Part shown: one piece after another, positions 1-64,000 of the stretch
Layout of the letters: every line of letters begins with the position of its first letter
Position numbering within the stretch: position 1 is the stretch's first letter
Origin: Pseudomonadota bacterium
GTDB taxonomy: Bacteria > Bdellovibrionota > UBA1018 > CAIMNF01
Reading direction: 5' to 3'
Assembly: GCA_027491115.1 (NCBI GenBank)
Contig: JAIXWV010000034.1
Span: 62,001 to 126,000 of the forward strand
DNA: 64,000 nt
Position numbers and translations under genes: made by a program
Notes under the pieces: generated by a model
Told to the model about the DNA's origin: nothing
Seen by the model: the letters and a program-made list of their open reading frames with translations, nothing else
Databases searched by the model: none

Positions 1-632
1 GAATCCGGATACACGGTTTCAGACTCACCCTCGTTTGCAGAAGTCATGGCCACGGTCGCGAGGTACTCGAGATTGACTTGATGGATGATGCCGGTCTCGG
101 GCGGAACCACGCGGAAATTGCGGAGGGACTTTTGGCCCCACTTCAAGAACTCGTAGCGTTCTTTGTTCAATAGGTACTCTTTTTCGCGGTTCTTGTGGAA
201 CGAGTCCTTCTGACCGAAGAAATCAACGTTCACCGAGTGGTCGATCACCAGGTCCGCCGGGGTGAGTGGATTGATCCGGTCCGGGTTTCCGCCCAGGCGC
301 TTCATGGCAGAGCGCATCGCCGCCAAATCGCAGACGGCCGCCACACCGGTGAGATCTTGAAGCACGGTACGTGCGGGGGTGAACTGAATCTCCTGGTCGG
401 GCTCCGCCTTGGGATTCCAAGTGGCAAGAGTCTCGATGTCGCTCTTTTTGACGGCGAGATTGTCCTCCAAGCGTAGGAGGTTCTCGACGAGAACCTTCAT
501 GGAGTGCGGAAAGTTCGAGACCGACTTACCGAACTGGGATTCGAATTTTTTAAGGGAGAAGAAACGGTAGTTGCGACCATCGACGGTGAGCGTCGACAGG
601 GCGCCGAAGCTATTGGGATGTTGTGATTTCAT
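1..632 (-). CDS. acnA: Aconitate hydratase A, N-terminal part (runs off window)
   Basis: The reverse strand reads open from an ATG at 632 to the window edge, about 210 residues, so the C-terminal three quarters lie outside. The product would isomerise citrate to isocitrate in the cytoplasmic TCA cycle with a 4Fe-4S cluster. What is visible is the typical AcnA/IRP-type N-terminus: an RFFSLKK start, KVLVENLLR, then QDLTGVAAVCDLAAMRSA and NPLTPADLVIDHSV, which line the first aconitase domain. The cluster cysteines are beyond the edge. It diverges from fadD, and icd, which takes its product, lies just beyond fadD. Family assignment is secure; only completeness cannot be judged. Confidence 0.93.
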   Translation of the reverse strand, partial: MKSQHPNSFGALSTLTVDGRNYRFFSLKKFESQFGKSVSNFPHSMKVLVENLLRLEDNLAVKKSDIETLATWNPKAEPDQEIQFTPARTVLQDLTGVAAVCDLAAMRSAMKRLGGNPDRINPLTPADLVIDHSVNVDFFGQKDSFHKNREKEYLLNKERYEFLKWGQKSLRNFRVVPPETGIIHQVNLEYLATVAMTSANEGESETVYPD

Positions 633-651
633 ATGAACAGAAGTTTAGAAT

Positions 652-657
652 AGGAGG
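652..657 (+). promoter_or_regulatory. AGGAGG Shine-Dalgarno-like site upstream of fadD
   Basis: A perfect AGGAGG lies 7 nt before a TTG codon at 665 that is in frame with fadD. If used, FadD would carry 24 extra N-terminal residues compared with the homology-supported ATG at 737. The spacing is ideal, but homology to known FadD begins only at 737, so this is an alternative start rather than a firm site. Confidence 0.35.
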
Positions 658-702
658 CGGCGCGTTGTCGAACGAATTCGGATTCTTTTCGGGACTCCTG
701 AG

Positions 703-730
703 TTGCAAGTCTCGGCCAATGAGCCATAAT
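703..730 (+). promoter_or_regulatory. Candidate fadD promoter ending 6 nt before the ATG
   Basis: TTGCAA (703-708), 16-bp spacer, CATAAT (725-730). Transcription would start at or next to the ATG at 737, giving a leaderless mRNA. No Shine-Dalgarno site is seen directly before 737. Confidence 0.35.
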
Positions 731-736
731 GTGGCC

Positions 737-2428
737 ATGGATAAAATCTGGCACAAAAGTTACCAACCCGGGGTTCCGAGCGTCATCGATTCAAATCAGT
801 TCGTGTCGTTGGTGGATCTCCTTGAGAATACCTTTCAACGGTTCGCCACTCGTCCCGCGTTTCACAACATGGGAAAGACCTTGAGCTATGCCGAGATCGA
901 CCGTCTGAGTTACCGCTTTGCATGCTTCCTCCAAAATGATCTGAAGCTTTCGCGTGGAGACCGCGTTGCGATCATGATGCCGAATATTCTTCAATATCCG
1001 GTGGCGCTATTTGGCTTGTTGCGTGCCGGGATGATCGCAGTGAACTGCAATCCTCTCTACACACCACGCGAACTCGAGCATCAGCTCCGTGATTCCGGAG
1101 CCAAAGCCGTAGTGATCGTGGCGAACTTCGCTCATGTTCTCGAAAAGGCGATCGAGAAAACCGATGTGAAGCACGTGGTGATCACTGAGCTCGGAGACCT
1201 TCTGCCACTGCCGAAGCGCCTGTTGGTGAATGCAGTGGTGAAACACGTCAAAAAGATGGTTCCGGACTACCGCATTCCTGGAGCATGGAGTTTTCTTGGA
1301 GCTCTCGCTGCAGGTGCGACCACCAATTTGAGCAAGCCCATGATCCGGAGTGAGGATCTGGCCTTCTTGCAGTACACCGGAGGCACCACCGGTGTGTCCA
1401 AGGGTGCCATGCTCACGCATGGCAACATCGTCGCAAACTTTTTGCAGGCCAAGGCCTGGATCCAGTTCTTGGTCAAAGAGGGTGAGGAAATCATCATCAC
1501 CCCTCTGCCGCTCTATCACATCTTCTCTTTGACGGCGAACTGCATGATTTTCTGCTCGGTGGGCGCGCTGAACGTTTTGATCACCAATCCGCGTGATATC
1601 CCGGGATTCGTCAAGGAATTGAAGAAATGGAAGTTCACGGCGATCACCGGCGTGAACACCCTGTTCAACGGCCTCCTCAACAATCCGGATTTCAAGGATC
1701 TCGATTTTTCCGGTTTGAAAGTTGCTCTCGGCGGTGGGATGGCGGTTCAGCGCGCGGTGGCCGAAAAATGGAAGAATGTCACCGGAGTTCCGCTGATTGA
1801 AGCTTACGGTCTCACCGAGACCTCTCCTGCAGCCTGTATCAATCCGATGAATCTGAAGGATTACAACGGGTACATCGGTCTTCCGCTTCCTTCGACCGAG
1901 ATGTCGATTCTCGACGACTCCGGGAATGAGCTCGATGTCGGCCTGGTCGGAGAGATCAGTATCCGCGGGCCTCAGGTCATGAAGGGGTATTGGAACCGTC
2001 CGGACGAGACGGCCAAGGTGATGACTACCGACGGATTCTTCAGAACCGGTGACCTCGGTTACATGAATGAAGAAGGCTATTTCAAGATCGTCGACCGGAA
2101 GAAAGACATGATCCTCGTTTCCGGATTCAACGTCTATCCGAACGAGATCGAGGATGTGCTCGCACTCCAGCCAAAAGTGCTCGAGGTGGCGGCCATCGGC
2201 GTGCCCGATGACAAATCCGGAGAGGCCGTGAAGGTATTTGTGGTGAAGAAAGATTCTTCGCTCACCGATGAAGAACTTCGGACTTACGCGAAAGCGAATC
2301 TCACCGGCTACAAGCTTCCGAAATACATCGAGTTCCGTCAGGAGCTCCCCAAGAGTAACGTAGGAAAGATTCTGAGGAAGGACCTCAGGGATCAGGAACT
2401 CAAGAAAGGACAGTCCCAGAATGGCTAA
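737..2428 (+). CDS. fadD: Long-chain-fatty-acid--CoA ligase
   Basis: 563 residues, essentially the length of E. coli FadD (561) and alignable from the first residue ([18 protein letters not shown]). It activates long-chain fatty acids to acyl-CoA through an acyl-AMP at the inner membrane. Visible motifs are the P-loop-like [13 protein letters not shown] near residue 215, the [10 protein letters not shown] substrate motif, [35 protein letters not shown] (the FadD signature) and the C-terminal catalytic lysine in [11 protein letters not shown]. Upstream in-frame starts exist at 665 (TTG with AGGAGG) and 719 (ATG); 737 is chosen by homology. The last 8 nt overlap icd, so the two are probably co-transcribed. 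With the fadJ-type gene at 61-63 kb it supports fatty-acid oxidation. Confidence 0.95.
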
Positions 2429-3653
2429 GATCAAGGTTCAAAATCCGGTGGTGGAACTCGATGGGGATGAGATGACCCGCATCATCTGGAAGTACATCAA
2501 AGACCGCCTCATTTTGCCTTATCTTGATCTCGACATCAAATACTACGACCTTGGTATGGAATACCGCGATCAGACTGATGACAAAGTAACCATTGAGGCG
2601 GCGGAAGCCATCAAGAAGTACAATGTCGGGATCAAGTGCGCGACCATCACTCCGGACGAAGCCCGCGTGAAGGAATTCAAACTGAAGCAGATGTGGAAGT
2701 CGCCGAACGGCACCATCCGGAACATCCTGGACGGGACTGTTTTCCGCGAACCCATCGTTTGCAAAAACATCCCTCGATTGGTTCCGAACTGGACCGCTCC
2801 GATCATCATCGGGCGTCATGCGTTCGGTGACCAGTACCGCGCCACCGATACGGTCATCAAGGGTAAAGGCAAGCTGACCATGACCTTCACTCCGGAAGAC
2901 GGATCCGCTCCGCAGACTTTCGAGGTATACAACTTCAAAGGCGACGGGGTGGCGATGTCGATGTACAACACCGATGAATCGATCACCGGGTTTGCGCACG
3001 CTTGCTTCCAGATGGCGCTGACCAAGAAGTGGCCACTCTATCTTTCGACCAAAAACACGATCCTGAAGAAGTACGATGGGCGTTTCAAAGACATCTTCGA
3101 GGCCGTCTACCAGAAGGATTACAAAGCCAAGTATGAAGCTGCTGGCATCACCTATGAACACCGTTTGATCGACGATATGGTCGCATCAGCACTCAAATGG
3201 AACGGTAACTTTGTCTGGGCATGTAAGAACTACGACGGCGATGTCCAGTCCGACACCGTGGCCCAGGGCTTTGGCTCCCTCGGTCTCATGACTTCAGTGT
3301 TGTTGACTCCGGATGGAAAAACCCTGGAGGCAGAGGCCGCACACGGAACGGTGACCCGGCACTTCCGGATGCACCAGCAAGGCAAGCCGACCTCCACGAA
3401 TCCGATCGCATCGATTTTCGCTTGGACTCGAGGATTGGCTTTCCGCGGTAAGCTCGACCAGAACCCGGATCTCATCCGTTTCGCTGAAACCCTCGAGGAC
3501 GTCTGCATCAAGACGGTGGAAAGCGGCAAGATGACCAAGGATCTCGCTGTCTGCATTTACGGAGACAAAGTGGCGTCCCATCAGTACTTGAACACGGAAC
3601 CGTTCCTCGAAGCTTTGAACGAAGCATTGGCACACAGGCTGAATCTGGTTTGA
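2421..3653 (+). CDS. icd: NADP-dependent isocitrate dehydrogenase (eukaryotic-type homodimer)
   Basis: 410 residues, converting isocitrate to 2-oxoglutarate with NADPH formation. The sequence matches the IDH1/IDH2-like dimeric subfamily rather than E. coli Icd: [13 protein letters not shown] at the N-terminus, [20 protein letters not shown] (phosphate-binding Ser/Asn loop and substrate arginines), the region after DDMVA, and [10 protein letters not shown] near residue 305 for NADP binding. The ATG lies inside the fadD tail (8-nt overlap), while the stop TGA overlaps the TTG of the following gene. Its neighbours place two TCA enzymes (acnA, icd) and acyl-CoA synthesis together. No anomalies are visible in length or active-site residues. 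Confidence 0.96.
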
Positions 3654-4387
3654 AGCTGTCGAAAGCCCGGTTTCTTCTGATCGCAGGTTTGTTGATTCAG
3701 AGTCCCGCATTCACGGCTCCAAAGTATGGACCGGGGGTGCGGGCGCTCTCGGCGGACTCCGAGGCTCTCAGGAGGAATCCTTCTCCGGATTTTTGGAGCC
3801 TCATTCCGTATTACGTATCCCAACAGGACTCCCGTTCTTGTTCGATCGCGTCTTTCAGCATGATGTTGAACGCGCTCGACGTTTCAAAGGGGGGCCGGAA
3901 GGCCGAAGATCGTTTGATCGATCAGAAGGCCTTTGTGAAGTTGATGCTGGACCTGAGGCCAATTGAGCGTTTTTTCGGGCGTTTGATTCCAGGAAAGACG
4001 CTTTCTCTCGAGGAATTTGGCACGGTGGCGGCTGAAGCTCTCAAACGAAAAGGTCATGGGGAGCTCAAGGTCGAGGTGATTCATGCCGAGGGCAAGGGCT
4101 GGAAGGAAAAGGTCGAGGGAGCGCTGAAAAGTAATGAGCTCTCGTCAAAGGATCTGATCCTCGCCAATTTCCTTCAAAGCGAGCTCACTGGCGATCCCGA
4201 AGGCAAGGTGGGGCATGTTGCACCGGTTGGTGCCTATGACGCCCGGACTGGGAGTGTGCTGATCCTCGATCCGGATCGTGAATACTACGAGCCCTACTGG
4301 GTTCCCGTCGGGATCTTCTTGAAGGGACTTGAAACCAAGGATTCGGACTCGGGCAGGAACCGGGGGATTCTCTGGATCCATCCTTGA
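3650..4387 (+). CDS. Exported phytochelatin-synthase-like cysteine peptidase
   Basis: 245 residues starting with TTG in a 4-nt TTGA overlap with icd. Residues 1-22 form a signal peptide ([15 protein letters not shown]). The rest resembles the catalytic half of phytochelatin synthase: Cys64 in SRSCSIAS followed by MMLNAL, His189 in [10 protein letters not shown] and Asp207 in [18 protein letters not shown], which is the papain-like triad spacing of that family. Plant enzymes transfer gamma-Glu-Cys between glutathiones. Short prokaryotic homologues mainly hydrolyse glutathione to gamma-Glu-Cys and glycine. There is no C-terminal metal-sensing domain. The next gene is a gamma-glutamyltransferase, which supports glutathione breakdown in the periplasm or at the cell surface. 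Family assignment is from motifs; the reaction is inferred. Confidence 0.8.
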
Positions 4388-4391
4388 GGCT

Positions 4392-6146
4392 ATGAAGAGA
4401 CGTTCACTCGGTTTTTTGTTGTTTGCTTCAGTTGCGGGATGCTCCGGGAAATCCCCGGTACCGTCAAACTTTTCTGAAATCGATGGTTCGGTCCGGACCG
4501 TGGCGATGGAGAGTCCTTCCAAGGTTTCCGCGATCGGGAAACGATGGATCGTCTCCACCCAAGGTTCGGAAACAACCCGGATCGCAGCAGATGTGCTCCG
4601 CAAAGGGGGACGCTTGGTCGATGCCGCCATTGCGGCTTCTTTCGCCATCAGTGTCGAGCGCCCGCATTCCACCGGAATCGGGGGTGGTGGATTTCTCATC
4701 CATCGGGATGGAAAGACAGGGAAAATCTCGGTTTATGATTTCCGTGAACGGGCCCCTGCCAGAGCCCATCCCGGAATGTACCTCGACTCCAAGGGTGAAG
4801 TGATTCCGGATCGTTCCGTTGTCGGTGGAGATGCCGTGGCCGTTCCCGGACTCGTTCGGGGATTGAAAGCGGTTCACGGTGAGTTGGGCAAGGCGTCCTG
4901 GGCCTCTTTGGTGCTCCCCGCGGCCGAGCTCGCCGAGAAGGGGTTTCCCGTTTATCCAGCCCTCGCCCGTGCCATTGTTTCTGAAAAGAGCGACCTGGTC
5001 CGCTTTCCGGACAGCAGGAGGATCTTTCTGCGCCCGGACGGGAGTCCCCGTGGTGAGGGTGAGCGTTTGGTGCAGCCGGATCTCGGTCGGACCTTGCGAA
5101 TTCTGGCCCGGGATCCCGAGGCGTTTTATCGGGGGCGGATTGCAGCCCGTATCGTTGCCAGCGTGAAGCGCCACCGGGGCAGGGTGACGGCTGATGATCT
5201 GTTGAAATACCGTGTGAAAAAACGTCACCCGCTCATCGCCGATTGGCGTGGGTACCAAGTGGTTTCGATGCCACCCCCGAGCTCGGGTGGGATCCATGTG
5301 ATCCAGATCCTGAAGATGCTCGAGTCGGATGACCTCGTCCGTTCGGGATTCTGGAGTGCAGGGAGCATTCATTTGATCGCATCGGCCATGCAACAGGCAT
5401 TTGCCGATCGCGCGCGCTACCTCGGGGATCCTGATTTTGTATCTGTTCCGTCCCGTGAGTTAATCGAAGGTCGTTATCTTTCCTCGCAACGGGGCAAGTT
5501 CCTGGAGACTGCACGCCCTTCCGATTCGGTTCAAGCCGGTGTTCAGGCTTCCGCTTCCACAGAACACTTTGAAACCACCCATTTCAGCATGATGGATTTG
5601 GATGGCAACGCCATCGTTTCCACACAGACCATCAACGGTTACTTCGGATCCAAGGTGACTGCAGAAGGGACCGGGATCGTCCTCAACAATGAGATGGACG
5701 ATTTTTCAGCCAAGGTCGGGGCCAGTAACATCTTCGGAGCGACCTCCTCGAGTGAAGCCAACCGGGTGGAACCCTTCAAAACCCCCCTGTCTTCGATGTC
5801 TCCGACCCTGGTTCTAAAGGACGGTATTCCGGTGTTGGCTGTCGGGGCTCCGGGAGGAACCCGGATCATCACGGCTGTGGCACAAACCATCCTGAATCAT
5901 CTGGTCTACAAAAAGAGTCTTTTTGAGGCGATTGCCACACCCCGGGTCCACCAACAGTGGAAACCGGATGAGTTGCTGGTAGAAAATGTTCCTGTGAATC
6001 CGATGGTATTGCGGGATCTCTCCTCGCGAGGCTGGAAGTTGAGGCGTGTCCCACCCCAGAGCAATGTGATGGCTGTGGCCCGGACTGACGACGGATTTGT
6101 CGGGGTTTCAGATCCAAGAGACGCCGGGACCTCCGCTGGAGAATAG
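4392..6146 (+). CDS. ggt: Gamma-glutamyltransferase (lipoprotein)
   Basis: 584 residues, an Ntn-hydrolase that removes or transfers the gamma-glutamyl group of glutathione and related peptides. The N-terminus LLFASVAGC has a lipobox (Cys17), so it is likely membrane-anchored facing the periplasm. Family features are DAAIAASFAISVERPHSTGIGGGGF, then MPPPSSGGIHVIQIL, the autoprocessing site before Thr395 in TTHFSMMD (new N-terminus of the small subunit), and LNNEMDDFS with APGGTRIITA downstream. Start 4392 is chosen because it begins the signal peptide; an in-frame extension to 4329 would overlap the previous gene. Together with the upstream phytochelatin-synthase-like peptidase it could split glutathione completely outside the cytoplasm. 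Confidence 0.93.
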   Translation: MKRRSLGFLLFASVAGCSGKSPVPSNFSEIDGSVRTVAMESPSKVSAIGKRWIVSTQGSETTRIAADVLRKGGRLVDAAIAASFAISVERPHSTGIGGGGFLIHRDGKTGKISVYDFRERAPARAHPGMYLDSKGEVIPDRSVVGGDAVAVPGLVRGLKAVHGELGKASWASLVLPAAELAEKGFPVYPALARAIVSEKSDLVRFPDSRRIFLRPDGSPRGEGERLVQPDLGRTLRILARDPEAFYRGRIAARIVASVKRHRGRVTADDLLKYRVKKRHPLIADWRGYQVVSMPPPSSGGIHVIQILKMLESDDLVRSGFWSAGSIHLIASAMQQAFADRARYLGDPDFVSVPSRELIEGRYLSSQRGKFLETARPSDSVQAGVQASASTEHFETTHFSMMDLDGNAIVSTQTINGYFGSKVTAEGTGIVLNNEMDDFSAKVGASNIFGATSSSEANRVEPFKTPLSSMSPTLVLKDGIPVLAVGAPGGTRIITAVAQTILNHLVYKKSLFEAIATPRVHQQWKPDELLVENVPVNPMVLRDLSSRGWKLRRVPPQSNVMAVARTDDGFVGVSDPRDAGTSAGE

Positions 6147-6163
6147 AACTAGCAATCGAAGCA

Positions 6164-6493
6164 TCAGTCCCGGACACCATGGGTGTTCAGATAGTGCTCG
6201 AGGAGGCTCGTGAGTGGAAGCAGGGCCGACTGACCCCCTGTGCCCTCGACACAGCAGCAAAGGTACTCTCGCTTTTGTTTCAAGGGGAGCGAACGTCCGG
6301 TCCGCTCCCAATTCGAAAATTGCACGAGAGCCTCAGCCCATTCCGAGACCGAGTAAGGAGAATCATCGACGGTCTCGATCCAGTTCCTGACTTCCGGTGC
6401 TTCCATCTCCGCAACCTGCTTGATGAGAGATGCCGGGGCCCCGAGAGTGACCAGTTCCCGAAGCAAGGCCTCGAATCCCGGTCTCAAATCCAT
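6164..6493 (-). CDS. Small hypothetical protein downstream of metH
   Basis: 109 residues whose ATG overlaps the metH stop by 10 nt, a coupling that argues for a real gene in the methionine operon. The sequence is acidic-to-neutral, predicted mainly helical, with a [19 protein letters not shown] stretch and a Cys triplet (YLCCCVEG) in the middle. No signal peptide or transmembrane segment is seen. I do not recognise the family. It could be a small accessory protein or a spurious open frame; the overlap and continuous codon usage favour the former. Confidence 0.5.
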
Positions 6494-9400
6494 CGGAGTA
6501 CCTCCGCCGTGGTGGTCCCTTTTCTGCGGGCGTAATCTTCAAGTTGGGAGTCCGATACCGGTCCGACATTGAAATACTTCGCCTCCGGGTGGAAGAAATA
6601 GAGACCGGACACCGAGGAGGGTGGATTCATCGCAAATGAAGAGGTCAAGCCCACTCCGATCGCTTGCTCGACCCCGAGGAGATTCCAAAGGGTCGTCTTT
6701 TCACTATGGTCCGGACAAGCTGGATAGCCCATGGCTGGACGGATCCCACGGTATTCTTCGTCGATCATGGATTCGACCGAGAGGGATTCAGTGATTCCGG
6801 CCTCTTTCCTGGCTTTCTCGTGGAGCCACTCTGCCGCAGCTTCGGCCAGGCGGTCACCCAGGGCTTTGACCAGAATCGAGGAGTAATCGTCCTGAGCCCG
6901 TTTGAACTCCTCGGCGAAAGCCTCGACCTCAGGTCCGGAAGTCACACAAAAAGCACCCATCAGGTCCCTGCCCGATGGGCGGATGAAATCAGCCAGACAA
7001 TGGTACCGGGGTTCTCCGACTTTTCGTTTTTGTTGGCGTAAAAAATGGAAAGAATGACTCGTTTTTCCGTTCACAATGGTGAGATCGTCACCCTTCCTTT
7101 CGACCTCGAACAAGCCATAGACGGCTCTCAGGCGAAATCGATCCTCCCGGATGATCCGATCGAGCAAAACACGGGCGTCTTGGAAGAGTGCAGTGGCTTC
7201 TTTTCCGTGCACCGGGTGTTCTAGAATCGAAGGGTATTTGCCTTTGAGTTCCCAAGTCCAGAAGAACGGTGACCAGTCGATGTACCGGGCGACTTCCTCC
7301 AGCGGTAGACGGTCCAGAATCCGTGTGCCGATGAAAGTAGGAGACAGGGCAGGGTGTTCGTCCCAGGCGATTTCACCTGCCAATGAGCGTGCTTCCTCGA
7401 GTGGCAGCAGGTCTTCACTCTTGCGAGAACGTTCATGAGCCTCCTTCAATTTCTTCTGGTTCTCACGTAATTCTCTCACAAAGAGGGGTCTGAGATGCGG
7501 ACTCTTCAGTTTGGTGCAAATCTCAACCACCAAAGAAGCATCACCGACCTGGACCATGGGTGCGGGATAGTGTTCCGCCATTTTGATTGCCGTGTGAGCC
7601 GGAGAAGTCGTGGCCCCACCGATCAAGAGGGGCACACTGAATCCTTCGCGGGACATCTCCTTTGCGACGTGGATCATTTCGTCGAGCGACGGAGTGATCA
7701 ATCCGCTCAAACCGATGAAATCCGCTCGGTTTTCAACCGCCACCTTCAGGATCTCTTCGCACCTGACCATGACCCCGAGATCGATCACCCGGTATCCGTT
7801 GCACGATAGGACCACCGAAACGATGTTCTTACCGATGTCGTGCACGTCACCTTTGACGGTTGCGATCACAAACACTCCCGAGCCAGAAGTGCCGCCTGAA
7901 TCCTTCTCGGCATCCATGAAGGGAGTCAGCCAGGCCACGGCACGTTTCATCGAGCGGGCGCTCTTCACCACCTGGGGAAGGAACATCTTTCCCGCACCGA
8001 AAAGTTCACCGACGGTTTTCATTCCGTCCATGAGGGGACCTTCGATCACGGACAGGGGCCTTCCGTATTTGATTCTTGCTTCCTCGGTATCCTCGTCGAT
8101 GAAGTCGGTGATCCCGTGGACCAGAGAGTGTTCGATGCGTTTTTCGAGAGGGAGCGACCTCCAAGCGAGTTTCTGACTCGCACTCCTGTCCTTGGCCGGA
8201 CTGTCAGCTTCCGCTGATTCCTTCAGGGTTTCTGCCAGCTTGATCAGAACTTCCGACGCCTCGGGGGAGCGGTTCAAAATCACATCGGTCACGGCTTCGC
8301 GCAACGTGGGTTCGATTTCATCGTAAACCGTGATCATCCCGGCATTGACGATTCCCATGTCGAGTCCTGCACGGATCGCATGGTAGAGGAACACGCTGTG
8401 CATGGCTTCGCGGACCCGGTTGTTTCCACGGAACGAGAAGGACACATTCGAGATCCCGCCACTCACCCGGGATCCCGGACAGCGGGACTTGATTTCTCCG
8501 GCGGCGCGGATGAAATCGAGCGCATAGGAGTCGTGTTCTTCCATTCCTGTCGCGACGGTCAGGACGTTCGGGTCGAAGATGATGTCTTGGGGATGGAATC
8601 CGGCGCGATCCACCAACAGTCGATAGGACCTTTCGCAAATGCGCACCTTGTCTTCGTAAGTCGCGGCCTGACCTTTCTCGTCAAAGGCCATCACCACGAC
8701 CGCAGCACCATACTTGCGGATTTTTCGTGCATGATCGAGGAATACGCCCTCTCCCTCCTTTAGTGAGATGGAGTTCACGATGCCTTTTCCCTGGAGACAT
8801 CGTAATCCCGCATCGAGTACGCTCCACTTCGAGCTGTCGATCATGAACGGAATCCGGGCGATGTCCGGGTCGGAGGCCAGGAGGTTCAGGAAGCGGGTCA
8901 TCGATTCTTCTGCATCGATCAGAGCCTCGTCAAAGCAGATATCAAGGATGTTGGCTCCGTTCTCGACCTGCTGTTTTGCGATCCTCATCGCCTCATCGAA
9001 ACGGTTCTCACGAATGAGGCTGGCAAACCGGGGGGAACCCATCACATTGGTCCGCTCGCCGATGTTGAGAAAGCTGTTTCCGGATACACGGTGGACGAGG
9101 GGTTCCAATCCACTCAGGACGAGGGCGTCATCCAGGATGGATTGACGGATCGGGCGGGGAGCCATGCCCTTGACCGCGGCGGCGATCGCGCGAATGTGCG
9201 CCGGAGTGGTCCCGCAACACCCTCCGACGATGTTCAGAAGTCCTTCCGATGCGAATTTCCTCAAGGTGGAGGAAAGCATCTCGGGAGTTTCGTCGTAACC
9301 GGTCGGAGCGAGGGGGTTCGGAAGGCCTGCATTCGGATAGCAGGACAAGGCGCAATCGATCATGGGGTCGAGAGCCTGGAGGTAAGGCCTCATGTCCTTG

Positions 9401-10149
9401 GCTCCCAAAGCACAATTGAGTCCGACGCTGATGGCTCCGGAGTGGGCAACCGAGGCCCAGAACGCCTCAATGGTCTGACCTGAAAGAGTTCGGCCGGACT
9501 GGTCGGTGATGGTGGCCGAAAGCATGAGAGGGAGTTTCCGCGCTGGAGTCTCTTCGCAGAGATCCAGGTAGGCGTGAATCGCCGCCTTGAGATTGAGCGT
9601 ATCGAAAGTCGTTTCAAAGAGGAGGACATCGACACCACCGTCGATCAGTCCTTCGATCTGGTCGCGATAAGCAGTTTTCAATTCCTCGAAGGTCACCGCA
9701 CGGTATTCAGGGCGATTCACATCCGGTGAGAGTGATGCAGTCTTATTGGTCGGTCCCACAGCTCCGGCCGCGAAACATTGACGCGGCTCTCCTCTGGCTT
9801 CGGATTCCCGCATGACTTCGAGACACGCCTCTTTTGCAAGTCGGCCAGCAGCCACATTGATTTCTCGGACGACCGACTCGAGACCGTAATCCTTCTGTGC
9901 GATCGTCGTCCCGTTGAAGGTGTTGGTTTCAACAATGTCCGCGCCAGCCCGAAGGTATTCAAGATGGATGTTCCGGATCAGTTCCGGTCGGGTCAGCACC
10001 AGAAGATCGTTGTTGCCTTTCAGATCGGACGGGTGATCCTTGAAGCGATCACCGCGATAATCCGCTTCTGTGAGGCGGTACTGCTGGATCATGGATCCCA
10101 TCGCACCATCGAGCACGAGAATCCGCTTCCTGAGTTCCTGGACGATCAT
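6484..10149 (-). CDS. metH: Cobalamin-dependent methionine synthase
   Basis: 1221 residues, the full-length four-module enzyme that methylates homocysteine from 5-methyl-THF using B12. In order: homocysteine-binding barrel ([13 protein letters not shown], zinc cysteines including [11 protein letters not shown]), pterin-binding domain ([11 protein letters not shown]), B12-binding domain with the cobalt-ligand histidine motif DVHDIGKNI, and the C-terminal AdoMet reactivation domain ending near [11 protein letters not shown]. Start: the ATG at 10149 forms an ATGA overlap with the preceding gene; a GTG at 10158 would add three residues. It follows the fused homocysteine methyltransferase/MTHFR gene, which supplies 5-methyl-THF, so donor synthesis and use are co-transcribed. 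Confidence 0.97.
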
Positions 10150-12014
10150 TTCAGACACTTCAATACCTCCAACACCACTTCCACTCGCCCGAGCGGGGCG
10201 CTGATGGCGAAGCCTTCGCAGTCGTTCCAGAGTGACTTCATCACTTCCACCGAAAGCTCGATCCCGGTCCTGACCGCCCGTTCGGGATCATCTTGGGTCG
10301 AGGCCATTCTTTCTAGAGCCCATTCGGGTACATGAACCCCGGGAACTTCATGTGCCATGAATTCGGCGTTTTTGTGGCTGATGAAGGGCCAAATCCCCAC
10401 CAGATGGGGACGTTGATCGTTCCCGATGCGGTCTTTCCATTTTCGGAATGTATCGGGCTCGTATACCGGTTGAGTGACTGCGAAATCGGCTCCGGATTGC
10501 ACCTTGTACTTCCATCGGCTGACTTCCAATTCAATATTGATTGCCGTGGGATTGGCGGCGACCCCGATACAAAAGTCTGTTCTCGAGCCGATCGGGTCCC
10601 CAAGTGGAGTGAGGCCCTGGTTCATCCGGTCTACCAGCCAGGTGAGACCGATCGAGTCGATGTCGTAAACTGCGGTGGCATCCTTGCTGTTCCCGAGCTT
10701 GGGAGGGTCACCTGTCACCAGCAGCAGTTCATGGACTCCATTGACCGATGCTCCGAGCAGATCCGATTGCAAAGCGATCAGATTCCGGTCCCGGGTGGTC
10801 AGATGCGGAATCACGGTCAATTGACGAGTAGGATTCGATTTCACCCTCGATGCCAAGTGGAGAGAAGAAACCCGGGTGGAGGCACGCGCCCCGTCCGGGA
10901 CGTTCACAAATCGTACTCCGGCTTCTTCCAGGCGGGCGAGAGCCGAGTCAAACTTGGTCAAGTCCGTCCCGCGTGGAGCAGTCAGTTCCACCGAAATCAC
11001 TTTATCTCGGCCAAGGAGGGCTTGACCGAGTGAAGACGCACTCCGGCTCGGAAGATCTCTGCGTGTGGGCTTTAATTTTTCAGTGACCTCGATACCGCTA
11101 TTAATGCGCAGCGGCGCAGGGGATGGCGTGGCCTTCACTTCCATCATTTTCACAGCTTGGGCGATGGCTCGGATATGATCGGGGCCTGTTCCGCAACAGC
11201 CTCCAACTCCCCATGCTCCCGCTTCAATGAAGCGTTTGGCGAATTTTGCCATGTAGTCCGGCGAAGTCATGTAGAAATACCGTCCGTTGATGTTCCGCGG
11301 GATCCCTGCGTTCGGCTGAATCACGATGGGCAATGGAGTGAGAGGGCGCAGTATTTTGAGCGATTGCAGAAGATCGTGTGGCCCCTCCGAGCAATTCATT
11401 CCAAGCCCTTGCACGTCAAGACGGTTCCCGATCCTATTTGCAAATCCCTCGATCAATCCGGTGTCGGAGCTTTGAACTGTGATGGAAGCCAGGATGGGGC
11501 GTACCTGATCCACCCGCCTGATTCCTTCGATGGCCGACTCGATTTCATCCAGGTTTGAAAAAGTCTCGAGAATGTACAGATCAAATCCCGGTTCTTCCGC
11601 TGCTCCGCGGGCCAGACGGGAATATTCCTCGATCACCTCTCCTTTTGAGACCGGCCCGAGGGGTTCGATGAGCGCACCCATCGGGCCAAAAGACAGGGCG
11701 ACCTTTCCTTTGCCGCCCTTAGCTGTAACGGCATTACGGGCGATTCGAATGGCAGACTTGATAAGCTCGTTCTGCCTGTCTCGTATATCGAATTTTTCGA
11801 GCTGGGGCGAGGTGAGTGAGAAACTGTTGGTTGTCACAAACATGGCGCCTGCGTCCAGGTAACTCTCGTGCACACCTTGAACGTCGCGTGAATGCGAGGT
11901 GTTCAGCTCCTCGAATGGACGGTTGATGTAAAACCCGCGCTCGTAAAGTTCGGTCGCCACCCCTCCGTCAAAAACCGCGTACGGGGAGTTCAAGAGGTTG
12001 GTGAGGCCTTGCAT
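10146..12014 (-). CDS. Bifunctional homocysteine S-methyltransferase / 5,10-methylenetetrahydrofolate reductase
   Basis: 622 residues joining two domains, as in YitJ-type proteins. Residues 1 to about 300 are a homocysteine methyltransferase barrel ([15 protein letters not shown] at the start, zinc motif [15 protein letters not shown]). Residues about 320-610 are a MetF-like flavin TIM barrel ([72 protein letters not shown]). It therefore could both reduce methylene-THF and methylate homocysteine from a donor such as S-methylmethionine or AdoMet. The start at 12014 ([18 protein letters not shown]) is chosen because homology begins there; an upstream in-frame start at 12119 would cross the divergent promoter. 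The stop overlaps metH by 4 nt. Confidence 0.93.
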
Positions 12015-12046
12015 GGCATCAGGGTACCTTGGGAATGCAAGTTTTT

Positions 12047-12061
12047 CATTGAAAATCAATG
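12047..12061. promoter_or_regulatory. CATTGA-AAA-TCAATG inverted repeat between metF/metH operon and HAMP gene
   Basis: A perfect 6-bp inverted repeat with a 3-nt spacer sits 33 bp before the homocysteine methyltransferase/MTHFR start and overlaps the candidate -35 box of the divergent membrane-protein gene. It is well placed to be an operator for a methionine or SAM-cycle repressor. The regulator is not in the window and the identity is a guess. Confidence 0.4.
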
Positions 12062-12078
12062 ACTCACGCTGAGATAAT
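12049..12078 (+). promoter_or_regulatory. Candidate promoter of the HAMP-like gene, 7 nt from its ATG
   Basis: TTGAAA (12049-12054), 18-bp spacer, GATAAT (12073-12078), then 7 nt (mostly G) to the ATG at 12086. The geometry predicts a leaderless or nearly leaderless transcript. Confidence 0.4.
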
Positions 12079-12085
12079 GGGGGGA

Positions 12086-12544
12086 ATGGATAACACTCAA
12101 AATCGAAAGAAAAGTTCACTCTTGATCAATCCCAAGTTCCAATGGACTTTGATCGGGTACGCTGCCCTCTTGGCCACCTTGATCCTGATCACAGTTTACG
12201 CACTGATCAGTTACGGATTCCAAGAGTTCATTCAGATTGGAAATCAGGCAGGATTGCCGGCGGATCACATTTACTTCCAATTCATCCAGATGCAGGAGGT
12301 GACCTTCAACCGGGTCATCCTCATCATTGCAGCGGTGATCGGATTGATCCTCATACTTGGAGGTCTTGCCATCTCCCACAAGATTGCCGGTCCGATCCAC
12401 CGGATGAAATACGAGTTTGCCAAGATGAGAGACAGCCAGGGACCTGAGCTGAGCGAAATCCATTTCAGAAAGGGCGATTTCTTTCCTGAGCTAGCCGACT
12501 CCTTCAATGAGTTGGTTGCTGCCTGGAGGAAAGGCCGCTCTTGA
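12086..12544 (+). CDS. Two-helix membrane protein with HAMP-like SHKIAGP motif
   Basis: 152 residues. A short basic N-terminus (NRKKSSLLINPKFQ) leads into TM1 (about 22-43), a periplasmic loop of roughly 45 residues, TM2 (about 72-95) and a cytoplasmic AISHKIAGPIHRMKYEF segment that looks like the start of a HAMP linker, then HFRKGDFFPELADSFNEL. No kinase or methyl-accepting output domain follows. It is followed through a TTGA overlap by a PilZ protein, suggesting a membrane sensor or adaptor for a c-di-GMP effector. A clear paralogue lies at 35521-35991 with the same LLINP, SHKIAGP and GDFF blocks. Function unknown; the membrane topology is confident. Confidence 0.75.
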   Translation: MDNTQNRKKSSLLINPKFQWTLIGYAALLATLILITVYALISYGFQEFIQIGNQAGLPADHIYFQFIQMQEVTFNRVILIIAAVIGLILILGGLAISHKIAGPIHRMKYEFAKMRDSQGPELSEIHFRKGDFFPELADSFNELVAAWRKGRS

Positions 12545-13308
12545 ACCAGAATTCGCGTTTTCCGATTCCGGATGGCGTGGTCGAGGTAACAGATGACTAT
12601 CAGCTCAATCTGGCATTTTTCGAGCTGAAGAATCTGAAGCCGAAAGGGACGGTTCTTTTTTCTGGAGAGACCAAGGATGTGACCTTCCAGTTTTACTGCG
12701 GTGAGACTCGCGAAGAGGGTATTTTTGCAAAAATCGAAGGGAATATGCCCGCTCACGCCAAGAGGGTTTACGAGTATCTTGAGCGGTACTCACGGATGGA
12801 GGCGTTCGTCACGCTGACCTTGCTCCAGTTCAAGATGGTGTTCATCGCACCTAGAACGATTTTGAAATTTCTTCCGGGGGGACAGCGGGTACTATGGTTC
12901 GACTTTCCTTTCAGAATCCTGAAAACCCACCGGCGTAAGTTCATTCGGATTCCGTTCAACGAAAACTTCCCTGCAGAGCTCCGTTTTCAGACAGACAGTG
13001 GTGTTCAGGTGAGGAAATTGAAGGATCTGAGTCGGGAGGGGATGAAGCTCGCACTCCAGCCGGGTGACGAGGCACTCTTTCAGGTTGGATTCAAACCAAA
13101 ACAAGCTGTATTGAAGGTATTGAACCGTGAAATGCCGGTCGGGCTGGCGGTCATGGCGATACAGGGAAGCGCATCCGCGGGCTTGAAGATCTTGGCCATA
13201 TCGGAGGAGGACAAGTTGTGGATCAGGGATTGTATCCGAATCTTGATGAGGCAGATTCTCAAGATCGATGACCAGTCTGTGGATGACGAGATCAAGGACA
13301 AAGAGTGA
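12541..13308 (+). CDS. PilZ-domain protein (probable c-di-GMP effector)
   Basis: 255 residues, TTG start in the TTGA overlap with the preceding gene. The C-terminal half has the PilZ signature: RKFIRIPF (RxxxR motif, around residue 130) and LKDLSREGMKL (DxSxxG around residue 160), both needed to bind c-di-GMP. The N-terminal half (DYQLNLAFFELKN, GTVLFSGETKDVTFQFYCG) resembles a YcgR-like flagellar-brake or other N-terminal beta domain but I cannot name it. Proteins like this usually act on motility or surface machinery. Coupling with the SHKIAGP membrane protein suggests that the two work together. The trmO start overlaps its stop (GTGA), which may be only transcriptional coupling. Confidence 0.8.
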   Translation: MNQNSRFPIPDGVVEVTDDYQLNLAFFELKNLKPKGTVLFSGETKDVTFQFYCGETREEGIFAKIEGNMPAHAKRVYEYLERYSRMEAFVTLTLLQFKMVFIAPRTILKFLPGGQRVLWFDFPFRILKTHRRKFIRIPFNENFPAELRFQTDSGVQVRKLKDLSREGMKLALQPGDEALFQVGFKPKQAVLKVLNREMPVGLAVMAIQGSASAGLKILAISEEDKLWIRDCIRILMRQILKIDDQSVDDEIKDKE

Positions 13309-14039
13309 ACCCCATCGGACGTATCCGATCTGGTTTCACAGCAAAATTCGGGGTTCCCCGTCAGTCTTCCCTGGTCGATGAGGCCGTGGGGATCCTTAAG
13401 CTTGATCCGGACCCCCGTTTTCTCGAGGCCACCCGTGACTTAGAGTTCTTCAGTCATGTCTGGGTGATCTTCCTTTTTGACCGGAATGACGAAGGGGATT
13501 GGCGTCCCATCATTAACCTTCCGAGACTGGAAGTAGACCATAAGGTCGGTGTGTTTGCTTCCCGGTCTCCCCATCGACCGAATCGTATCGGAATGTCTGC
13601 GGCAAGACTTGGGGGAATCGACAGGAAGGCTCCCGGCGGTGTTGAAATCACCTTACACGGAATCGACATTCTGGATGGGACATCCGTTCTCGACCTGAAG
13701 CCTTATGTGCCATATGCGGACTCGATTCCGGAAGCTCGTGGGGCTTGGACCGAACCTGCCATCCGTCGATTCCCTGTGAGCCTCGATCAAGAGAACGAAG
13801 CACTCATCCGGGAGTCAGCATCACGAAATCATCACCGATTCAGAGGTGATCCGGTGGTTTTCGTTGTGAAGATGCTGGAGCTCGATCCTCGACCCACTCC
13901 CCAACGGGAAACCATGCCCATTGACGATCCCACAAACGAGGGTAGACGTTTTGCTTTTCGGGTGCTCGATCTCGATGTTCACTGGGAGATTTGTTCGGGG
14001 GGGATCCGCGTGCTGGAAGTACGGCGGAGCTCCCTGTAA
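13305..14039 (+). CDS. trmO: tRNA (N6-threonylcarbamoyladenosine(37)-N6)-methyltransferase TrmO
   Basis: 244 residues, GTG start overlapping the previous stop. TrmO (TsaA/YaeB/VirR family) methylates t6A37 in tRNA-Thr using AdoMet. Family features seen are the N-terminal IGRIRSGFTAKFGVPRQ, the HVWVIFLFDRN strand, VGVFASRSPHRPNRIGMS (central SPxRPNxIG signature) and GTSVLDLKPYVPYADS. The length fits the E. coli protein (235) and the C-terminal domain is present (RFAFRVLDLDVHWEI). The 3' end overlaps the convergent gene at 13979 by 61 nt. Confidence 0.93.
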   Translation: MNPIGRIRSGFTAKFGVPRQSSLVDEAVGILKLDPDPRFLEATRDLEFFSHVWVIFLFDRNDEGDWRPIINLPRLEVDHKVGVFASRSPHRPNRIGMSAARLGGIDRKAPGGVEITLHGIDILDGTSVLDLKPYVPYADSIPEARGAWTEPAIRRFPVSLDQENEALIRESASRNHHRFRGDPVVFVVKMLELDPRPTPQRETMPIDDPTNEGRRFAFRVLDLDVHWEICSGGIRVLEVRRSSL

Positions 14040-14758
14040 ATGCGACCCACTTCGTGATTCCCTCCCGCTTTTTGAAGCGCCAGATAGAGTGTCACCAGAT
14101 AGGCTCCGAACAACATGAATTCGCTCGAAAGGCTTACCTTTTTTTCCATCAGGAATTCGAACACTGAAAGAAAGGTTTTCTGGAAATCCTCAAGATTGAA
14201 GCGCATCGGCAGATCTCGCGCCGATCCAAAATGAGATCTGAACAAGGATTTCATGCGCTCACGATCTTCATGACTCCAGGAGTCGGCAAGGAGTCCCGTG
14301 CCGCGTAGACCCTTCTCGAAAAGGTCCTCTCTGTCGAAATAAAAGCCGTCGTAGAGTTCAAGGAGCGCGTTTCTGAATCCGGGGGTGAATCGGTACCAAA
14401 AACCGTTCGGACGGAAATGCAGCTTCCCGGGAGACTGGGAAAAATGCTCGGGTCTGAGATCGAGGAAAACCCCGTCATCGATTTCCAGTTGTGAAAAATA
14501 GTATCGCAACAGCAAATCGCCGAATTCCTGTGGATCGGACAAAACAGAGGCCGAAGGCGGATCGAAACTCAGGAACGATGAAAAAACAGCTCCCTGTGTC
14601 TTTTTCAATGCGGGAACACCGCTCTGCGAGAGCAATCGGGCTGCCATGATCGGCGCATCTCTCCTGACGCCCTCCCAATCGGTCACCTCGAACCCCAATT
14701 TGGGAACATGCTTCAGCAGTTCACGGACAAGAGAGGGGAGAAATTGCATGATACTCAT
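13979..14758 (-). CDS. Hypothetical cytoplasmic protein
   Basis: 259 residues from an ATG at 14758 (MSIMQFLPSLVREL; an alternative ATG lies 9 nt in). No signal peptide and no obvious membrane segment; predicted mostly helical, with aromatic-rich stretches such as RPNGFWYRFTPGFRNALLELYDGFYFDREDLF. I cannot assign a family. It lies convergent to trmO with a 61-nt overlap and divergent from the NAD-binding gene with a 49-bp gap. The long coding overlap is unusual but the body of the frame is continuous and has no competing frame. Likely real, function unknown. Confidence 0.6.
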   Translation of the reverse strand: MSIMQFLPSLVRELLKHVPKLGFEVTDWEGVRRDAPIMAARLLSQSGVPALKKTQGAVFSSFLSFDPPSASVLSDPQEFGDLLLRYYFSQLEIDDGVFLDLRPEHFSQSPGKLHFRPNGFWYRFTPGFRNALLELYDGFYFDREDLFEKGLRGTGLLADSWSHEDRERMKSLFRSHFGSARDLPMRFNLEDFQKTFLSVFEFLMEKKVSLSSEFMLFGAYLVTLYLALQKAGGNHEVGRIYRELRRTSSTRIPPEQISQ

Positions 14759-14807
14759 GGCCAATGCTAAAATCGTAGCACGGAGGGCTTCTTTCTTGGA
14801 AAAAATC

Positions 14808-15803
14808 ATGTTGACCGGAATCACCGGTTTTGTCGGTGAGCGTCTTGCTAGGATCCTGCTGGATTCTGGGAAATCGGTCAGGGCATTGGTCCGGAATCCC
14901 TCCCGGGTCACCTGGTCTCACCCTGCGCTGGAGTTGATCTCGGGTGATGTCCGTAATGCAGATCGCGTTCGCGAGGCCATGGAGGGGTGTTCCACAGCCT
15001 ACTACCTCGTTCATGGGCTTGCTGAGGATTCAGCATTCGAGCATGAAGAAGCCAAAGCCGCGCAGGTGTTTGCATCGTCTTGCCGTCTTTCTGGGATAGG
15101 GAGAGTCGTGTACTTGGGCGGGCTCGGAGATGAGGCCACGCCCCTTTCCCCTCATTTGCGAAGCCGACACCTGACGGGAGACATTCTCCGGATTCCCGGG
15201 ATTCCAGTGACGGAGTTTCGGGCTTCCGTGGTGATTGGACGAGGATCGACCTCTTTTTCCATCCTTTCATCGTTGGTCAGGCGTTTGCCGTTTTTTGTCG
15301 AACCGCGCAATCTCAGGGCTGAATGTCAGCCCATCCACGTTTCCGATCTGATGGCCTACCTGACTGCTCCGGCCAGCGACGGGATTTATGAAATCGGTGG
15401 ACCTGATCGCATGACTTATGCCGAGTTACTTTCGCGAACGGCCAAAGCGTCTGGGTTATCCCGCAAATTGATTCCGGTGCCGCAACTCGAGGTCCTGATC
15501 TTGAAAGAGGCTTTCGAGTTGATTTGTCCCGAGTATTCCAAGGTCGGAGGTCACCTGTTCGAGAGTCTGATCCATCCGACCGTGGTCACGAATGGTAAAG
15601 CTTCGATGGATTTCCCAAGCATCCGACCGTTCGGAGTGGATGAGGCGCTCCGAATCGAGGGTGGAGCGGGGGAGGAGCAAGCGCCCTTGCTTTCTCCGGC
15701 ACATTTGGCAGAAGTGATGCGGATGCTCGAAGGAAGATTCGAGGCTGTCAAAGGTCTCAGACCCCATTTATTCTCGATTCTTGGACGGTTCTCATCGATT
15801 TGA
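14808..15803 (+). CDS. NAD(P)-binding SDR / NmrA-like protein
   Basis: 331 residues. It starts directly with the dinucleotide-binding glycine motif MLTGITGFVGERLARILLDSG, preceded by GGAAAA at a reasonable ribosome-binding distance; upstream in-frame ATGs would run into the divergent gene. ALVRNPSR and SGDVRNADRVREAMEGC are typical of atypical SDR complex-I-chaperone or NmrA-type proteins, as are AYYLVHGL and VVYLGGLGD. It lacks an obvious YxxxK catalytic pair, so it may bind cofactor without classical dehydrogenase chemistry. Other possibilities are a nucleoside-diphosphate-sugar epimerase-like or quinone-related oxidoreductase. The 3' end overlaps the next, convergent SDR gene by 12 nt. Confidence 0.75.
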   Translation: MLTGITGFVGERLARILLDSGKSVRALVRNPSRVTWSHPALELISGDVRNADRVREAMEGCSTAYYLVHGLAEDSAFEHEEAKAAQVFASSCRLSGIGRVVYLGGLGDEATPLSPHLRSRHLTGDILRIPGIPVTEFRASVVIGRGSTSFSILSSLVRRLPFFVEPRNLRAECQPIHVSDLMAYLTAPASDGIYEIGGPDRMTYAELLSRTAKASGLSRKLIPVPQLEVLILKEAFELICPEYSKVGGHLFESLIHPTVVTNGKASMDFPSIRPFGVDEALRIEGGAGEEQAPLLSPAHLAEVMRMLEGRFEAVKGLRPHLFSILGRFSSI

Positions 15804-16745
15804 TCGGCCGTTCAAGTACTCGTGGAAGGCGTCCCGTGTCGATTTGGAAGGCAAATCAGGAAATAACGTACGGAGCTTCCTGTTCGACAATACCGGTCGG
15901 AAACGAAGAAATCCCACCTGCTCCGGGCCGTATCGGGTCAACCCCAAGGTCTTGAGCGCGACAAGAGCTGCAGCCAGGAGTGGTGCTGGAATCGAAAGAT
16001 AGGGTTTCCCCTGGATTTTCGCGATCTCACTCAGTGTGAGAACTCCGTCTCCGGTGACATTGTAGATTCCATCCACCGGTTGAATGCATCCTCGGACGAA
16101 GACCTCGACCAGATCGCGATCCCAGATGAAAGTGAACGGCGTTCCCGCTCCCGAGATTCCGAACATGACGGGTTTGTCGAAGAGAGAGGTGATTTGATTC
16201 TTCACCGTAGCACCGAGCACGGTCGAAAGACGGAGAATCAACTGCTTCAGGTGGGGATGACGCGAGCGGTAGTCTTCCAGTAATTCTTCGACGATCCGCT
16301 TATGATCCGAATAAGCGAACTCAGGGTTTCCACGGAGAGGCGCGGTTTCGACCAGTTCGGCAGGGGAGTCGGCATGGTAGCCGTAAGCCGCCCCTGAACT
16401 GCTGACCACGATCTTCGAGACTCCCCCTTTGATGCAGGCATCGAGCACATTCCGGGTCCCCAGCACATCCACCGAGTACTCAAATTCACGGGTGCTTTCG
16501 CGACCTGGGGTCACAATCGAGGCAAGGTGGCAGACCACGTCTGGGCGTTCACTCAGAATGAGTTCGGCAGTGGAATCGCTTCGCACGTCTGCAAGGCATT
16601 CCTTCACTTTGTCCGGATGGTGTCGGTTTCCCGGAAAAGGTCTCACGTCGACCGCGATCAATTGTGTCACGGCATCCTGGCCCGACAGGGCGTTTGTAAC
16701 GAGAGAACCGATGTACCCAGATGCGCCGGTCACAAGAACTTTCAT
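15792..16745 (-). CDS. Extended SDR: NAD-dependent epimerase/dehydratase
   Basis: 317 residues with all classical extended-SDR elements: TGASGYIG at residues 7-14, DVRPF acidic turn, CHLAS, VVSSSGAAYGYH with the catalytic Ser, and YSDHK (YxxxK) near residue 144. The substrate is probably a nucleotide sugar or a steroid-like/aldehyde compound, which cannot be read from the sequence. It starts 1 nt beyond the corA stop, so the two are an operon with corA first. No transmembrane segment is visible. Confidence 0.82.
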   Translation of the reverse strand: MKVLVTGASGYIGSLVTNALSGQDAVTQLIAVDVRPFPGNRHHPDKVKECLADVRSDSTAELILSERPDVVCHLASIVTPGRESTREFEYSVDVLGTRNVLDACIKGGVSKIVVSSSGAAYGYHADSPAELVETAPLRGNPEFAYSDHKRIVEELLEDYRSRHPHLKQLILRLSTVLGATVKNQITSLFDKPVMFGISGAGTPFTFIWDRDLVEVFVRGCIQPVDGIYNVTGDGVLTLSEIAKIQGKPYLSIPAPLLAAALVALKTLGLTRYGPEQVGFLRFRPVLSNRKLRTLFPDLPSKSTRDAFHEYLNGRSNR

Positions 16746-16746
16746 T

Positions 16747-17772
16747 TCAGTACCAATTCTTCCGTTTGAACCAGATCAGTAGCGACACCACGACTAAAGC
16801 CATGAATCCAAGCAACATGAAGTAAAAGCCCGGCCACTTCAACTCTGGCATTCCCTCGATGTTCATCCCGTAGACTCCGACGATGAAGGTCAGGGGCATG
16901 AAAATCGCCGAAACCACGGCCAATCGCTGCATGATGACATTCATCTGATGGGAGGCCTTGGACATGTCGAGAGTGAGATTTGCCGCATACATGTCAAAGA
17001 CCGTCGCAGCTTGGGCGCTTAGACCGTCTAGCTCGCGGATCAATCCAGAAATTTCCTCGGATACATCCTTCAAGAAGGGGCGGATCACCTCTTCCTCTCC
17101 GCGAAGCTGGCTCCGCTCATACACCTGAACCAGAGTCTGCCGCTGGGGAATGAGAGACTTTCGAAGCGTGATCACCAAACGCTTGAACTTCAAGATTCTC
17201 TCGGTCACCGGGGCGAGGGAGCCCCGTAGAATGGATTCCTCGATCTCTTCGAGTTCCTCTTGCCAACGGTTCAAGATCGGCCCATAGTCCGCAACCAAGC
17301 CCTCGAGGAGATGAAGGAAAATCCTGGAGTTACCCTTGCCAAGGAAAGCCTCCGGGTGTCCCTGAACCAAACCTTTCAAGTATTCGAATAGTCTGGAAAG
17401 GTGAGATTGATGAGAGGTGATCAGGAAGTTCGCCCCTCGAAAAATGGCAACACCTCGATGTTCGCAGTGCTGCAGTTCAAAATCATAAAACAAACGGTGC
17501 AGGATCACATAGTCGTACTCCTTGAAACTATGCATCCGTGGAACAGTCGAGTGATGTGCCAAATCCCGCAAAGCATCCGCATCGAGACCGAAGGCGCTAT
17601 GCATCTGTAAGATTTGCTCCGGTGAGGCATCTGTCAGGTCGATCCAAATCTGGTGGGAAAATGAATCGAGCCGAATGGTCTTCCAAACATGAACCAAGCC
17701 ATCAATGGAATCCAGTTCGCCTGATTCCAGACTTTGCGTGTCTTGACGCCAAAGAGTGTAGCGGGCCTTCAT
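16747..17772 (-). CDS. corA: CorA-family magnesium/divalent-metal transporter
   Basis: 341 residues, a pentameric inner-membrane channel for Mg2+ (also Co2+ or Ni2+). The large N-terminal cytoplasmic domain is followed by two C-terminal TM helices; the signature GMN is at 302-304 (VYGMNIEGMPELKWPGFYF) and the protein ends in the usual basic tail (FKRKNWY). Length and layout are normal. An AT-rich element 49 bp upstream (17822-17848) is almost repeated in front of the neighbouring exported-protein gene, hinting at shared control. The epimerase gene follows immediately. Confidence 0.92.
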   Translation of the reverse strand: MKARYTLWRQDTQSLESGELDSIDGLVHVWKTIRLDSFSHQIWIDLTDASPEQILQMHSAFGLDADALRDLAHHSTVPRMHSFKEYDYVILHRLFYDFELQHCEHRGVAIFRGANFLITSHQSHLSRLFEYLKGLVQGHPEAFLGKGNSRIFLHLLEGLVADYGPILNRWQEELEEIEESILRGSLAPVTERILKFKRLVITLRKSLIPQRQTLVQVYERSQLRGEEEVIRPFLKDVSEEISGLIRELDGLSAQAATVFDMYAANLTLDMSKASHQMNVIMQRLAVVSAIFMPLTFIVGVYGMNIEGMPELKWPGFYFMLLGFMALVVVSLLIWFKRKNWY

Positions 17773-17821
17773 GATTCAATGATGCGGGACTCCACAACTT
17801 TCTGCACCCCTTTTTAATGTC

Positions 17822-17848
17822 CGATAATGATTATTATGTAAACTGATA
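17822..17848 (-). promoter_or_regulatory. AT-rich element upstream of corA, copy 1
   Basis: A 27-bp stretch, nearly identical to 19409-19433, located 49 bp before the corA start. On the minus strand it contains TATCAGTTTACATAAT followed by an inverted ATAAT/ATTAT pair with a 4-nt spacer. Its repetition before a second minus-strand gene suggests an operator or promoter core. It resembles half of a Fur box but does not match across the full 19 bp. Confidence 0.5.
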
Positions 17849-17880
17849 TACATGCAAGATGCTCGATCCATGGAAAAGAA

Positions 17881-19371
17881 TCAATTCCTGGGAATAGCAG
17901 CCGGCAAACGATTCAATGGAATGTTGAACTGCGCTCGAGGCCCGGTACCCTCCTGATTTGAAAAGTAATCAAACGGTACGACGATGAACATGGTCGTCCT
18001 CGTTTTCGGAAAGACCACACCGGCAGAAAACTCGCCGCTGATTCCCGCGCTTTTCGACCAGTCCTTCAGTAGTCCGACGTTCACGAATCCTGTCACAGGA
18101 GCCCCATGTTTTTGAGTGTATGACGCGCCCAGATTCACACCTGTCGAGACCTGGTTGGTGTTCTGGATATTTTGAAACCGAAACGGGGTCACGGCGGCAC
18201 TGGCGATGACCGGACCAGATCTAAGCTGATAAAGTCCTGTGGCCTCTGTAGAAGATCCCAGGCGAGCCACAAACCCCGTGGTGTGTGTGACGCGATTCTC
18301 GGACTCTTTTGTATGGGTCATCTGAACCACCAAATGACCTGCACGATTGTCTTTGTTCGTTTCGTATCCAACAAAGGTATTGAGAGAGGTTCCGTTTTTT
18401 AGACGCCCTTGGATTGCTGCACCCGAAAGGGCACTTTGTCGCATTGGCTGCACGATCGCGAGGGCCATCAAGTTCGTGCGACCTGATTTTCCAAGACTGG
18501 GAATGCGGCTCTCATAGGTCAAGGTACTCTGATTGAGCTGGGTGGCGTTGATCTGAAAACTCAATGAATGGTTGACCGTTCGTTTTTGACCCGGAACAAT
18601 CCAGTTTTGCGCATAATTCATTCCTACAGGCACGGTCACCGGTCCTGCTTTGTAGTTTTGAGCGGTGAAGGTCGGTTTAGAGGGAATGGTCTTGGGCTTC
18701 ACTTTTACCGCAGTCATTCCTGTTTCATCCACGCGGACGGCAGTCCATTGAGCGCTGGGAATCCAAAGGTCCGGTTGCTCTGCATCGGGTTTCAGTTCAA
18801 CCACCGCGTAATCCGTGAATTCGGGATCGGTCACCAATACCTGTGGAAGTCCGCTTCCGGATCCATCAAGACCGCCCTCAGAGGGATCCACCGGGCAAGT
18901 TTCCATGTCAGAGATTTGAGTCAGATAGACCGCCTGGTCGAACGTGCCCGGCATCAATGCCGCAAGAGGCGTCAGGTTTGTCATGCTGCTCGGGAGGACA
19001 TTTCCAGCAGGTGCTGGAGGACTACCGGTGCTGAAGACAGGAATCCATCGGTAATTGATTCTTCCAATGGCAGGATCTGAAAACGAAGTTCGTACCCCGA
19101 GTCCGAGACGGCTCTTTAAGGTGGTCGGACTGTTAATGGCACCCTGGAGATCCGGGATCCGCTTGAGGCCCTCGATGCTTGTAAAGTCCACCCCGTTACC
19201 CGGCTGACTTAGGTAGTGTTTGAGAAGAAAAATATTCGTTTCTTGTTCAGGATTCCAGTACACGAGGTCCGATGCCCCCGGTGGCCATTGGGCAAAAGAA
19301 GAGCCCTCCGGGAGCATCAAGCTCCCGGCAAGCAATAAGCACTTCATGCAAAATAGCCATGCCGAACGCAT
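17881..19371 (-). CDS. Exported protein of unknown function, possibly outer membrane
   Basis: 496 residues from the ATG at 19371 (a TTG at 19389 would add six). The N-terminus is a signal peptide (AWLFCMKCLLLAGSLMLPEGSSFA). The mature part is rich in Ser, Thr, Gln and alternating hydrophobic residues, with beta-barrel-like stretches in the last third (VASAAVTPFRFQNIQNTNQV, STGVNLGASYTQKHG, FSAGVVFPKTRTTMFIVVPFDYF). It could be an outer-membrane or periplasmic beta-rich protein. No known motif is recognised. It has its own upstream element at 19409-19433 resembling that of corA, so expression may follow metal or envelope status. Confidence 0.65.
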   Translation of the reverse strand: MRSAWLFCMKCLLLAGSLMLPEGSSFAQWPPGASDLVYWNPEQETNIFLLKHYLSQPGNGVDFTSIEGLKRIPDLQGAINSPTTLKSRLGLGVRTSFSDPAIGRINYRWIPVFSTGSPPAPAGNVLPSSMTNLTPLAALMPGTFDQAVYLTQISDMETCPVDPSEGGLDGSGSGLPQVLVTDPEFTDYAVVELKPDAEQPDLWIPSAQWTAVRVDETGMTAVKVKPKTIPSKPTFTAQNYKAGPVTVPVGMNYAQNWIVPGQKRTVNHSLSFQINATQLNQSTLTYESRIPSLGKSGRTNLMALAIVQPMRQSALSGAAIQGRLKNGTSLNTFVGYETNKDNRAGHLVVQMTHTKESENRVTHTTGFVARLGSSTEATGLYQLRSGPVIASAAVTPFRFQNIQNTNQVSTGVNLGASYTQKHGAPVTGFVNVGLLKDWSKSAGISGEFSAGVVFPKTRTTMFIVVPFDYFSNQEGTGPRAQFNIPLNRLPAAIPRN

Positions 19372-19408
19372 GCATGATCTCTTCGGCAAAGCGTCAAAAA
19401 AACTTCAA

Positions 19409-19433
19409 CGATAATTTATTATGTCAACTGATA
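19409..19433 (-). promoter_or_regulatory. AT-rich element upstream of the exported-protein gene, copy 2
   Basis: A 25-bp near-copy of 17822-17848, two bases shorter in the centre, overlapping the hemH stop. On the minus strand it holds TTGACA, a perfect -35 hexamer, then ATAAT/ATTAT as an inverted pair with a 2-nt spacer. It lies 37 bp before the ATG at 19371. Confidence 0.5.
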
Positions 19434-20467
19434 GAAGGCTGTTGCGCCAAACGAGTGATGCATAGAGCCAGATCGTCCCGACTATTCAGACACGGAATGT
19501 ATTCGAACTCGATCCCACCAGATTCGGAAAAAAGCTCCTGATAGCGGATCCGGATTTCTTCAAGGGTCTCGAGGCAGTCTGCTGTGAACGACGGAGATGC
19601 CACCATTAGCCTCTTGATCCCCTGCTTCGGGAACTCCTCCAGCAAGTGATCGGTGTAGGGTTCAATCCATTTGGTCCGACCCAGTCGTGATTGGAACGCG
19701 GTGATCACACGGTCCGGGGAGAGCCCAAGTTCCTTCGCGATCCTACGCGAGGTCTCGTAGCATTGGGCGCGGTAACACCAGCGGTTTTTCTCCGTCCAGG
19801 TGTCACAACATCCGGGTGCGCAACACAACTCTGGCGCCCTTCTAATCTTGGCAATCTGCCTCTCGGGAATCCCGTGATAGCTGAGCAAAAGCGCATCGGG
19901 TTTAAACCGTTCGATCGGTTCCTTCATCGAAGAGATCAAGGACTCGATGAAATCAGCCTCGTGAAAGAAGTCCTGGACCACCTTCACCCGGACACCGGGG
20001 AGGATTTTTGGTTGGAGTTCTTCAAATCGGGCGATTGAACTCTCACTCGCCGCATACGAATACTGCGGATAAAGGGGAATGAACACCAGCTCAGTGACAC
20101 CGTCATTCCGGAAAGCTTCGAGAACGCTTTCCATGGATGGGCTTCCATAACGCATCCCCATCCTGACGCTGACGGAATCTTCCGAGCCGCTTTCTAGCAA
20201 ATTGCGGACCTTTTCAGTCAATGCTCGGGTGTGGATGAGCAGAGGGGACCCCTCCTCCGTCCAGATCTGGGAATACGCCTCGGCTGACTTGGCAGGACGG
20301 GTGTTGAGAATGATTCCGTCGACGAGCAACTTCCGGAACAGATAGGGGAGGTCGATCACATACGGGTCATTCAGAAACTCTTTGAGATAACGCCGGACAT
20401 CCCGCGTCTTCGGACTGTCGGGGCTACCCAGGTTCAGCAAAAAGACGCCTTTTTTGTTTGGCTTCAT
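19424..20467 (-). CDS. hemH: Ferrochelatase with internal cysteine cluster
   Basis: 347 residues, inserting ferrous iron into protoporphyrin IX to make haem. Family elements are GVFLLNLGSPDSPKTRDVRRYLKEFL at the N-terminus, the catalytic His in LLSYHGIPER (about residue 200) and FTADCLETLEEI with the essential Glu near the C-terminus. Between them lies an insert, ELCCAPGCCDTWTEKNRWC followed by AQC, with six cysteines in about 25 residues. Such internal Cys-rich segments ligate a 2Fe-2S cluster in some bacterial ferrochelatases (from memory, in myxobacterial-type enzymes). The first ATG is preceded only 7 bp upstream by a weak -10-like box. Confidence 0.94.
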   Translation of the reverse strand: MKPNKKGVFLLNLGSPDSPKTRDVRRYLKEFLNDPYVIDLPYLFRKLLVDGIILNTRPAKSAEAYSQIWTEEGSPLLIHTRALTEKVRNLLESGSEDSVSVRMGMRYGSPSMESVLEAFRNDGVTELVFIPLYPQYSYAASESSIARFEELQPKILPGVRVKVVQDFFHEADFIESLISSMKEPIERFKPDALLLSYHGIPERQIAKIRRAPELCCAPGCCDTWTEKNRWCYRAQCYETSRRIAKELGLSPDRVITAFQSRLGRTKWIEPYTDHLLEEFPKQGIKRLMVASPSFTADCLETLEEIRIRYQELFSESGGIEFEYIPCLNSRDDLALCITRLAQQPSIS

Positions 20468-20474
20468 GGCGCCA

Positions 20475-20503
20475 AGCTAACACCCTCCCCCCCTCCTCCA
20501 CAA
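20475..20503 (-). promoter_or_regulatory. Weak candidate hemH promoter, 7 nt from ATG
   Basis: TTGTGG (20498-20503), 17-bp G-rich spacer, TTAGCT (20475-20480), 7 nt to the hemH ATG. The -10 box is poor; it is listed because the geometry repeats that of other genes here. Confidence 0.2.
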
Positions 20504-20546
20504 TCCCTATTGCCTCGCCTGCTTCTCCTGAATTATGGTGCCAAAC

Positions 20547-21059
20547 ATGGAACAAAATTTCGCTGTCTTCAAAACATCGTTGGGCTCGATCAAAATCAAA
20601 CTTTTTCCGGAAACAGCCCCCATCACGGTCGGTAACTTCGTCGGATTGGCCACCGGAACCAAGGAATGGCTCGACCCGAAAACCGGTAAAAAGGCAGAAG
20701 GCCAGAAGCTTTATGACGGCACCATCTTTCATCGGGTCATCCCCGAGTTCATGATCCAAGGCGGAGATCCCCTCGGCCGTGGTACCGGAGGCCCCGGATA
20801 CCGCTTCGAGTGTGAAACCAAACCTACCGATCGCTTCGACCGACCCGGCATCCTCGCCATGGCGAATGCAGGGAAGAATACCAACGGATCGCAGTTTTTC
20901 ATCACGGTGAAACCGACTCCCTGGCTGAACGGGAACCACACCATTTTCGGCGAAGTTGTCGAAGGCATGGATGTGGTCGAGACGATCTCCAAGGCTCCCC
21001 GTGACGGGATTGACCGCCCACTGGAAAAGATCGTTCTCGAATCCGTCTCGATCGAGTGA
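20547..21059 (+). CDS. Cyclophilin-type peptidyl-prolyl cis-trans isomerase
   Basis: 170 residues, catalysing proline isomerisation during protein folding. Cyclophilin core motifs are present: FKTSLGSIKIKLFPETAPITVGNFVGLA, FHRVIPEFMIQGGDPLGRGTGGPGY (catalytic Arg in FHRV), MANAGKNTNGSQFFIT and PWLNGNHTIFGEVVEGMDVV. There is no signal peptide, so a cytoplasmic enzyme is expected. The ATG at 20547 is preferred; one four codons upstream (20535) is in frame. Neither has a strong Shine-Dalgarno site. It is single-gene, divergent from hemH. Confidence 0.93.
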   Translation: MEQNFAVFKTSLGSIKIKLFPETAPITVGNFVGLATGTKEWLDPKTGKKAEGQKLYDGTIFHRVIPEFMIQGGDPLGRGTGGPGYRFECETKPTDRFDRPGILAMANAGKNTNGSQFFITVKPTPWLNGNHTIFGEVVEGMDVVETISKAPRDGIDRPLEKIVLESVSIE

Positions 21060-21071
21060 TTCGTAACTCGC

Positions 21072-22055
21072 TCAGAAATCTTTTCTGAACACCCCGTAGC
21101 GGTGTTCCCAGATCTGAAACGCCTCACCCCGTTTGAGAAGGTGTTCGCTTTGAGCTCCGTTCCGGATCAAGGCCGACACCACTCGAGTGATTCCGTTACG
21201 GGATGCGAGGGTGAGTGCGTGATGGATTCCGAAAGCCGCCAGCCCAGCCCCCTGGTATTCGGGCAAAATCGCCAAAGTCTTCCACACCAGGTATCCGGAC
21301 TCTGGAAAAAGAAAGAAATATCCAATTTCCTCGCCTGAAGGATTCAGGATGAAGAAGCTGAACTCGCTCAATAATGTGGCGAATCTCGGCGCGACCAACT
21401 CCTGGTAAGCCCGGTCATCAAAAGGCTCTGCGAGAAAACTCTGTTCGAAGCTCCCGGCATTGATCCGGGTCAGGGCAGTCAAATCACGGCTGCGGTTTGT
21501 GGCAAAATCGAGGGGACGGACAGAGAACCCTTTGGCCAGGGCCTGATCGAAGCGATCCTGGGACTTCGGTAGAATCCGGTCGAGATGGTGATACCCGCGT
21601 GAATGATACTCTTCGACCAGGTCGAAGCCCGCACGTCGAAACCAATCCACATGACTGGCGGGCTGGGAAGGTTCCCAAAAAAATTCCGGTGGAGCCTCGG
21701 ATCCGGGACCGTCCTCCAGACGCAAGCGGTAATCAAAAAGGGTATGGTAATTGACCGGTCCATGAACCGTCCTGACCCCACGATCCCTGAGCCACAGAGT
21801 GGCCTGCTCGATCAAAGAAAGGGCCCGCTGCTCTGCGCCGGACGCTGATGGATCACAATCGAAGAAACCGATGTACCCGGCTTCGGGGTTTCTCGAGGAA
21901 ACATTCGCCGAGATCCGCCCGAGAATCGCACCGCCTTCTCCCTCGTCGATGAAATGAGCCCGATCGAATCCGAACGGAAATCCGAGGATTTTTTTCTCGA
22001 AATCCGTCTTCGCAAAACGTTTTTGCAAATCCTCAATCCGGACTTGAAGGATCAT
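21072..22055 (-). CDS. GNAT-family N-acyltransferase, last gene of the six-gene cluster
   Basis: 327 residues from an ATG at 22055 in an ATGA overlap with the dikinase gene. The C-terminal half has the GNAT acyl-CoA fold: a strand-turn WKTLAILPEYQGAGLAAFGIHHAL with the Q/RxxGxG/A pyrophosphate loop. The first half (GYIGFFDCDPS, GPVNYHTLFDYRLRL, SHVDWFRRAGFDLVEEYHSRGYH) resembles larger two-lobe GNAT proteins of the YghO type. In the cluster it would acylate an amino group, for example the amine produced by the BtaA-like enzyme. Bacterial ceramide synthase has also been described as a GNAT-like enzyme, so lipid N-acylation is possible. The substrate is inference. Confidence 0.8.
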   Translation of the reverse strand: MILQVRIEDLQKRFAKTDFEKKILGFPFGFDRAHFIDEGEGGAILGRISANVSSRNPEAGYIGFFDCDPSASGAEQRALSLIEQATLWLRDRGVRTVHGPVNYHTLFDYRLRLEDGPGSEAPPEFFWEPSQPASHVDWFRRAGFDLVEEYHSRGYHHLDRILPKSQDRFDQALAKGFSVRPLDFATNRSRDLTALTRINAGSFEQSFLAEPFDDRAYQELVAPRFATLLSEFSFFILNPSGEEIGYFFLFPESGYLVWKTLAILPEYQGAGLAAFGIHHALTLASRNGITRVVSALIRNGAQSEHLLKRGEAFQIWEHRYGVFRKDF

Positions 22056-24775
22056 AAGATTCGAACCTCCCCTTTTCCGGCATCGATCCTCACCCTTTGC
22101 CCCGTTTTCAAGCGTTTCATCAGGCCTCCTGAAATACCCACAATCGTAGGAAGCCCCAACTCGCGAGCAACGACTGCCGAATGGGACAGCAAAGAGCCTC
22201 GTTCGATCAAAAGACCTGAACACGAAGGATAAAGAGGAACCCAGCCGGGATCGGTGCGGGAGGTAACCAGGATCTCGCCTTGAAGATTCTCCGTGTCTTT
22301 CAGTTCGTGTGCTACCCGGACCACGCCCTCCACCACTCCTGGACAGCAGGGAGTTCCATACAGGAAGTTCGGATCATGATTTTTCGACTCCAGTTCCCTG
22401 AGGAGATCGCCCCCGTCCAGAACGGCCGGATAAGCCTCGGACAAACCGACCGCTCCATAGGTGACAAAACGGTCCGGTGGTGCCGGAGTTCGCTTGTACT
22501 CCTCGAATACCGGCTTCCGGATGCGGACCAGATCCCGCAATGAATGGGTGGGCAAACGCCCTTCCACGAATGCGATGATTTCTTCGACCGTCAGGAAAAA
22601 CACCTCGAACTCGTCATCCAACAAGCCGAGTTTCACAAAATTCCCGCCGACAGCACGCATGAGATGACGGACCAATCCGTAACTCTTCGTCCGGTCGAAG
22701 CGGAGATCTTCACGGTTCCTGACAGCATTTCGGGCATGACGGAGCACCCAGAAATAAGTCCAACGTCTGGGCCCAATCAGTTTTTCCCTTACTCTCAGCT
22801 CTGCGCCTTCACGGATCTGCCTCTCACGGACTTCCATGGCCTCGATCGAATAAGACTTCATCCGGACATAGCTGGCGACATTCCCCACTACAAATGCCGG
22901 ATCATCATGCAGATCCCGTTCTTCGAACTTGAGCTCGTTGACACAGCGGAATCCGTATCGATCGAGAAATTGCATGAAGCGGGAATGAATGCCCGGACTC
23001 ACCGAGGGAAGGGACTTCCAAACATTCTCTGCCGGACCGGAGAGGAAAGTTTCCCTGAAGGAAGGGTCGCCTTCGTCGATTTCACGCGCAATCCGCATCA
23101 GCCACTTGGTCGGCTCGGTACTCTCGAGATCCCCTTGCCCGCAAAGCAGGTCATTCTGCAGACTCGCCCCGGCATCTCCGGACTCGACCCACTTCGAAGT
23201 GAGAGACTTAAGCACTCCGAAGAAAACCATACAAAGGAAATCGTTCACAATGGGAGCCTGCCAGCGCGGCAGAATCTCTCTTCGCAGGAATAAAAAATAA
23301 TCGATCTGTCTGGGAAGATCCCAGGATCTGAAGTTTTCCTTACGACCCGCCTCGTACAGCCTGTTGAAGTGGGTTTTGAACTCACGGATGATGGTCGGAC
23401 TGCGCCAAAACCTCAGTATCGAAACGGCGAGGAGCTGGATCTTGAGGACGATCCCATAGTCCGGACGGTCTTTCACAAAATCAAAAATCCTCTGATGCTC
23501 GCTCGAAAGACTTTTTTTAACGCCCATCATGGTTTCCATGAATGCGGGGTTGTTTCCAGAGCCCGGCATGATCATGAGAAGGCGGTACCAGTTGATCAGA
23601 TTGTAATAGATCCGGCCCCGGATGAGACCGAGCATGTTCTGGAGTCGCTGGTCATTCTCCATGAGAATTTTCTCGGGCACTTTCATCATCCTGGCGAATT
23701 GGAGATAAACCTGGTGGTAGGCATGACTCGCATAAGAGAACGTGAACGGAGAAGTCACGCCGCTGTAGCTTTCAATGATATTGGAATTGTCCCAGAGTGT
23801 CGCCGCTTTGCCGTTCACGGAAGGGTCGAAAAAACTCTCAGGAGGCAGTGAGGTCACCGGCCTCATCTGGAGGAAATACAAACGTCCTCCGGCCAGGGCC
23901 CACTCGATGTCCTGGGGAGCCCCTCCGGCGAGCTGTTCGAGTTCCAAGGACCGTTGTCGCAACTCCTCGAGTTCCTCCGGAGAAAGCACCTGGCTGCGCA
24001 GTCGGTCAGCCGGGATTTCCACCCGGACCAGTCCTCCGCCCGTGTTTCTGCGGAATTCGTGGGTGTGCTCTGCACGTCGGTGGAGAAGAACCTGACCCCC
24101 GTCACGGTGGATCCTGAAATGATCCCCTTCGAGCGCCCCTCCCACCAAACCCTCACCCTGGCCGTACACGGCCTCGATGACCATGGAATCGCGATCCAAT
24201 GGAGCGGACGGATCTCTCGTGAAGAGAACACCGGATCGATCGGAGTCGATCATTCTTTGGATCACCACTCCCATCCTGGGAAGTGCCGTGGAAATTCCTC
24301 TTTCCAAGCGGTAACGAAGTCCACGCTCAGAGAAGGCCGATGCCCATGCCTTCCGGATGGAGAGAGAGACCTGGGGGATTCCCTTCTGGAACAAATAACT
24401 GGAAAACAACCCCGCAAAAGAATGGTCTTTTGAGTCCTCATCGAGGCCACTGGATCTGACTGCGAGATCCTCATCCAACCAGCCGAGGGCACGCAGGCGC
24501 TCCTCGAGTTCCCTCTCGAAGGAGGCCAGAAGAGGATGGTCCGAGAACCACTTCAGGACGAGCTCCTCCGTTTCCCTCCCGGGGACGAGACCTGACACCT
24601 TCGCTCTCAATCCATGATGGTCCAGGTACTCATCGAACACCGGACTCGGCACGCAAAACCACTCGGGAACGGGTGTTCCGGCCCTGGTCAGCACGCCCAA
24701 TTGGGCGGCCTTGCCGCCACCAAACAGACGGAAATCAGAGTCGGCATTTCTTGAATCCAACAAACGGGTGTTCAT
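22052..24775 (-). CDS. Rifampin-phosphotransferase / PEP-synthase-like dikinase
   Basis: 907 residues. N-terminal ATP-grasp domain (about 1-320: GGGKAAQLGVLTRAGTPVPEWF, AVRSSGLDEDS, QDIEWAL...YFLQMRPV), a long helical middle region (about 320-800), and a C-terminal swivelling phospho-histidine domain with His865 in SLLSHSAVVARELGLPTIVG. This order is that of rifampin phosphotransferase, in which ATP's beta-phosphate is passed via the histidine to a hydroxyl of a small molecule held by the middle domain; classical PEP synthase instead carries a PEP-binding barrel at the C-terminus, absent here. In an operon with a ligase, P450 and UbiA-like enzyme it probably phosphorylates a pathway intermediate rather than an antibiotic. 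ATGA overlaps join it to both neighbours. Confidence 0.82.
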   Translation of the reverse strand: MNTRLLDSRNADSDFRLFGGGKAAQLGVLTRAGTPVPEWFCVPSPVFDEYLDHHGLRAKVSGLVPGRETEELVLKWFSDHPLLASFERELEERLRALGWLDEDLAVRSSGLDEDSKDHSFAGLFSSYLFQKGIPQVSLSIRKAWASAFSERGLRYRLERGISTALPRMGVVIQRMIDSDRSGVLFTRDPSAPLDRDSMVIEAVYGQGEGLVGGALEGDHFRIHRDGGQVLLHRRAEHTHEFRRNTGGGLVRVEIPADRLRSQVLSPEELEELRQRSLELEQLAGGAPQDIEWALAGGRLYFLQMRPVTSLPPESFFDPSVNGKAATLWDNSNIIESYSGVTSPFTFSYASHAYHQVYLQFARMMKVPEKILMENDQRLQNMLGLIRGRIYYNLINWYRLLMIMPGSGNNPAFMETMMGVKKSLSSEHQRIFDFVKDRPDYGIVLKIQLLAVSILRFWRSPTIIREFKTHFNRLYEAGRKENFRSWDLPRQIDYFLFLRREILPRWQAPIVNDFLCMVFFGVLKSLTSKWVESGDAGASLQNDLLCGQGDLESTEPTKWLMRIAREIDEGDPSFRETFLSGPAENVWKSLPSVSPGIHSRFMQFLDRYGFRCVNELKFEERDLHDDPAFVVGNVASYVRMKSYSIEAMEVRERQIREGAELRVREKLIGPRRWTYFWVLRHARNAVRNREDLRFDRTKSYGLVRHLMRAVGGNFVKLGLLDDEFEVFFLTVEEIIAFVEGRLPTHSLRDLVRIRKPVFEEYKRTPAPPDRFVTYGAVGLSEAYPAVLDGGDLLRELESKNHDPNFLYGTPCCPGVVEGVVRVAHELKDTENLQGEILVTSRTDPGWVPLYPSCSGLLIERGSLLSHSAVVARELGLPTIVGISGGLMKRLKTGQRVRIDAGKGEVRIL

Positions 24776-25665
24776 GAGCGGATACCCCCGATTGACTGTA
24801 GCAAGTCTTGCAAGGGCAAGGCCCAGAGGGCCAAGAGTAAATAAAGAGTCACGAGTCCTTCAACAGTTTTGAACTTGGACGGCGCCCACCAGAGGAGACT
24901 GGAGCCCGCCAGGATCAGGATGTACAGAGGTCCAAGGATCGATGAAATTCCGAGATGGTTTGCCGCATGCGTGGAAACACCGAGCAAGACCAGAAGAAGG
25001 AAAACGGTCTTTTCCCTTCCGTATTCACGTAGGTAGGTGCGAAGCACCGGGTGAGCCTTGGGATCGAGTTTCCGCCCTACCTCGAAGCCGAAAAAGGCTC
25101 CTAAAAGCAGGGTACAGAACCAGAATCCTCGAAGGTCACTCCAGGGACTCTGAAAACAAGAAAGGACGAAATACCCGAGTGGAAAGATGATGACCTGATG
25201 GAGGATGGCATAAAGCAAGGGCCTCCGGGCCAACGCATCTCCGAAATAGAACTCGACGAACATCAGATGCAGGTAGAACACTCCGAACCCGAACAAAATT
25301 GCAGCGGGCATTCCGCCTGCAACAGCGGCAGCCCCGGTCCAGAGGATCATCGCCCACTGAAACCGACGGACGAAAGCCTTGAACTCATCCAGGCGGAAAA
25401 GACCGCGAGGTAGCGGCCTTTCCGGATGGGCGATCTTGTCTTTCTCGAAATCCTTGGTCTCATCCATCAACCGGAGCTGCATGAGAAAGAGCATGCCTCC
25501 GATCAGTGCGACGGCAAAAGAGACTGTGAAGGAGACAGGCCCGGACTGATCGACCCCTTGGATCAAGGCCAATCGCCTTGAAGACTCCACAATTCCGAGT
25601 GCCACCAACAAATTGGGAATCAGAGGAAAACGCTCCTTGAAATAGACTGACCAACGCGAATTCAT
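24772..25665 (-). CDS. UbiA-like membrane prenyltransferase-family protein
   Basis: 297 residues with about eight or nine hydrophobic helices. The first Asp-rich motif of UbiA enzymes is recognisable between helices 2 and 3 (acidic residues 68, 69, 72 and 76 in RLMDETKDFEKD, followed by HPERPLPRG). The second motif is degenerate: FEVGRKLDP around residues 190-200 replaces the usual DxxxD-type sequence. UbiA enzymes join prenyl diphosphates to aromatic or lipid acceptors; divergent members may only carry or bind hydrophobic molecules. It overlaps both flanking genes (ATGA), so it belongs to the cluster. Substrate unknown; family assignment good, activity uncertain. Confidence 0.78.
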   Translation of the reverse strand: MNSRWSVYFKERFPLIPNLLVALGIVESSRRLALIQGVDQSGPVSFTVSFAVALIGGMLFLMQLRLMDETKDFEKDKIAHPERPLPRGLFRLDEFKAFVRRFQWAMILWTGAAAVAGGMPAAILFGFGVFYLHLMFVEFYFGDALARRPLLYAILHQVIIFPLGYFVLSCFQSPWSDLRGFWFCTLLLGAFFGFEVGRKLDPKAHPVLRTYLREYGREKTVFLLLVLLGVSTHAANHLGISSILGPLYILILAGSSLLWWAPSKFKTVEGLVTLYLLLALWALPLQDLLQSIGGIRS

Positions 25666-27059
25666 CGACTTGCTCCTCGATCGATGCGGGAGCGGTGTCT
25701 CCGGTCCCGGACGATCCTGGTTTCTAATACGGATTGGATCTCGGCGAATCGTCGGAGGATCTCCGCCGCCCGCGATTGAAGCCCCTCACCCCTCAGGACA
25801 AAACGCCCTGACGCGGGATCTTGCTCGACATGAGCTGCACTGTGACCGAGATGGGTGTAGATCCTCTGCTCGAGTTCGAAAGTCTGAAGGGACTGGAAAC
25901 TCCGGCCCTGATACCACAATCCTGATTCGTCTTCGGATACCCGATCACCCATGAAATGCCAGATTCTACCCGAAGAATCCTCACGTTTGTGATGGAGTGA
26001 TTCCTTCTCGTTCCCGATGTACCGCTTGCAAACGTGATCTCCGGTGACCCAGAGACCCTCCGGACTCAAGGAAGTCTCCACCCCTTCAGCCGGCTTGCCG
26101 ACATACAGGGTCTGGAAAAAACCTCTTTCACGACTGAGTCGGACGGCCACCTTGGCATCAGAAAATGCGACCGGCTCGGCCTCAGTGCTCCCGTAAACAT
26201 GCAAGAATCTTGTCCCGGGCACGAAATGATCGAACGCCGTTTCAAACAGCGCGCAATCACTCAAGGCTCCTCCCACATGAATCGATCGCAATTCACGAGC
26301 GACATTCGCCTCCATGAGCCGCTTCAGAAAAGCAGGGCCAGTGCTCAGGGTTTCGGGGCGCCATTCCGGTGGGAGGTCGGACAATCGCTCCAGGTGCTTT
26401 TGTTTCCAGCGGGGTGGAACGAAGACCGTTCCCCTGCCCATCCCGAGGTTGGCAAGCACCAGATTCGCAAAAACAGCCAAATCCGGCCGCTTGAAATCCT
26501 CAAATCCGCCGGAAATCCGTATGGCGTCATTTTGGGCACTGAGACCTTCATGAGTCCGGACCACACCCTTCGAACGCCCCGTGGTCCCTGTGGTGAATGT
26601 GACCACACCCGGATGTCCGGCTGGAACCTGCACCGAGGGTATCCTCGTAATTCGGGTTGAATCCGAAGGCCCCCGGCAGAGCGAACGCGCCGAACCCCAC
26701 GAAGGAATCCTCCGGATCGCGCCGGACCTGCCTCCCCAGAGTTTCCCCATGAATGAGGCGATGAAGAGTCGGGGCCGCATCATCGAAACAACAGAGTCGA
26801 TCTCGGACAAGGGCAAAAAGGGCTCCACCAGGAAGACCGTCACGCCACGACTGAGGAGGGCCATGATCACCGCATAAAACTCGACTGACACGGAGTCTGC
26901 GAGAAGGACGGAATCCCCGAGCCCGATGCGAGCGCGATCCAGGTTGCGCTCGGCATTCCGTGCCAAGGAAAGCATGGTTCCAAAATCAGAGGGAGCTCCG
27001 TCCAAAGGAAAAAAGGCGGGTGCACGGGGAGGAATCTCCCGCTCCCAGAGCAACTCCAT
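25662..27059 (-). CDS. Adenylate-forming (AMP-dependent) ligase
   Basis: 465 residues from the ATG at 27059 (an in-frame start at 27080 would add seven). The ATP-binding loop GVVTFTTGTTGRSKGVVRTH, the HVYGSTEAEPV motif and GDRVSEDESGLWYQGR are present, so it makes an acyl-AMP. The protein is shorter than most acyl-CoA ligases (about 500-560). Its C-terminal lobe ends in RDRRHRSRIDRG, reminiscent of the RHNAKI segment of OleC-type enzymes, but with Arg where the catalytic Lys would sit. That could mean altered thioester or beta-lactone chemistry, or only adenylation. It lies between the P450 (about 31-nt gap) and UbiA genes (ATGA overlap). Confidence 0.8.
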   Translation of the reverse strand: MELLWEREIPPRAPAFFPLDGAPSDFGTMLSLARNAERNLDRARIGLGDSVLLADSVSVEFYAVIMALLSRGVTVFLVEPFLPLSEIDSVVSMMRPRLFIASFMGKLWGGRSGAIRRIPSWGSARSLCRGPSDSTRITRIPSVQVPAGHPGVVTFTTGTTGRSKGVVRTHEGLSAQNDAIRISGGFEDFKRPDLAVFANLVLANLGMGRGTVFVPPRWKQKHLERLSDLPPEWRPETLSTGPAFLKRLMEANVARELRSIHVGGALSDCALFETAFDHFVPGTRFLHVYGSTEAEPVAFSDAKVAVRLSRERGFFQTLYVGKPAEGVETSLSPEGLWVTGDHVCKRYIGNEKESLHHKREDSSGRIWHFMGDRVSEDESGLWYQGRSFQSLQTFELEQRIYTHLGHSAAHVEQDPASGRFVLRGEGLQSRAAEILRRFAEIQSVLETRIVRDRRHRSRIDRGASR

Positions 27060-27090
27060 GGTGTTCCCTTGTCGGCTCACGTCCTGCTCC

Positions 27091-28425
27091 TCAACCGACC
27101 CGCCTGACCAAGCGAAGCATCAGAGGCCGCTTCATTCCGAGTGTGATCTGGTAGTCGCTTTCAGTCCGATGACCCGGAGCGGGTTCGAGCCTCCAGGCCT
27201 GGAGGATGCGGATCAGGATCAGCTTGATTTCAAGGAGTGCGAAATGGCGCCCAACGCAGGTCCTTGGCCCCATCCCGAATGGAAAAAAAGCGAGCTTGTT
27301 CTTTTCACGAAGTTCAGGAGTCCAACGGTCTGGATCGAAATCATCGGGACGATCCCAAAACCGGGGGTGACGATGAGTGAGGTAAGGAGAGAGGTAAAGA
27401 ATGGATCCGGGGCGGATCCGTCTTCCGCCGATCTCGTCCTCCTCGAGAGCGCGTTTTGTCCACGCCCAAACCGGCGGATGGAGCCGCAAGGCCTCGTCCA
27501 CCACTGCGTCCAAGAACGGCATATCCATCGCTTCTTCGGCACCCGGAATCTTCTGACCGACCCGTTGGTCGATCTCATTAACCAAACGCTTTTGGTGGAG
27601 GGAATGGACGGCAAGCTCATGCAGGATCCAAGGAATGAGATGTCCCGTCGTCTCGAATCCGGCCAGCATCATCGAAACGGCCTCGTCACGCAATTGGGAA
27701 GAGTCCATCCCCTCCCCGGTGGCCGGATCACGGGCCAACATCATCTTGGTCAGGAGATCCTCACCGGGCGTTCCGGAAGCCGACTCGGACGACTTTTGTC
27801 CGATCAAGTCCCAGACCGTGCGATCAATGGTCCTGAGAGCTCCATGAAACCGGATGTTCGACGGAGTCGGAAAAGACATGGGGACAGGCAACAACGCCCC
27901 GAAACGCCGGGTCAGGTAGCGGTTGATGTAGACCATGGCCTGTCGAAGGGCTGTGAAGTCATCTGCTGGTCTTGACCCGAAGAGCGCCTCACAAACAATT
28001 TCAAATGCGAGACGTTTCATGGACTCACTCAATTCAACCGGTAAATGATCCACTGTACGGAACGCTTCGAGAGTTACTCCGATCTTCCGGTTCATGTCAT
28101 CCACCATTTTCAGCAAGTTGCCATGATGAAAAGTGGGAGCGATGAGCCGTCTCTGCTTCTTCCACTTCTCGCCTTCGCTCATGAAAATCCCGTCTCCGAC
28201 GACTGCTCGGAAGTTCGAGGCTTTGACGTAGTTCCGAGCATTCTTCATTTCAACGCGATGGACATCTTCCGGATGGGCGACCAAGATCAGCGAATGCGGC
28301 CCCAGACGGAACTGCACCAGATCTCCATAACTTTCCCTGAGTTTCTTCAGAAACCCGATCTTGTCGAGACGGTACTGGTGCAAATTCCCGATCCACGGGA
28401 GTCCGGGTACGCTCACGGGATTCAT
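27091..28425 (-). CDS. Cytochrome P450
   Basis: 444 residues, ATG in an ATGA overlap with the BtaA-like gene; a longer in-frame start at 28788 would lie inside that gene. The I-helix AGFETTGH, the K-helix ExxR in DEALRLHPP, the PERF-like FDPDRW, and the haem-binding FPFGMGPRTCVGRHFA with Cys390 are all intact. The overall look (PGLPWIGNLHQY start, hydrophobic substrate region) recalls soluble fatty-acid or terpene hydroxylases of the CYP4/CYP110/CYP102 style. No reductase is fused or adjacent, so electrons must come from elsewhere. Within the cluster it likely hydroxylates a lipid or prenyl chain. Confidence 0.92.
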   Translation of the reverse strand: MNPVSVPGLPWIGNLHQYRLDKIGFLKKLRESYGDLVQFRLGPHSLILVAHPEDVHRVEMKNARNYVKASNFRAVVGDGIFMSEGEKWKKQRRLIAPTFHHGNLLKMVDDMNRKIGVTLEAFRTVDHLPVELSESMKRLAFEIVCEALFGSRPADDFTALRQAMVYINRYLTRRFGALLPVPMSFPTPSNIRFHGALRTIDRTVWDLIGQKSSESASGTPGEDLLTKMMLARDPATGEGMDSSQLRDEAVSMMLAGFETTGHLIPWILHELAVHSLHQKRLVNEIDQRVGQKIPGAEEAMDMPFLDAVVDEALRLHPPVWAWTKRALEEDEIGGRRIRPGSILYLSPYLTHRHPRFWDRPDDFDPDRWTPELREKNKLAFFPFGMGPRTCVGRHFALLEIKLILIRILQAWRLEPAPGHRTESDYQITLGMKRPLMLRLVRRVG

Positions 28426-29516
28426 GCCAGCATCCTTTCCAGAACTTCGATTTCGTACATTTGCATTCTCTCGCGTCCGATCGGCCCATGGAATTCGGGT
28501 GTGATGTCCCGAAACCCGTCTCTCACCAGACCCTCCGGGCGATGGAGGTAGTGACGCAATACCACGCGAGCACCGGGCAACAGTCCTTTTCCTATTCTTC
28601 GGAGGAATTCCTGCTCGACGGGTGGTTTGAAATAGGATGCCACGTTCGAAAACGACACGAAATCCACACCCCGTGTCTGTTCTATTCCGTTCACGAGATC
28701 CCCTTCCACCCATTCCGGTTCGATCCGGTTCAAAGCTTCCCGGGCTTCCAGGTAGATGTCCCGGTCGGTCTCCGGGGGCAAACCGCACGGAAAGCGGAGT
28801 TCCCCGAGCAGGGTCAATTGCAGGAAAAAGTTTTCCCGTACGAGCCCCTGGGAAAACAAGCGCTCGAAGGCCCGACTGTAGTAGTCCACGTATCCGACTC
28901 CTGTGTTATTCGTTGGAAAATCTCCCGAATAAAGAAGCGAATTGAAGGTCCGTGCATTTCCCGCCAAGGCAATGAGCGTCTTCCATCTCAAACCGCTCCA
29001 ATCTTCCCGGACCACTTCCGCCTGCTCGGCCGCATCAGTGCAGGCGAAGAGACGTTCGATCCTGTCGGACCCCAGAATCACCCGAGCCAGCTTTGAAAAA
29101 CCAATGAACGTGCGCTCCCAACGACCTTCCAACAGGGGTGAGCGGAATCCTGCGTTCCTCAGGCGGTCATCGAGAAAACGTCGACTCGCGGGTCTCAGCT
29201 CGAGATCCATGAAAACGGACTCCCGGTCCTCGGGAGAAAGCGCAGGTACTCCCGGATAGGAAAAGAAACGGAGGTAATCCGTGTGCTCGAGGCTCCGCAA
29301 CAAAGCCAACCGGAGTTCACAGAGAGCCAGCTGTGGGAACGAGAGATCAACCACGGTCAGGCGTCTCAATCCGCGTTTCAACAAAGGGATCACCCGTCCT
29401 CCGCTCCCGCAAACGACCCAGGCATGGGCGCAGGCATCGGGCAGCAGGCTCCGCTCCAGGAGAGTGTCCTCGTTGGTCAAGGTGTAATTCAAATCTCGGA
29501 AATATCGGCTCCCCAC
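28422..29516 (-). CDS. DUF3419 / BtaA-like 3-amino-3-carboxypropyltransferase-family protein
   Basis: 364 residues from a GTG at 29516. A TTG at 29570 would coincide base for base with the divergent permease start, and a plausible promoter ends 7 nt before the GTG. Family hallmarks are DLNYTLTNEDTLLE near the start, CGSGGRVIPLL (AdoMet-binding glycine loop), VVDLSFPQLALCELRLALLRSLEHTDYLRFFSY and the C-terminal DFVSFSNVASYF...GARVVLRHYL. BtaA enzymes move the aminocarboxypropyl group of AdoMet onto diacylglycerol to form betaine-lipid headgroups. No BtaB methyltransferase is adjacent. It is the first gene of the six-gene cluster, so the acceptor may be a cluster intermediate. Family confident, reaction inferred. 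Confidence 0.78.
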   Translation of the reverse strand: MGSRYFRDLNYTLTNEDTLLERSLLPDACAHAWVVCGSGGRVIPLLKRGLRRLTVVDLSFPQLALCELRLALLRSLEHTDYLRFFSYPGVPALSPEDRESVFMDLELRPASRRFLDDRLRNAGFRSPLLEGRWERTFIGFSKLARVILGSDRIERLFACTDAAEQAEVVREDWSGLRWKTLIALAGNARTFNSLLYSGDFPTNNTGVGYVDYYSRAFERLFSQGLVRENFFLQLTLLGELRFPCGLPPETDRDIYLEAREALNRIEPEWVEGDLVNGIEQTRGVDFVSFSNVASYFKPPVEQEFLRRIGKGLLPGARVVLRHYLHRPEGLVRDGFRDITPEFHGPIGRERMQMYEIEVLERMLA

Positions 29517-29523
29517 TGTCGAC

Positions 29524-29551
29524 AGAATAGAGCATTGACCGGTAAGTCCAA
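29524..29551 (-). promoter_or_regulatory. Candidate promoter of the six-gene cluster
   Basis: TTGGAC (29546-29551), 16-bp spacer, TATTCT (29524-29529), then 7 nt to the GTG at 29516. It lies in the 53-bp gap before the divergent permease and predicts a leaderless transcript for the whole operon. Confidence 0.4.
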
Positions 29552-29569
29552 ACCTGAAAATATGAGCCA

Positions 29570-32140
29570 ATGTCGGGACTTTTGCTTCTTTGCTTGCGCC
29601 AGATCCGCGTCAGGCCCTTACGTTCGCTCCTGACCCTCTTCAGTGTGGCGCTCGGTGTGGCCTTGTACACGTCCATCGACATCGTCAACTCCTCCACACT
29701 CATGAGTTTTCGTTCTGGAATCGAAGCTTTGAGCGGTAAAGCTCAACTTTCCATCCAGGGAGGTGAAAACGGTTTTGAAGAATCCGTCCTCGACGATGCC
29801 GCAAAGCTTCCAGAGGTTGGGGCGGCAGTCCCGCTGATCGAAACCCGCGTTTATTCGGGAACCGGAACACGGACCGAAACCTTGACCATTCTGGGAATCG
29901 ATCTGTTGAAAGAGAGTTCGGTCAGAGCCTATCAGGCCGATTCAGGAAATCTGCTCGATGATCCCCTCACCTTCCTCAATCAACCCGACAGCCTGATCCT
30001 GACCCGGGCTTATGCCGAGCACCACGGAATCAAAAAAGGAGACCGCATCCGATTGGCAACCGCCCACGGTTCCCGGAACTTCACGGTCAGAGGTCTTCTC
30101 GAACCGGAGGGCCCTGCAAAAGCTTATGGTGGGAACCTCGGCATCATGGATATCGACGGGGCCCGCTTCCAGTTCGGGAAGAACGGGAAGATTGACCGGA
30201 TCGATATCATTCCGCGGGAAGGCATTCCGGTCGACACCGTCCGTGAGGCCCTGAAACGACGCTTCGAGCCGGCGCTGGAAGTGGAAAGCCCCGCCACCCA
30301 GGCGGACGGAATGAGGCGTCTGGTGGAGAACTATCAGGCGCTCCTTCAGTTTCTTGGACTTCTTGCACTGATGGTCGGATTGTTTCTGGTGATGAATACC
30401 ACCACGATCGCGATTGCCGAGCGACGGAGGGAATTCGGGATCCTCCGGGCGCTGGGTGCTCCGACTTTCTCATTGCTGGTTATGTTGGTACTCGAATCCG
30501 TTCTTCTCGGACTGATCGGATCTTTTGCTGGGGTCATTCTGGGCAAGTTCGTGGCGGAAAAAACCTCTGCCCTCATGACCGGGGCCCTGTCACTCCAGTA
30601 CCTGATCCCGATCCACCTGGACCGTCTCTCGATCGGATGGGCCCAATGGACCAAAGGTGTCGGACTCGGAACAGGGGTCGCTTTCCTTGCCACACTGATC
30701 TCGGGTCGTGCAGCTCTCAAGATCCAACCTCTCGAAGCGGTGAAGGGAGCCCCTACCGGCATTCCCCTTTCCCATCCGCTCATCCCCTGGCTCGGATCCG
30801 GATTCCTTTTGTTGATCATGATGGATGCCAGGTGGGGATGGAGCAATCAGTTTGCGTGGTTCCGATCGCTGAATCCATTGTTCCTGATGCTCGGAGCTGT
30901 ACTGACCAGTCCGGCACTGGTCAGGCTCCTCATCCGTTTGATCCGGACCCTCGTTCCCTCACCCTCCATCCGCCTGGGTGCGGACCAGCTCCTCCGGAAT
31001 CCCCGCAGGACCGGAGGGAACATCATGGTATTGATGACAGGGCTCATGCTGGTGATCGTTCTCGCCCTCACCAACCAAAGCATCAAGCACAGCCTCAATC
31101 TCTGGTTCGACCGGACGCTCGCGGCCGATCTGGTGGTCTCTTCCAGCGGAAAGATCCTGTCATTTCAGGTCCAGCCGCTGGATGAGCGTCTCAAGACGGA
31201 AATCGAATCCCTGCCGGGAGTGGACAACTCTGGTGGGGGGGGTGCCACAGGACTTCGATACGTCAAACAACGCTATGAGGGTCATACCTTGGCCATCAAG
31301 GCGTTTGATCGGCCTCATCCTCGGGTCGGGGACCGGATCTTCGATCTCACGGAGGGGAATCCGGAGGATGTTTTCAAAGCATTCTTCGACTCGTCCAAGA
31401 ACTCGATTCTGGTTTCACAAAACTTCGTATTGAAATTCAAAAAACGCCCCGGTGATGAAATCGAACTCGCTACACCGACAGGACTCCGGAAGTTCCGCAT
31501 CGAAGGAGTGGTTGCCGAATTCACCAATCCCGAGGGTGTTTTTTATTTGAATCGGGATGTCTACCGTCGCTACTGGAAAGATTCGCTGATCTCTGGATTC
31601 TTTGTGATGGCCCGTCCTGGGGTGGATCCGGGACAGGTCCGCGAGATACTGGATTCCAACCTCGGCAAACAAAAAGGTCTGATGGCCACGCTCAATGCCG
31701 AGCTCGCACAAGAAGCCCGGACCATGGTCGATCAGAGTTTCGCATATACGCGAGCCATCGAAGCTTCTGCTCTTCTGGTCGGTCTGTTCGGCCTGTTCAA
31801 CACCCTGCTGATCTCGATTTTGGAGAGGCGACGTGAAATGGGTATTTTGCGATCGATCGGAATGACCCGGGCTCAATTGGTAAACATGGTCATCGGTGAA
31901 GGCCTCATCCAGGGCTTGGCCGGAGGAATCGTGGCAGTTTCCATCGGGGTGTTCGGCACCTATTTCTGGATCATGGGCACGGTCTCGTCCCTTCTGGGCT
32001 GGGTGTTGCACTTCTCCGCACCCCCCGAAGCGTTGCTCAGGACCGTGGGGTTCGGACTCGCAGTCGGAATCCTGGCAGGGGTGATTCCGGCCAAGATCAT
32101 CTCCAGACTCGAAATCCGTGACGCCCTCGAGTCTGAGTAA
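29570..32140 (+). CDS. FtsX/MacB-type ABC transporter permease (two FtsX domains, ATPase not adjacent)
   Basis: 856 residues. An N-terminal TM helix (LRSLLTLFSVALGVALY), a large periplasmic MacB-PCD-like domain, three TM helices (about 255-400), a second half repeating the plan (helix at about 480, periplasmic region, and three helices after 720). ERRREFGILRALGAP and ERRREMGILRSIGMT mark the two FtsX coupling segments. Such large permeases (YbbP-like) extract or move lipids or lipoproteins and need an ATPase partner, which is not beside it. It diverges from the six-gene cluster and precedes ceramidase and lipid-kinase genes, consistent with lipid export. A G8 run at 31235-31242 lies in the coding region. 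Confidence 0.85.
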   Translation: MSGLLLLCLRQIRVRPLRSLLTLFSVALGVALYTSIDIVNSSTLMSFRSGIEALSGKAQLSIQGGENGFEESVLDDAAKLPEVGAAVPLIETRVYSGTGTRTETLTILGIDLLKESSVRAYQADSGNLLDDPLTFLNQPDSLILTRAYAEHHGIKKGDRIRLATAHGSRNFTVRGLLEPEGPAKAYGGNLGIMDIDGARFQFGKNGKIDRIDIIPREGIPVDTVREALKRRFEPALEVESPATQADGMRRLVENYQALLQFLGLLALMVGLFLVMNTTTIAIAERRREFGILRALGAPTFSLLVMLVLESVLLGLIGSFAGVILGKFVAEKTSALMTGALSLQYLIPIHLDRLSIGWAQWTKGVGLGTGVAFLATLISGRAALKIQPLEAVKGAPTGIPLSHPLIPWLGSGFLLLIMMDARWGWSNQFAWFRSLNPLFLMLGAVLTSPALVRLLIRLIRTLVPSPSIRLGADQLLRNPRRTGGNIMVLMTGLMLVIVLALTNQSIKHSLNLWFDRTLAADLVVSSSGKILSFQVQPLDERLKTEIESLPGVDNSGGGGATGLRYVKQRYEGHTLAIKAFDRPHPRVGDRIFDLTEGNPEDVFKAFFDSSKNSILVSQNFVLKFKKRPGDEIELATPTGLRKFRIEGVVAEFTNPEGVFYLNRDVYRRYWKDSLISGFFVMARPGVDPGQVREILDSNLGKQKGLMATLNAELAQEARTMVDQSFAYTRAIEASALLVGLFGLFNTLLISILERRREMGILRSIGMTRAQLVNMVIGEGLIQGLAGGIVAVSIGVFGTYFWIMGTVSSLLGWVLHFSAPPEALLRTVGFGLAVGILAGVIPAKIISRLEIRDALESE

Positions 32141-32159
32141 ACCATGATCCATTTTGCCT

Positions 32160-32188
32160 TTGAATTCCGAATTCGAAGAGCTTAGGGT
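32160..32188 (+). promoter_or_regulatory. Candidate promoter of the ceramidase gene, 6 nt from ATG
   Basis: TTGAAT (32160-32165), 17-bp spacer, TAGGGT (32183-32188), 6 nt to the ATG at 32195. No Shine-Dalgarno site is present. Confidence 0.4.
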
Positions 32189-32194
32189 TTCATC

Positions 32195-32941
32195 ATGGAT
32201 TCACTCTATACAAACGCCAAACGCGAGTTCACCATTCAACCCGGTTGCCCCTGGTACGAAGCCCAGCAGGCGTATCAGCCGGCGAACGTGAATTGGTGCG
32301 AACCCACCCGTTGCTCCATCATCAACGAACCGGCCAATGCGTGGTCGAATCTCGGCTTTCTGATCGTCGGCGCAATCGTTTTGCAACGCCTTCAAGGAAC
32401 CCGTGAAAAAACCTTGTCCTATTTCGGATGGGTCGTGTTTCTGATGGGATTCTTCTCCTTCACCTACCACGCCACCAACAATTACCTGAGCCAATTCTTT
32501 GATTTCATCGGGATGTACCTGATGACCAGTTTTGTGATCGCCTTCCACTGGAGGCGCGTGGCCGGAAAAGACCCTCGCAGCCTGCTCACCCATTTCTGGT
32601 TCGTGTTCAGTGCGAACCTTGCACTTTTCATGGTCTTTGACATCATGGACATCGCTGTCCAACATACCGTCCTGCTGAACGTGATTCCATTGGCGGCCTT
32701 GGATCTCGTCGCCGGCTTCAAAGAAAAGCGCCTTGGACAATACCGGCATTATTGGGTGGCGTTGGTCCTCATGGTGATCGCCCAGGTCTTTTCGCAACTC
32801 GATTTGAAAAGGATCTGGTGCGAACCGGAGAATCTCTTTTTCCACGGACACGCAATTTGGCACGTGTTCGGAAGCTTCGGGATGCTGTTTTTGGGGCTTC
32901 ACCTGAAGTGGCTTCTGTCCCGCATTCCATCTAAAGCCTGA
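32195..32941 (+). CDS. Alkaline-ceramidase-family (CREST) membrane hydrolase
   Basis: 248 residues, seven predicted TM helices. It carries the conserved features of alkaline ceramidases: WCEPTRCSIINEPANAWSNL near the N-terminus, Ser51, His92 in FTYHATNN, Asp103 in FFDFIGMY, and the C-terminal metal-binding HGHAIWHVFGS (His217, His219, His223). These enzymes hydrolyse ceramide to sphingoid base and fatty acid in the membrane; other CREST members have different substrates. The next gene, 91 bp downstream, encodes a lipid kinase that could phosphorylate a freed sphingoid base, and the neighbourhood is lipid-rich. No serine palmitoyltransferase is in the window, so native sphingolipids are not proven; host or prey lipid could be the substrate. 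Confidence 0.85.
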   Translation: MDSLYTNAKREFTIQPGCPWYEAQQAYQPANVNWCEPTRCSIINEPANAWSNLGFLIVGAIVLQRLQGTREKTLSYFGWVVFLMGFFSFTYHATNNYLSQFFDFIGMYLMTSFVIAFHWRRVAGKDPRSLLTHFWFVFSANLALFMVFDIMDIAVQHTVLLNVIPLAALDLVAGFKEKRLGQYRHYWVALVLMVIAQVFSQLDLKRIWCEPENLFFHGHAIWHVFGSFGMLFLGLHLKWLLSRIPSKA

Positions 32942-32944
32942 GTT

Positions 32945-32964
32945 CATTGAATTCCATTGAATTC
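32945..32964. repeat. Tandem 10-bp repeat (CATTGAATTC x2)
   Basis: Two perfect adjacent copies of CATTGAATTC just after the ceramidase stop and about 30 bp before the lipid-kinase -35 box. It could be an operator or chance. Confidence 0.45.
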
Positions 32965-32994
32965 TCGGCGAGAGGTCTGAAAGTCAATCAGGGC

Positions 32995-33023
32995 TTGCCA
33001 AAACGCTGAATACCTGATAGGAT
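32995..33023 (+). promoter_or_regulatory. Candidate promoter of the lipid-kinase gene
   Basis: TTGCCA (32995-33000), 17-bp spacer, TAGGAT (33018-33023), 9 nt to the ATG at 33033. Confidence 0.4.
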
Positions 33024-33032
33024 CCGTCAGCC

Positions 33033-33941
33033 ATGCGTGACGAGATCGCCTTCTTCATCAACCAGGAGTCCGGATCGGGTGAAGCCCCGCTCGCTGCGGA
33101 CGCAGCAGCCAGCACTCTCGCAGGACTCACGATTCGCAAGAATCTTCCCCGGAGCTCGATCGATCTCACCCGCGCCTGTTCGGAACTCGACCCGGGTAAA
33201 ACACGTGCTGCTGTCGTCTTCGGTGGAGACGGAACCCAATCCTATGCTCTCCGCGGCCTCATCGAGAGCGGTATTCCGCTTTACCCCTTTCCCACCGGTA
33301 CGGCCAATGACCTCGCCCAGGATCAAGGCATCACTGGATGCCGGAGCCAGCTTGAAAAATTGCTCCACTCGGAATCGATCGAAGAAGTCCGGGTACTCGA
33401 AGTGAACGGCATCCCGTTCTCGACCGTCTCGGGAATCGGCATCGGCGCCGATCTTTGCGAAGAATACAATGAACTCAGAACCCGTCATCGGATGTTCAAA
33501 AAGGCATCCCAAAGGATGAATTGTGAGATCTATTCCGCCTTGGCCCTGAAGCACATCTTCAAGAACTGGGGCAAGGGACTCCAGGTCCGGATCACGCGCG
33601 GTGGACTGAGCGAGGAGCTGACTCTTTCCGCACTGATGATCTGCAATCAGGCGAATCTTGCTGGGAACCTCACGGTCGCTCCAGGACAAAGTAAACACTC
33701 GAGCACCTTCACTGTGCTCATTCACCCTGGGGTATGCGGAATGAAGACCGTTCGGGGACTTGGCTCCATGAAGTTCGGGAAAATTGATTCAAGTTTCATC
33801 ACCTACAAAACGGATCACATCCGGATCGAGTCCTTAAGTGGTGCGCCCATCACGGTATTCGGTGACGGCGAAATCCTGACCCGCAGCCCGGTATTGGAGT
33901 TTCGTGCTTTCCCGAAAAAATTGAGGGTTTTCCGCGCGTGA
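33033..33941 (+). CDS. Diacylglycerol/sphingosine-kinase-family lipid kinase
   Basis: 302 residues with the DAGK catalytic fold: VVFGGDGTQSYALRGL (GGDGT nucleotide loop at 64-68), YPFPTGTANDLAQ (second signature), and the C-terminal beta sandwich beginning around VSGIGIGADLCEEYNELR and ending FGDGEIL. YegS/BmrU relatives phosphorylate diacylglycerol or other lipid alcohols; eukaryotic sphingosine kinases share the same fold. Because the ceramidase-family gene lies immediately upstream, a sphingoid-base kinase role is attractive but not provable here. A soluble, peripheral cytoplasmic enzyme is expected. GTGA overlap with the following phospholipase-like gene indicates co-transcription. Confidence 0.85.
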   Translation: MRDEIAFFINQESGSGEAPLAADAAASTLAGLTIRKNLPRSSIDLTRACSELDPGKTRAAVVFGGDGTQSYALRGLIESGIPLYPFPTGTANDLAQDQGITGCRSQLEKLLHSESIEEVRVLEVNGIPFSTVSGIGIGADLCEEYNELRTRHRMFKKASQRMNCEIYSALALKHIFKNWGKGLQVRITRGGLSEELTLSALMICNQANLAGNLTVAPGQSKHSSTFTVLIHPGVCGMKTVRGLGSMKFGKIDSSFITYKTDHIRIESLSGAPITVFGDGEILTRSPVLEFRAFPKKLRVFRA

Positions 33942-34447
33942 AACCCGTGGCACCGCTCTCCCTTCTTGTCCTTTTACTGGCAGGATCGCCATCATCATGG
34001 AGTCAAGTCGGGCAGGACAGCCCCTTGCGGCCTTTCGAGACCGATTACTGCACGGGTTTCCCGGAAGGTACCCGTCAGGATCCAAAACTCTGGAAGCACT
34101 GTTGCGTAGAACACGACCTGCACTTCTGGGCTGGAGGCTGCCGGAACGCACGCCGTGCTGCAGATCGAAGAATCTATCAATGCATCCGTGATGCCGGCGC
34201 TCCCGGGATCGCTCGACTGATGTTTCTCGGAATCCGACTGGGCGGCCTTTCACCCATTAAATTCGAAAAAAGAAAATGGGGAAACGGTTGGAAAGACGGA
34301 CGTGGCGACTACCGCCCACTCACTCCGGGAGATCTCCCCTTGCTCGAGGCTGAGTTCCGCGCGAATCCGTCCCTTGACGTCACTCCCGAGATGTTCCGCC
34401 GCTTTCTGGAAACCCTTCAGGAAGATCTCAGGGAAGACAGGCAGTGA
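33938..34447 (+). CDS. Secreted phospholipase-A2-like protein
   Basis: 169 residues, GTG start overlapping the previous stop. Signal peptide 1-23 (LLVLLLAGSPSSWS). The mature part contains DYCTGFPEG and KHCCVEHDLHFW, matching the CCxxHD catalytic motif of secreted phospholipase A2 (Cys55, Cys56, His59, Asp60), then GGCRNARRAADRRIYQCI. The canonical calcium-loop glycines are not clear, so catalysis is likely but not certain. It would act in the periplasm or outside on phospholipids. Co-transcription with a lipid kinase and proximity to a ceramidase make a lipid-remodelling or lipid-scavenging set. Confidence 0.72.
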   Translation: MKPVAPLSLLVLLLAGSPSSWSQVGQDSPLRPFETDYCTGFPEGTRQDPKLWKHCCVEHDLHFWAGGCRNARRAADRRIYQCIRDAGAPGIARLMFLGIRLGGLSPIKFEKRKWGNGWKDGRGDYRPLTPGDLPLLEAEFRANPSLDVTPEMFRRFLETLQEDLREDRQ

Positions 34448-34787
34448 TTTGATCGTAGGGGGCGTCCTTCAATCGGACACCAAGACCTGTTTCGATCAAG
34501 TCAGAGGGAGAACGGATTCCACTCAACTTGCAGCGTCCAGACCGGGTAAAGCGCATCTCTCCCCCTTCAGCAGGCCACTCAGCGGACCGATACCGGAGCA
34601 CGCAACTTTCACGATTGAAGTCACACTTCAAAGAATCGAATCGGTAATTGTAATCACCGGAACACCAAGTGTCGGCGCAAATCGAATCAATCGCCTCCAA
34701 GGCCTTCCTGTTCCAGCCATCGTCTCCGGAGAAGGCCATGGAAGAATGCGACATCAAAACTACGGATAATCCGAACATGAATTTCAT
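34428..34787 (-). CDS. Small secreted cysteine-rich protein
   Basis: 119 residues from the ATG at 34787, chosen because it begins a signal peptide (FMFGLSVVLMSHSSMAF). The mature part has six cysteines (ICADTWC, LKCDF, SCVLRY, RCKL, ACLP), suggesting disulfides in the periplasm. I recognise no family. It lies convergent to the phospholipase-like gene with a 20-nt overlap and downstream of the next minus-strand gene with a 41-bp gap. Confidence 0.6.
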   Translation of the reverse strand: MKFMFGLSVVLMSHSSMAFSGDDGWNRKALEAIDSICADTWCSGDYNYRFDSLKCDFNRESCVLRYRSAEWPAEGGEMRFTRSGRCKLSGIRSPSDLIETGLGVRLKDAPYDQITACLP

Positions 34788-34828
34788 TCGACACGGATTA
34801 CCCGATCTCAACGCACAATGTCAAGAAT

Positions 34829-35524
34829 TTACTTCACCGGATCACTGGAGGCCGGTGCCCGGCCTGCTTCGGGGCTCTCTACCACCACCCGAGGAATACC
34901 CAGTGCCTGCAATTGCTCGATCAATCGAGCTTCATTGTTCTCAGAGCTCACATGTCTTTGCAAAGTCCTACCCACGTATTCAAGACTTGCATCTGAACGA
35001 TCCGGCTCACGGTTAACCCGCTTGATCTCCTCAATCAGTGAAATATCAAGATCAGGGTCGTTCTGAAGCTTCTTGAAGGCTACAGTCAATTCCTGCAACG
35101 CCTCACGCCGCTCCGTATCAGCCGGATCCAGGATCTTCCATGCCTGCTTGAGCTCACTCAAGACCACCTGAGGATTCCGACTCATCTTAACTTGGACTTC
35201 GGCAACCCCCTCGGGATTCGAAAGCCTTTCAATTGTCTCGCGATTGAGTGCGATCCCGAAAACTTCCGGGTCGATCAGAGCCGGAGGGGGAGAATCCACC
35301 TGAGCTACCGCATTCGAACGCGGTTCAGTCCTAGGCTCACTGATATTCCGGTTTTCAGACAGCATTTCTGGATGATGTTGGATAAACAAAGCCATTTCGC
35401 GGATGACCTTTTGGTCCTCCACAACGGCCAGGGCCGGGGCATGGCGATCCAGGTTCAGGAGGTAATGAAACCCCCCGAATACCCCCAGAAACGCTAAAAC
35501 TCCGAGTCCTCTGGTAAAGTTCAT
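34829..35524 (-). CDS. Membrane-anchored protein with helical periplasmic domain
   Basis: 231 residues. One N-terminal TM helix (GLGVLAFLGVFGGFHYLL) is followed by a long soluble, highly charged, mostly helical region (EVQVKMSRNPQVVLSELKQAWKIL, EALQELTVAFKKL). No known domain is recognised. Its ATG overlaps the stop of the SHKIAGP membrane protein (ATGA), so the two are translated together and may form a complex in the inner membrane. Confidence 0.65.
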   Translation of the reverse strand: MNFTRGLGVLAFLGVFGGFHYLLNLDRHAPALAVVEDQKVIREMALFIQHHPEMLSENRNISEPRTEPRSNAVAQVDSPPPALIDPEVFGIALNRETIERLSNPEGVAEVQVKMSRNPQVVLSELKQAWKILDPADTERREALQELTVAFKKLQNDPDLDISLIEEIKRVNREPDRSDASLEYVGRTLQRHVSSENNEARLIEQLQALGIPRVVVESPEAGRAPASSDPVK

Positions 35525-35991
35525 CCTGCCGAAACATCCCCTGGCGAAACCACCACCTCTTGCTTGAACTGAAGATTGTAAGCATCGGGAATTTCAGAGA
35601 AGAAATCCCCCTCCCTGAAATTCAAGGGTCGAGGAGTACGGGTGGATGCGAACTCCTCAAGATGGACTCTCAACCGGTACATCGGACCAGCAATTTTGTG
35701 AGACAACACCAGACCGACCACTGAGACCACCACGACCACAGCAACAAAGCTGAGTACCGTAATTGCATCCAACTCGGTCTGTCTGGACTCAATAAACCGG
35801 TAAAAGACATGATCAGCCTGCAGACCCGCCATTCTGGCTTGCTCACGGAGCTGGAAAAAAAACCACTGGTGAGCCAAATGCATGACGCCAATCACACCAA
35901 GGGCTAAAGCACTCATCCAACCCATGAAACGGAACTGAAATCCAGGGTTGATCAGTAGGCGCTTCCGCCCGGGACTAAGCTTCTTTTCCAA
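35521..35991 (-). CDS. Two-helix membrane protein with HAMP-like SHKIAGP motif (paralogue of 12086-12544)
   Basis: 156 residues from a TTG at 35991, preceded by AGGAGG with 5-nt spacing; a longer open frame reaches 36084 but has no such site and would exceed the paralogue's length. The architecture repeats that of the 152-residue protein at 12 kb: basic KRLLINPGFQF start, TM1, a periplasmic loop with QADHVFYRFI, TM2, SHKIAGPMYRLRVHLEEF and FREGDFFSEIPDA. Here the partner gene downstream encodes a TM-anchored helical protein instead of PilZ. A sensor or scaffold role is inferred. Confidence 0.7.
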   Translation of the reverse strand: MEKKLSPGRKRLLINPGFQFRFMGWMSALALGVIGVMHLAHQWFFFQLREQARMAGLQADHVFYRFIESRQTELDAITVLSFVAVVVVVSVVGLVLSHKIAGPMYRLRVHLEEFASTRTPRPLNFREGDFFSEIPDAYNLQFKQEVVVSPGDVSAG

Positions 35992-35996
35992 ACGAG

Positions 35997-36002
35997 CCTC
36001 CT
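35997..36002 (-). promoter_or_regulatory. AGGAGG site fixing the start at TTG 35991
   Basis: Perfect Shine-Dalgarno core on the minus strand, 5 nt before the TTG. It supports the shorter start and brings the protein to the same length as its paralogue. Confidence 0.55.
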
Positions 36003-36087
36003 CGAAGTCATCGACTCCGTCATTCTCAGTTCGGAAAATCTCTTGAAGACCTTGAGGGGGCTCTCTGCCCCCCCAAGTCACCAAAAA

Positions 36088-37611
36088 TCAGAAGCTGGGG
36101 TTGAGAAACCCAGTCGAGCCAGATCCACCAGAAGTCTTGTTCTGCACGTTGTGAACCTTATATCCGTCAGCAATATAACTATGGTCCCCGTCCGTGCTGA
36201 AATTGAACACCGTCTCGGAGTTCAAGACCGATTCCAAACTGTGGATCCTGAAACTACCATTCCTAGTCAAGAGGACGTCGCCTGGATTCATGCTCAAAAC
36301 AGCCAATCCTGGACTCTCTTTCGAGCTCAGAATCGGATTCAACGAACGCCAGCCACGGTCACTCAAGAAAGGATGCGAGTCAGTAAAGAAGGCCTTCCCA
36401 CCGTTAAATCCATATTTTAATCCACGATGAGCAATCTTGAAGAGCTTAGTCACAACATTGACTCCACCCCCCGTTCCGCGCACCCGGTCACCCATGCGGA
36501 TCTTCTCAATAGCTTTGAAGGAACCATCCGCCATTTCAATCTTGGTTCCCGCGATGAAACAGCCAGACCCGATGCCACCACTACCACCACCAGTGGTGCC
36601 GGTACCCCCACTGCTGTAACCAGACAGAGATATCGGGCGAGAAATCTGACCAGAAACGTTCGCACAACTAAACGTCAAAGTGGTCCCATAACTCATTGCC
36701 GATGTGGGAACTCCTGTAACACTTACGGAACAAGAGCCACCCGCTCCGAGATTAGTCCCGCAACTACTCGAGTTCAGATTGAAGACACTCACAGGAGATA
36801 ACGCGACAACACACCCAGTTGCCATGCCCGTACCGGTATTACTAAATGTGTAAGTTGCAGGCAAAGAGGTGTTGTTCAACAAAACGGCACCTAACGAGGT
36901 TCCAGTTGCTGGAGCAACAGAAAGAGCTGGAGTGAAGCTTGTGCTTGAACCACTGCCAGAACCTGTTGACGGGGTAGACGTCGGGGTAGACGAGGCACCC
37001 GAAACCCCCGTTACTGATACTTGAACAATGACTCCGGCTCCCGTGTTCGTACAACCGACCGTCAAGTTAGTCGTAAAGGTGTTTTGCGAGGGGGGAGTCC
37101 CACGGACTCCAAGCGAGCAAGACGCACCCGCAGCGATGGTCGACCCACAATTATTCGAGACAATATCGAAAACGGTCTCATTACTGAGTGTAGCCGTGCA
37201 CCCGGTCGCAGAGACAGAAGCGCTTGTGTTGCTTATTGTAAAGGTCGCAGAGCCCGGGGAACTTGCCAAGACCGTCACGTTTCCAAGACTCTGGGGATTG
37301 TTAGGACTGACAGACAAAGCCCCTCCTGATGCAGAGGGCGTCTTGGTGTAGCAGGAGTGGTTGGCTCCATTGTAGGCTACGACCACCAGGCTGCAATTAC
37401 CAGCACCCCAAGCCGAGGTACAGTTGGGCAAAGTAGGATAATAGGTGACTAAGGCATTCGAGGCGGAGCTGCAGGCACTTCCGGTAGAAGCACTTCCCAC
37501 CGCAGTGGAGGCATTCCCCGCAACCTGAGAAAGAACTGAACCTTGCTTCGCGCACCCTGCGAGCACCAACAACAAACCACTCAAAGCGAAACCGTGTATC
37601 CGTCCGGACAT
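36088..37611 (-). CDS. Repeat-containing lipoprotein ending in a Hint (intein/hedgehog-type) domain
   Basis: 507 residues from the ATG at 37611. Lipobox LVLAGC at the N-terminus. Two related Ser/Thr/Asn-rich domains of about 90 residues follow (each with a TFxxSNT strand, a TGC motif, VFNL/VFDI, a CGT/CGS motif and a GxSCS motif), separated by a TPTSTPSTGSGSGSS linker. After a Gly-rich hinge comes a Hint domain: Cys351 in GCFIAGTKIEMADG, the block-B TxxH as TDSH (410-413) and the C-terminal VHN (486-488). The residue after Asn is Val, not Cys/Ser/Thr, so cleavage is more likely than splicing. A short GS-rich tail follows. Probably a surface protein that releases or ligates its own C-terminus. 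Confidence 0.85.
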   Translation of the reverse strand: MSGRIHGFALSGLLLVLAGCAKQGSVLSQVAGNASTAVGSASTGSACSSASNALVTYYPTLPNCTSAWGAGNCSLVVVAYNGANHSCYTKTPSASGGALSVSPNNPQSLGNVTVLASSPGSATFTISNTSASVSATGCTATLSNETVFDIVSNNCGSTIAAGASCSLGVRGTPPSQNTFTTNLTVGCTNTGAGVIVQVSVTGVSGASSTPTSTPSTGSGSGSSTSFTPALSVAPATGTSLGAVLLNNTSLPATYTFSNTGTGMATGCVVALSPVSVFNLNSSSCGTNLGAGGSCSVSVTGVPTSAMSYGTTLTFSCANVSGQISRPISLSGYSSGGTGTTGGGSGGIGSGCFIAGTKIEMADGSFKAIEKIRMGDRVRGTGGGVNVVTKLFKIAHRGLKYGFNGGKAFFTDSHPFLSDRGWRSLNPILSSKESPGLAVLSMNPGDVLLTRNGSFRIHSLESVLNSETVFNFSTDGDHSYIADGYKVHNVQNKTSGGSGSTGFLNPSF

Positions 37612-37698
37612 AAACACCCCTCTCACCTTAGTTTATCGATTATCCGCCTATGAACAAGAACTATTCCATTCCACTAATTTGATTGTTTCCCAAAGTAA

Positions 37699-37731
37699 AA
37701 AGGCCCTGCTCCAGCTTGGAACAGGGCCTTT
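37699..37731 (-). terminator. Rho-independent terminator of the HU gene
   Basis: Perfect 10-bp stem AAAGGCCCTG/CAGGGCCTTT with an inner TCCA/TGGA pair, followed on the minus strand by a T run, 26 bp beyond the HU stop. Confidence 0.85.
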
Positions 37732-37756
37732 CACTTGGATCTGACGGAGAACCGGA

Positions 37757-38173
37757 TTACCAGTTCTTCTTGTCAGCGAAAGTTTCTTTCATGCTCTTCG
37801 GGAAAGACCAGCGAGGCTTTTTGGACTCGGGACGAGCCTTCACCATGATTTCTTCACCGGTGAAAGGATTGGTGCCTTTTCCAGCCTTGCGGCCTTTGAC
37901 GTCACGACGGGCCAGCACGCCGATCACAGGGAAACGGACGCGTTCGCCGGAAGCGGCTTTCTTAGCACCATTCAAGAATGCGCCTTCAACGGCGTTCTTG
38001 AGGTCGGAGCGCTTGATCTTCACTTGGCCGTTCTTGCCGGCGGTCGCGATGGTGATCAGGGCTTCGTGGAGCTCGGTGATCATGGAGAACTTGGTGTTCT
38101 TCTTCATGGTCTTCACGGTTTTCTTAGTGGTGGTTTTGGTCGCTGCTTTAGTTGTTTTCTTGTTCTTTTTCAT
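37757..38173 (-). CDS. HU-family nucleoid protein with lysine-rich N-terminal tail
   Basis: 138 residues, ATG at 38173 preceded by GGAGG with good spacing. Residues 1 to about 28 are a Lys/Thr tail (KKNKKTTKAATKTTTKKT) like a histone H1 tail. The rest is HU fold: helical ITELHEALITIATAGKNG, then RVRFPVIGVLARRDVKGRKAGK and the DNA-arm signature GTNPFTGEEIMVKA. It would bind and bend DNA as a dimer. Typical HU is about 90 residues, so the tail is an addition. Isolated gene with its own terminator, divergent from the Fur-family gene; probably highly expressed. Confidence 0.88.
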   Translation of the reverse strand: MKKNKKTTKAATKTTTKKTVKTMKKNTKFSMITELHEALITIATAGKNGQVKIKRSDLKNAVEGAFLNGAKKAASGERVRFPVIGVLARRDVKGRKAGKGTNPFTGEEIMVKARPESKKPRWSFPKSMKETFADKKNW

Positions 38174-38394
38174 TAAAAAGATCCTCCAATGGGTCTTAGA
38201 GTAGTGTTTTTTTGACGTTTGGCAAACGGTTTTTTTCACAAATACTCATTTTTTCGGGCAGAAACCGTGTCGGAACGCTCGATGAGTCCCGCTTCGACAG
38301 TCGGTACATCTTGAAAACCGTCATTTTCATGGGCGAAACAAGCATTTTTCAACATGGATTGACTGAACTCGGATCCTCATCCGAGAATGGATTC

Positions 38395-38886
38395 ATGTTG
38401 AAATCTGCCCCGTGCGGAAGAAAAAAAGTCCACGAACCCTCATCCACGGGCGGATCGCCTGAATCCTGGGAAGAGGTTTTGGCTCGCTTTCTCCGCGAAA
38501 AAAGCCTGCGTCTCACGGACCAACGAAGGAAAATCGCATCCATCGCCCTTTCCCATGACAGGCATTTCGAGATCCAGGAACTGGTCCGGGAAGTCAGGAT
38601 GAACCATCCCGAAATCAGTCCGGCTACGGTTTACCGGAACGTGAAGACCCTGTGTGAGGCCGGGTTGCTCCAAGAAACACTCGAGAGCCGTTCCGGGGTT
38701 ACTCTTTACGAACGAACCGAATCCGGGCACCACGACCATATCGTCTGCCTCGACTGCGGCCTCATTTTTGAATTCCACAATGCGGCCATCGAAAAGGCCC
38801 AAACCAAGGCCATCCGAACGATGGGCTTCATCGAAACCCGCCATCAGCACGTGATTTACGCAAAATGCGAACTGATCAAGAAATGA
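38395..38886 (+). CDS. Fur-family metal/peroxide-responsive transcriptional regulator
   Basis: 163 residues from the ATG at 38395; earlier in-frame starts at 38329 and 38212 exist and no ribosome-binding site settles the choice. The winged-helix DNA-binding part (SLRLTDQRRKIASIAL, ISPATVYRNVKTLCEAGLL) is followed by the dimerisation domain with HHDHIVCLDCGLIFEFHN, supplying the HxH and CxxC metal ligands. A second CxxC pair is not complete at the C-terminus (AKCELIKK). It could be Fur, PerR or Zur type. It lies tail to tail with tex, one base between their stops. Confidence 0.88.
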   Translation: MLKSAPCGRKKVHEPSSTGGSPESWEEVLARFLREKSLRLTDQRRKIASIALSHDRHFEIQELVREVRMNHPEISPATVYRNVKTLCEAGLLQETLESRSGVTLYERTESGHHDHIVCLDCGLIFEFHNAAIEKAQTKAIRTMGFIETRHQHVIYAKCELIKK

Positions 38887-41307
38887 TCACTTCTTCAAGC
38901 TGCTCTTGAGCGATGCCAGACCCGCGAAGGCGTTGTTGAAGGCCTGTCCGGGCTTTTCAGAGGAAAACCCCCTCGAACCGCCGGAAGACTCCGGACGGGG
39001 GCGAGGTCGCTGATCAGGCGACTTGGGAGTGAACGTCTTACCGCCCGACGGGACAGGTCTCTTGTCGCCGGCATAACTGACCGTGAGCGGCTTGGCCTCT
39101 TGGGAGGCGGCGGCCCTTGCAGGTTTCTCATCCATTCTCATGGTGAGTGACATCTGGGACTTCTCGAGATTCACCTCGAGAACCCGGACCGTCACCTTGT
39201 CTCCGGGGCTGACGACCTGACTCGGGTCCGTCACAAACTTTTGTCCGAGCTGCGAGATGTGCACCAACCCGTCCTGATGGACACCGATGTCCACGAATGC
39301 TCCGAAATTGGTGACATTGGTGACGACCCCCGTGCAGATCATGCCGGGCTTCACATCCTTGAGTTCCGAGAGATCATCCCTGAATTGGACCGGGACGAAC
39401 ACATCCCGGGGATCCCTTCCGGGTTTTTCAAGTTCTGAAACAATGTCTTTCAGCGTGAATTCACCGAGTTTAGACTTGGCTTCGGGTAACTTCAGGAGCT
39501 GTTTGGCACCGGCTCCGACGAAATCGGCCACTCCTTTCCCTTGCGACTTGGCCATGGTCTCGAGATCTGCGTAGCGTTCGGGGTGGACCCCCGTGTTGTC
39601 CAGGGGGTTCCCGCTTTCCGGGATACGCAGAAAGCCCGCAGCCAGCTCGAAGGTCTTTTTGCTGAAACGAGGCACTTGGTTCAGGTCATCACGGGATTTG
39701 AACAACCCTTTGGACTCCCGGTATTCGACAATCGCCTTAGCGAGGCCTTCACCGATGCCCGATACCCGCGACAGTAGGTACACAGACCCGGTGTTGACGT
39801 TCACACCGACTGCGTTCACGCAGGAGTCCATCACCTGCTCCAGGGCACGCTTCAGGCTCGTCTGCGAGACATCGTGTTGATACTGACCGACACCGATGCT
39901 TTTGGGATCGATTTTCACCAACTCGGCAAGGGGATCCTGGAACCTGCGTGCAATGGAAATCGCACCTCGGACCGTGACATCCAGGTCGGGAAACTCTTCA
40001 CGAGCTACGGCACTTGCACTGTAAACAGAGGCACCGGCCTCACTCACCATCACCACCGGCATCTGAATGGATGCATCCTTCAAAGCCTGGCGGATGAAAG
40101 CCTCGGTTTCGCGTCCGGCCGTCCCGTTCCCGACGACGATGGAGCTGATCTGTCCGCTCGATGCAACGGCTGTCAAAAACGCCTTGGCTTGGTTCTTCTC
40201 AGCTTCTGACTGGAGCCGGATGACTGTTTCAGCAAGGAACTTGCCAGAACCGTCGATTACGGCCAACTTACAACCGGTACGGATCCCTGGATCGACCCCG
40301 AGGACGGGTTTCGGACCATAAGGGGGGGCGAGCAGGATCTTCCGGACGTTTTCGGAAAACACCTGAATGGCCATCTGGTCGGCCACGTCCTTCAATTGTT
40401 TGTGAAGTTCGTTTTCGATGCTCGGGATGACATGAGCCTTCAATGCGATCCGTGCCGCCTTTTCAAGCACCGGCTTCACCATCGAGTCACGCACGGCTCC
40501 TGCCGCGTTTTGAAAATGCTGGAGCAGATCCTGGTCGAACAAGGCGTCGGACTTGCCGGCACCGAGGGAAATCGACAGTTCCTCCTCAATCCACCCCCTT
40601 CTGACCGCCAAATAACGATGGGACGAGCGTGGCTCGAGCAACGAAGAAACCTTCTCCTCATACTCGAAATAGTTCTGATATTTCGAGGCGGGCTTCACTT
40701 TGTCGCCCTTGAGAGTCTTCAGGAACCCACGTTTCTGAAAAGTCTCCCGGACAAACTGACGGAGAGCCAGATCCTCACTCAACTTTTCGATCAAGATGTC
40801 GGTCGCTCCTGCGATCGCACTTTCGGCATCCTTGAAACCTTTCTCCTCGTTCCGAAAGGTGAAGGCCCAAAGTTCAAGAGTCTGGCCAGGCTCGGGAACT
40901 GCGCTCCCGCTCCCGATGTTCCATATCCAATCCGCAAGTGGCTGAAGTCCGGCCTCTTTGGCAAGGGTGGCCTTGCTTTTCCTTTTTTGCTTGTATGGAA
41001 GGTAAAGATCCTCGAGTAAGTTCTTGTCGAAGCAAACGAGAATGCGAGTCTTGAGTTCGTCGGTGAGTTTACCCTGTTTATCGATTTCAGACACGATGTA
41101 GGACTGCCGGTTCAGAACCTCGTCCCACTCTTCTTTTAGATCCATCACCTTCTGGATCTTGACCTCGTCCAGGTTCCCGGTCACTTCCTTCCGGTAGCGG
41201 GCGATGAAGGGAACCGTGGCCCCTTCGGCTTTGAGCGCGAGGACCGCGTGAGCGGCTTGCGCGGGAATGCTAGCATCCAGGGTAGAGAGCCATTTTTCGA
41301 AAGTCAT
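38887..41307 (-). CDS. tex: Tex-family S1 RNA-binding transcription accessory protein
   Basis: 806 residues, normal for Tex/YhgF. N-terminal helical region with VPFIARYRKEVTGNLDE, YqgF-like nuclease fold (VLGVDPGIRTGCKLAVIDGSG), tandem helix-hairpin-helix segment (VNTGSVYLLSRVSGIGEGLAKAIVEYR) and a C-terminal S1 domain (GMICTGVVTNVTNFGAFVDIGVHQDGLVHIS). A low-complexity Pro/Arg/Ser tail of about 80 residues follows the S1 domain, longer than in E. coli. Tex binds nucleic acid and influences transcription or translation of toxin and other genes. It is probably in an operon with the upstream SEC-C gene (18-bp gap). Confidence 0.95.
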   Translation of the reverse strand: MTFEKWLSTLDASIPAQAAHAVLALKAEGATVPFIARYRKEVTGNLDEVKIQKVMDLKEEWDEVLNRQSYIVSEIDKQGKLTDELKTRILVCFDKNLLEDLYLPYKQKRKSKATLAKEAGLQPLADWIWNIGSGSAVPEPGQTLELWAFTFRNEEKGFKDAESAIAGATDILIEKLSEDLALRQFVRETFQKRGFLKTLKGDKVKPASKYQNYFEYEEKVSSLLEPRSSHRYLAVRRGWIEEELSISLGAGKSDALFDQDLLQHFQNAAGAVRDSMVKPVLEKAARIALKAHVIPSIENELHKQLKDVADQMAIQVFSENVRKILLAPPYGPKPVLGVDPGIRTGCKLAVIDGSGKFLAETVIRLQSEAEKNQAKAFLTAVASSGQISSIVVGNGTAGRETEAFIRQALKDASIQMPVVMVSEAGASVYSASAVAREEFPDLDVTVRGAISIARRFQDPLAELVKIDPKSIGVGQYQHDVSQTSLKRALEQVMDSCVNAVGVNVNTGSVYLLSRVSGIGEGLAKAIVEYRESKGLFKSRDDLNQVPRFSKKTFELAAGFLRIPESGNPLDNTGVHPERYADLETMAKSQGKGVADFVGAGAKQLLKLPEAKSKLGEFTLKDIVSELEKPGRDPRDVFVPVQFRDDLSELKDVKPGMICTGVVTNVTNFGAFVDIGVHQDGLVHISQLGQKFVTDPSQVVSPGDKVTVRVLEVNLEKSQMSLTMRMDEKPARAAASQEAKPLTVSYAGDKRPVPSGGKTFTPKSPDQRPRPRPESSGGSRGFSSEKPGQAFNNAFAGLASLKSSLKK

Positions 41308-41325
41308 GATGTGGTTACCGGTAAG

Positions 41326-41832
41326 TTATTTTTTTCTGAAACGATTCCAGAGCCGGGAAAGACCGGCCTTTTCGTTGTTCTTTTGGATTTCCTGGAGCTT
41401 TTCTTTCTGCTCACTTGAAAGCTCAGAAGGGTTTCCATCGGACTGTGCGGCGTTCTCAAGCTGTTGATCGAGCTGGGGGGATTTTTTCAACAATTCTTGA
41501 ACGGAAGGAGGAAGCCTGCGCTGCAGATCCTCGAGCTCACGGGTCACATCTTTCCCCATCATCCCTTTTTGCATCAATGCCTGAAGCTGCTGCAGCTGTC
41601 CCTTCGGCAGCCGCTGGATGGCTGAGCTGAACTCTGCAAGCCAGGCCAGATCCATCTTAGAAGGATCGAACTGGGGTGCCTCCGAAGCACTGGCAGCTCC
41701 ATCAGCGGGAGCGGGAGCCGGGGTATTCCCCTTCCATTCGACGCTCTCGGCATGACACTTTTTGAACTTCTTCCCACTGCCACAAGGGCAAGGGTCGTTA
41801 CGCCCCACATTCTTGAATTGTTCTGTATCCAT
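41326..41832 (-). CDS. SEC-C motif protein
   Basis: 168 residues. The N-terminus is a SEC-C zinc motif, [18 protein letters not shown], as found at the C-terminus of SecA and in many small proteins, then an Ala/Pro-rich linker and a helical charged region ([36 protein letters not shown]). No catalytic domain is visible. It may use zinc to contact a partner such as SecB or ribosomes. Start ATG at 41832 overlaps the divergent outer-membrane-protein ATG at 41831 by two bases; one of the two genes may start further in. Confidence 0.75.
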
Positions 41833-42589
41833 GAGCCCTCAAGGTTGCCGAAAGAAGTACGGGAAATCAACACTTCAGTTTGACATCCCCCACCTGAAAC
41901 AGCCAAACTGGAAGGGCTTGATCCATTCGCTGCGGGTGCTCCTGATTCCGATGTTATTGGCGCTTGTCCCCTTCTCCGGCCTGGCTCTGGCGGAGGAAGT
42001 CGATCCGGATTACATCATCGACCGCCCCGACTACATCACAGGCGAGCCTTGGTACCAGATCGCAAAAAGCACCTGGTCGATCGGTTTGCGGGCCGGCCTG
42101 GATGATTTTCCCTCCTCGGTTGCGCAGGGTGACCTTTTCCAACTGAGCGGGGACTGGATCATCCCCTGGCAAACCTTGGGCTTGTTCTCGGTAGGACCCC
42201 AAATCGCCGTCTTGAATCTCCGCTCACCGGTGGTCGGCACGGTCAGTGATCCTCTCAACCTGATGCTTGGAGCCACCATCCGATATCAGCTGAAAATCAT
42301 GAAAAACCAGCCTCTGGTCCCTACGATTGCCGTGTCATGGGACTACTATCGTCTCAAGTCGGCTTTTCCTGTGGCACCTTACGCGACTGGTGGTGGGGTC
42401 AGTTTCTCTGCAGGGGCCCTGCTCAATCTAGGATGGATTGATCGTGAGACGGCTAAAGAAGCGTTTCAAAGCCTGGGAATGACCCGAGCATACTTGAGCG
42501 CCGAGGTGCAGAGCACTGCTTTCAAAAACACCGTATTCAGTAATGAAGCTCTGTTCTACCTATTCGGAATTCGCTTCGAATTCGAATGA
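41831..42589 (+). CDS. Outer-membrane/exported protein, beta-rich
   Basis: Up to 252 residues from the ATG at 41831. A TTG after TGGAAGGGC, about 30 residues in, would give a cleaner signal peptide ([26 protein letters not shown]). The mature part has alternating hydrophobic strands and ends FGIRFEFE, close to the aromatic-terminated C-terminus of outer-membrane barrels; segments such as [15 protein letters not shown] and [14 protein letters not shown] fit strands. I cannot name a family. It ends just before tRNA-Leu on the opposite strand. Confidence 0.62.
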
Positions 42590-42593
42590 AAAA

Positions 42594-42678
42594 TGGTGCG
42601 GCCGACTGGACTTGAACCAGCACACCTCTCGGTATACGCCCCTCAAACGTACGTGTCTACCAATTCCACCACGGCCGC
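42594..42678 (-). tRNA. tRNA-Leu (anticodon GAG)
   Basis: 85 nt including encoded CCA. Acceptor stem GCGGCCG/CGGCCGC, D-loop AATTGGTAGAC, anticodon stem TACGT/GCGTA with loop TTGAGGG (anticodon GAG), a class II long variable arm, and T-loop TTCAAGT. An upstream TTGACT -35 with TAGTGT -10 on the minus strand (within and just after the PP2C gene end) could be its promoter. Confidence 0.95.
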
Positions 42679-42732
42679 ATCACAAAAAAAGGGTAAGTCC
42701 GACACTACCCGAAGCCGAAGACACAGTCAATG

Positions 42733-43956
42733 TCAAACGCTCTTCATTTTGGCAATCTCCCGCCCTTGAACAATCAGGCGATCGAGCACCATGTCGAGAA
42801 GTCCTTTGTAAAAATTTCTCTCGAATTCCAAGTCATTTTTGAAGGTATCGTACAGATCCTGTCTCTTCAGTGACAAGAGGACCACCTCTTCCTTGGCTAC
42901 CGCTGTCGCGGTGCGTTTCCCTTGCTGAATCAGCGTGACCTCGCCAATGAACTCACCCGGCTTCTTGTACGCAATGAATTGACCTTTGATGAGAATTTCG
43001 AGCGTGCCCTTAGCGACGATGTACAGAGTTTCCCCCTCCGTCCCTTCCTGCACCACCACTGATCCTGCTCTGTACTCTTCAACTTGGCAAAGAGCGGCGA
43101 CATGACTTTGCTGGGTATAGTCGAAATACTTGCTAATGGGCATTTCTGAAATCAACTGAATCCGATCGGCAGCGAACAGAGGAGAATTGTCTGTACCTGC
43201 TTCGGGGAATTGAACCTCGATGAGTGTAGCATCATCGCCGCTGGCCCTAGCGCACTGATCTGTCACAGACTTCAAATCTTTTCCGGCCAACATCATCTCG
43301 ACCAACTGAGGAAGACCCTGTCCCGAACTGAGCGGACTGTACAATCCGTCTGTGGCCATCATGAGGATGTCCTTCGGCTGGAACTCGATCAACAACATGT
43401 CAGGGATGGTAAAATTCGATCCAAATGCCCGGGATACTGCGCCGGCCATAGGATAAGCCGCTGCCTCCTCGGGCGTCTTACCCATCTTGATGAGTTCGTC
43501 GTAACCCTTGTGATCCTTGGTCAAAGTGTAGATTTTTCCGGACCGGTAAAGGTACGCTCTGGAATCGCCCAGGTGCCCCAGAATCGCAAATTGATGATCG
43601 ACCCACACTGTAATGCACGTACAGTGCGAATCTTTGTAATTTGAGTTCTGAAGGGAAAGGGTGATGAGATTTTTCTGGGCGCTGGAGAATGCTTCGACCA
43701 AAAACTCCTGCATCCTCTGCAGCTTTCTCGGTCCGGGAAGAGGCTCCTTGTAGTTCTTGAGATAACGATTGGCTTCGACCAGCTTCTCCTGGATCTGTTT
43801 GGCCACAAACTCAGCCGCGAAACGGCCTTTTCCTCCCTCACTGACCCCGTCACAGATCACATAGATCCCCTGTTCAGGATTCATCAGTGCAAAATCATCA
43901 TTGGTGGAATGTTTGGAGCCCATGGAACTGACTTGGACAGATTTTGGTTGGAACAT
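42733..43956 (-). CDS. PP2C-type phosphatase fused to a cyclic-nucleotide-binding domain
   Basis: 407 residues from the ATG at 43956; the longer frame to 44109 crosses a terminator. Residues 1 to about 250 form a PP2C phosphatase with metal-ligand motifs NDDFAL, VICDGVSEGGKG, GHLGDSRAYLY, MMATDGLYSPL and SGDDATLI. Residues about 275-390 are a cNMP-binding domain (GSVVVQEGTEGETLYIVAKGTLEI, GEFIGEVTLIQQGKRTATAVA with the phosphate-contacting Arg). It probably removes phosphate from Ser/Thr proteins in response to a cyclic nucleotide such as cAMP. Both domains look intact. No cognate kinase is adjacent. It is monocistronic with tRNA-Leu downstream. Confidence 0.88.
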   Translation of the reverse strand: MFQPKSVQVSSMGSKHSTNDDFALMNPEQGIYVICDGVSEGGKGRFAAEFVAKQIQEKLVEANRYLKNYKEPLPGPRKLQRMQEFLVEAFSSAQKNLITLSLQNSNYKDSHCTCITVWVDHQFAILGHLGDSRAYLYRSGKIYTLTKDHKGYDELIKMGKTPEEAAAYPMAGAVSRAFGSNFTIPDMLLIEFQPKDILMMATDGLYSPLSSGQGLPQLVEMMLAGKDLKSVTDQCARASGDDATLIEVQFPEAGTDNSPLFAADRIQLISEMPISKYFDYTQQSHVAALCQVEEYRAGSVVVQEGTEGETLYIVAKGTLEILIKGQFIAYKKPGEFIGEVTLIQQGKRTATAVAKEEVVLLSLKRQDLYDTFKNDLEFERNFYKGLLDMVLDRLIVQGREIAKMKSV

Positions 43957-43975
43957 ATCCGAATTATCCTCGTAT

Positions 43976-44010
43976 AAAAAAAAAGGGCAACCTGCAACGC
44001 AGGCTGCCCT
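43976..44010 (-). terminator. Rho-independent terminator of the secreted metalloprotease gene
   Basis: Stem AGGGCA-CCTGC/GCAGG-TGCCCT with one mismatch and a 3-nt loop, followed on the minus strand by nine T. It lies 24 bp after the protease stop and separates it from the PP2C gene. Confidence 0.88.
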
Positions 44011-44033
44011 CCCTAAATTTGAGAATAGAATTC

Positions 44034-44957
44034 TTAGAAGCGGAGCGAAGCTGGCTTGTACCAGCAACGAGGACGGAAGCCGAAGGCATCCCCTTTTTCC
44101 TGGTTGCAAGCACCCTTGATGCCTTCGCGGTCACTGAACTCGATGTCCTTCGATACGCCACAGATGGCACCCGCGAAGTAAGTGTCGAGACGACACTGAG
44201 CTTGTGGATGCTTGTCGTTGGTAGCAGTCACCTGAGTGGTGGCCGGGGTATCGAACTCAGGAGTCACCACCGGAGAGCTGGTGTTGGATCCGCGTCCGAG
44301 ATGATAGAGCAACACAGCCAGCACACGGCCAGTCATGGCCGAACGCTTACAAATTGCGATTTCCTTGGCGCTTCTGAACCCGAGCTGACAGCCACGGGAA
44401 ACTTCAACCGGCACGTCCATCTTGGAAACGATGGAAATGTTATCATCGTTCTCGATGACACGACGGAAGCACTTCATCGTCGCGAAATAGTCGGACTGAC
44501 CTTCGTTCGATGCCCAGGATCCACCGAAAATTCCAGGATATCTCGGAAATCCACCCATGTGGTGACCGAGCTCGTGACACAGAACCATCATCTCACCATC
44601 AAAGGTGTTGTGCTCATAACGGGCAAGACCACCAAAGGCATTGATGATCCACTTGTTGCCCTTACGGGTGGCATTGGCATTCACTTGGGAATTCGTCCAA
44701 AGACGGTTGATTTCCAGCTCTGCTCCCTTTGCCTTCACAATACTTTTATAAATGCGCTCGATGCGGTCGATCGCCAGATCATACTCGGCCCGGGTGATCC
44801 CACCGGTGCGCTCGAGCCCATCTGGAATACGAAGATCATTCTCTGGTGCGAAGTCACAAAGCTTGTGCTCCACATCGTTTGCCCCGTGTGCTTGCGCCAA
44901 AGACCCCTGCCCGACGCACGCCAATACCAGTGCCAGTGTTGCGATAAATTTGGTCAT
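44034..44957 (-). CDS. Secreted zinc metalloprotease-like protein (HExxH)
   Basis: 307 residues from the ATG at 44957, chosen for its signal peptide (FIATLALVLACVGQGSLAQAHG); the longer frame to 45353 would run through the upstream ABC gene. The active-site helix is EMMVLCHELGHHMGG with His128, Glu129 and His132, and SNEGQSDYFAT downstream may give the third zinc ligand. Several cysteines in the second half (KCFRR, RGCQLG, AICKRS, QCRLD, AICG, GACN, RCWY) suggest disulfides. I cannot place it in a named peptidase family. A run of seven G lies directly before the ATG in the ribosome-binding position. Confidence 0.75.
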   Translation of the reverse strand: MTKFIATLALVLACVGQGSLAQAHGANDVEHKLCDFAPENDLRIPDGLERTGGITRAEYDLAIDRIERIYKSIVKAKGAELEINRLWTNSQVNANATRKGNKWIINAFGGLARYEHNTFDGEMMVLCHELGHHMGGFPRYPGIFGGSWASNEGQSDYFATMKCFRRVIENDDNISIVSKMDVPVEVSRGCQLGFRSAKEIAICKRSAMTGRVLAVLLYHLGRGSNTSSPVVTPEFDTPATTQVTATNDKHPQAQCRLDTYFAGAICGVSKDIEFSDREGIKGACNQEKGDAFGFRPRCWYKPASLRF

Positions 44958-45023
44958 GTTCCCCCCCAAAACGTTTTCCTTAACTTTCCCGATCCGATTC
45001 AGTTCAGAACAGGCCTCAGTCAT

Positions 45024-45086
45024 TGAGTCGTCAAATCGTCTCAGACTTCGGACAAAAAACAACAGCTTTTTGACTGAGTCGTCAAA
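45024..45086. repeat. Direct repeat TGAGTCGTCAAA, two copies 51 bp apart
   Basis: Identical 12-bp copies at 45024-45035 and 45075-45086, upstream of the metalloprotease gene. The distal copy is part of an inverted repeat TTTTGAC/GTCAAAA (45068-45087) that covers the ABC substrate-binding-protein stop and may act as a weak terminator. On the minus strand each copy contains a TTTGAC -35-like core. Confidence 0.5.
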
Positions 45087-46032
45087 ATCCATCCCGATAG
45101 AACCCCGAAACATCCATCCCCGGCTTGACCAATTTGAGTTCCTGAAGTTGCTCATAGAGACGTTCCCAACGCTTTTTCTCCATAGAACCGAGCTTTTTCT
45201 TGCTGGAAACCGGAGTTTCAATGAAGCGTTTCTGAATGCGGGCTCCTTCATCGAAAGTCGCAAGGTCCATGCTCGGATTGAGTTTTTGCATGGCGACATT
45301 CGTGCTTTTCGGAGAGTTGAGATAAGTCTTCCAGCCCTCTCGCGTTGCGGCAATAAAGCGCTTCGCCCGATCCGGACTGTCTTTCAGAGTGTCCTCATGT
45401 GCGATGACAACGGCCAGATAGGGATTGAACCCGGACTCCGAGATGAGGAGGGTGCGCGGGTTTTTGCCCTCTCGGCGAGCGGCAATGGGCTCTGCCGTGA
45501 TGAAGCATTGCTGGGAAAAATTGAGATCACGCAAGAAGGACGTGATCCCACCTGTGTAGGGCACGAGTGTAGCAGACACCGGTGCATAGTGTTTCTCCAG
45601 CCAAAGAGTGTAAGGCAAGCCTTTCTGAAGGGCGATTTTCCCGGGTGACTGGAACAACTCCTTCAGTGTCTTGATTCCCCGTTCTTCGTGCACCATGAAT
45701 CCCTGGGGATCCTCTTGATAAACTGCGAACAATGCGGTGACTTTCGCACCCTGGCTGCGTGCCAGGATGATTTCATCGGCCGCGGCGATCCCGAACTCCA
45801 CCTTCTTCGCGGCAACCATCTGGGTGACGGGCTGGCCAGCACCCCCGGGAAGAATCGTGACCTTGAGCCCGGAGCGCTCGTAAGCCCCACCGATCAAAGC
45901 TTCGTAAAATCCGCCGAACTCTGGCTCGGGCTTCCAATTCAGGGCGAGCTCCTGGGCACCGGATTGGGCCGACAAAAAAAAGGAAACCCACCCCGCAAAC
46001 AGGGTTCTCTCAAACTTCTGGAGTTTTCTCAT
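45082..46032 (-). CDS. ABC transporter substrate-binding protein, NMT1/THI5-like
   Basis: 316 residues with a signal peptide (LFAGWVSFFLSAQSGA). The mature protein starts LALNWKPEPEFGGFYEALIGGAYERSGLKVTILPGGAG, the typical opening of NMT1/THI5/SsuA-type binding proteins that carry thiamin precursors, riboflavin, or sulfonates, and continues VEFGIAAADEIILARSQGAKVTALFAVYQEDPQGFMV. Its gene overlaps the permease gene by 23 nt and is last in the importer operon behind two PTPS homologues, so a pterin-, thiamin- or flavin-like ligand is a reasonable guess. The ligand cannot be read directly. Confidence 0.82.
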   Translation of the reverse strand: MRKLQKFERTLFAGWVSFFLSAQSGAQELALNWKPEPEFGGFYEALIGGAYERSGLKVTILPGGAGQPVTQMVAAKKVEFGIAAADEIILARSQGAKVTALFAVYQEDPQGFMVHEERGIKTLKELFQSPGKIALQKGLPYTLWLEKHYAPVSATLVPYTGGITSFLRDLNFSQQCFITAEPIAARREGKNPRTLLISESGFNPYLAVVIAHEDTLKDSPDRAKRFIAATREGWKTYLNSPKSTNVAMQKLNPSMDLATFDEGARIQKRFIETPVSSKKKLGSMEKKRWERLYEQLQELKLVKPGMDVSGFYRDGF

Positions 46033-46762
46033 TCCGAGAGATTATCGGATGGGCCAACGAAAGAAAGTAAAAAAACAAGATCCCGAGGAGAGCCGCAAGC
46101 AGAACGGAGGCGAAAACTCGATCTACTCGTTGCTGGTTTCGGGAAGCATCTACCAATCCTCCGAGTCCGCTACCTGAAATGAACTCCCCGACGATCGCTC
46201 CGATCACCGATAGACCGGCTGCGATCCGGAATCCTCCGAGAATCTGAGGAATTGCAGCCGGAAAACGCAAACGAAACAAGGTCTGCGAAGGACTGGCATC
46301 CAACATCTGGAACAATTGCAGTGAAACTGGATCGGTCGAGGTGAGCCCCTGGACACTGTTGGCGATCACTGGGAACACCGAAACGATAAACGCCGATGCG
46401 ATCACCGTGGGCATCCCGTAACCGAGCCAGATCACGAGCAAGGGAGCAATGGCAATGATCGGAACGGTCTGGAAAAAGATGGCGTAGGGATAAAACATCC
46501 GACGGATCCGGGTTGAAGCCGCCAACAAAAGACCCGCGAGGAGCCCGAATGCCATGGAAAGAAACAGTCCGGCCCCTGCAGCAATGACAGTCTCGAAAAA
46601 GGCCTTACGGTACATCGGTGCATCCTCAACCAAGGTGCCCAATACCGAAGAGGGAGACGGAAACAGATAGGGGGGCAACCATCCTGACCGGCTGGCAAAT
46701 TCGCCAATCAAGGTGAAGCTGACCAAGGGAATCAGTGGCGCCAGACGCTGAACCGGATTCAT
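46010..46762 (-). CDS. ABC transporter permease (nitrate/sulfonate/thiamin-precursor type)
   Basis: 250 residues from the ATG at 46762 in an ATGA overlap with the ATPase gene. Six hydrophobic helices; the EAA-type coupling loop is recognisable around SLQLFQMLDASPSQTLFRLRFPAAIPQILGGFRIAAGLSVIGAIVGEF, matching the SsuC/TauC/ThiX permease family. It forms the inner-membrane channel of the importer. Confidence 0.87.
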   Translation of the reverse strand: MNPVQRLAPLIPLVSFTLIGEFASRSGWLPPYLFPSPSSVLGTLVEDAPMYRKAFFETVIAAGAGLFLSMAFGLLAGLLLAASTRIRRMFYPYAIFFQTVPIIAIAPLLVIWLGYGMPTVIASAFIVSVFPVIANSVQGLTSTDPVSLQLFQMLDASPSQTLFRLRFPAAIPQILGGFRIAAGLSVIGAIVGEFISGSGLGGLVDASRNQQRVDRVFASVLLAALLGILFFYFLSLAHPIISRNEKTPEV

Positions 46763-47490
46763 GTCGGTTCTCCCTTCAGAAGGTCGAAGCACTGTTCGAC
46801 CCGGGACAAGAACCGGGCATCTCCACGCAGGGAAAGGGGGCGCTCCGCTCCGAGTCCAAGATCCTCATCGAGAATCACCTTTCCAGGACGCCCCTGGAAA
46901 ACCAGGACCCGATCACCGAGCCAAAGGCCTTCGGTGATGGAATGGGTGACCATCAGGATGGTCGACTTCATGGTCAAGAACAAATCCCGGAGCTCGAGTC
47001 CGAGCTCGATCCGGACCGGTTCATCCAGCGCTGCAAAAGGTTCATCGAGCAGGAGCAGCTCCGGTTCGGTCACAAGCGCCCTGGCCAGGGACACGCGCAT
47101 CTTCAGTCCACCGGACAGCTGTGACGGGCGGCTGGTTCTGAAATGCAAAATGCCCAGTTTTTCCATCCAAGGGACCGCTTTTTCCAATGCTTTCTTTCGA
47201 TCCATGCCCCTGAGTCGCAGCGGAAGGATCACATTCTCCTCGACGGTGGACCAAGAAAGCAGTGCCGGCTCCTGAAAAACAAAACTCATCTTCGATCGGG
47301 ACACCGAAGTCTCGACCCTCCCCTCCCCGGGCGCTTCCAATCCCGCGACGAGCTTCAGGAAAGTGCTCTTCCCGCATCCCGAAGGACCCAACAGAGTCAC
47401 CCACTGACCGCGGCTCACCACGAGATCGAGAGGGTCAAGCCCTCCTCCTGTGGATGCATATCGCTTGCCGAGCCCTTGGGCGCGGATCAT
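46759..47490 (-). CDS. ABC transporter ATP-binding protein
   Basis: 243 residues from the ATG at 47490. Walker A GPSGCGKST, Q-loop FQEPALLSW, signature LSGGLKMRVSLARAL, Walker B LLLLDEPFAALD and switch His in MVTHSITEG are all present, as in SsuB/TauB/ThiZ proteins. It powers the permease encoded next and overlaps its gene by 4 nt; it also overlaps the upstream PTPS gene by 4 nt, tying import to pterin metabolism. Confidence 0.9.
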   Translation of the reverse strand: MIRAQGLGKRYASTGGGLDPLDLVVSRGQWVTLLGPSGCGKSTFLKLVAGLEAPGEGRVETSVSRSKMSFVFQEPALLSWSTVEENVILPLRLRGMDRKKALEKAVPWMEKLGILHFRTSRPSQLSGGLKMRVSLARALVTEPELLLLDEPFAALDEPVRIELGLELRDLFLTMKSTILMVTHSITEGLWLGDRVLVFQGRPGKVILDEDLGLGAERPLSLRGDARFLSRVEQCFDLLKGEPT

Positions 47491-47867
47491 GACCTCAACC
47501 TCGCCCGCCCGCTCACTTTGCCGCTGAGGTCGCACAAAGAGACTGCCACTTCAGACAAAGGAGCATCAGGGAGTTCCTGCTTCAGACGCTTCCAAATCCA
47601 CTCGGTCAGATTTTCGCTCGTGGGAGAAAAAGGGAAAACCTCGTTCAGGTGAGTTCCGTGAACGGTCGAAAAAATTCGATCCAACGTGGACTGCAGAAAA
47701 ACCAAATCGATCAGACGGTCTCCCGCCAAGGGCCACTTCGCCGAGAACACCGCTTCCACCTTCCAAAGATGGAAGTGGGGGGCTTCGAAGCCGGCAAGAC
47801 TGTGAGAGGCCCGGAAAGAACCGAAAACTGTGAGGTCGAGGTGACGGGGCTCAGCGGGCGTTGACAC
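47487..47867 (-). CDS. 6-pyruvoyl-tetrahydropterin-synthase-family protein, copy B (PTPS-III-like)
   Basis: 126 residues from a GTG at 47867 preceded by GGGAG; a TTG at 47903 would add 12 residues. The fold is that of QueD/PTPS: FGSFRASHSL, the zinc motif HFH in EAPHFHLW, IDLVFLQSTLDRIF, catalytic-His segment VHGTHLNEV and PTSENLTEWIWKRL. The catalytic Cys of QueD/PTPS-I is replaced by a Glu three residues before the zinc His (ExxHxH), the mark of PTPS-III enzymes, which make 6-hydroxymethyl-dihydropterin for folate and bypass FolB. It overlaps copy A upstream and the ABC ATPase gene downstream. Confidence 0.75.
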   Translation of the reverse strand: MSTPAEPRHLDLTVFGSFRASHSLAGFEAPHFHLWKVEAVFSAKWPLAGDRLIDLVFLQSTLDRIFSTVHGTHLNEVFPFSPTSENLTEWIWKRLKQELPDAPLSEVAVSLCDLSGKVSGRARLRS

Positions 47868-48351
47868 GAGTGTAAACCGCTCCCTGTCCCGGAGCCTCTT
47901 CAATCAGCACTGAAACCGAGACCAGATTTGGATCATCGAGAACCTCATCGAGTTCGGCACGGAGAAACTCGAAGTAGGCCCTTGCCAGGGCCTCACACGT
48001 GATGTTGTCGACTGCCAACATCACGGTCTCATCGGTCGGAATGACGTATCGCTTCCCGCACAATTTGAACTCGTGGGATGCCCGGGTCGTCTTGATTTTC
48101 TGATAGTAGGGATTCTTCGTCGCGATCAGGACCTTTTCGTCCCAAAGGACAGCGATTTTTTTCATGGCCGCCTTGAAGTCCGAGAACGGGATCAAATTCT
48201 CAAATGAAGCGTCCTTCAGTACCACCGACAAGGAAGGTTGGTACTGATGCCCGTGAAGTGCCTCCTTGCTCCCGTCCTTGAAGACGGTCATGTGACTGGC
48301 CGAGAACTTCAGGGCCTCTTTTCGAATGCGAAGTTCGTAATGTTCAGGCAT
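47851..48351 (-). CDS. 6-pyruvoyl-tetrahydropterin-synthase-family protein, copy A (PTPS-III-like)
   Basis: 166 residues from the ATG at 48351. LKFSASHMTVF and EALHGHQYQPSLSV give the zinc ligands. As in copy B there is an ExxHGH motif and no CxxxHGH cysteine. ISCEALARAYFEFL-like helix (seen as ITCEALARAYFEFL) and VLIEEAPGQGAVY complete the fold. An internal stretch of about 30 residues (KVLIATKNPYYQKIKTTR) makes it longer than QueD. An extended -10 box (TGGTATGCT) lies 7 nt before the ATG. First gene of an operon with copy B and an ABC importer; divergent from an SDR gene. Predicted role is pterin or folate synthesis. Confidence 0.78.
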   Translation of the reverse strand: MPEHYELRIRKEALKFSASHMTVFKDGSKEALHGHQYQPSLSVVLKDASFENLIPFSDFKAAMKKIAVLWDEKVLIATKNPYYQKIKTTRASHEFKLCGKRYVIPTDETVMLAVDNITCEALARAYFEFLRAELDEVLDDPNLVSVSVLIEEAPGQGAVYTRVNAR

Positions 48352-48376
48352 AGTCCGGAGCATACCAGAGGTACCC

Positions 48377-49126
48377 ATGAAATCACCAGCCTTGTTCGAA
48401 GACTTGAATGTCCTGGTCACCGGCGCAGGCAAAGGATTGGGGCGCGCCGTAGTGGAGGAACTCCTGGCTCGTCAGGATCGCTTCCCACGGATCAGGATCG
48501 CACTCAGTGCCCGCAGTGAATCCGATTTGGCGGAACTCGCTGAACTCGCCAGTAAATCGGGTGTCGAGACCTTGATCCTTCCGGGAGATCTCGCCCGGGA
48601 TCCGGTTTCTGGGGTCAAAAGGGTCCGGGACACCTGGGGCCGGCTGGATGTACTGGTCCACTCAGCAGGCGTGGGCCGGTTCGGTGATTTCGGTACTTAC
48701 ACCCGGGAGGATGTGGAGTTCGTCACCCGTACCAATGTCGATGCGACCTTCCTCCTCCTACAGGAAACTTTCAATCTCATGAAAAAACAGGCTCCGTTGG
48801 GAGGCCTGCGCGGGCAGATCCAGGTGATCACCTCGGTTGCGGCGGAAAAACCCTTCGAACACAGCGCTGTTTATTGCATGAGTAAATTTGCCCAAAGAGG
48901 GCTTCTTGAAGTGATGCGAATCCCGGCGGCCAAAGAACAGATCCGGATTCTCGATGTCCGGTCCGGTGCCGCACTCACCCCGATGTGGGGCCCGGTGGAG
49001 CCCGGCATGGAAGCCCGGATGATGAAGCCCTCGGATGTGGCCGTCGCAATGGTGGATGCCCTGTTCCTGGATGCCCGCGCCACGATCGAAACCCTCACCA
49101 TCCGTCCAATCGGCGGGGACATCTGA
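48377..49126 (+). CDS. Short-chain dehydrogenase/reductase (sepiapterin-reductase/FolM-like candidate)
   Basis: 249 residues. Classical SDR: VTGAGKGLGRAVVEEL (NADP-type TGxxxGxG), DLAELAELASKSGVETLILPGDL, VHSAGVGRFG, ITSVAAEKPFEHSAVYCMSKFA with Ser and YxxxK. The general pattern resembles sepiapterin reductase and other pterin reductases, and the divergent PTPS genes support a pterin substrate, but plain sequence motifs cannot separate these from other SDR members. The TonB-receptor-like gene starts 4 bp after its stop. Confidence 0.78.
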   Translation: MKSPALFEDLNVLVTGAGKGLGRAVVEELLARQDRFPRIRIALSARSESDLAELAELASKSGVETLILPGDLARDPVSGVKRVRDTWGRLDVLVHSAGVGRFGDFGTYTREDVEFVTRTNVDATFLLLQETFNLMKKQAPLGGLRGQIQVITSVAAEKPFEHSAVYCMSKFAQRGLLEVMRIPAAKEQIRILDVRSGAALTPMWGPVEPGMEARMMKPSDVAVAMVDALFLDARATIETLTIRPIGGDI

Positions 49127-49130
49127 TCCC

Positions 49131-50843
49131 ATGTGGTTTCGACTCCTCCTGACCGCCCTGCTTGCTCTTCTTTTTTCCGGAGAAACCTACGCGGCGACCA
49201 GCGAATTCCGATTGCCACCTGTGACCATCACGGGTGATGCGAGCTTTGAAATGCTTCGTCGGGAGAGCTTCCTCCCTTCCGTCCAGGTCCCCTTGGATGC
49301 GGCGTCCGGAGCGGTTCTCGACTCGATCGGAAGGACCTCTCTCTTTCCCCCCCAGAATTACGGTTACCCGGCCGGGGCCAGCGGTCTCAGTCTTGGAGGA
49401 CGAAGCATCGAGGATACCCAGGTCACGACTCTCGGGGTCCCTTTGAATCTGCCCCAGGGGGGAGGCCCCGACCTCTCCACCTTTCCGGGATTCCTCTGGT
49501 CGGAGGCCCTGGTCGGACCGTCCACCGGTTCGGCAGGGTTTTCGCCTTCTGCAGCGGCCGGCTCCATCGAGCTCGTGCCCTGGACCCGTTCCCGTATCAC
49601 GGACAACTCCGGCCCCGATTCCCGCGTCACCAGCTCGGCGGACCGGCAGCTTCAAACCCTTTCTATCGGAACCCGTAAAGATACCATCGCCATGTTGGCC
49701 GGCGTCAGCGCCGGCATGCTCAGGGGGCCGTCGGGATCCCTGAGTTATGAATTCATGAGATCCTCCTCCCATCGATCTCGCTTTCACATTCTCGGCTCGG
49801 ATCTCGAGGGGGATGTGCCCGGCGGCGCCATCAAACGGAGTCGGCGGATCCTCCCGGTGCTTGAAACACGCACGCTCCTCACGCAAGACACCGCCTTGGC
49901 CAGCACTGCTTTTGCAGACCTAACCGATCTCTATGGAAACCGGTCTGAACAGTTCGGGGTCGAGAACTCACTCTCTTCTGGACCCTGGCTCCTCTCGTTC
50001 TCGGCCCGACACGTGTACTTCAAAAACGAAGGGGAATACCGGGAGTGGCCCATGCGCGCTGGAGTCAGCCGTGAGTTTGGCCAAAGAGGCAAAATGAGAG
50101 TTCGTGCCGGAGTGGATGCAGTACGGGTGGAAGATACCGGAATCGAACCGGGCGGACGGCTTTCGATCCGTTGGAACACCAAGGGGCCCCTCACTCCAGT
50201 GTTGGAGCTCTCCTCCATTGCGAAGATGCCCACTCTATCGGCCCGAAGGTATGTCCTCGACACAGGGACTTACCGTTATCGCGGCAATCCCGGACTCCTT
50301 CCGGAGCGGGTCTGGTCGGGAGTGCTTGCAGTCGATCAGGTCGGATCCCATTTCCAAAGTCGATGGACCCTCAAATCAGAATTCAGGAACGACGCCCAGA
50401 TCAACACTTCAGGTCTTCCCGTCAATACGACCTTGAACTCCGGCAATGCGATGCTCTTCAGCGCCCAAGCCGATGCCCGATTCATCCTGTCACCAGCCTG
50501 GACCCTGAGGTCGGGAGCTCTCCTCAGCTGGTCACGATTGGAGGCCACAGCGCTCGCCTACCCGGACCTGCCCCCGTTCGCCTGGAACGGAGGGGTGGAA
50601 TTCGGATTGGGCGATGAACTCAAGCTGGAAACGGACGCGCGCTACATGGGTGACTCCATCGCATTTGACGGCTCCGCACATCCGGCTTATTTACTCGTCG
50701 ACCAACAGATCCGCTGGTTTCCAGCACAAGATCTCGAAATCCGGGCTGGTGTGATCAACCTTTTTGACGAACGGGCCCAGATGGTCGTGGGTTTTCCCTT
50801 ACCGGGAAGATTGGTCCGGGCCTCCATCAGCGCAGGGTTCTGA
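49131..50843 (+). CDS. TonB-dependent-receptor-like outer-membrane protein
   Basis: 570 residues from the ATG at 49131. Signal peptide 1-21 (LLLTALLALLFSGETYA). Residues about 30-165 look like a plug domain (DSIGRTSLFPPQNYG, SLGGRSIEDTQVTTLGVPLN, AAAGSIELVPW); the rest is a barrel of amphipathic strands ending LPGRLVRASISAGF with the terminal Phe and the NLFDERAQMV motif typical of TonB receptors. It is smaller than most (about 650-750). No clear TonB box is visible. Because it follows the SDR gene and faces the ABC importer, it may bring the same compound through the outer membrane. Confidence 0.78.
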   Translation: MWFRLLLTALLALLFSGETYAATSEFRLPPVTITGDASFEMLRRESFLPSVQVPLDAASGAVLDSIGRTSLFPPQNYGYPAGASGLSLGGRSIEDTQVTTLGVPLNLPQGGGPDLSTFPGFLWSEALVGPSTGSAGFSPSAAAGSIELVPWTRSRITDNSGPDSRVTSSADRQLQTLSIGTRKDTIAMLAGVSAGMLRGPSGSLSYEFMRSSSHRSRFHILGSDLEGDVPGGAIKRSRRILPVLETRTLLTQDTALASTAFADLTDLYGNRSEQFGVENSLSSGPWLLSFSARHVYFKNEGEYREWPMRAGVSREFGQRGKMRVRAGVDAVRVEDTGIEPGGRLSIRWNTKGPLTPVLELSSIAKMPTLSARRYVLDTGTYRYRGNPGLLPERVWSGVLAVDQVGSHFQSRWTLKSEFRNDAQINTSGLPVNTTLNSGNAMLFSAQADARFILSPAWTLRSGALLSWSRLEATALAYPDLPPFAWNGGVEFGLGDELKLETDARYMGDSIAFDGSAHPAYLLVDQQIRWFPAQDLEIRAGVINLFDERAQMVVGFPLPGRLVRASISAGF

Positions 50844-50844
50844 T

Positions 50845-52308
50845 TCAGCTCCTGAGACACACTTCCAATCGAAGGTCGATGCTCTGCCAATTCATGAGTG
50901 GGAACAGATCGAACAACCCGATCGCTGAGCTCGAATGCCCGGTCACATACAGCCGCATCGGCTGGGTGAGATCTCCGAGCTTCAATCCATGGGTCTCCGC
51001 CAAGGAACGCAAGCGGGCATCGACGGCGGCATGGTCGATTCCGGCTTCCTTGAGACGTGCGACACCCGCACTCGAAACGCGATCGGACCAATCTTTCCGA
51101 AGGTCGATGATCGCCATGCGGATCCGCTCCTTGAGCGCCGGATCCTTGTTCCACTTCAGTGCAGCACCGTCGACCGGAACGGCCCCGGCCTCAAGCAAGG
51201 GATGAAGCTGATCTGCAAGCTCCTTCACCAACTTCACTTTCGGAGCGACAAAAGGGATCAGTTCTGCCGCATATGTCGACTTCAGGGCAGAAAAAGAGGA
51301 ATCCGAGAACCGATCACGGAAGTCACTCAGAAGAATTCCAAGCAGACGGTCAGGAACCGCGCGTTTCATGTGTTCGCCCGCGATCCACATCAGTTTCTCG
51401 GTGTTGAAAACAGCACCACTCACTTGAACATCCTCGAGCTTGAACAGCTGGATCATCTCTTCACGTGAAAATAACTCCTGATCGCCGTGACTCCATCCGA
51501 GACGGACTAGAAAATTGAGCAGTGCTTCCGGAAGGTATCCCTCAGTACGATAAGCATTGGTCGAGGTCTCGCCATTGCGCTTGGAAAGCTTCTTCTTGTC
51601 CTGCCCCAAAATCATTGGGAGGTGGGCGAACACAGGCTTTTGTGCTTGAAAAGCGTCGTAAAGGAAAATCTGCTTCGGAGTATTATTGATGTGGTCATCG
51701 CCCCGGATCACATGAGAGATCCGCATTTCGATATCATCGACCACCACCACGAAATTGTAAGTGGGGACACCATTCGACCGGATCATGACAAAGTCATCGA
51801 GATCCTCGTTGGGAAATGGAATCTCACCACGAATGAGGTCGGTGAAAGCGGTTTTTCCAGTGAGAGGGAATTTCGCGCGCACTGCAAAGGGCTTTCCGGA
51901 ATCCGCCGGATGATTCGCCTCGCGGCAGGTCCTGCCGTACATGGGCTTCTTGCCTTCCTTCATCATCTGTTCACGTGCGGCTTCCACATCAGCTTCCGTG
52001 CAAGTGCAACGGTAAGCGAGTCCGTCACGAATCAGCTTCTCAGCCAAGGCCCGGTAATGTTCGAGGCGTTCGGATTGATACAGGAGCGGCTCGTCCGACT
52101 GCATTCCGAGCCATTCGAGAGAAGTGAGGATGTCATCGGTGAATCGTTTTTCAGAGCGATCCGTGTCGGTATCCTCGATCCGGACCAGGAACTTGCCCCC
52201 TTGTTGTCTTGCAAAAAGGTAATTGAACAAGGCGGTACGGACTCCCCCGATATGAAGAAAACCCGTCGGAGACGGCGCAAAACGGACACGAACCTGTTGT
52301 GAGCTCAT
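50845..52308 (-). CDS. gltX: Glutamyl-tRNA synthetase
   Basis: 487 residues, charging tRNA-Glu. Class I motifs HIGH as FLHIGGVRTA and KMSKS as KKLSKRNG are present, with RFAPSPTG at the N-terminus and IEDTDTDRS. Four-cysteine zinc-like residues appear in YRCTCTEADVEAAREQM and YGRTCR. Length is normal. The ATG overlaps the stop of the upstream cytochrome c gene (ATGA), and the gene ends one base beyond the TonB-receptor stop on the other strand. Confidence 0.97.
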   Translation of the reverse strand: MSSQQVRVRFAPSPTGFLHIGGVRTALFNYLFARQQGGKFLVRIEDTDTDRSEKRFTDDILTSLEWLGMQSDEPLLYQSERLEHYRALAEKLIRDGLAYRCTCTEADVEAAREQMMKEGKKPMYGRTCREANHPADSGKPFAVRAKFPLTGKTAFTDLIRGEIPFPNEDLDDFVMIRSNGVPTYNFVVVVDDIEMRISHVIRGDDHINNTPKQIFLYDAFQAQKPVFAHLPMILGQDKKKLSKRNGETSTNAYRTEGYLPEALLNFLVRLGWSHGDQELFSREEMIQLFKLEDVQVSGAVFNTEKLMWIAGEHMKRAVPDRLLGILLSDFRDRFSDSSFSALKSTYAAELIPFVAPKVKLVKELADQLHPLLEAGAVPVDGAALKWNKDPALKERIRMAIIDLRKDWSDRVSSAGVARLKEAGIDHAAVDARLRSLAETHGLKLGDLTQPMRLYVTGHSSSAIGLFDLFPLMNWQSIDLRLEVCLRS

Positions 52309-52988
52309 GGAGCCGACTTTACACTAGATTTCCCGGAACCCAAAGCCTCACGGTAGGCGGCCAAACCCCTAATGGCTCGAGAGTCGAGAGTCAAGGCACC
52401 CATCAGGCGGTGTTTCCCGTTGAACGACTTCAGGAAGGGGTCGGTCAACTTCTGAGCGTCAATCCTCGGTACAGAGCCGATACTGTGACAGGCCATGCAA
52501 CTCTGGGTGAACAGTTTCTCACCCCGGCTAGCCGCTGGATTCGTACGGATGGCCAGTGCGGTCCCGGGGTAGGTGTCGGATGCCCTCGAAAACTCCACCT
52601 TCTGGATCCGATTGATCGTGAAAAACTCCTTAGGAACCAAAAGGCGGTTGGGATTCCCTTCCGAATCCAATGATCCACTCGGACCTAAACGAAACCGAAT
52701 GAACCCCCGCCAGATCATGAACCGGGGAACACGAGCGGTCTTCCCGTCGGCCCCGTACAGTGTCATCAAATCGATGTCGGCTTTTTCATTCAGGTCTAAT
52801 GGCCCGGTGATGGCATCAAACCACTCTTGCACGGAGATTTTACCAGTAGATTTCTTAGCGAAGCGGGTGAAGTCCGATACTCCCGCCTCACGGATGACCC
52901 TCACCCCTTTCGGAGTCACCAAATTGACACTGAGAGCGTTTGCATCCGGCGCCACCATCCACGACACCAGAAAAAGCAAGGGGAACAT
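52305..52988 (-). CDS. Exported c-type cytochrome (monohaem)
   Basis: 227 residues. Short signal peptide (FPLLFLVSWMVAPDANA), an N-terminal domain of about 130 residues (GVRVIREAGVSDF, ISVQEWFDAITGPL, VPRFMIWRGFIRFR) with no recognised fold, then a c-type haem site CMACH (Cys164, Cys167, His168) in GEKLFTQSCMACHSIG. It would carry electrons or sense redox in the periplasm. The N-terminal domain is unusual for a cytochrome of this size. It is transcribed with gltX by a 4-nt overlap. Confidence 0.82.
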   Translation of the reverse strand: MFPLLFLVSWMVAPDANALSVNLVTPKGVRVIREAGVSDFTRFAKKSTGKISVQEWFDAITGPLDLNEKADIDLMTLYGADGKTARVPRFMIWRGFIRFRLGPSGSLDSEGNPNRLLVPKEFFTINRIQKVEFSRASDTYPGTALAIRTNPAASRGEKLFTQSCMACHSIGSVPRIDAQKLTDPFLKSFNGKHRLMGALTLDSRAIRGLAAYREALGSGKSSVKSAP

Positions 52989-52994
52989 GCCAAT

Positions 52995-53023
52995 ATGACA
53001 ACAATCTTAGCACTTACTGTCAA
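52995..53023 (-). promoter_or_regulatory. Candidate promoter of the cytochrome c-gltX operon
   Basis: Perfect TTGACA (53018-53023), 17-bp spacer, TGTCAT (52995-53000), 6 nt to the ATG at 52988. Leaderless geometry. Confidence 0.5.
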
Positions 53024-53058
53024 GATATGGTTTACTGAATCAGGGAGGCTCCAACACT

Positions 53059-53829
53059 TTGGACCAGGAAGTCATCAAAAGCCTGACGAGAATCAGTCGC
53101 TCCCTGTGGGGCGACCTCGAAAAGTCCGTCGCCATCGGCGCTGATACTTTGACCACGGTTTGCCTGTTGAGGCTGAGTGACGAGCGCACTCTCGAGCGTG
53201 CCATCAAGGTGATGATCGAGCGTGCCGAGCGGAATCCACCCCGGTTGCTGGCCCTTCAACACCCGTTTTTCCGCCTTGCCCCTGTCGAAAGATTCCTCAT
53301 GACCGCGCTTCATGTCGAAAAATGGGATTACAGCCGGATCGCACGCACCCTCGGAGTTGAAACCCAACTGATCGAACCTTGGGCCTGGGCCACACGGATC
53401 AAATACGCCTTCCAGGAAATGGATGCAGGACTCGATTACCCTCACGGACCCGCATCTCTGGGAGCTTCTTGTCCTGCTTACGATCCCGGTCAGCCCTGGA
53501 CCCAAAGACTCCTCGACGACGAGCTCGGGAAACAGGAACGAGTGTTCCTGCAAAACCACCTCCATGCTTGTGAGAAATGCAGGAAGACCTTGGACCTTTC
53601 GAGGAGGGTCTTTTTCAAGATCGAAGGTGTGATTCCCGTCAAAGATTTCCAAACCGAAATCGAAGTAGCCAGTGAAAGGATCTACCGGATCTGGAAATCA
53701 GGCGAGTCCGCCTTCAGGCCGGTGAAGACCACCCTAAAAGAAAGTCTGGTTGTTTTTTTCAACCAGACTTCCGTTCAGATCATTTTGTTCGGAGCTTTGA
53801 TCCTGCTGATGGTTCAGCGGGTGAAGTAA
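53059..53829 (+). CDS. Single-chain protein with sigma-region-4-like and anti-sigma-like zinc-finger parts, membrane-anchored
   Basis: 256 residues, TTG start preceded by GGGAGG at 10 nt. Residues about 70-120 (PFFRLAPVERFLMTALHVEKWDYSRIARTLGVETQLIEPWAWATRIKYAF) read like sigma-70 region 4 of ECF factors. Residues 150-180 resemble the HC2 zinc finger of anti-sigma factors (His167, Cys171, Cys174 in the HxxxCxxC arrangement). A hydrophobic helix (VQIILFGALILLMVQ) ends the chain. This would place a sigma-like domain and its potential inhibitor in one membrane-tethered protein. The region-2 core is not obvious, so it may not act as a true sigma factor. Confidence 0.65.
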   Translation: MDQEVIKSLTRISRSLWGDLEKSVAIGADTLTTVCLLRLSDERTLERAIKVMIERAERNPPRLLALQHPFFRLAPVERFLMTALHVEKWDYSRIARTLGVETQLIEPWAWATRIKYAFQEMDAGLDYPHGPASLGASCPAYDPGQPWTQRLLDDELGKQERVFLQNHLHACEKCRKTLDLSRRVFFKIEGVIPVKDFQTEIEVASERIYRIWKSGESAFRPVKTTLKESLVVFFNQTSVQIILFGALILLMVQRVK

Positions 53830-54572
53830 GCCTTCCCGTTGGTGAGATCCGCGATCACTCCGTTTCCTTGGAGTCGATAAGAGTTCGTGAAGGAAGTCTG
53901 GGAGAGGATGCTTCCGTAGGTCACGCCCACATCCAAAGTGACCGCTCCTTGGGGATTCTTCTCGGTCCCGATGTTCTGTATAGCGACTTCGGCCACATTC
54001 ACATCCATGTTGAAGCCCCAGAGAACGTTGATGTTCTTGGGAATCACGCGAGCGGCTGCGATGTACTGGCCGGTGCCCCGGACTGAACCCCCGTAAATCA
54101 CACTGACCACGTAGGAGAGGTCGATCACATCCATCCCGTAGAGGTTCTCCACGGTCATACTGAGTTCGATGCCGTGCTCCGGCTTCCAACCCGTGAGCGC
54201 CCGCCAATCGGACTTTGCAAGAACCGGAAGTGCTTTTGAATTCTGCCTCGAAACGTTTAGTACGGCCCGGTTGTCCTGGATGATGCTCCAGACCCGGAGT
54301 GCAATATCGGCAATGGCCAAGCCGCCTCCACCACCCTGTCCGGGGTTCATCTGTTCCAGCCCGTTTGCGACCGCTGACTGAGATGAAAACTCACGACCGA
54401 TGCTGGCAATCAAGGCATTGTCCACTTCGGCTTGGGTCACCCGCTTCTGCTTGATCTTGACCCGACCCAGTTGGTAAAAAGGATCGCCTTTTTGGACCTC
54501 GCTGGCTTGCACCGGCATCGCGATCATGACAGCCATCACCCCTACCCAGAACCCCATCTTGCTTTTGATCAT
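53814..54572 (-). CDS. Exported periplasmic protein of unknown function
   Basis: 252 residues from the ATG at 54572. Signal peptide (MGFWVGVMAVMIAMPVQASE). The mature part has a helical start (KIKQKRVTQAEVDNALIASIGREF), a Gly-rich turn (PGQGGGGGLAIADIAL) and beta-rich segments (VVSVIYGGSVRGTGQYIAAARVIP, VTLDVGVTYGSILSQTSF). I recognise no family. It ends in a 16-nt overlap with the convergent sigma/anti-sigma-like gene; the C-terminal TNGKAYFTR is unlike a barrel terminus, so periplasmic is more likely than outer membrane. Confidence 0.62.
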   Translation of the reverse strand: MIKSKMGFWVGVMAVMIAMPVQASEVQKGDPFYQLGRVKIKQKRVTQAEVDNALIASIGREFSSQSAVANGLEQMNPGQGGGGGLAIADIALRVWSIIQDNRAVLNVSRQNSKALPVLAKSDWRALTGWKPEHGIELSMTVENLYGMDVIDLSYVVSVIYGGSVRGTGQYIAAARVIPKNINVLWGFNMDVNVAEVAIQNIGTEKNPQGAVTLDVGVTYGSILSQTSFTNSYRLQGNGVIADLTNGKAYFTR

Positions 54573-54639
54573 GCTTGTGGTTTCCTCTCTTGGCCGGTGA
54601 AGTAACACAATTGATGCACCACGGCAAGACTAAAACACC

Positions 54640-54668
54640 TTGACTCTCTTTTTTAATCCCGATAGGTT
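54640..54668 (+). promoter_or_regulatory. Candidate tRNA-Val promoter
   Basis: TTGACT (54640-54645), 17-bp spacer, TAGGTT (54663-54668), 21 bp before the tRNA. The -10 resembles the TAGGGT and TAGGAT boxes at 32-33 kb. Confidence 0.5.
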
Positions 54669-54689
54669 CAGGCTGTCTCTGATCGATAT

Positions 54690-54764
54690 TGGCTCGTAGC
54701 TCAGTGGTAGAGCACTACCTTGACATGGTAGGGGTCGCTGGTTCGATCCCAGTCGAGCCAACCA
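54690..54764 (+). tRNA. tRNA-Val (anticodon GAC)
   Basis: 75 nt with encoded CCA. Acceptor TGGCTCG/CGAGCCA, D-arm GCTCAGTGGTAGAGC, anticodon stem CTACC/GGTAG with loop TTGACAT (GAC), T-arm GCTGG/CCAGT with loop TTCGATC. The 5' nucleotide is U, pairing with A72; the first base is therefore at 54690 rather than 54691. Confidence 0.95.
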
Positions 54765-54792
54765 ATTCTCCGATCATGCTAACTTAGAGGGC

Positions 54793-55344
54793 ATGGGCAT
54801 CCGGAAAACAGCAATCATCTCTTGGATCCTGATCCATTTTTCCGTCTTGATGCTCGAAGTGGCTCCGTTCAAGCCGGGTCAGGGATACCCCGGGAAACAA
54901 TTCCTCGAGTTTTACCTCCAATCCACCGGCCTCTGGCAAGACTGGGGGATGTTTTCTCCCGAGCCCCTCCGACTCAACCTCCACGTGGAGGCAAAGATCC
55001 GTTACCAGAATGGGGGTGAAGTGACTTATGCTCTCCCGCGCCTCCATCGCCTACCCCGTCTCGAACGAATCCTGATGGAGCGGTACCGGAAATGGGAAGT
55101 AGATTGGCTCAGACTCGATGAGAGCCGCTACCTTTGGTCAGATGGAACCCGTTTCATCCTGAAGCAACTTCCCGTAGACCCTGGGAATCCGGTGGAGTCC
55201 ATACGGCTGATCAGACGATGGCACGAGATCGAGGATCCGCGCATCAGGTTTAGAGAATGGGGCTACCGTGTGTCCGACTCGGAACTCACCAGCTTTGAGT
55301 TTACGAATCAGAAGGTAGATCGATTGAAGGCTGGATCAGGATGA
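54793..55344 (+). CDS. Membrane-anchored protein paired with an HTTM protein
   Basis: 183 residues. One N-terminal TM helix (TAIISWILIHFSVLMLEVAPF), then a soluble part with LWQDWGMFSPEPLRLNLHVEAKIRYQNG and a charged Arg-rich middle (RIRFREWGYR). The WGMFSPxP phrase is seen in small proteins encoded beside HTTM genes. The stop overlaps the next ATG by 4 nt, so the two are co-translated and likely partners. Function unknown. Confidence 0.65.
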   Translation: MGIRKTAIISWILIHFSVLMLEVAPFKPGQGYPGKQFLEFYLQSTGLWQDWGMFSPEPLRLNLHVEAKIRYQNGGEVTYALPRLHRLPRLERILMERYRKWEVDWLRLDESRYLWSDGTRFILKQLPVDPGNPVESIRLIRRWHEIEDPRIRFREWGYRVSDSELTSFEFTNQKVDRLKAGSG

Positions 55345-56225
55345 CTCCAATGATCCACAAGCTTGACTCTTTCTTTTTCAAACCGATCCCGATCACCGGA
55401 ATAGTCAGGATGAGAATTCTGATCGGCCTGATACTGATCATCCAGGCACTCGCCCTCCTTCCCGGCCTCGACCATTTTTTCGGCCCGGACGCATTCGTCT
55501 CGACCCTTTCCTTGTACGCCCCGGGAGCACCTCACTTGAGGCTGATCGACTGGCTCGGTGGAAGCGGAACTGCGGTTCGTACCGTACTTGGAATCCATCT
55601 CGTGGCAGCACTCGGTTTCACTATCGGATTTTTCATGCGAACCTCCGGCGTCATCGCCTACCTCACGCTCATCTCCATCCACCACCAGAATCTCACCATC
55701 CTGAACTCCGGTGATACCGCCCTCCGGTTCGCACTCTTCTTCCTGATTTGGTGCCCTTCGGGAGGGGCATGGTCAGTCGATTCGAGATTCAAAACCACCA
55801 TCCCTGAACATTCTCCCTGGGCTCTCCGAATGATTCAGCTTCAAACGGCCACAATCTATCTTTTCACAGCGATCTCAAAACTCAACGGTCATTCATGGCG
55901 GGACGGAACCGCTGCATACTATGCGTCTCGGCTCTGGGACTTTGAAAGATTCGGCTTCGATCCGGTATTCAATTCACTGACCGCGATGAAGATCCTCACT
56001 TGGGCCAGTGTCGGCCTGGAACTCGCTCTCGGCACTTTGATCTGGATTCCTTTCCTCCGGATACCGCTCATCCTCATTGGAATCACCTTCCACTTGTGCA
56101 TTGAGTACTCGATGAACATTCCCTGGTTTGAGTGGATCATGATCATCCTCCTTGTTGGAATGTGGCCCGATCACCGGACTTTTTTTCCATGCATGTCGCG
56201 CAGAATGAAGTCCCTGAAATCGTGA
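55341..56225 (+). CDS. HTTM-domain (vitamin K-dependent-carboxylase-like) membrane protein
   Basis: 294 residues with six or more TM helices. The HTTM pattern is visible: R28-type MRILIGLILIIQALALLPGLDHFFGPDAF, then IHHQNLTILNSGDTALRFALFFLIWCPSG and IQLQTATIYLFTAISKLNGHSWRDGTAAYYA, the last being the most conserved stretch. HTTM relatives include vitamin-K-dependent gamma-glutamyl carboxylase, but most bacterial ones have no proven reaction; quinol-linked chemistry in the membrane is a guess. It forms an operon with the preceding gene. Confidence 0.78.
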   Translation: MTPMIHKLDSFFFKPIPITGIVRMRILIGLILIIQALALLPGLDHFFGPDAFVSTLSLYAPGAPHLRLIDWLGGSGTAVRTVLGIHLVAALGFTIGFFMRTSGVIAYLTLISIHHQNLTILNSGDTALRFALFFLIWCPSGGAWSVDSRFKTTIPEHSPWALRMIQLQTATIYLFTAISKLNGHSWRDGTAAYYASRLWDFERFGFDPVFNSLTAMKILTWASVGLELALGTLIWIPFLRIPLILIGITFHLCIEYSMNIPWFEWIMIILLVGMWPDHRTFFPCMSRRMKSLKS

Positions 56226-56228
56226 GTG

Positions 56229-56240
56229 ACCGCTAGCGGT
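56229..56240. repeat. Perfect 12-bp palindrome ACCGCTAGCGGT
   Basis: Located just after the HTTM stop. It could form a small hairpin, but no T run follows, so it is not a convincing terminator; a second weak hairpin (TCGGGA/TCCCGA) lies about 15 bp downstream. Confidence 0.4.
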
Positions 56241-56346
56241 AGCGGAGGGGTGTCGGGACGTTTCATCCCGATCGAGTGGAATTTTTTTCTCGCTTGCGCG
56301 CCCCGGCCTTCCCTAGGGTGTTCCTGTGAATGGAGGAACCCACCCG

Positions 56347-57051
56347 ATGAAAAACCAGTTTCTGAAAGGGGCGAGTATCGCCCTGCTCTTGGCTTCTTGT
56401 AATCTCTACAACCCTTATGAAGGAACCTTACCGGCTCCGGAAACCCCTCCCACATCCGACACCACCGGTCCGGCGCCGACACCGCCCCCGGTGATGGTGA
56501 GTGGTAACTGTGCAGGGGACCCGACGGTTACGCATTGTTTAGCCCTGAAGATGATCGCCTATCGTAACGGCTCAATCGATCCGACCCTCGAAAAGATCGA
56601 GGCAGACGTATTGGTGTTGGGGATGAACCGCGTCTGGCGCCCATGCGGGATCGGATTCACACTCGAAGTTTACCAAACGGTCGATCCGGCCGGTTACAGC
56701 CTTTCCTACAGTCCCGATTGGAGGACTGAGTCCCAAAGGATACGGGAAACCTTCGGAGACCCTGAACGTTTCCTGATCGTCGCTGTGGGACCATGGAACA
56801 TCAGTACCATTGCGGTCACACAAATGCCGGGTACAGGTCCCTACGGTGTCTTGGTGGAAGAGGAATACGCCACCAATGAACTCACAGTGGGACACGAACT
56901 TGGACACTACATGGGCTTGTATCACATCCGGGATACGAGCAACCTAATGAACCCCTACATCGGAACCGGCACAGAAGCCCTGACCTCCACCCAATGCGAA
57001 ATCGCTCGGGAAACGAACACCCGGTATTGGACGGCAATGATGAGACCCTAA
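56347..57051 (+). CDS. Metzincin-type zinc metalloprotease lipoprotein
   Basis: 234 residues from the ATG at 56347, preceded by GGAGG 10 nt upstream. Lipobox IALLLASC (Cys18), then a Pro/Thr-rich linker and a catalytic domain with the metzincin site VGHELGHYMGLYH (His183, Glu184, His187, His193) and a Met-turn NLMNP (Met201). It is therefore an outer- or inner-membrane-anchored peptidase facing outwards. The short length and linker fit secreted or surface proteases. It stands alone, with a TAGGGT box about 30 bp upstream. Confidence 0.87.
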   Translation: MKNQFLKGASIALLLASCNLYNPYEGTLPAPETPPTSDTTGPAPTPPPVMVSGNCAGDPTVTHCLALKMIAYRNGSIDPTLEKIEADVLVLGMNRVWRPCGIGFTLEVYQTVDPAGYSLSYSPDWRTESQRIRETFGDPERFLIVAVGPWNISTIAVTQMPGTGPYGVLVEEEYATNELTVGHELGHYMGLYHIRDTSNLMNPYIGTGTEALTSTQCEIARETNTRYWTAMMRP

Positions 57052-57289
57052 CCCCACCCGTTTCCTCCCCCCCCGGAGGAGGGTTCCGGGGCGAAAAAAC
57101 AGTTGGGATCAACTGTCACACCGCCCCGGGACCCGGTCCGGAACCTCCATTTTGATATAATGACACGCGCAACTCCCGTGCCAATAATTCTACAAATTAA
57201 ATTTAATCAACCTCTTCCGAGTTGGTAAAACGGGAGTAAAATATGAAAGAAGGCTTCCAAACAGAGGCCGGAAAAGGAGTCAGGACATC
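57052..57289. other. Intergenic region upstream of hpf
   Basis: About 240 bp without a gene. It holds a C8 tract with a CCTCC/GGAGG hairpin (around 57064-57080, possible terminator of the protease gene), a TATAAT box at 57156-57161 with no good -35, and a perfect AT palindrome ATTAAATTTAAT (57196-57207). No conserved RNA structure is recognised. Confidence 0.5.
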
Positions 57290-57616
57290 ATGAATGTGAA
57301 AATCACCTACAAACATCTGTCTTCCACCGACGGGATCGATCAAGTCACCCACAAAAAATCGGAGAAGTTGAAAAAATACTTCAAGGGGAAGCTGAATCTT
57401 GATTGGAACTTCACAGTCGAGAAGCACGCACATGTGGCTCACTGCCACCTGACCGGTGATCACATTGAGTTTTTTGCAGAAGCCACCACGGAAAGTCTCT
57501 ATTCTGCGATCGACGAAGTGATTCATCACCTCGAAAGACAGGTGAAGCGGAACAAGGAGCAAGTTCGGAATCACAAGGGCCTACCCAAGTCACCCCCTGT
57601 TCCCCGAGCGGCCTGA
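57290..57616 (+). CDS. hpf: Ribosome hibernation promoting factor
   Basis: 108 residues, the short HPF/RaiA type. MNVKITYKHLSSTDGIDQVTHKKSEKLKKYF and the second strand-helix TVEKHAHVAHCHLTGDHIEFFAEATTESLYSAIDEVIHHLERQVKRNKEQ give the beta-alpha-beta fold that sits in the 30S decoding centre when cells stop growing. It lacks the C-terminal dimerisation domain of long HPF. A leader of about 120 nt from a TATAAT box is possible. It ends in a strong bidirectional terminator shared with ribH. Confidence 0.92.
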   Translation: MNVKITYKHLSSTDGIDQVTHKKSEKLKKYFKGKLNLDWNFTVEKHAHVAHCHLTGDHIEFFAEATTESLYSAIDEVIHHLERQVKRNKEQVRNHKGLPKSPPVPRAA

Positions 57617-57641
57617 TCCTCGGGAAGCCAGAAATCAAAAG

Positions 57642-57675
57642 ACGCGCTCCGGGACCTTCCCCGGGGCGCGTTTTT
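57642..57675. terminator. Bidirectional terminator between hpf and ribH
   Basis: A 12-bp GC-rich stem (ACGCGCTCCGGG with CCCGGGGCGCGT, one G-T pair) and a 6-nt loop, flanked by TTTTT on the plus strand and CTTTT on the minus strand. Confidence 0.88.
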
Positions 57676-57678
57676 CAT

Positions 57679-58119
57679 TTAGCGCGAGCCTTTGATTTCA
57701 CGGATCAAACGGATCGACTCCAGAGCGGCATTTGCTGCCTCACGCCCTTTATTGTGAGCATCATCCCGGGAACGGACTATGGCTTGCTCATCTGTGTAAG
57801 TGGTCAATACCCCAAACGACACAGGAATTCCGGTTTCGAGGCTGACCTGCTGGATACCGACCGCAGCACCGAGACTGATGAACTCAAAATGGGCGGTATC
57901 CCCCTTGATCACACATCCGAGACAGATCACTCCATCCACAGTCCCGCTTTGGGCGAGTGTCTTCGCCAGAAGAGGCAGCTCAAAAGCACCAGGAGCCCGA
58001 TATTCCTTCCACTCCCGGATGCCAAATTCTCTCAAAACATCCCGTGCACCTCGGGCAAGACCACCAGTCACTTCTTCGTTGAAGCTGCTCACCAAGATCG
58101 CAATCCTAGGGTCACTCAT
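57679..58119 (-). CDS. ribH: 6,7-dimethyl-8-ribityllumazine synthase
   Basis: 146 residues. It condenses dihydroxybutanone phosphate with the ribitylamino-pyrimidine. Visible motifs are ILVSSFNEEVTGGLARGA, GAFELPLLAKTLA, CLGCVIKGDTAHFEFIS and PVSFGVLTTYTDEQAI, the usual order. It normally forms capsid-like assemblies. Last gene of the rib operon; its ATG overlaps the ribBA stop by 4 nt. Confidence 0.96.
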   Translation of the reverse strand: MSDPRIAILVSSFNEEVTGGLARGARDVLREFGIREWKEYRAPGAFELPLLAKTLAQSGTVDGVICLGCVIKGDTAHFEFISLGAAVGIQQVSLETGIPVSFGVLTTYTDEQAIVRSRDDAHNKGREAANAALESIRLIREIKGSR

Positions 58120-59336
58120 ACATTCCCCAGGTCATGACTGAAACGATCTCTTTTCGTCTGAAGGTAGCGGCGATTTTCGGGAGTGACCCGCGCATCGAGT
58201 TGAACACGCTCATCGACCCGGATACCGAACTCCGAAAGCTCCTTGGCTTTGACGGGATTGTGGGTGATCAAGCGGATGCGGGTCATGTCTGCGGCGGTGA
58301 GGATCTTGACAGCATCCCAGTAATTCCTGGCATCGGGCTGGAATCCCAACTCCACATTCGCATCGAAGGTATCCCGTCCTTCATCCTGAAGTGCATAGGC
58401 CTCAATTTTGTTGAACAAGCCAATCCCGCGACCCTCGTGGTTCTTGAGATATACCACTGCACCGCCCGCAGGATCCGCAGCGATCCGCTCGAGCGCCTGG
58501 TCCAGTTGGAATCCACAATCGCACCGGAGTGAACCGAGGGCGTCTCCAGTCAGGCATTCAGAATGAATCCGGACCAAAGGGGAGCCCGAAGCTCCCTCTT
58601 TCGGTCCAAGCTCGATCAATGCGTGCTCGGCTCCAGTAATCCGATTCCTGAAACTCCGGATCCGCCAGGAACGCCCGTCACTCGGGGTGTGGCGGTTCGG
58701 AAACAGGGCCGAACGGCTCTCGTCCATCCAGTCCGCAGCGGAAATCTGATGTTGGATGAGATCCTCGATGGTGACGATCGGAATACCGAATCGCTCCGAA
58801 AACCGTTCGAGATCTGGCTTACGGGCCATCGAACCGTCTTCATTGATGATTTCGCAAATGACAGCAGAAGGTAAAAGTCCGGCGAGTTTGCACAATTCGA
58901 TCGACCCTTCGGTATGACCGGCGCGCTCCAACACTCCGCCTCGGACCGCCTTCAAAGGAAAAATATGCCCCGGGCTCACCAGATCCTTGGGTGCTGAGGC
59001 GGGATTCGAGGCAGTCAGAATGGTGTGGGCTCGATCTGCAGCTGAAATCCCGGTGGACACTCCACGAGCGGCTTCAACCGAAACTGTGAACGCAGTCTTC
59101 CTGGGACTGCCGTTATCTTGAACCATCGGCGGAAGACCCAGTCGATCCACCTGGTCTGCCTCAAGGGCGAGACAAACGAGTCCGCAAGCCTGACGGATCA
59201 GGAAATTGATCTTCTCGGCGGTTGCAAACTGAGCGGCAAGAACCAGGTCACCCTCGTTCTCCCGGTCTTCGCTGTCCACGAGGATCACCATATCCCCCCG
59301 CTTCAGTGCTTCGATCGCCGCATCAAGCCTGTTCAT
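58116..59336 (-). CDS. ribBA: Bifunctional DHBP synthase / GTP cyclohydrolase II
   Basis: 406 residues. Residues 1-200 are the RibB half ([61 protein letters not shown]), residues about 210-400 the RibA half with zinc cysteines [19 protein letters not shown] and [13 protein letters not shown]. The fused enzyme makes both precursors for lumazine synthesis. Both halves have their key residues, so both reactions are likely. It overlaps ribE by 14 nt and ribH by 4 nt. No FMN riboswitch is seen upstream. Confidence 0.96.
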
Positions 59337-59940
59337 ACACCTTCATTCTTTCCAAGTACTTGGCCAGAATATCTACCTCAATATTGACCAAATCACCAGT
59401 GACTAATTCCGGCAGTGACGTCTCGTTCCAGGTGTGAGGAATGATCTGAAATCCTGCAGTTCTCCCGATTAAACGGTGAATGGTCAGGGAAATCCCGTCG
59501 AGACAGATCGATCCTTTGTGGACACAGTATCGGGGCAAATCCCCCTCGGGAAACTCGACATCAAGATTGATGTATCCGGTTTCGGCCGTCTCAATCCTGG
59601 AAATCCTCGCAGTTCCGTCCACATGCCCTTGAACCCAATGTCCTGAGAGGCGATCTCCCATCCGGAGGGCCCGCTCCAAATTGACCCGTTTCCCGACGGT
59701 GCACCGGGACAGGGAAGTCCTCTCGACGGTTTCCGGACTGACATCGAACTCGATCCGTTCCGGACTGAAGGCCACTACGGTCAGGCACACTCCGTTGATG
59801 GCGATGCTCTCGCCGAGAACGAGAGGATCCCGAGGCGCTTCCGAACGATAGGAATTGGACAAGACCAAGCGATAACTTTTCTCACCGGTAGGCTGGCGCG
59901 ACACCACGGTCGCTGTTTTTTGTATGATTCCTGTGAACAT
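59323..59940 (-). CDS. ribE: Riboflavin synthase, alpha chain
   Basis: 205 residues from the ATG at 59940 (MFTGIIQ is the classic start), sharing one base with the lolC stop (TGATG). Two lumazine-binding repeats are present: IAINGVCLTVV in the first half and ICLDGISLTIH in the second, with GHWVQGHVDGTARI between. It dismutates two lumazines to riboflavin. RibD is not in the window. The first gene of a ribE-ribBA-ribH run that follows lolC. Confidence 0.95.
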   Translation of the reverse strand: MFTGIIQKTATVVSRQPTGEKSYRLVLSNSYRSEAPRDPLVLGESIAINGVCLTVVAFSPERIEFDVSPETVERTSLSRCTVGKRVNLERALRMGDRLSGHWVQGHVDGTARISRIETAETGYINLDVEFPEGDLPRYCVHKGSICLDGISLTIHRLIGRTAGFQIIPHTWNETSLPELVTGDLVNIEVDILAKYLERMKVYEQA

Positions 59941-61199
59941 CAGTAATCCCTCATTCCCTGAAGTGGCGTGAGGCGCGAGGCTCCGTGCGCCGGAAACCAC
60001 GATGCCATACCGACGATAAAGAACGAAACCAAAGGCACTCCGATAAACACCCATGGATCAAACACCACCGGCAAAGTGCGATCATAATACACATCCGGAA
60101 GCGATATGAACTGGTATCGCCTCAACAGGACACACAATAGAAAAGCCCCGACCGTACCAGCCACGACCCCGGCACCACCGATCAAGAGCCCCTTCCAGAG
60201 AAAAATCCCCCGGATGTCGGACGCTCTCGCTCCCATAGTCCTGAAAATGGCGATCTCTTTCAACTTCTCTTGTACAAGCAAGGTCAGAGTCGAAACGATG
60301 TTGAGGCTCGATATCACAACAGTGAACAAGAGAATCAAGAACATGGCGATCCGCTCGAGCCTCATCGAAGCGAAGAGATTCTGATTGAGCTCGTTCCAAT
60401 CCCGGATTCTTATGCCTTTCAATTCCTTCCGATAACGATCTGTGAAGGACTCCGAGATCGAGGCGTCCTTCAAAGTAACCTGGACTTCGCTGACCGCCCC
60501 CCTCTTGCGCAAGAAGGATTCCATCGAAGCCAGAGTGGTGAACGCGATATGACTCTCCTGCTCAGGCACGCCCTGATGATAGATCCCCTCGACGATGAAA
60601 CGTTTGACCCTGGGAATGTTGTTGAAGGGACCGTCCATCTGTGAAGGAGAGATCAAAGTCACAAAATCACCGGGAATGAGTCCGAGCTCGTAGGCGAGTT
60701 CCTTGCCGATGAAGACCCCAGGGTGCCGAACAGCCTCGGGTCCATCACGATCCACCAACATCTGGGGAAGAGCTTCCTCCACCAAACTCTTTTTCAGACG
60801 CGCAATCCGATCCGGCTCCACCCCTTGGATCTTGATCCCGGAAACCTTGTTACCAGCCCGGATCACCACCTCACTCCCAAGAACCCAACTCACAAAATCC
60901 ACGTCTTTATTTGAGACCAAAGACGCAACAGCTGGAATCTGCAAAATGGAGGAACGGGGAACCAGACCTTGATCGAATCCGTCCAGATCGGGGGTCGGAT
61001 GCATGAGGACGTGCAACTCGCTCGAGACGAGTTTTTCACGCAACTGCCTCTCGAACCCGTTCATCACCGCCAGGACGATGATGATGGCGGCGACACCGAG
61101 ACCCACTCCACCCATGGAGAGTGCCGTGCTCAGGCTCAGGAACCGGGTGTTCCGCTTGGCTCTCAGGTAGCGACCCGCCACCCAACGGATCCAATTCAT
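59940..61199 (-). CDS. lolC: Lipoprotein-releasing ABC transporter permease (LolC/E family)
   Basis: 419 residues from the ATG at 61199; starts at 61211, 61220 and 61223 (GTG) are possible. The homology-supported start MNWIRWVAGRYLRAKRNTRFLSL leads to TM1 (VGLGVAAIIIVLAVMNGFE), a periplasmic domain of about 220 residues, then three TM helices with QEKLKEIAIFRTMGARASDIRGIF, the coupling motif of LolC/E. With LolD and an outer-membrane chain it releases lipoproteins from the inner membrane. No LolD is adjacent. It follows the fadJ-type gene and precedes ribE. Confidence 0.92.
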   Translation of the reverse strand: MNWIRWVAGRYLRAKRNTRFLSLSTALSMGGVGLGVAAIIIVLAVMNGFERQLREKLVSSELHVLMHPTPDLDGFDQGLVPRSSILQIPAVASLVSNKDVDFVSWVLGSEVVIRAGNKVSGIKIQGVEPDRIARLKKSLVEEALPQMLVDRDGPEAVRHPGVFIGKELAYELGLIPGDFVTLISPSQMDGPFNNIPRVKRFIVEGIYHQGVPEQESHIAFTTLASMESFLRKRGAVSEVQVTLKDASISESFTDRYRKELKGIRIRDWNELNQNLFASMRLERIAMFLILLFTVVISSLNIVSTLTLLVQEKLKEIAIFRTMGARASDIRGIFLWKGLLIGGAGVVAGTVGAFLLCVLLRRYQFISLPDVYYDRTLPVVFDPWVFIGVPLVSFFIVGMASWFPAHGASRLTPLQGMRDY

Positions 61200-61219
61200 G
61201 CCACCACTCATGCGTGGCA

Positions 61220-63415
61220 TCACCTATGGAAGGAGCCGCGCTCGGCGAATCTCCGGAGAGCGTCACTGGGCTCGAAACGCATGCCGTAGACCTTCGAAAG
61301 CTCGCTCAGACGCTCCACGATCTTCTTCAAGCCGCGATCGTAGGCGTAGCGGAGCAGGCCACCGCGGAAGGGCGGGAATCCGGTTCCCATGATCATTCCG
61401 AGGTCCACATCGTGCGCGGACTCAACCACTCCCTCGTCCAGACAACGGGCGGCTTCATTGACCATGCTCAGAACACATCGATCCACCATCTCCTCGGTCG
61501 GGATCTTTCCGTCGACAGGGGTGATTCCGAGCAAATCGTAGATTCCTGAATCGAACTTGCGCTCCGAACGATCCTTACCCTCGTAGAGATAGAATCCGGC
61601 ACCCACTTTCCGCCCGAGACGCTTCTCGTTCAGCAGACGCTCGAATGTCCGTGGAGGAGACATGCGTTCCCCGAATGCATCATGCAGGATGTGGCCAACC
61701 TTGTCGCCGACATCAAGTCCGACCTCGTCGATGAGCTCGATGGGCCCCATCGGCATACCGAATTCGATCATCGCACGATCCAGTTCTTCAATCCGGACTC
61801 CGTCGGACACCATGATGGCCGCCTCAGTCAAATAAGGCATCAGCAAGCGGTTTACAAGGAATCCTGGTCCGTCTTTCACAACAATGGGGGTCTTGCCGAT
61901 TTGTTTCGAGAACTGGAAAATCTGGGACACGGCCTGATCCGAGGACTTTTCTCCGCGAATGACTTCAACAAGCGGCATCTTGTGTACGGGATTGAAAAAG
62001 TGCATGCCACAAAAACGTTCTGGATGCTTCATCACGGATTGCATCTGACTCACCGGAAGCGAAGAGGTGTTGGTCGCGATCACGCACTGATCACTCACCT
62101 GACCTTCCAGCTCCTTGAGTACTGACTGTTTCACATCCATGCGTTCCACCACAGCCTCGATGACCACTTCGGCAGAGCGGAATCCATCATAGGTCGTGGT
62201 CGGCGCGATCCGAGCCAGTTTCTGGTCGAATTGTCTGGCGGTGATCGACTTGCGCTTCAGACTTTTCTTGAACAGGGTCAGCGCCGACTGAATCCCGATT
62301 TCGAGTCCCGGCAAACCGATGTCTTTCATGCGAACATTGACACCTTTGTCGGCCAACAGGTGTGCAATGCCGCCACCCATGACCCCGGCGCCGAGCACTG
62401 CCGCGCTTTGGATCTTTTTGGTCTCGGCCGAGCGGCCCTCGGGCAATCCGGTCGCTTTTTTCACACCCTCGGTCATGAAGAAGATCCGGATGCAGTTTTT
62501 GGAAACCGAAGTGGCAGCCATTTCTCCGAACCCGCGGGCCTCACGCTTCATGGCCTCGTCACGACGGGAGCCTCGGAAATCGGATCCAAAACCGGTGCCA
62601 GTTTCTTCAATCACGTTGATGGCTTCGAGAGGAGCAGGATATTTGCCTTTGGTCTTGGATAGCACACCTTCGCGGGCCTTCTTGAAAACCACACTTCGTC
62701 CGACCGGGTTGTTCTCGAGCAACTTTCCTGCGAGTCCCCCCATCCCACCGAACTTCGGCTCGCGTGCAATCCGGTCGCCTTTCTTCAGACGGTCGAGATT
62801 CCGAACTACCCAAGCGGTGGCGTTCTCTTCAAAATCCTCTTTGGGGAGGCAGGCATCCGCAAGGCCGGCTTTCTCGGCCTTCTCTCCGGTCAGGGTTTTT
62901 CCGGAGAGAATCAGGTCCAGGGCCGTAGCCAATCCGACTTTCCAGGGCATCCGGATACACCCCCCCATTCCGGGAATCACGCCAAGCAGAGTTTCAGGCA
63001 GACCGATCCTGGCGGCCGGGTCATTCGACATCACGATGGCTGAACTGGCCAGCGACAGTTCACACCCGCCACCCATGCAAGAACCGTTGATGGCGACCAC
63101 TCTCGGAAACGGCAGGTCTTCCCACTCATTCAGCAGCTTTTGTCCGGCCTCGGAAAGAGCCTGAGCCTCAGGCGCCGTTTTTGCCGCCTGAAACAAGGTG
63201 ATATCGGCACCGGCAATGAAGTTTCCGGGTTTGCCCGACACCAGGATCAGTGCCTCGATTTCAGATGACTTGGATTTCAACAGAGGAATCAGTGCCTCGA
63301 ACTCGGCCATCACGTCCCGATTGAATTTGTTCACCTTCTCACCCTTCAGGTCGAAACGGAGAAAAGCGAGGGAACGGCCTGAAACCTGGCGAACTTGCAG
63401 ATCAAAATGATTCAT
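61220..63415 (-). CDS. fadJ: Fatty-acid oxidation multifunctional enzyme (enoyl-CoA hydratase/3-hydroxyacyl-CoA dehydrogenase)
   Basis: 731 residues from the ATG at 63415. The N-terminal crotonase half has FIAGADITLF and CMGGGCELSLAS (oxyanion hole), IGLPETLLGVIPGMGGCIRMPW; the C-terminal half starts AAVLGAGVMGGGIAHLLADKGVNV (NAD-binding) and has the catalytic HFFNPVHKMPLVEVIRG. It hydrates and oxidises enoyl-CoA in beta-oxidation, following FadD activation. The family is FadJ/FadB; I use fadJ because no thiolase is adjacent and the length is close to FadJ (714). It begins 26 bp after the outer-membrane-protein gene and its stop abuts lolC. Confidence 0.92.
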   Translation of the reverse strand: MNHFDLQVRQVSGRSLAFLRFDLKGEKVNKFNRDVMAEFEALIPLLKSKSSEIEALILVSGKPGNFIAGADITLFQAAKTAPEAQALSEAGQKLLNEWEDLPFPRVVAINGSCMGGGCELSLASSAIVMSNDPAARIGLPETLLGVIPGMGGCIRMPWKVGLATALDLILSGKTLTGEKAEKAGLADACLPKEDFEENATAWVVRNLDRLKKGDRIAREPKFGGMGGLAGKLLENNPVGRSVVFKKAREGVLSKTKGKYPAPLEAINVIEETGTGFGSDFRGSRRDEAMKREARGFGEMAATSVSKNCIRIFFMTEGVKKATGLPEGRSAETKKIQSAAVLGAGVMGGGIAHLLADKGVNVRMKDIGLPGLEIGIQSALTLFKKSLKRKSITARQFDQKLARIAPTTTYDGFRSAEVVIEAVVERMDVKQSVLKELEGQVSDQCVIATNTSSLPVSQMQSVMKHPERFCGMHFFNPVHKMPLVEVIRGEKSSDQAVSQIFQFSKQIGKTPIVVKDGPGFLVNRLLMPYLTEAAIMVSDGVRIEELDRAMIEFGMPMGPIELIDEVGLDVGDKVGHILHDAFGERMSPPRTFERLLNEKRLGRKVGAGFYLYEGKDRSERKFDSGIYDLLGITPVDGKIPTEEMVDRCVLSMVNEAARCLDEGVVESAHDVDLGMIMGTGFPPFRGGLLRYAYDRGLKKIVERLSELSKVYGMRFEPSDALRRFAERGSFHR

Positions 63416-63441
63416 ATTCCGAAAGCTTAGGCTCTCCCGGA

Positions 63442-64000
63442 TTAGAAGTAAATGCCCACACCGGCACCGACAGACCATGACGCGCTCCGGCTCAAATTCA
63501 GCGCTGAATCCCACCCCACGGGACTTCCTGGAACCGTGTTGGAATCGGAACCTTTGTCACCTGAATGGAACCTGAGGTCCAACCAGGCGGAGAGTAGGCG
63601 CTCCCATGAATACCAGAGCCCCGCACCGGCAAACCCTTCTCTTCCCTCCCAACGGGATTGAAATTCAGGCGACTCAAGAGTCCCGGAGATCCAATGGAAG
63701 CCCCCGCTCAAAAAGGGCTCGAGCCCTGCCGACCTGCCAAAGGGAAAGACCCTTCCCCCTAGCGTCCAAGCCCTTCCTGAGCTTCGGTACAAGGGCCCGA
63801 AACCGTCGAACCAGAATTGTTGTGTTTGTTCCTGCCTCGAAATGAACCCCTGGAGATAGGCTCCCCATCGGGCCCCTCCTTCCCATCCGCTTCGGAATCC
63901 GGGAAGTTCGACCACAGCCGGAACACCCAGAAGGGAGTGTGACTCCATTCTTCCCCCGAAATGGAACTTCCAGCTTGATCCAGCCTCAGTCTCGACACCA
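63442..64000 (-). CDS. Outer-membrane beta-barrel protein, C-terminal part (runs off window)
   Basis: The open frame extends from the stop at 63442 to the window edge with no stop, so the N-terminus is outside; an internal ATG at 63948 is probably not the start. At least 185 residues are visible, with alternating strands (GFISRQEQTQQFWFDGFG, AWTLGGRVFPFG, LEPFLSGGFHWISGTL, GFAGAGLWYSWERLLSAWLDLRFHSG) and the terminal SWSVGAGVGIYF, ending in the Phe used by the BAM machinery. Barrel identity is unknown. It is the first visible gene of the run into fadJ-lolC-rib. Confidence 0.75.
   Translation of the reverse strand, partial: GVETEAGSSWKFHFGGRMESHSLLGVPAVVELPGFRSGWEGGARWGAYLQGFISRQEQTQQFWFDGFGPLYRSSGRAWTLGGRVFPFGRSAGLEPFLSGGFHWISGTLESPEFQSRWEGREGFAGAGLWYSWERLLSAWLDLRFHSGDKGSDSNTVPGSPVGWDSALNLSRSASWSVGAGVGIYF

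Follow-up and report, generated by a model that had tools for sequence, protein, structure and literature searches.

Which biochemical task could unite the six closely spaced genes at positions 21072-29516 of the window, a stretch of 64,000 nucleotides from a 2.55 Mb genome whose nearest named relatives are Bdellovibrionales/Bdellovibrio MAGs? An earlier note had read these genes as one minus-strand operon in the order btaA, P450, ligase, UbiA-like gene, dikinase and GNAT. All six ORFs were found, and ORF calls and profile matches bore out both the order and the families (Table 1). The divergent side of the locus, which lies beyond this interval, consists of an FtsX permease gene, a ceramidase-like gene and a lipid kinase gene. 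The 3' end of the kinase gene is overlapped by a gene for a short protein (33938-34447) with a CCxxHD motif, which looks phospholipase A2-like by eye and has no Pfam match.

Table 1. Genes of the operon and of its divergent side, with positions in the window
Feature	Position	Strand	Profile matches and motifs
BtaA/DUF3419-like AdoMet 3-amino-3-carboxypropyltransferase, GTG start	28422..29516	-	PF11899 90 bits
Cytochrome P450	27091..28425	-	PF00067 291 bits; haem-Cys motif FPFGMGPRTCVG
Adenylate-forming ligase, OleC-like (PRK09274), short form	25662..27080	-	PF00501 73.6 bits; NF006754 129 bits
UbiA-like membrane protein	24772..25665	-	NF010118 (NCBIfam PRK13592) 54.6 bits, under cutoff
Rifampin-phosphotransferase-like dikinase, PRK06241.2-2 subfamily	22052..24775	-	PF01326 220 bits; PF00391 68 bits; NF004881 836 bits
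GNAT N-acyltransferase	21072..22055	-	PF00583 27 bits
Divergent FtsX/MacB-type ABC permease, 856 aa	29570..32140	+	PF02687 120 bits; PF12704 80 bits
Ceramidase-like (CREST) membrane hydrolase	32195..32941	+	PF05875 64 bits
DAGK/YegS-type lipid kinase	33033..33941	+	PF00781 49 bits

The four ATGA overlaps of the earlier description were confirmed; each is 4 nt long, and they join btaA to P450, ligase to UbiA, UbiA to dikinase and dikinase to GNAT. The remaining gap, between P450 and ligase, had been given as about 31 nt, which holds if the ligase starts with the ATG at 27059. With the GTG at 27080 it shrinks to 10 nt. This GTG is preceded by GGAG, the ligase begins 10 nt past the P450 in relatives L003 and L004, and the GTG is the more likely start.

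Neighbourhood conservation had been named as the test of the claim that the products act together, and we found the neighbours conserved in related genomes. The same neighbourhood recurs at over 25 loci across the phylum (Bdellovibrionota). Common to the fetched neighbourhoods are btaA, the ligase, the UbiA-like gene, the dikinase and either a GNAT or a formyltransferase; frequent extras in relatives are an SDR, a PigE/acyl-ACP-reductase-like protein, an ABC ATPase, an FtsX permease and a LolA-like protein. Relatives of btaA, 45-78% identical, occupy the same operon position within the genus; at some loci btaA was not seen in the fetched 20 kb.

Across 55 genomes of the order, btaA and strong matches to the UbiA-like gene were each detected in 19 and occurred together in 18, leaving one genome with btaA only and one with the UbiA-like gene only (Fisher p~2×10−12). 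A search of 49 of these genomes detected the dikinase in 18 of 19 that have btaA; the 30 genomes lacking btaA had none, or one if a lower-scoring match in genome G014 is counted (p from 2×10−12 to 3×10−11). These p values overstate independence because the genomes are related. Of 192 genomes searched across the phylum, 41 gave a dikinase-family match above the cutoff, and some of the families concerned are represented by finished single-contig genomes. The tree distances of UbiA, ligase and dikinase are correlated (r=0.79-0.93; 0.93 for UbiA-ligase, 0.89 for dikinase-UbiA), and those of btaA match the other trees weakly (r=0.18-0.44).

At locus L044 the ligase and UbiA-like domains form a single protein of 828 aa. 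At several other loci, where a separate hydrolase is missing, the ligase measures 777-805 aa and carries an extra N-terminal part of hydrolase size, suggesting a hydrolase-ligase fusion. This points to a direct hand-over from the ligase to the UbiA-like enzyme. Taken together, the conserved neighbourhood, the co-occurrence, the congruent trees and the ligase-UbiA fusion support joint action of the products, and the operon is a real conserved unit. It is very improbable that the genes sit together by chance or for separate housekeeping reasons, with no shared pathway. All the families do have unrelated members elsewhere, such as another PPDK_N protein in this genome, but conservation, co-occurrence, fusion and the mutual exclusivity of the capping enzymes described below contradict such an explanation.

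Outside Bdellovibrionota, the spread of the cluster is known from plasmid records only. A plasmid of the alphaproteobacterial Roseinatronobacter sp. S2 encodes UbiA, dikinase, DUF3419, a GNAT-like protein and ligase, as well as a membrane protein of 439 aa that is dolichol/phytol kinase-like by eye and has no Pfam match. Its DUF3419 protein is of the canonical type.

The variable member of the common set divides the clusters into two subtypes. A GNAT is encoded in 18 loci and a formyltransferase in 12, never both (p=7×10−6), and the dikinase tree groups the formyltransferase loci together. This exclusivity suggests that the two enzymes are alternatives for capping an amine, and the simplest reading is N-acylation in one subtype and N-formylation in the other. 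The N-acylation proposed for the GNAT is supported by homology to YghO/bCerS: a profile of eight cluster GNATs matched E. coli YghO by hmmsearch (E=7×10−14) and by hhalign (E=1.4×10−12, probability 97.7, 251 columns). Together with CC_1154, yghO represents the acyl-CoA N-acyltransferase needed for dihydroceramide (PMC9386255).

Almost every genome of the order, with or without the cluster, encodes a closer YghO/bCerS homologue, often adjoining a serine palmitoyltransferase (SPT)-like enzyme. In the genome of the window these two lie on other contigs (C36:62549-63637 and C3:45405-46553). We take the cluster GNAT to be a divergent YghO/bCerS paralogue and the cluster to stand apart from ordinary ceramide synthesis. 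For the same reason the cluster GNAT was rejected as the enzyme that makes ordinary ceramide in this bacterium. An OlsB-type aminolipid synthase was also rejected, since PF13444, according to an aminolipid review the domain common to aminolipid synthases, gave no match. The dihydroceramide and phosphosphingolipid clusters of Caulobacter and E. coli (aasR, acpR, spt, cerR, cerS/yghO, cpgB; PMC9386255, PMC11324152, PMC10331486) resemble the locus in having a YghO-type GNAT, an adenylate-forming ligase, a lipid kinase, an SDR (here in relatives) and lipid transport genes nearby. In contrast to them, the cluster of the window lacks serine palmitoyltransferase and a carrier protein and adds the BtaA-like and UbiA-like proteins, the dikinase and the P450.

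The first gene of the operon offers a possible origin for the amine. Its product matches DUF3419 over residues 4-325, well above the cutoff of 28.2 bits, contains the AdoMet motif GSGGR..VVDLS and is a predicted aminocarboxypropyltransferase. The subfamily reads NYTLxNED where the canonical-type plasmid member reads RYAQLWED. Membership in the DUF3419/BtaA family is shared with the BtaA/BtaB betaine-lipid pathway, so the operon might merely decorate an ordinary lipid, attaching a homoserine-type headgroup to ceramide or diacylglycerol in the manner of BtaA while the other enzymes modify that headgroup. The SPT-like enzyme and closer YghO/bCerS homologue in nearly every genome of the order mean that ceramide is probably available, and a ceramidase-like gene adjoins. 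However, the SPT-like gene is equally common in genomes without the cluster (p=0.29), and no methyltransferase, BtaB included, turned up in the six-gene set or among the identified genes of the divergent side, so the operon has no BtaB-type N-methyltransferase. Moreover, the operon contains five enzymes besides the DUF3419 protein, and headgroup decoration alone leaves the ligase, the UbiA-like protein and the dikinase unexplained. We therefore regard decoration of an existing lipid as unlikely.

Two elements of the earlier reading, activation of an acyl or prenyl chain as AMP ester and its joining by the UbiA-like enzyme, had to be qualified. The ligase possesses the P-loop-like motif FTTGTTGRSKG and the GDR motif with the A8 Asp, and has an Arg at the position of the catalytic C-terminal Lys (RHRSRID) and a short C-terminal domain. 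The same replacement occurs in the other GNAT-type ligases of Bdellovibrionota in which the region is intact, L044 excepted, whereas formyltransferase-type ligases and that of L054 keep the Lys. The ligase of the GNAT subtype may thus not adenylate normally. A comparable set of enzymes is the olefin system OleBCD (alpha/beta hydrolase, OleC ligase, OleD SDR): the ligase is OleC-like, and a hydrolase and an SDR are found in clusters of the sister subtype, the former seemingly fused to the ligase in many cases. Unlike OleBCD, the cluster contains UbiA, dikinase and DUF3419 proteins, and no OleA-type thiolase was identified in it.

The UbiA-like protein of the window gave no Pfam match; its relatives match PF01040 with 43-44 bits against a cutoff of 34.2. 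The first Asp-rich motif is kept (RxxDExKDxxxD with RPLPRG; DExKDxxxD in the aligned members), but the second is replaced by ExxRK in all aligned members from clusters in which the region is intact, which makes it unsafe to presume conventional prenyl transfer. With a profile of the family, the nearest solved relative was the archaeal DGGGP synthase 6m31, an ether-lipid enzyme, at a weak E of 7×10−4. AlphaFold models from three-sequence alignments were too poor for use (mean pLDDT 43.9 for the UbiA-like and 38.9 for the BtaA-like protein).

The P450 has an intact haem motif and occurs patchily, some clusters having it and others not. Its absence from most relatives indicates optional tailoring, so the hydroxylation proposed earlier is retained for some lineages and given up as a core step. 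At loci L048, L049 and L050 a P450 gene adjoins a dikinase gene, with neither btaA nor a ligase close to the type of the window; a UbiA-like gene is present in L048 and L049, and L050 has a marginal match. These loci possibly represent a third subtype.

For the dikinase, phosphorylation via a phospho-histidine had been proposed. Its domains follow the order of rifampin phosphotransferase (RPH), with ATP-grasp, substrate domain and swivelling phospho-His domain, and the SHSA histidine of the swivel domain is conserved. RPH phosphorylates a hydroxyl (PMC4844700). The match to RPH structures (PDB 5hv1, 5fbs) reached 198 bits, compared with 836 bits for the best family, NF004881, and the NCBIfam model RIF_Ptrans_rph gave 273.7 bits, under its cutoff of 999. 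A role in rifampin resistance was rejected on score and on gene context, which is biosynthetic. PEP synthase was likewise rejected, as PF01326 and PF00391 were the only domains matched and there is no PEP barrel.

The dikinase also resembles RedH (325 bits) and PigC (278 bits), and PigC condenses two parts. Simple phosphorylation is thus one of two options for this enzyme. The resemblance opens a different view of the whole locus, in which a PigC/RedH-like dikinase joins an amine to an aldehyde, supplied in relatives by a PigE/AAR-like reductase, and the exporter secretes a diffusible specialized metabolite such as a signal, pigment or antibiotic. The partner reductase of relatives matches PigE and acyl-ACP reductase, a separate cluster of PigE-like, PigC-like and UbiA genes exists in the order, and the patchy presence is that of accessory metabolism. 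Against this, the dikinase fits NF004881 best, the genome of the window lacks the reductase gene that is frequent among relatives, so that the precursor may differ here, and the lipid kinase and LolA-like partners fit a lipid better. The prodigiosin and tambjamine PigE-PigC pathways share the dikinase superfamily with the locus, and a PigE-like reductase lies beside clusters of relatives; they differ in dikinase subfamily and in the UbiA and BtaA partners, and no pyrrole-pathway genes were among the genes identified. A diffusible metabolite is in our view rather unlikely.

Export and lipid genes accompany the cluster in relatives. In addition to the window, 22 loci have a DAGK-like lipid kinase gene next to cluster genes, and ABC/FtsX/LolA-like export genes lie beside the cluster in a subset of relatives; the FtsX permease gene adjoins btaA in L004, L017, L020 and L021. 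The ceramidase-like gene adjoins the cluster only in L003 and L004 among relatives. The divergent FtsX/MacB-type permease is a probable exporter. These kinase and export neighbours make a lipid-type product plausible and, with it, the earlier suggestion that this permease exports the product.

Several loci outside the main set carry related genes. L057, L058, L059 and L060, from the order of the window, encode a PigE-like protein of ~880-950 aa and one or two PigC-like dikinases; a UbiA-like gene is found in L057 and L058, and L057 also encodes a protein that is CDP-archaeol synthase-like by eye. On a Streptomyces clavuligerus plasmid (L055, 6174-11551) a dikinase of the same superfamily adjoins AfsA-related and isoprenylcysteine methyltransferase-like proteins. 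A Rhizobium plasmid operon (L056, 1-6158) encodes ketoacyl-ACP synthase III, SDR, an MBL-fold protein, CoF synthetase, DUF3419 and a hypothetical protein. In a Deefgea plasmid (L053, 13255-15898) an iron-containing redox enzyme, DUF3419, SAM decarboxylase (speD) and a monooxygenase are encoded one after another; the presence of the decarboxylase may hint at aminopropyl transfer. It seems that small-molecule clusters repeatedly include DUF3419 enzymes.

Our preferred reading, which we hold with middling confidence, is that the genes serve to build and export an amino-lipid of the cell envelope. The product is probably an exported, N-acylated, ceramide-like amino-lipid with an amine from AdoMet. 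We infer its substrates, bonds and destination from the enzyme families, and the order of steps given here is a guess. The ligase would act on an acyl chain and hand it to the UbiA-like enzyme, and the BtaA-like enzyme would add aminocarboxypropyl from AdoMet. The DAGK-like kinase would phosphorylate a lipid intermediate, with kinase and dikinase together as the phosphate source. The GNAT would then acylate the new amine in the subtype of the window, with N-formylation in the sister subtype; in some lineages the P450 may hydroxylate the chain. The ABC/FtsX system would export the product.

More speculatively, the products could form a new class of bacterial membrane lipid. Such a lipid would be an analogue of ceramide with AdoMet, not serine, as the source of its amine and polar carbons; a UbiA-fold enzyme using an acyl-adenylate or phosphorylated donor would join it to an activated chain, and the cap would be N-acyl or N-formyl depending on lineage. 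We consider this doubtful at present. The earlier note knew of no characterized pathway with this gene set, and we found no description of the cluster or of the enzyme combination in the literature searched, most subscription journals being outside its reach; the accessible part of the lipocone paper does not describe the cluster.

If the amino-lipid reading is true, it would reveal a sphingolipid-like pathway with a starting point other than serine, would extend what is known of DUF3419 and UbiA-like chemistry, and would suggest that predatory bacteria and their relatives possess an unlooked-for cell-envelope lipid. Since finished genomes of the phylum contain homologues, this can be tested directly.

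Follow-up and report, generated by a model that had tools for sequence, protein, structure and literature searches.

A probable insertion of an ACER-type ceramidase gene into an older membrane-lipid gene cluster of Bdellovibrionales

Three consecutive genes for lipid enzymes

The ORF list of the window (the whole stretch of DNA analysed, 64,000 nucleotides in length) contains three consecutive genes on the forward strand between positions 32195 and 34447:

32195-32941, + strand, ceramidase-family gene (PF05875), 248 aa, ATG start
33033-33941, + strand, lipid kinase gene (PF00781), 302 aa, ATG start
33938-34447, + strand, phospholipase A2 (PLA2)-like gene, 169 aa, GTG start

In the sequence GTGA, the stop codon of the kinase gene and the GTG start of the PLA2-like gene overlap. 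The family labels, the gene order and this overlap had been proposed in a sequence-only reading of the locus, and all were borne out by the ORF calls, Pfam matches, motifs and predicted folds. Comparison with two sister species gave dN values of 0.04-0.31 for the trio overall at near-saturated dS, with 0.04-0.08 for the ceramidase, 0.09-0.14 for the kinase and 0.18-0.31 for the PLA2-like gene, dS being near saturation for each. Since the genes are kept in both sister species with low dN at near-saturated dS, they can be taken as genuine genes, and an origin as chance ORFs is rejected. In the G000-G001 pair, the ceramidase had the lowest dN (0.044) among the four genes compared, and this gene is under strong purifying selection. 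Scans for promoters and terminators gave matches at chance level only.

The DNA preceding the trio encodes the following proteins:

29570-32140, + strand, FtsX/MacB-type (LolCE/ADOP-like) ABC permease, 856 aa, directly upstream of the ceramidase gene
28422-29570, - strand, DUF3419 protein of the BtaA-like aminocarboxypropyltransferase family (PF11899, 89.7 bits), co-occurring with the kinase
27091-28788, - strand, cytochrome P450 (PF00067, 290 bits); the listed ORF is over-long, homologues being ~445 aa
25662-27080, - strand, AMP-binding acyl ligase, OleC-related (PF00501, 73.6 bits; NCBIfam)
24772-25665, - strand, UbiA-type prenyltransferase-like membrane protein (NF010118, 54.6 bits)
22052-24775, - strand, PEP-synthase/PigC/RPH-like ATP-dependent phosphotransferase-type enzyme (PF01326, PF00391; NCBIfam)
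21072-22046, - strand, start approximate, GNAT acyltransferase, a distant paralogue of the bCerS type (genome search with a bCerS-type protein, E=3.7e-9; blastp, E 1e-11 to 1e-6)

For the DUF3419 gene, the TTG given in the ORF list is probably not the true start, which would lie ~50 bases further downstream. In the window, the conserved Bdellovibrionales lipid cluster occupies 21072-29570 on the reverse strand and 29570-34447 on the forward strand; in other families it also carries NAD-epimerase, PigE/acyl-ACP-reductase-like, formyltransferase and alpha/beta hydrolase genes. The presence of a DUF3419 gene in the linked cluster recalls BtaA and betaine-lipid synthesis. However, no BtaB-type partner was identified here, and the P450, UbiA-like, PEP-synthase-like and ligase genes are additional to that system. 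Further along the window, a gene on the reverse strand (36088-37626) encodes a repetitive surface-type lipoprotein with a terminal Hint/intein-like stretch (GCFIAGTKIEMADGS...VHN).

The first gene product resembles the alkaline ceramidase ACER3

The product of the first gene matched PF05875 with 64.4 bits (cut-off 32.5). A search of the PDB with the single sequence returned nothing useful; a profile found human alkaline ceramidase 3 (ACER3; 6g7o, E=1.8e-9) as its best match, with the catalytic residues and a WCE/WSN-type stretch aligned. The same structure was the top Foldseek match (E=1.4e-4, TMq 0.71) of the predicted seven-helix model, which had a pLDDT of 89.6. Residues S88, H92, D103, H219 and H223 are invariant across 25 ceramidase homologues, located in TM2, TM3 and TM7, and correspond to the SxxxH, D and HxxxH motifs that define the CREST proteins (PMC3146951). 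These are the predicted catalytic residues. In the region of the ACER Ca2+ site, W34, C35, E36 and W50-S51-N52 line up with the WCE and VSN of ACER3, while E45 is only partly conserved among the homologues.

Their counterparts in ACER3 serve in zinc binding, water activation and stabilisation of the oxyanion (PMC9436119). Because these residues are present here, the protein is likely to be a zinc amidase, with ceramide or another N-acyl lipid as its putative substrate. It shares with ACER3 and other CREST proteins the seven-helix membrane architecture, the SxxxH, D and HxxxH motifs and, as far as the alignment shows, the WCE and WSN-type N-terminal motif (residue roles from PMC9436119 and PMC3146951), although its identity to ACER3 is ~17%. 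The bacterial CREST members nearest to the ceramidases have been listed as hypothetical groups, their activity being unassayed at the time (PMC3146951).

A diacylglycerol kinase-type enzyme and an exported PLA2-like protein

The kinase matched PF00781 with 49 bits (cut-off 23.6) and carries the motifs GGDGT, FPTGTANDLA (PxGTxND) and a C-terminal DGE, which place it in the DAGK_cat/YegS-type superfamily. It is the only clear PF00781 gene that we found in the genome, the second match being an NAD-kinase-like protein. These motifs do not tell diacylglycerol from sphingosine as the substrate, no diagnostic sequence feature of sphingoid-base kinases being apparent. The dihydrosphingosine kinase dhSphK1 of P. 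gingivalis and CpgB of Caulobacter (PMC10331486) are likewise GGDG-motif lipid kinases, from bacteria that make sphingolipids. In a plasmid record of Parabacteroides distasonis (L217, 4822-7179), a DAGK-family gene directly adjoins, in divergent orientation, a serine palmitoyltransferase (SPT) gene. In our tree, whose sphingolipid-linked member was this Parabacteroides kinase rather than authentic dhSphK1 or CpgB, the trio kinases nest within the kinase clade of their own genus, and the kinase falls in a clade of Bdellovibrionota sequences associated with the DUF3419 cluster. This places it outside the group containing the SPT-linked Parabacteroides kinase, the latter being a long branch.

No match was found in Pfam or NCBIfam for the third protein, and a single-sequence PDB search with it gave nothing useful. 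Its N-terminus resembles a signal peptide and it is predicted to be exported. Among 13 homologues, a CCxEHD motif and an AD motif further along the protein hardly vary, and H59, D60 and D76 are invariant. By analogy with the group XIV PLA2s, we take H59-D60 to be the catalytic His-Asp pair and D76 the calcium-binding Asp. In a structural comparison of the predicted model (pLDDT 81), three group XIV PLA2s (Z ~7) were the sole matches above Z 5, the next reaching 4.8; Foldseek gave E ~3 with a probability of 0.44, and its 14-3-3 matches (probability ~0.1) were discarded as helical noise. The core helices and the HD motif are common to the group XIV enzymes of Tuber borchii (4aup), Sciscionella (7ygk) and Saccharothrix (8k1w), whereas identity is 14-18%, no Pfam match is obtained and additional C-terminal helices are present here. 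A secreted PLA2-like protein seems the best reading of the third gene, with moderate evidence from the fold.

Candidate genes for sphingolipid synthesis in the host genome

The host genome is a MAG of 2.55 Mb (98.7% complete) placed in Bdellovibrionales, and the named relatives sharing the kinase are Bdellovibrionales MAGs as well. Its SPT scored 425 bits against the Sphingobacterium SPT compared with 322 for the next enzyme class; among NCBIfam models the best match was NF047600, at 521.8 bits, below the cut-off of 640 for that model. SPT was found in 53 of the 58 relatives searched and is near-universal in the order. A route to the bacterial ceramide synthase (bCerS) through PF13480 led to a FemAB-like protein and was rejected in favour of the neighbours of SPT, which revealed a bCerS-type gene instead. 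A GNAT gene adjoins SPT both in relatives and on an Aureispira plasmid, and the bCerS-type GNAT of the host shows 44% identity to the protein encoded beside SPT in a relative and 36% to its Aureispira counterpart. In addition, a CerR-like reductase, whose gene adjoins an SDR gene, matches the SPT-adjacent oxidoreductase of Aureispira at 34% over the full length (E=1e-52). The bCerS and CerR assignments are thus made by homology to SPT neighbours elsewhere (the Aureispira plasmid and Bdellovibrionota relatives) and not to the tested Caulobacter enzymes.

With an SPT and candidates for both bCerS and CerR encoded in its genome, the host is likely to make sphingolipids. Both SPT and a phosphonosphingolipid are known from Bdellovibrio stolpii (PMC6148460). 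The sequence-only reading had called for a genome search for SPT and a bacterial ceramide synthase, which proved positive. One part of the circumstance that it had named as refuting its idea, a lack of sphingolipid genes in the organism, does not apply.

The kinase tracks DUF3419 rather than the ceramidase

The contiguous trio was found in 3 of the 58 genomes searched (G000, G001 and G007), all from close species, and on this ground we rejected a conserved three-gene operon. In five genomes of the same genus (G002, G004, G008, G009 and G011), the permease gene is followed by the kinase gene after a gap of ~52-66 bp, with no ceramidase gene between them. Across the genomes, ceramidase and kinase occurred together in 10, the ceramidase alone in 15 and the kinase alone in 9 (p = 0.40, shared ancestry ignored). 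By comparison, kinase and DUF3419 were found together in 17 genomes and singly in 2 each (17/19 genomes for each gene; p = 1e-10, phylogeny uncorrected). Many of the genomes in these counts are incomplete MAGs, and the two DUF3419 genomes scored as kinase-negative contain a weaker kinase match on the same contig, in G030 ~220 bp away. Across several families of the order, the kinase lies beside, or in one cluster with, the DUF3419, AMP-ligase, UbiA-like, PEP-synthase-like and bCerS-paralogue genes, in two arrangements. Outside the three trio loci, no kinase was seen beside ceramidase homologues within the flanks examined, and at another 30 PF05875 loci from the phylum the adjacent genes included no kinase either.

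PF05875 is present in 135 of 368 genomes of the phylum and in none of 14 control genomes. In a quick tree, the trio ceramidase shares a long branch with the copy from G016, apart from other copies of the same genus (SH-aLRT 88). At the G016 locus (L108, 6614-8520), a bCerS-family acyltransferase gene lies directly upstream of the ceramidase gene and overlaps it by 4 bases, possibly forming a make-and-break pair. This one locus is the sole direct genomic tie that we saw between the trio ceramidase lineage and N-acyl lipid synthesis.

Overall, ceramidase and kinase probably became neighbours recently and within a single lineage, the kinase and PLA2-like genes being components of a lipid cluster that is older. 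With the ceramidase probably inserted into that cluster in one small lineage, adjacency alone is no proof of a sphingosine-1-phosphate pathway. The earlier proposal that adjacency reflects coupling of the ceramidase to a sphingoid-base kinase is therefore not supported, the kinase being independent of the ceramidase and tied to DUF3419; the conservation of the trio, suggested as a check on it, went against it.

A probable role for the ceramidase in turnover of endogenous lipids

The gene identities, motifs, folds, neighbourhoods, selection and pathway genes are shown by the analysis; from them we infer all substrates, the direction of flux and the insertion itself in what follows. The explanation that we favour, and hold to be reasonably probable as a whole, is that the ceramidase gene was inserted into an older lipid cluster and acts in turnover of the cell's own ceramide or N-acyl lipid, while the kinase works for the DUF3419 cluster. 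On this view, Bdellovibrionales have a conserved membrane-lipid cluster, joined by the ABC permease in this genus, to which the kinase and PLA2-like genes belonged before the ceramidase arrived. Parsimony would place the insertion of the ACER-type gene, between permease and kinase, in the ancestor of the three closely related species. By reference to ACER3, H92, H219 and H223 would bind Zn2+, D103 would activate water and S88 would steady the oxyanion, so that the membrane-embedded enzyme could cut the amide of (dihydro)ceramide or a similar N-acyl lipid, setting free a fatty acid together with a long-chain amine. Given the SPT, bCerS-type and CerR-like genes of the genome, sphingolipid of the cell itself is the most likely substrate. 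The kinase, for its part, would most likely act on a lipid that the DUF3419 cluster makes or recycles, phosphorylating one of its hydroxyls, and the exported PLA2-like protein probably deacylates envelope phospholipids.

Alternatively, the ceramidase might act on ceramide of the cell itself or of its prey and release a sphingoid base, the kinase convert this base to a sphingoid-base 1-phosphate and the phospholipase remodel the same membrane. Such a pathway is possible, the adjacency of ceramidase and kinase on one strand in three species being its sole support, and it would be in keeping with the ceramide-synthesis gene set assigned by homology, with the sphingoid-base and ceramide kinases of related families in P. 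gingivalis and Caulobacter (dhSphK1 and CpgB; PMC10331486), and with the DAGK-family gene beside SPT in Parabacteroides. We nevertheless regard it as unlikely, given the genomes with one gene and not the other, the kinase-free flanks of ceramidase homologues elsewhere, the separation of the kinase clade from the SPT-linked Parabacteroides kinase and the association with DUF3419 in place of the ceramidase. We found no paper on a gene cluster of this type in Bdellovibrio.

A second alternative, which is not based on ceramide, is that the ceramidase was recruited to the DUF3419 cluster and hydrolyses its N-acyl lipid, the product of the bCerS-paralogue GNAT, for subsequent modification by the kinase and the DUF3419 protein. 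Such recruitment is possible because the trio species have other cluster genes next to the ceramidase and the GNAT is itself part of the cluster, and to this extent it counts against the explanation that we favour. The cluster combines this GNAT with an acyl ligase, an aminocarboxypropyltransferase-like protein and a lipid kinase, and the ceramidase has been kept between permease and kinase at its low dN. Most cluster-bearing genomes, however, have no linked ceramidase, and this possibility appears distinctly improbable. Use of the trio to digest prey or host membranes, which the affiliation of the relatives with Bdellovibrionales and the predicted export of the PLA2-like protein might suggest, is very improbable: neither the ceramidase, as an integral membrane protein, nor the kinase, which has no signal peptide, is a secreted attack enzyme, ceramides are absent from typical Gram-negative prey, and the kinase sits in a biosynthetic neighbourhood.

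Sphingolipid synthesis in bacteria is now well described, but we found no published account of bacterial turnover through an ACER-type ceramidase. As PF05875 is common in the phylum and SPT near-universal in the order, the question of ceramidase turnover in bacteria becomes testable. A more far-reaching idea, tentative and on balance doubtful, is that ceramide is made and broken in one bacterium, an ACER-type ceramidase having been recruited to a place beside a lipid kinase in a cluster with DUF3419 and bCerS-paralogue genes; the outcome would be either bacterial sphingoid-base phosphates or turnover of a Bdellovibrionales lipid of N-acyl, aminocarboxypropyl or phospho type that has yet to be described. 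As a lead, the DUF3419-kinase cluster is probably more original than the ceramidase. As a minor observation, a tandem pair of PF05875 ceramidase genes occurs at one other locus (L233, in genome G076).
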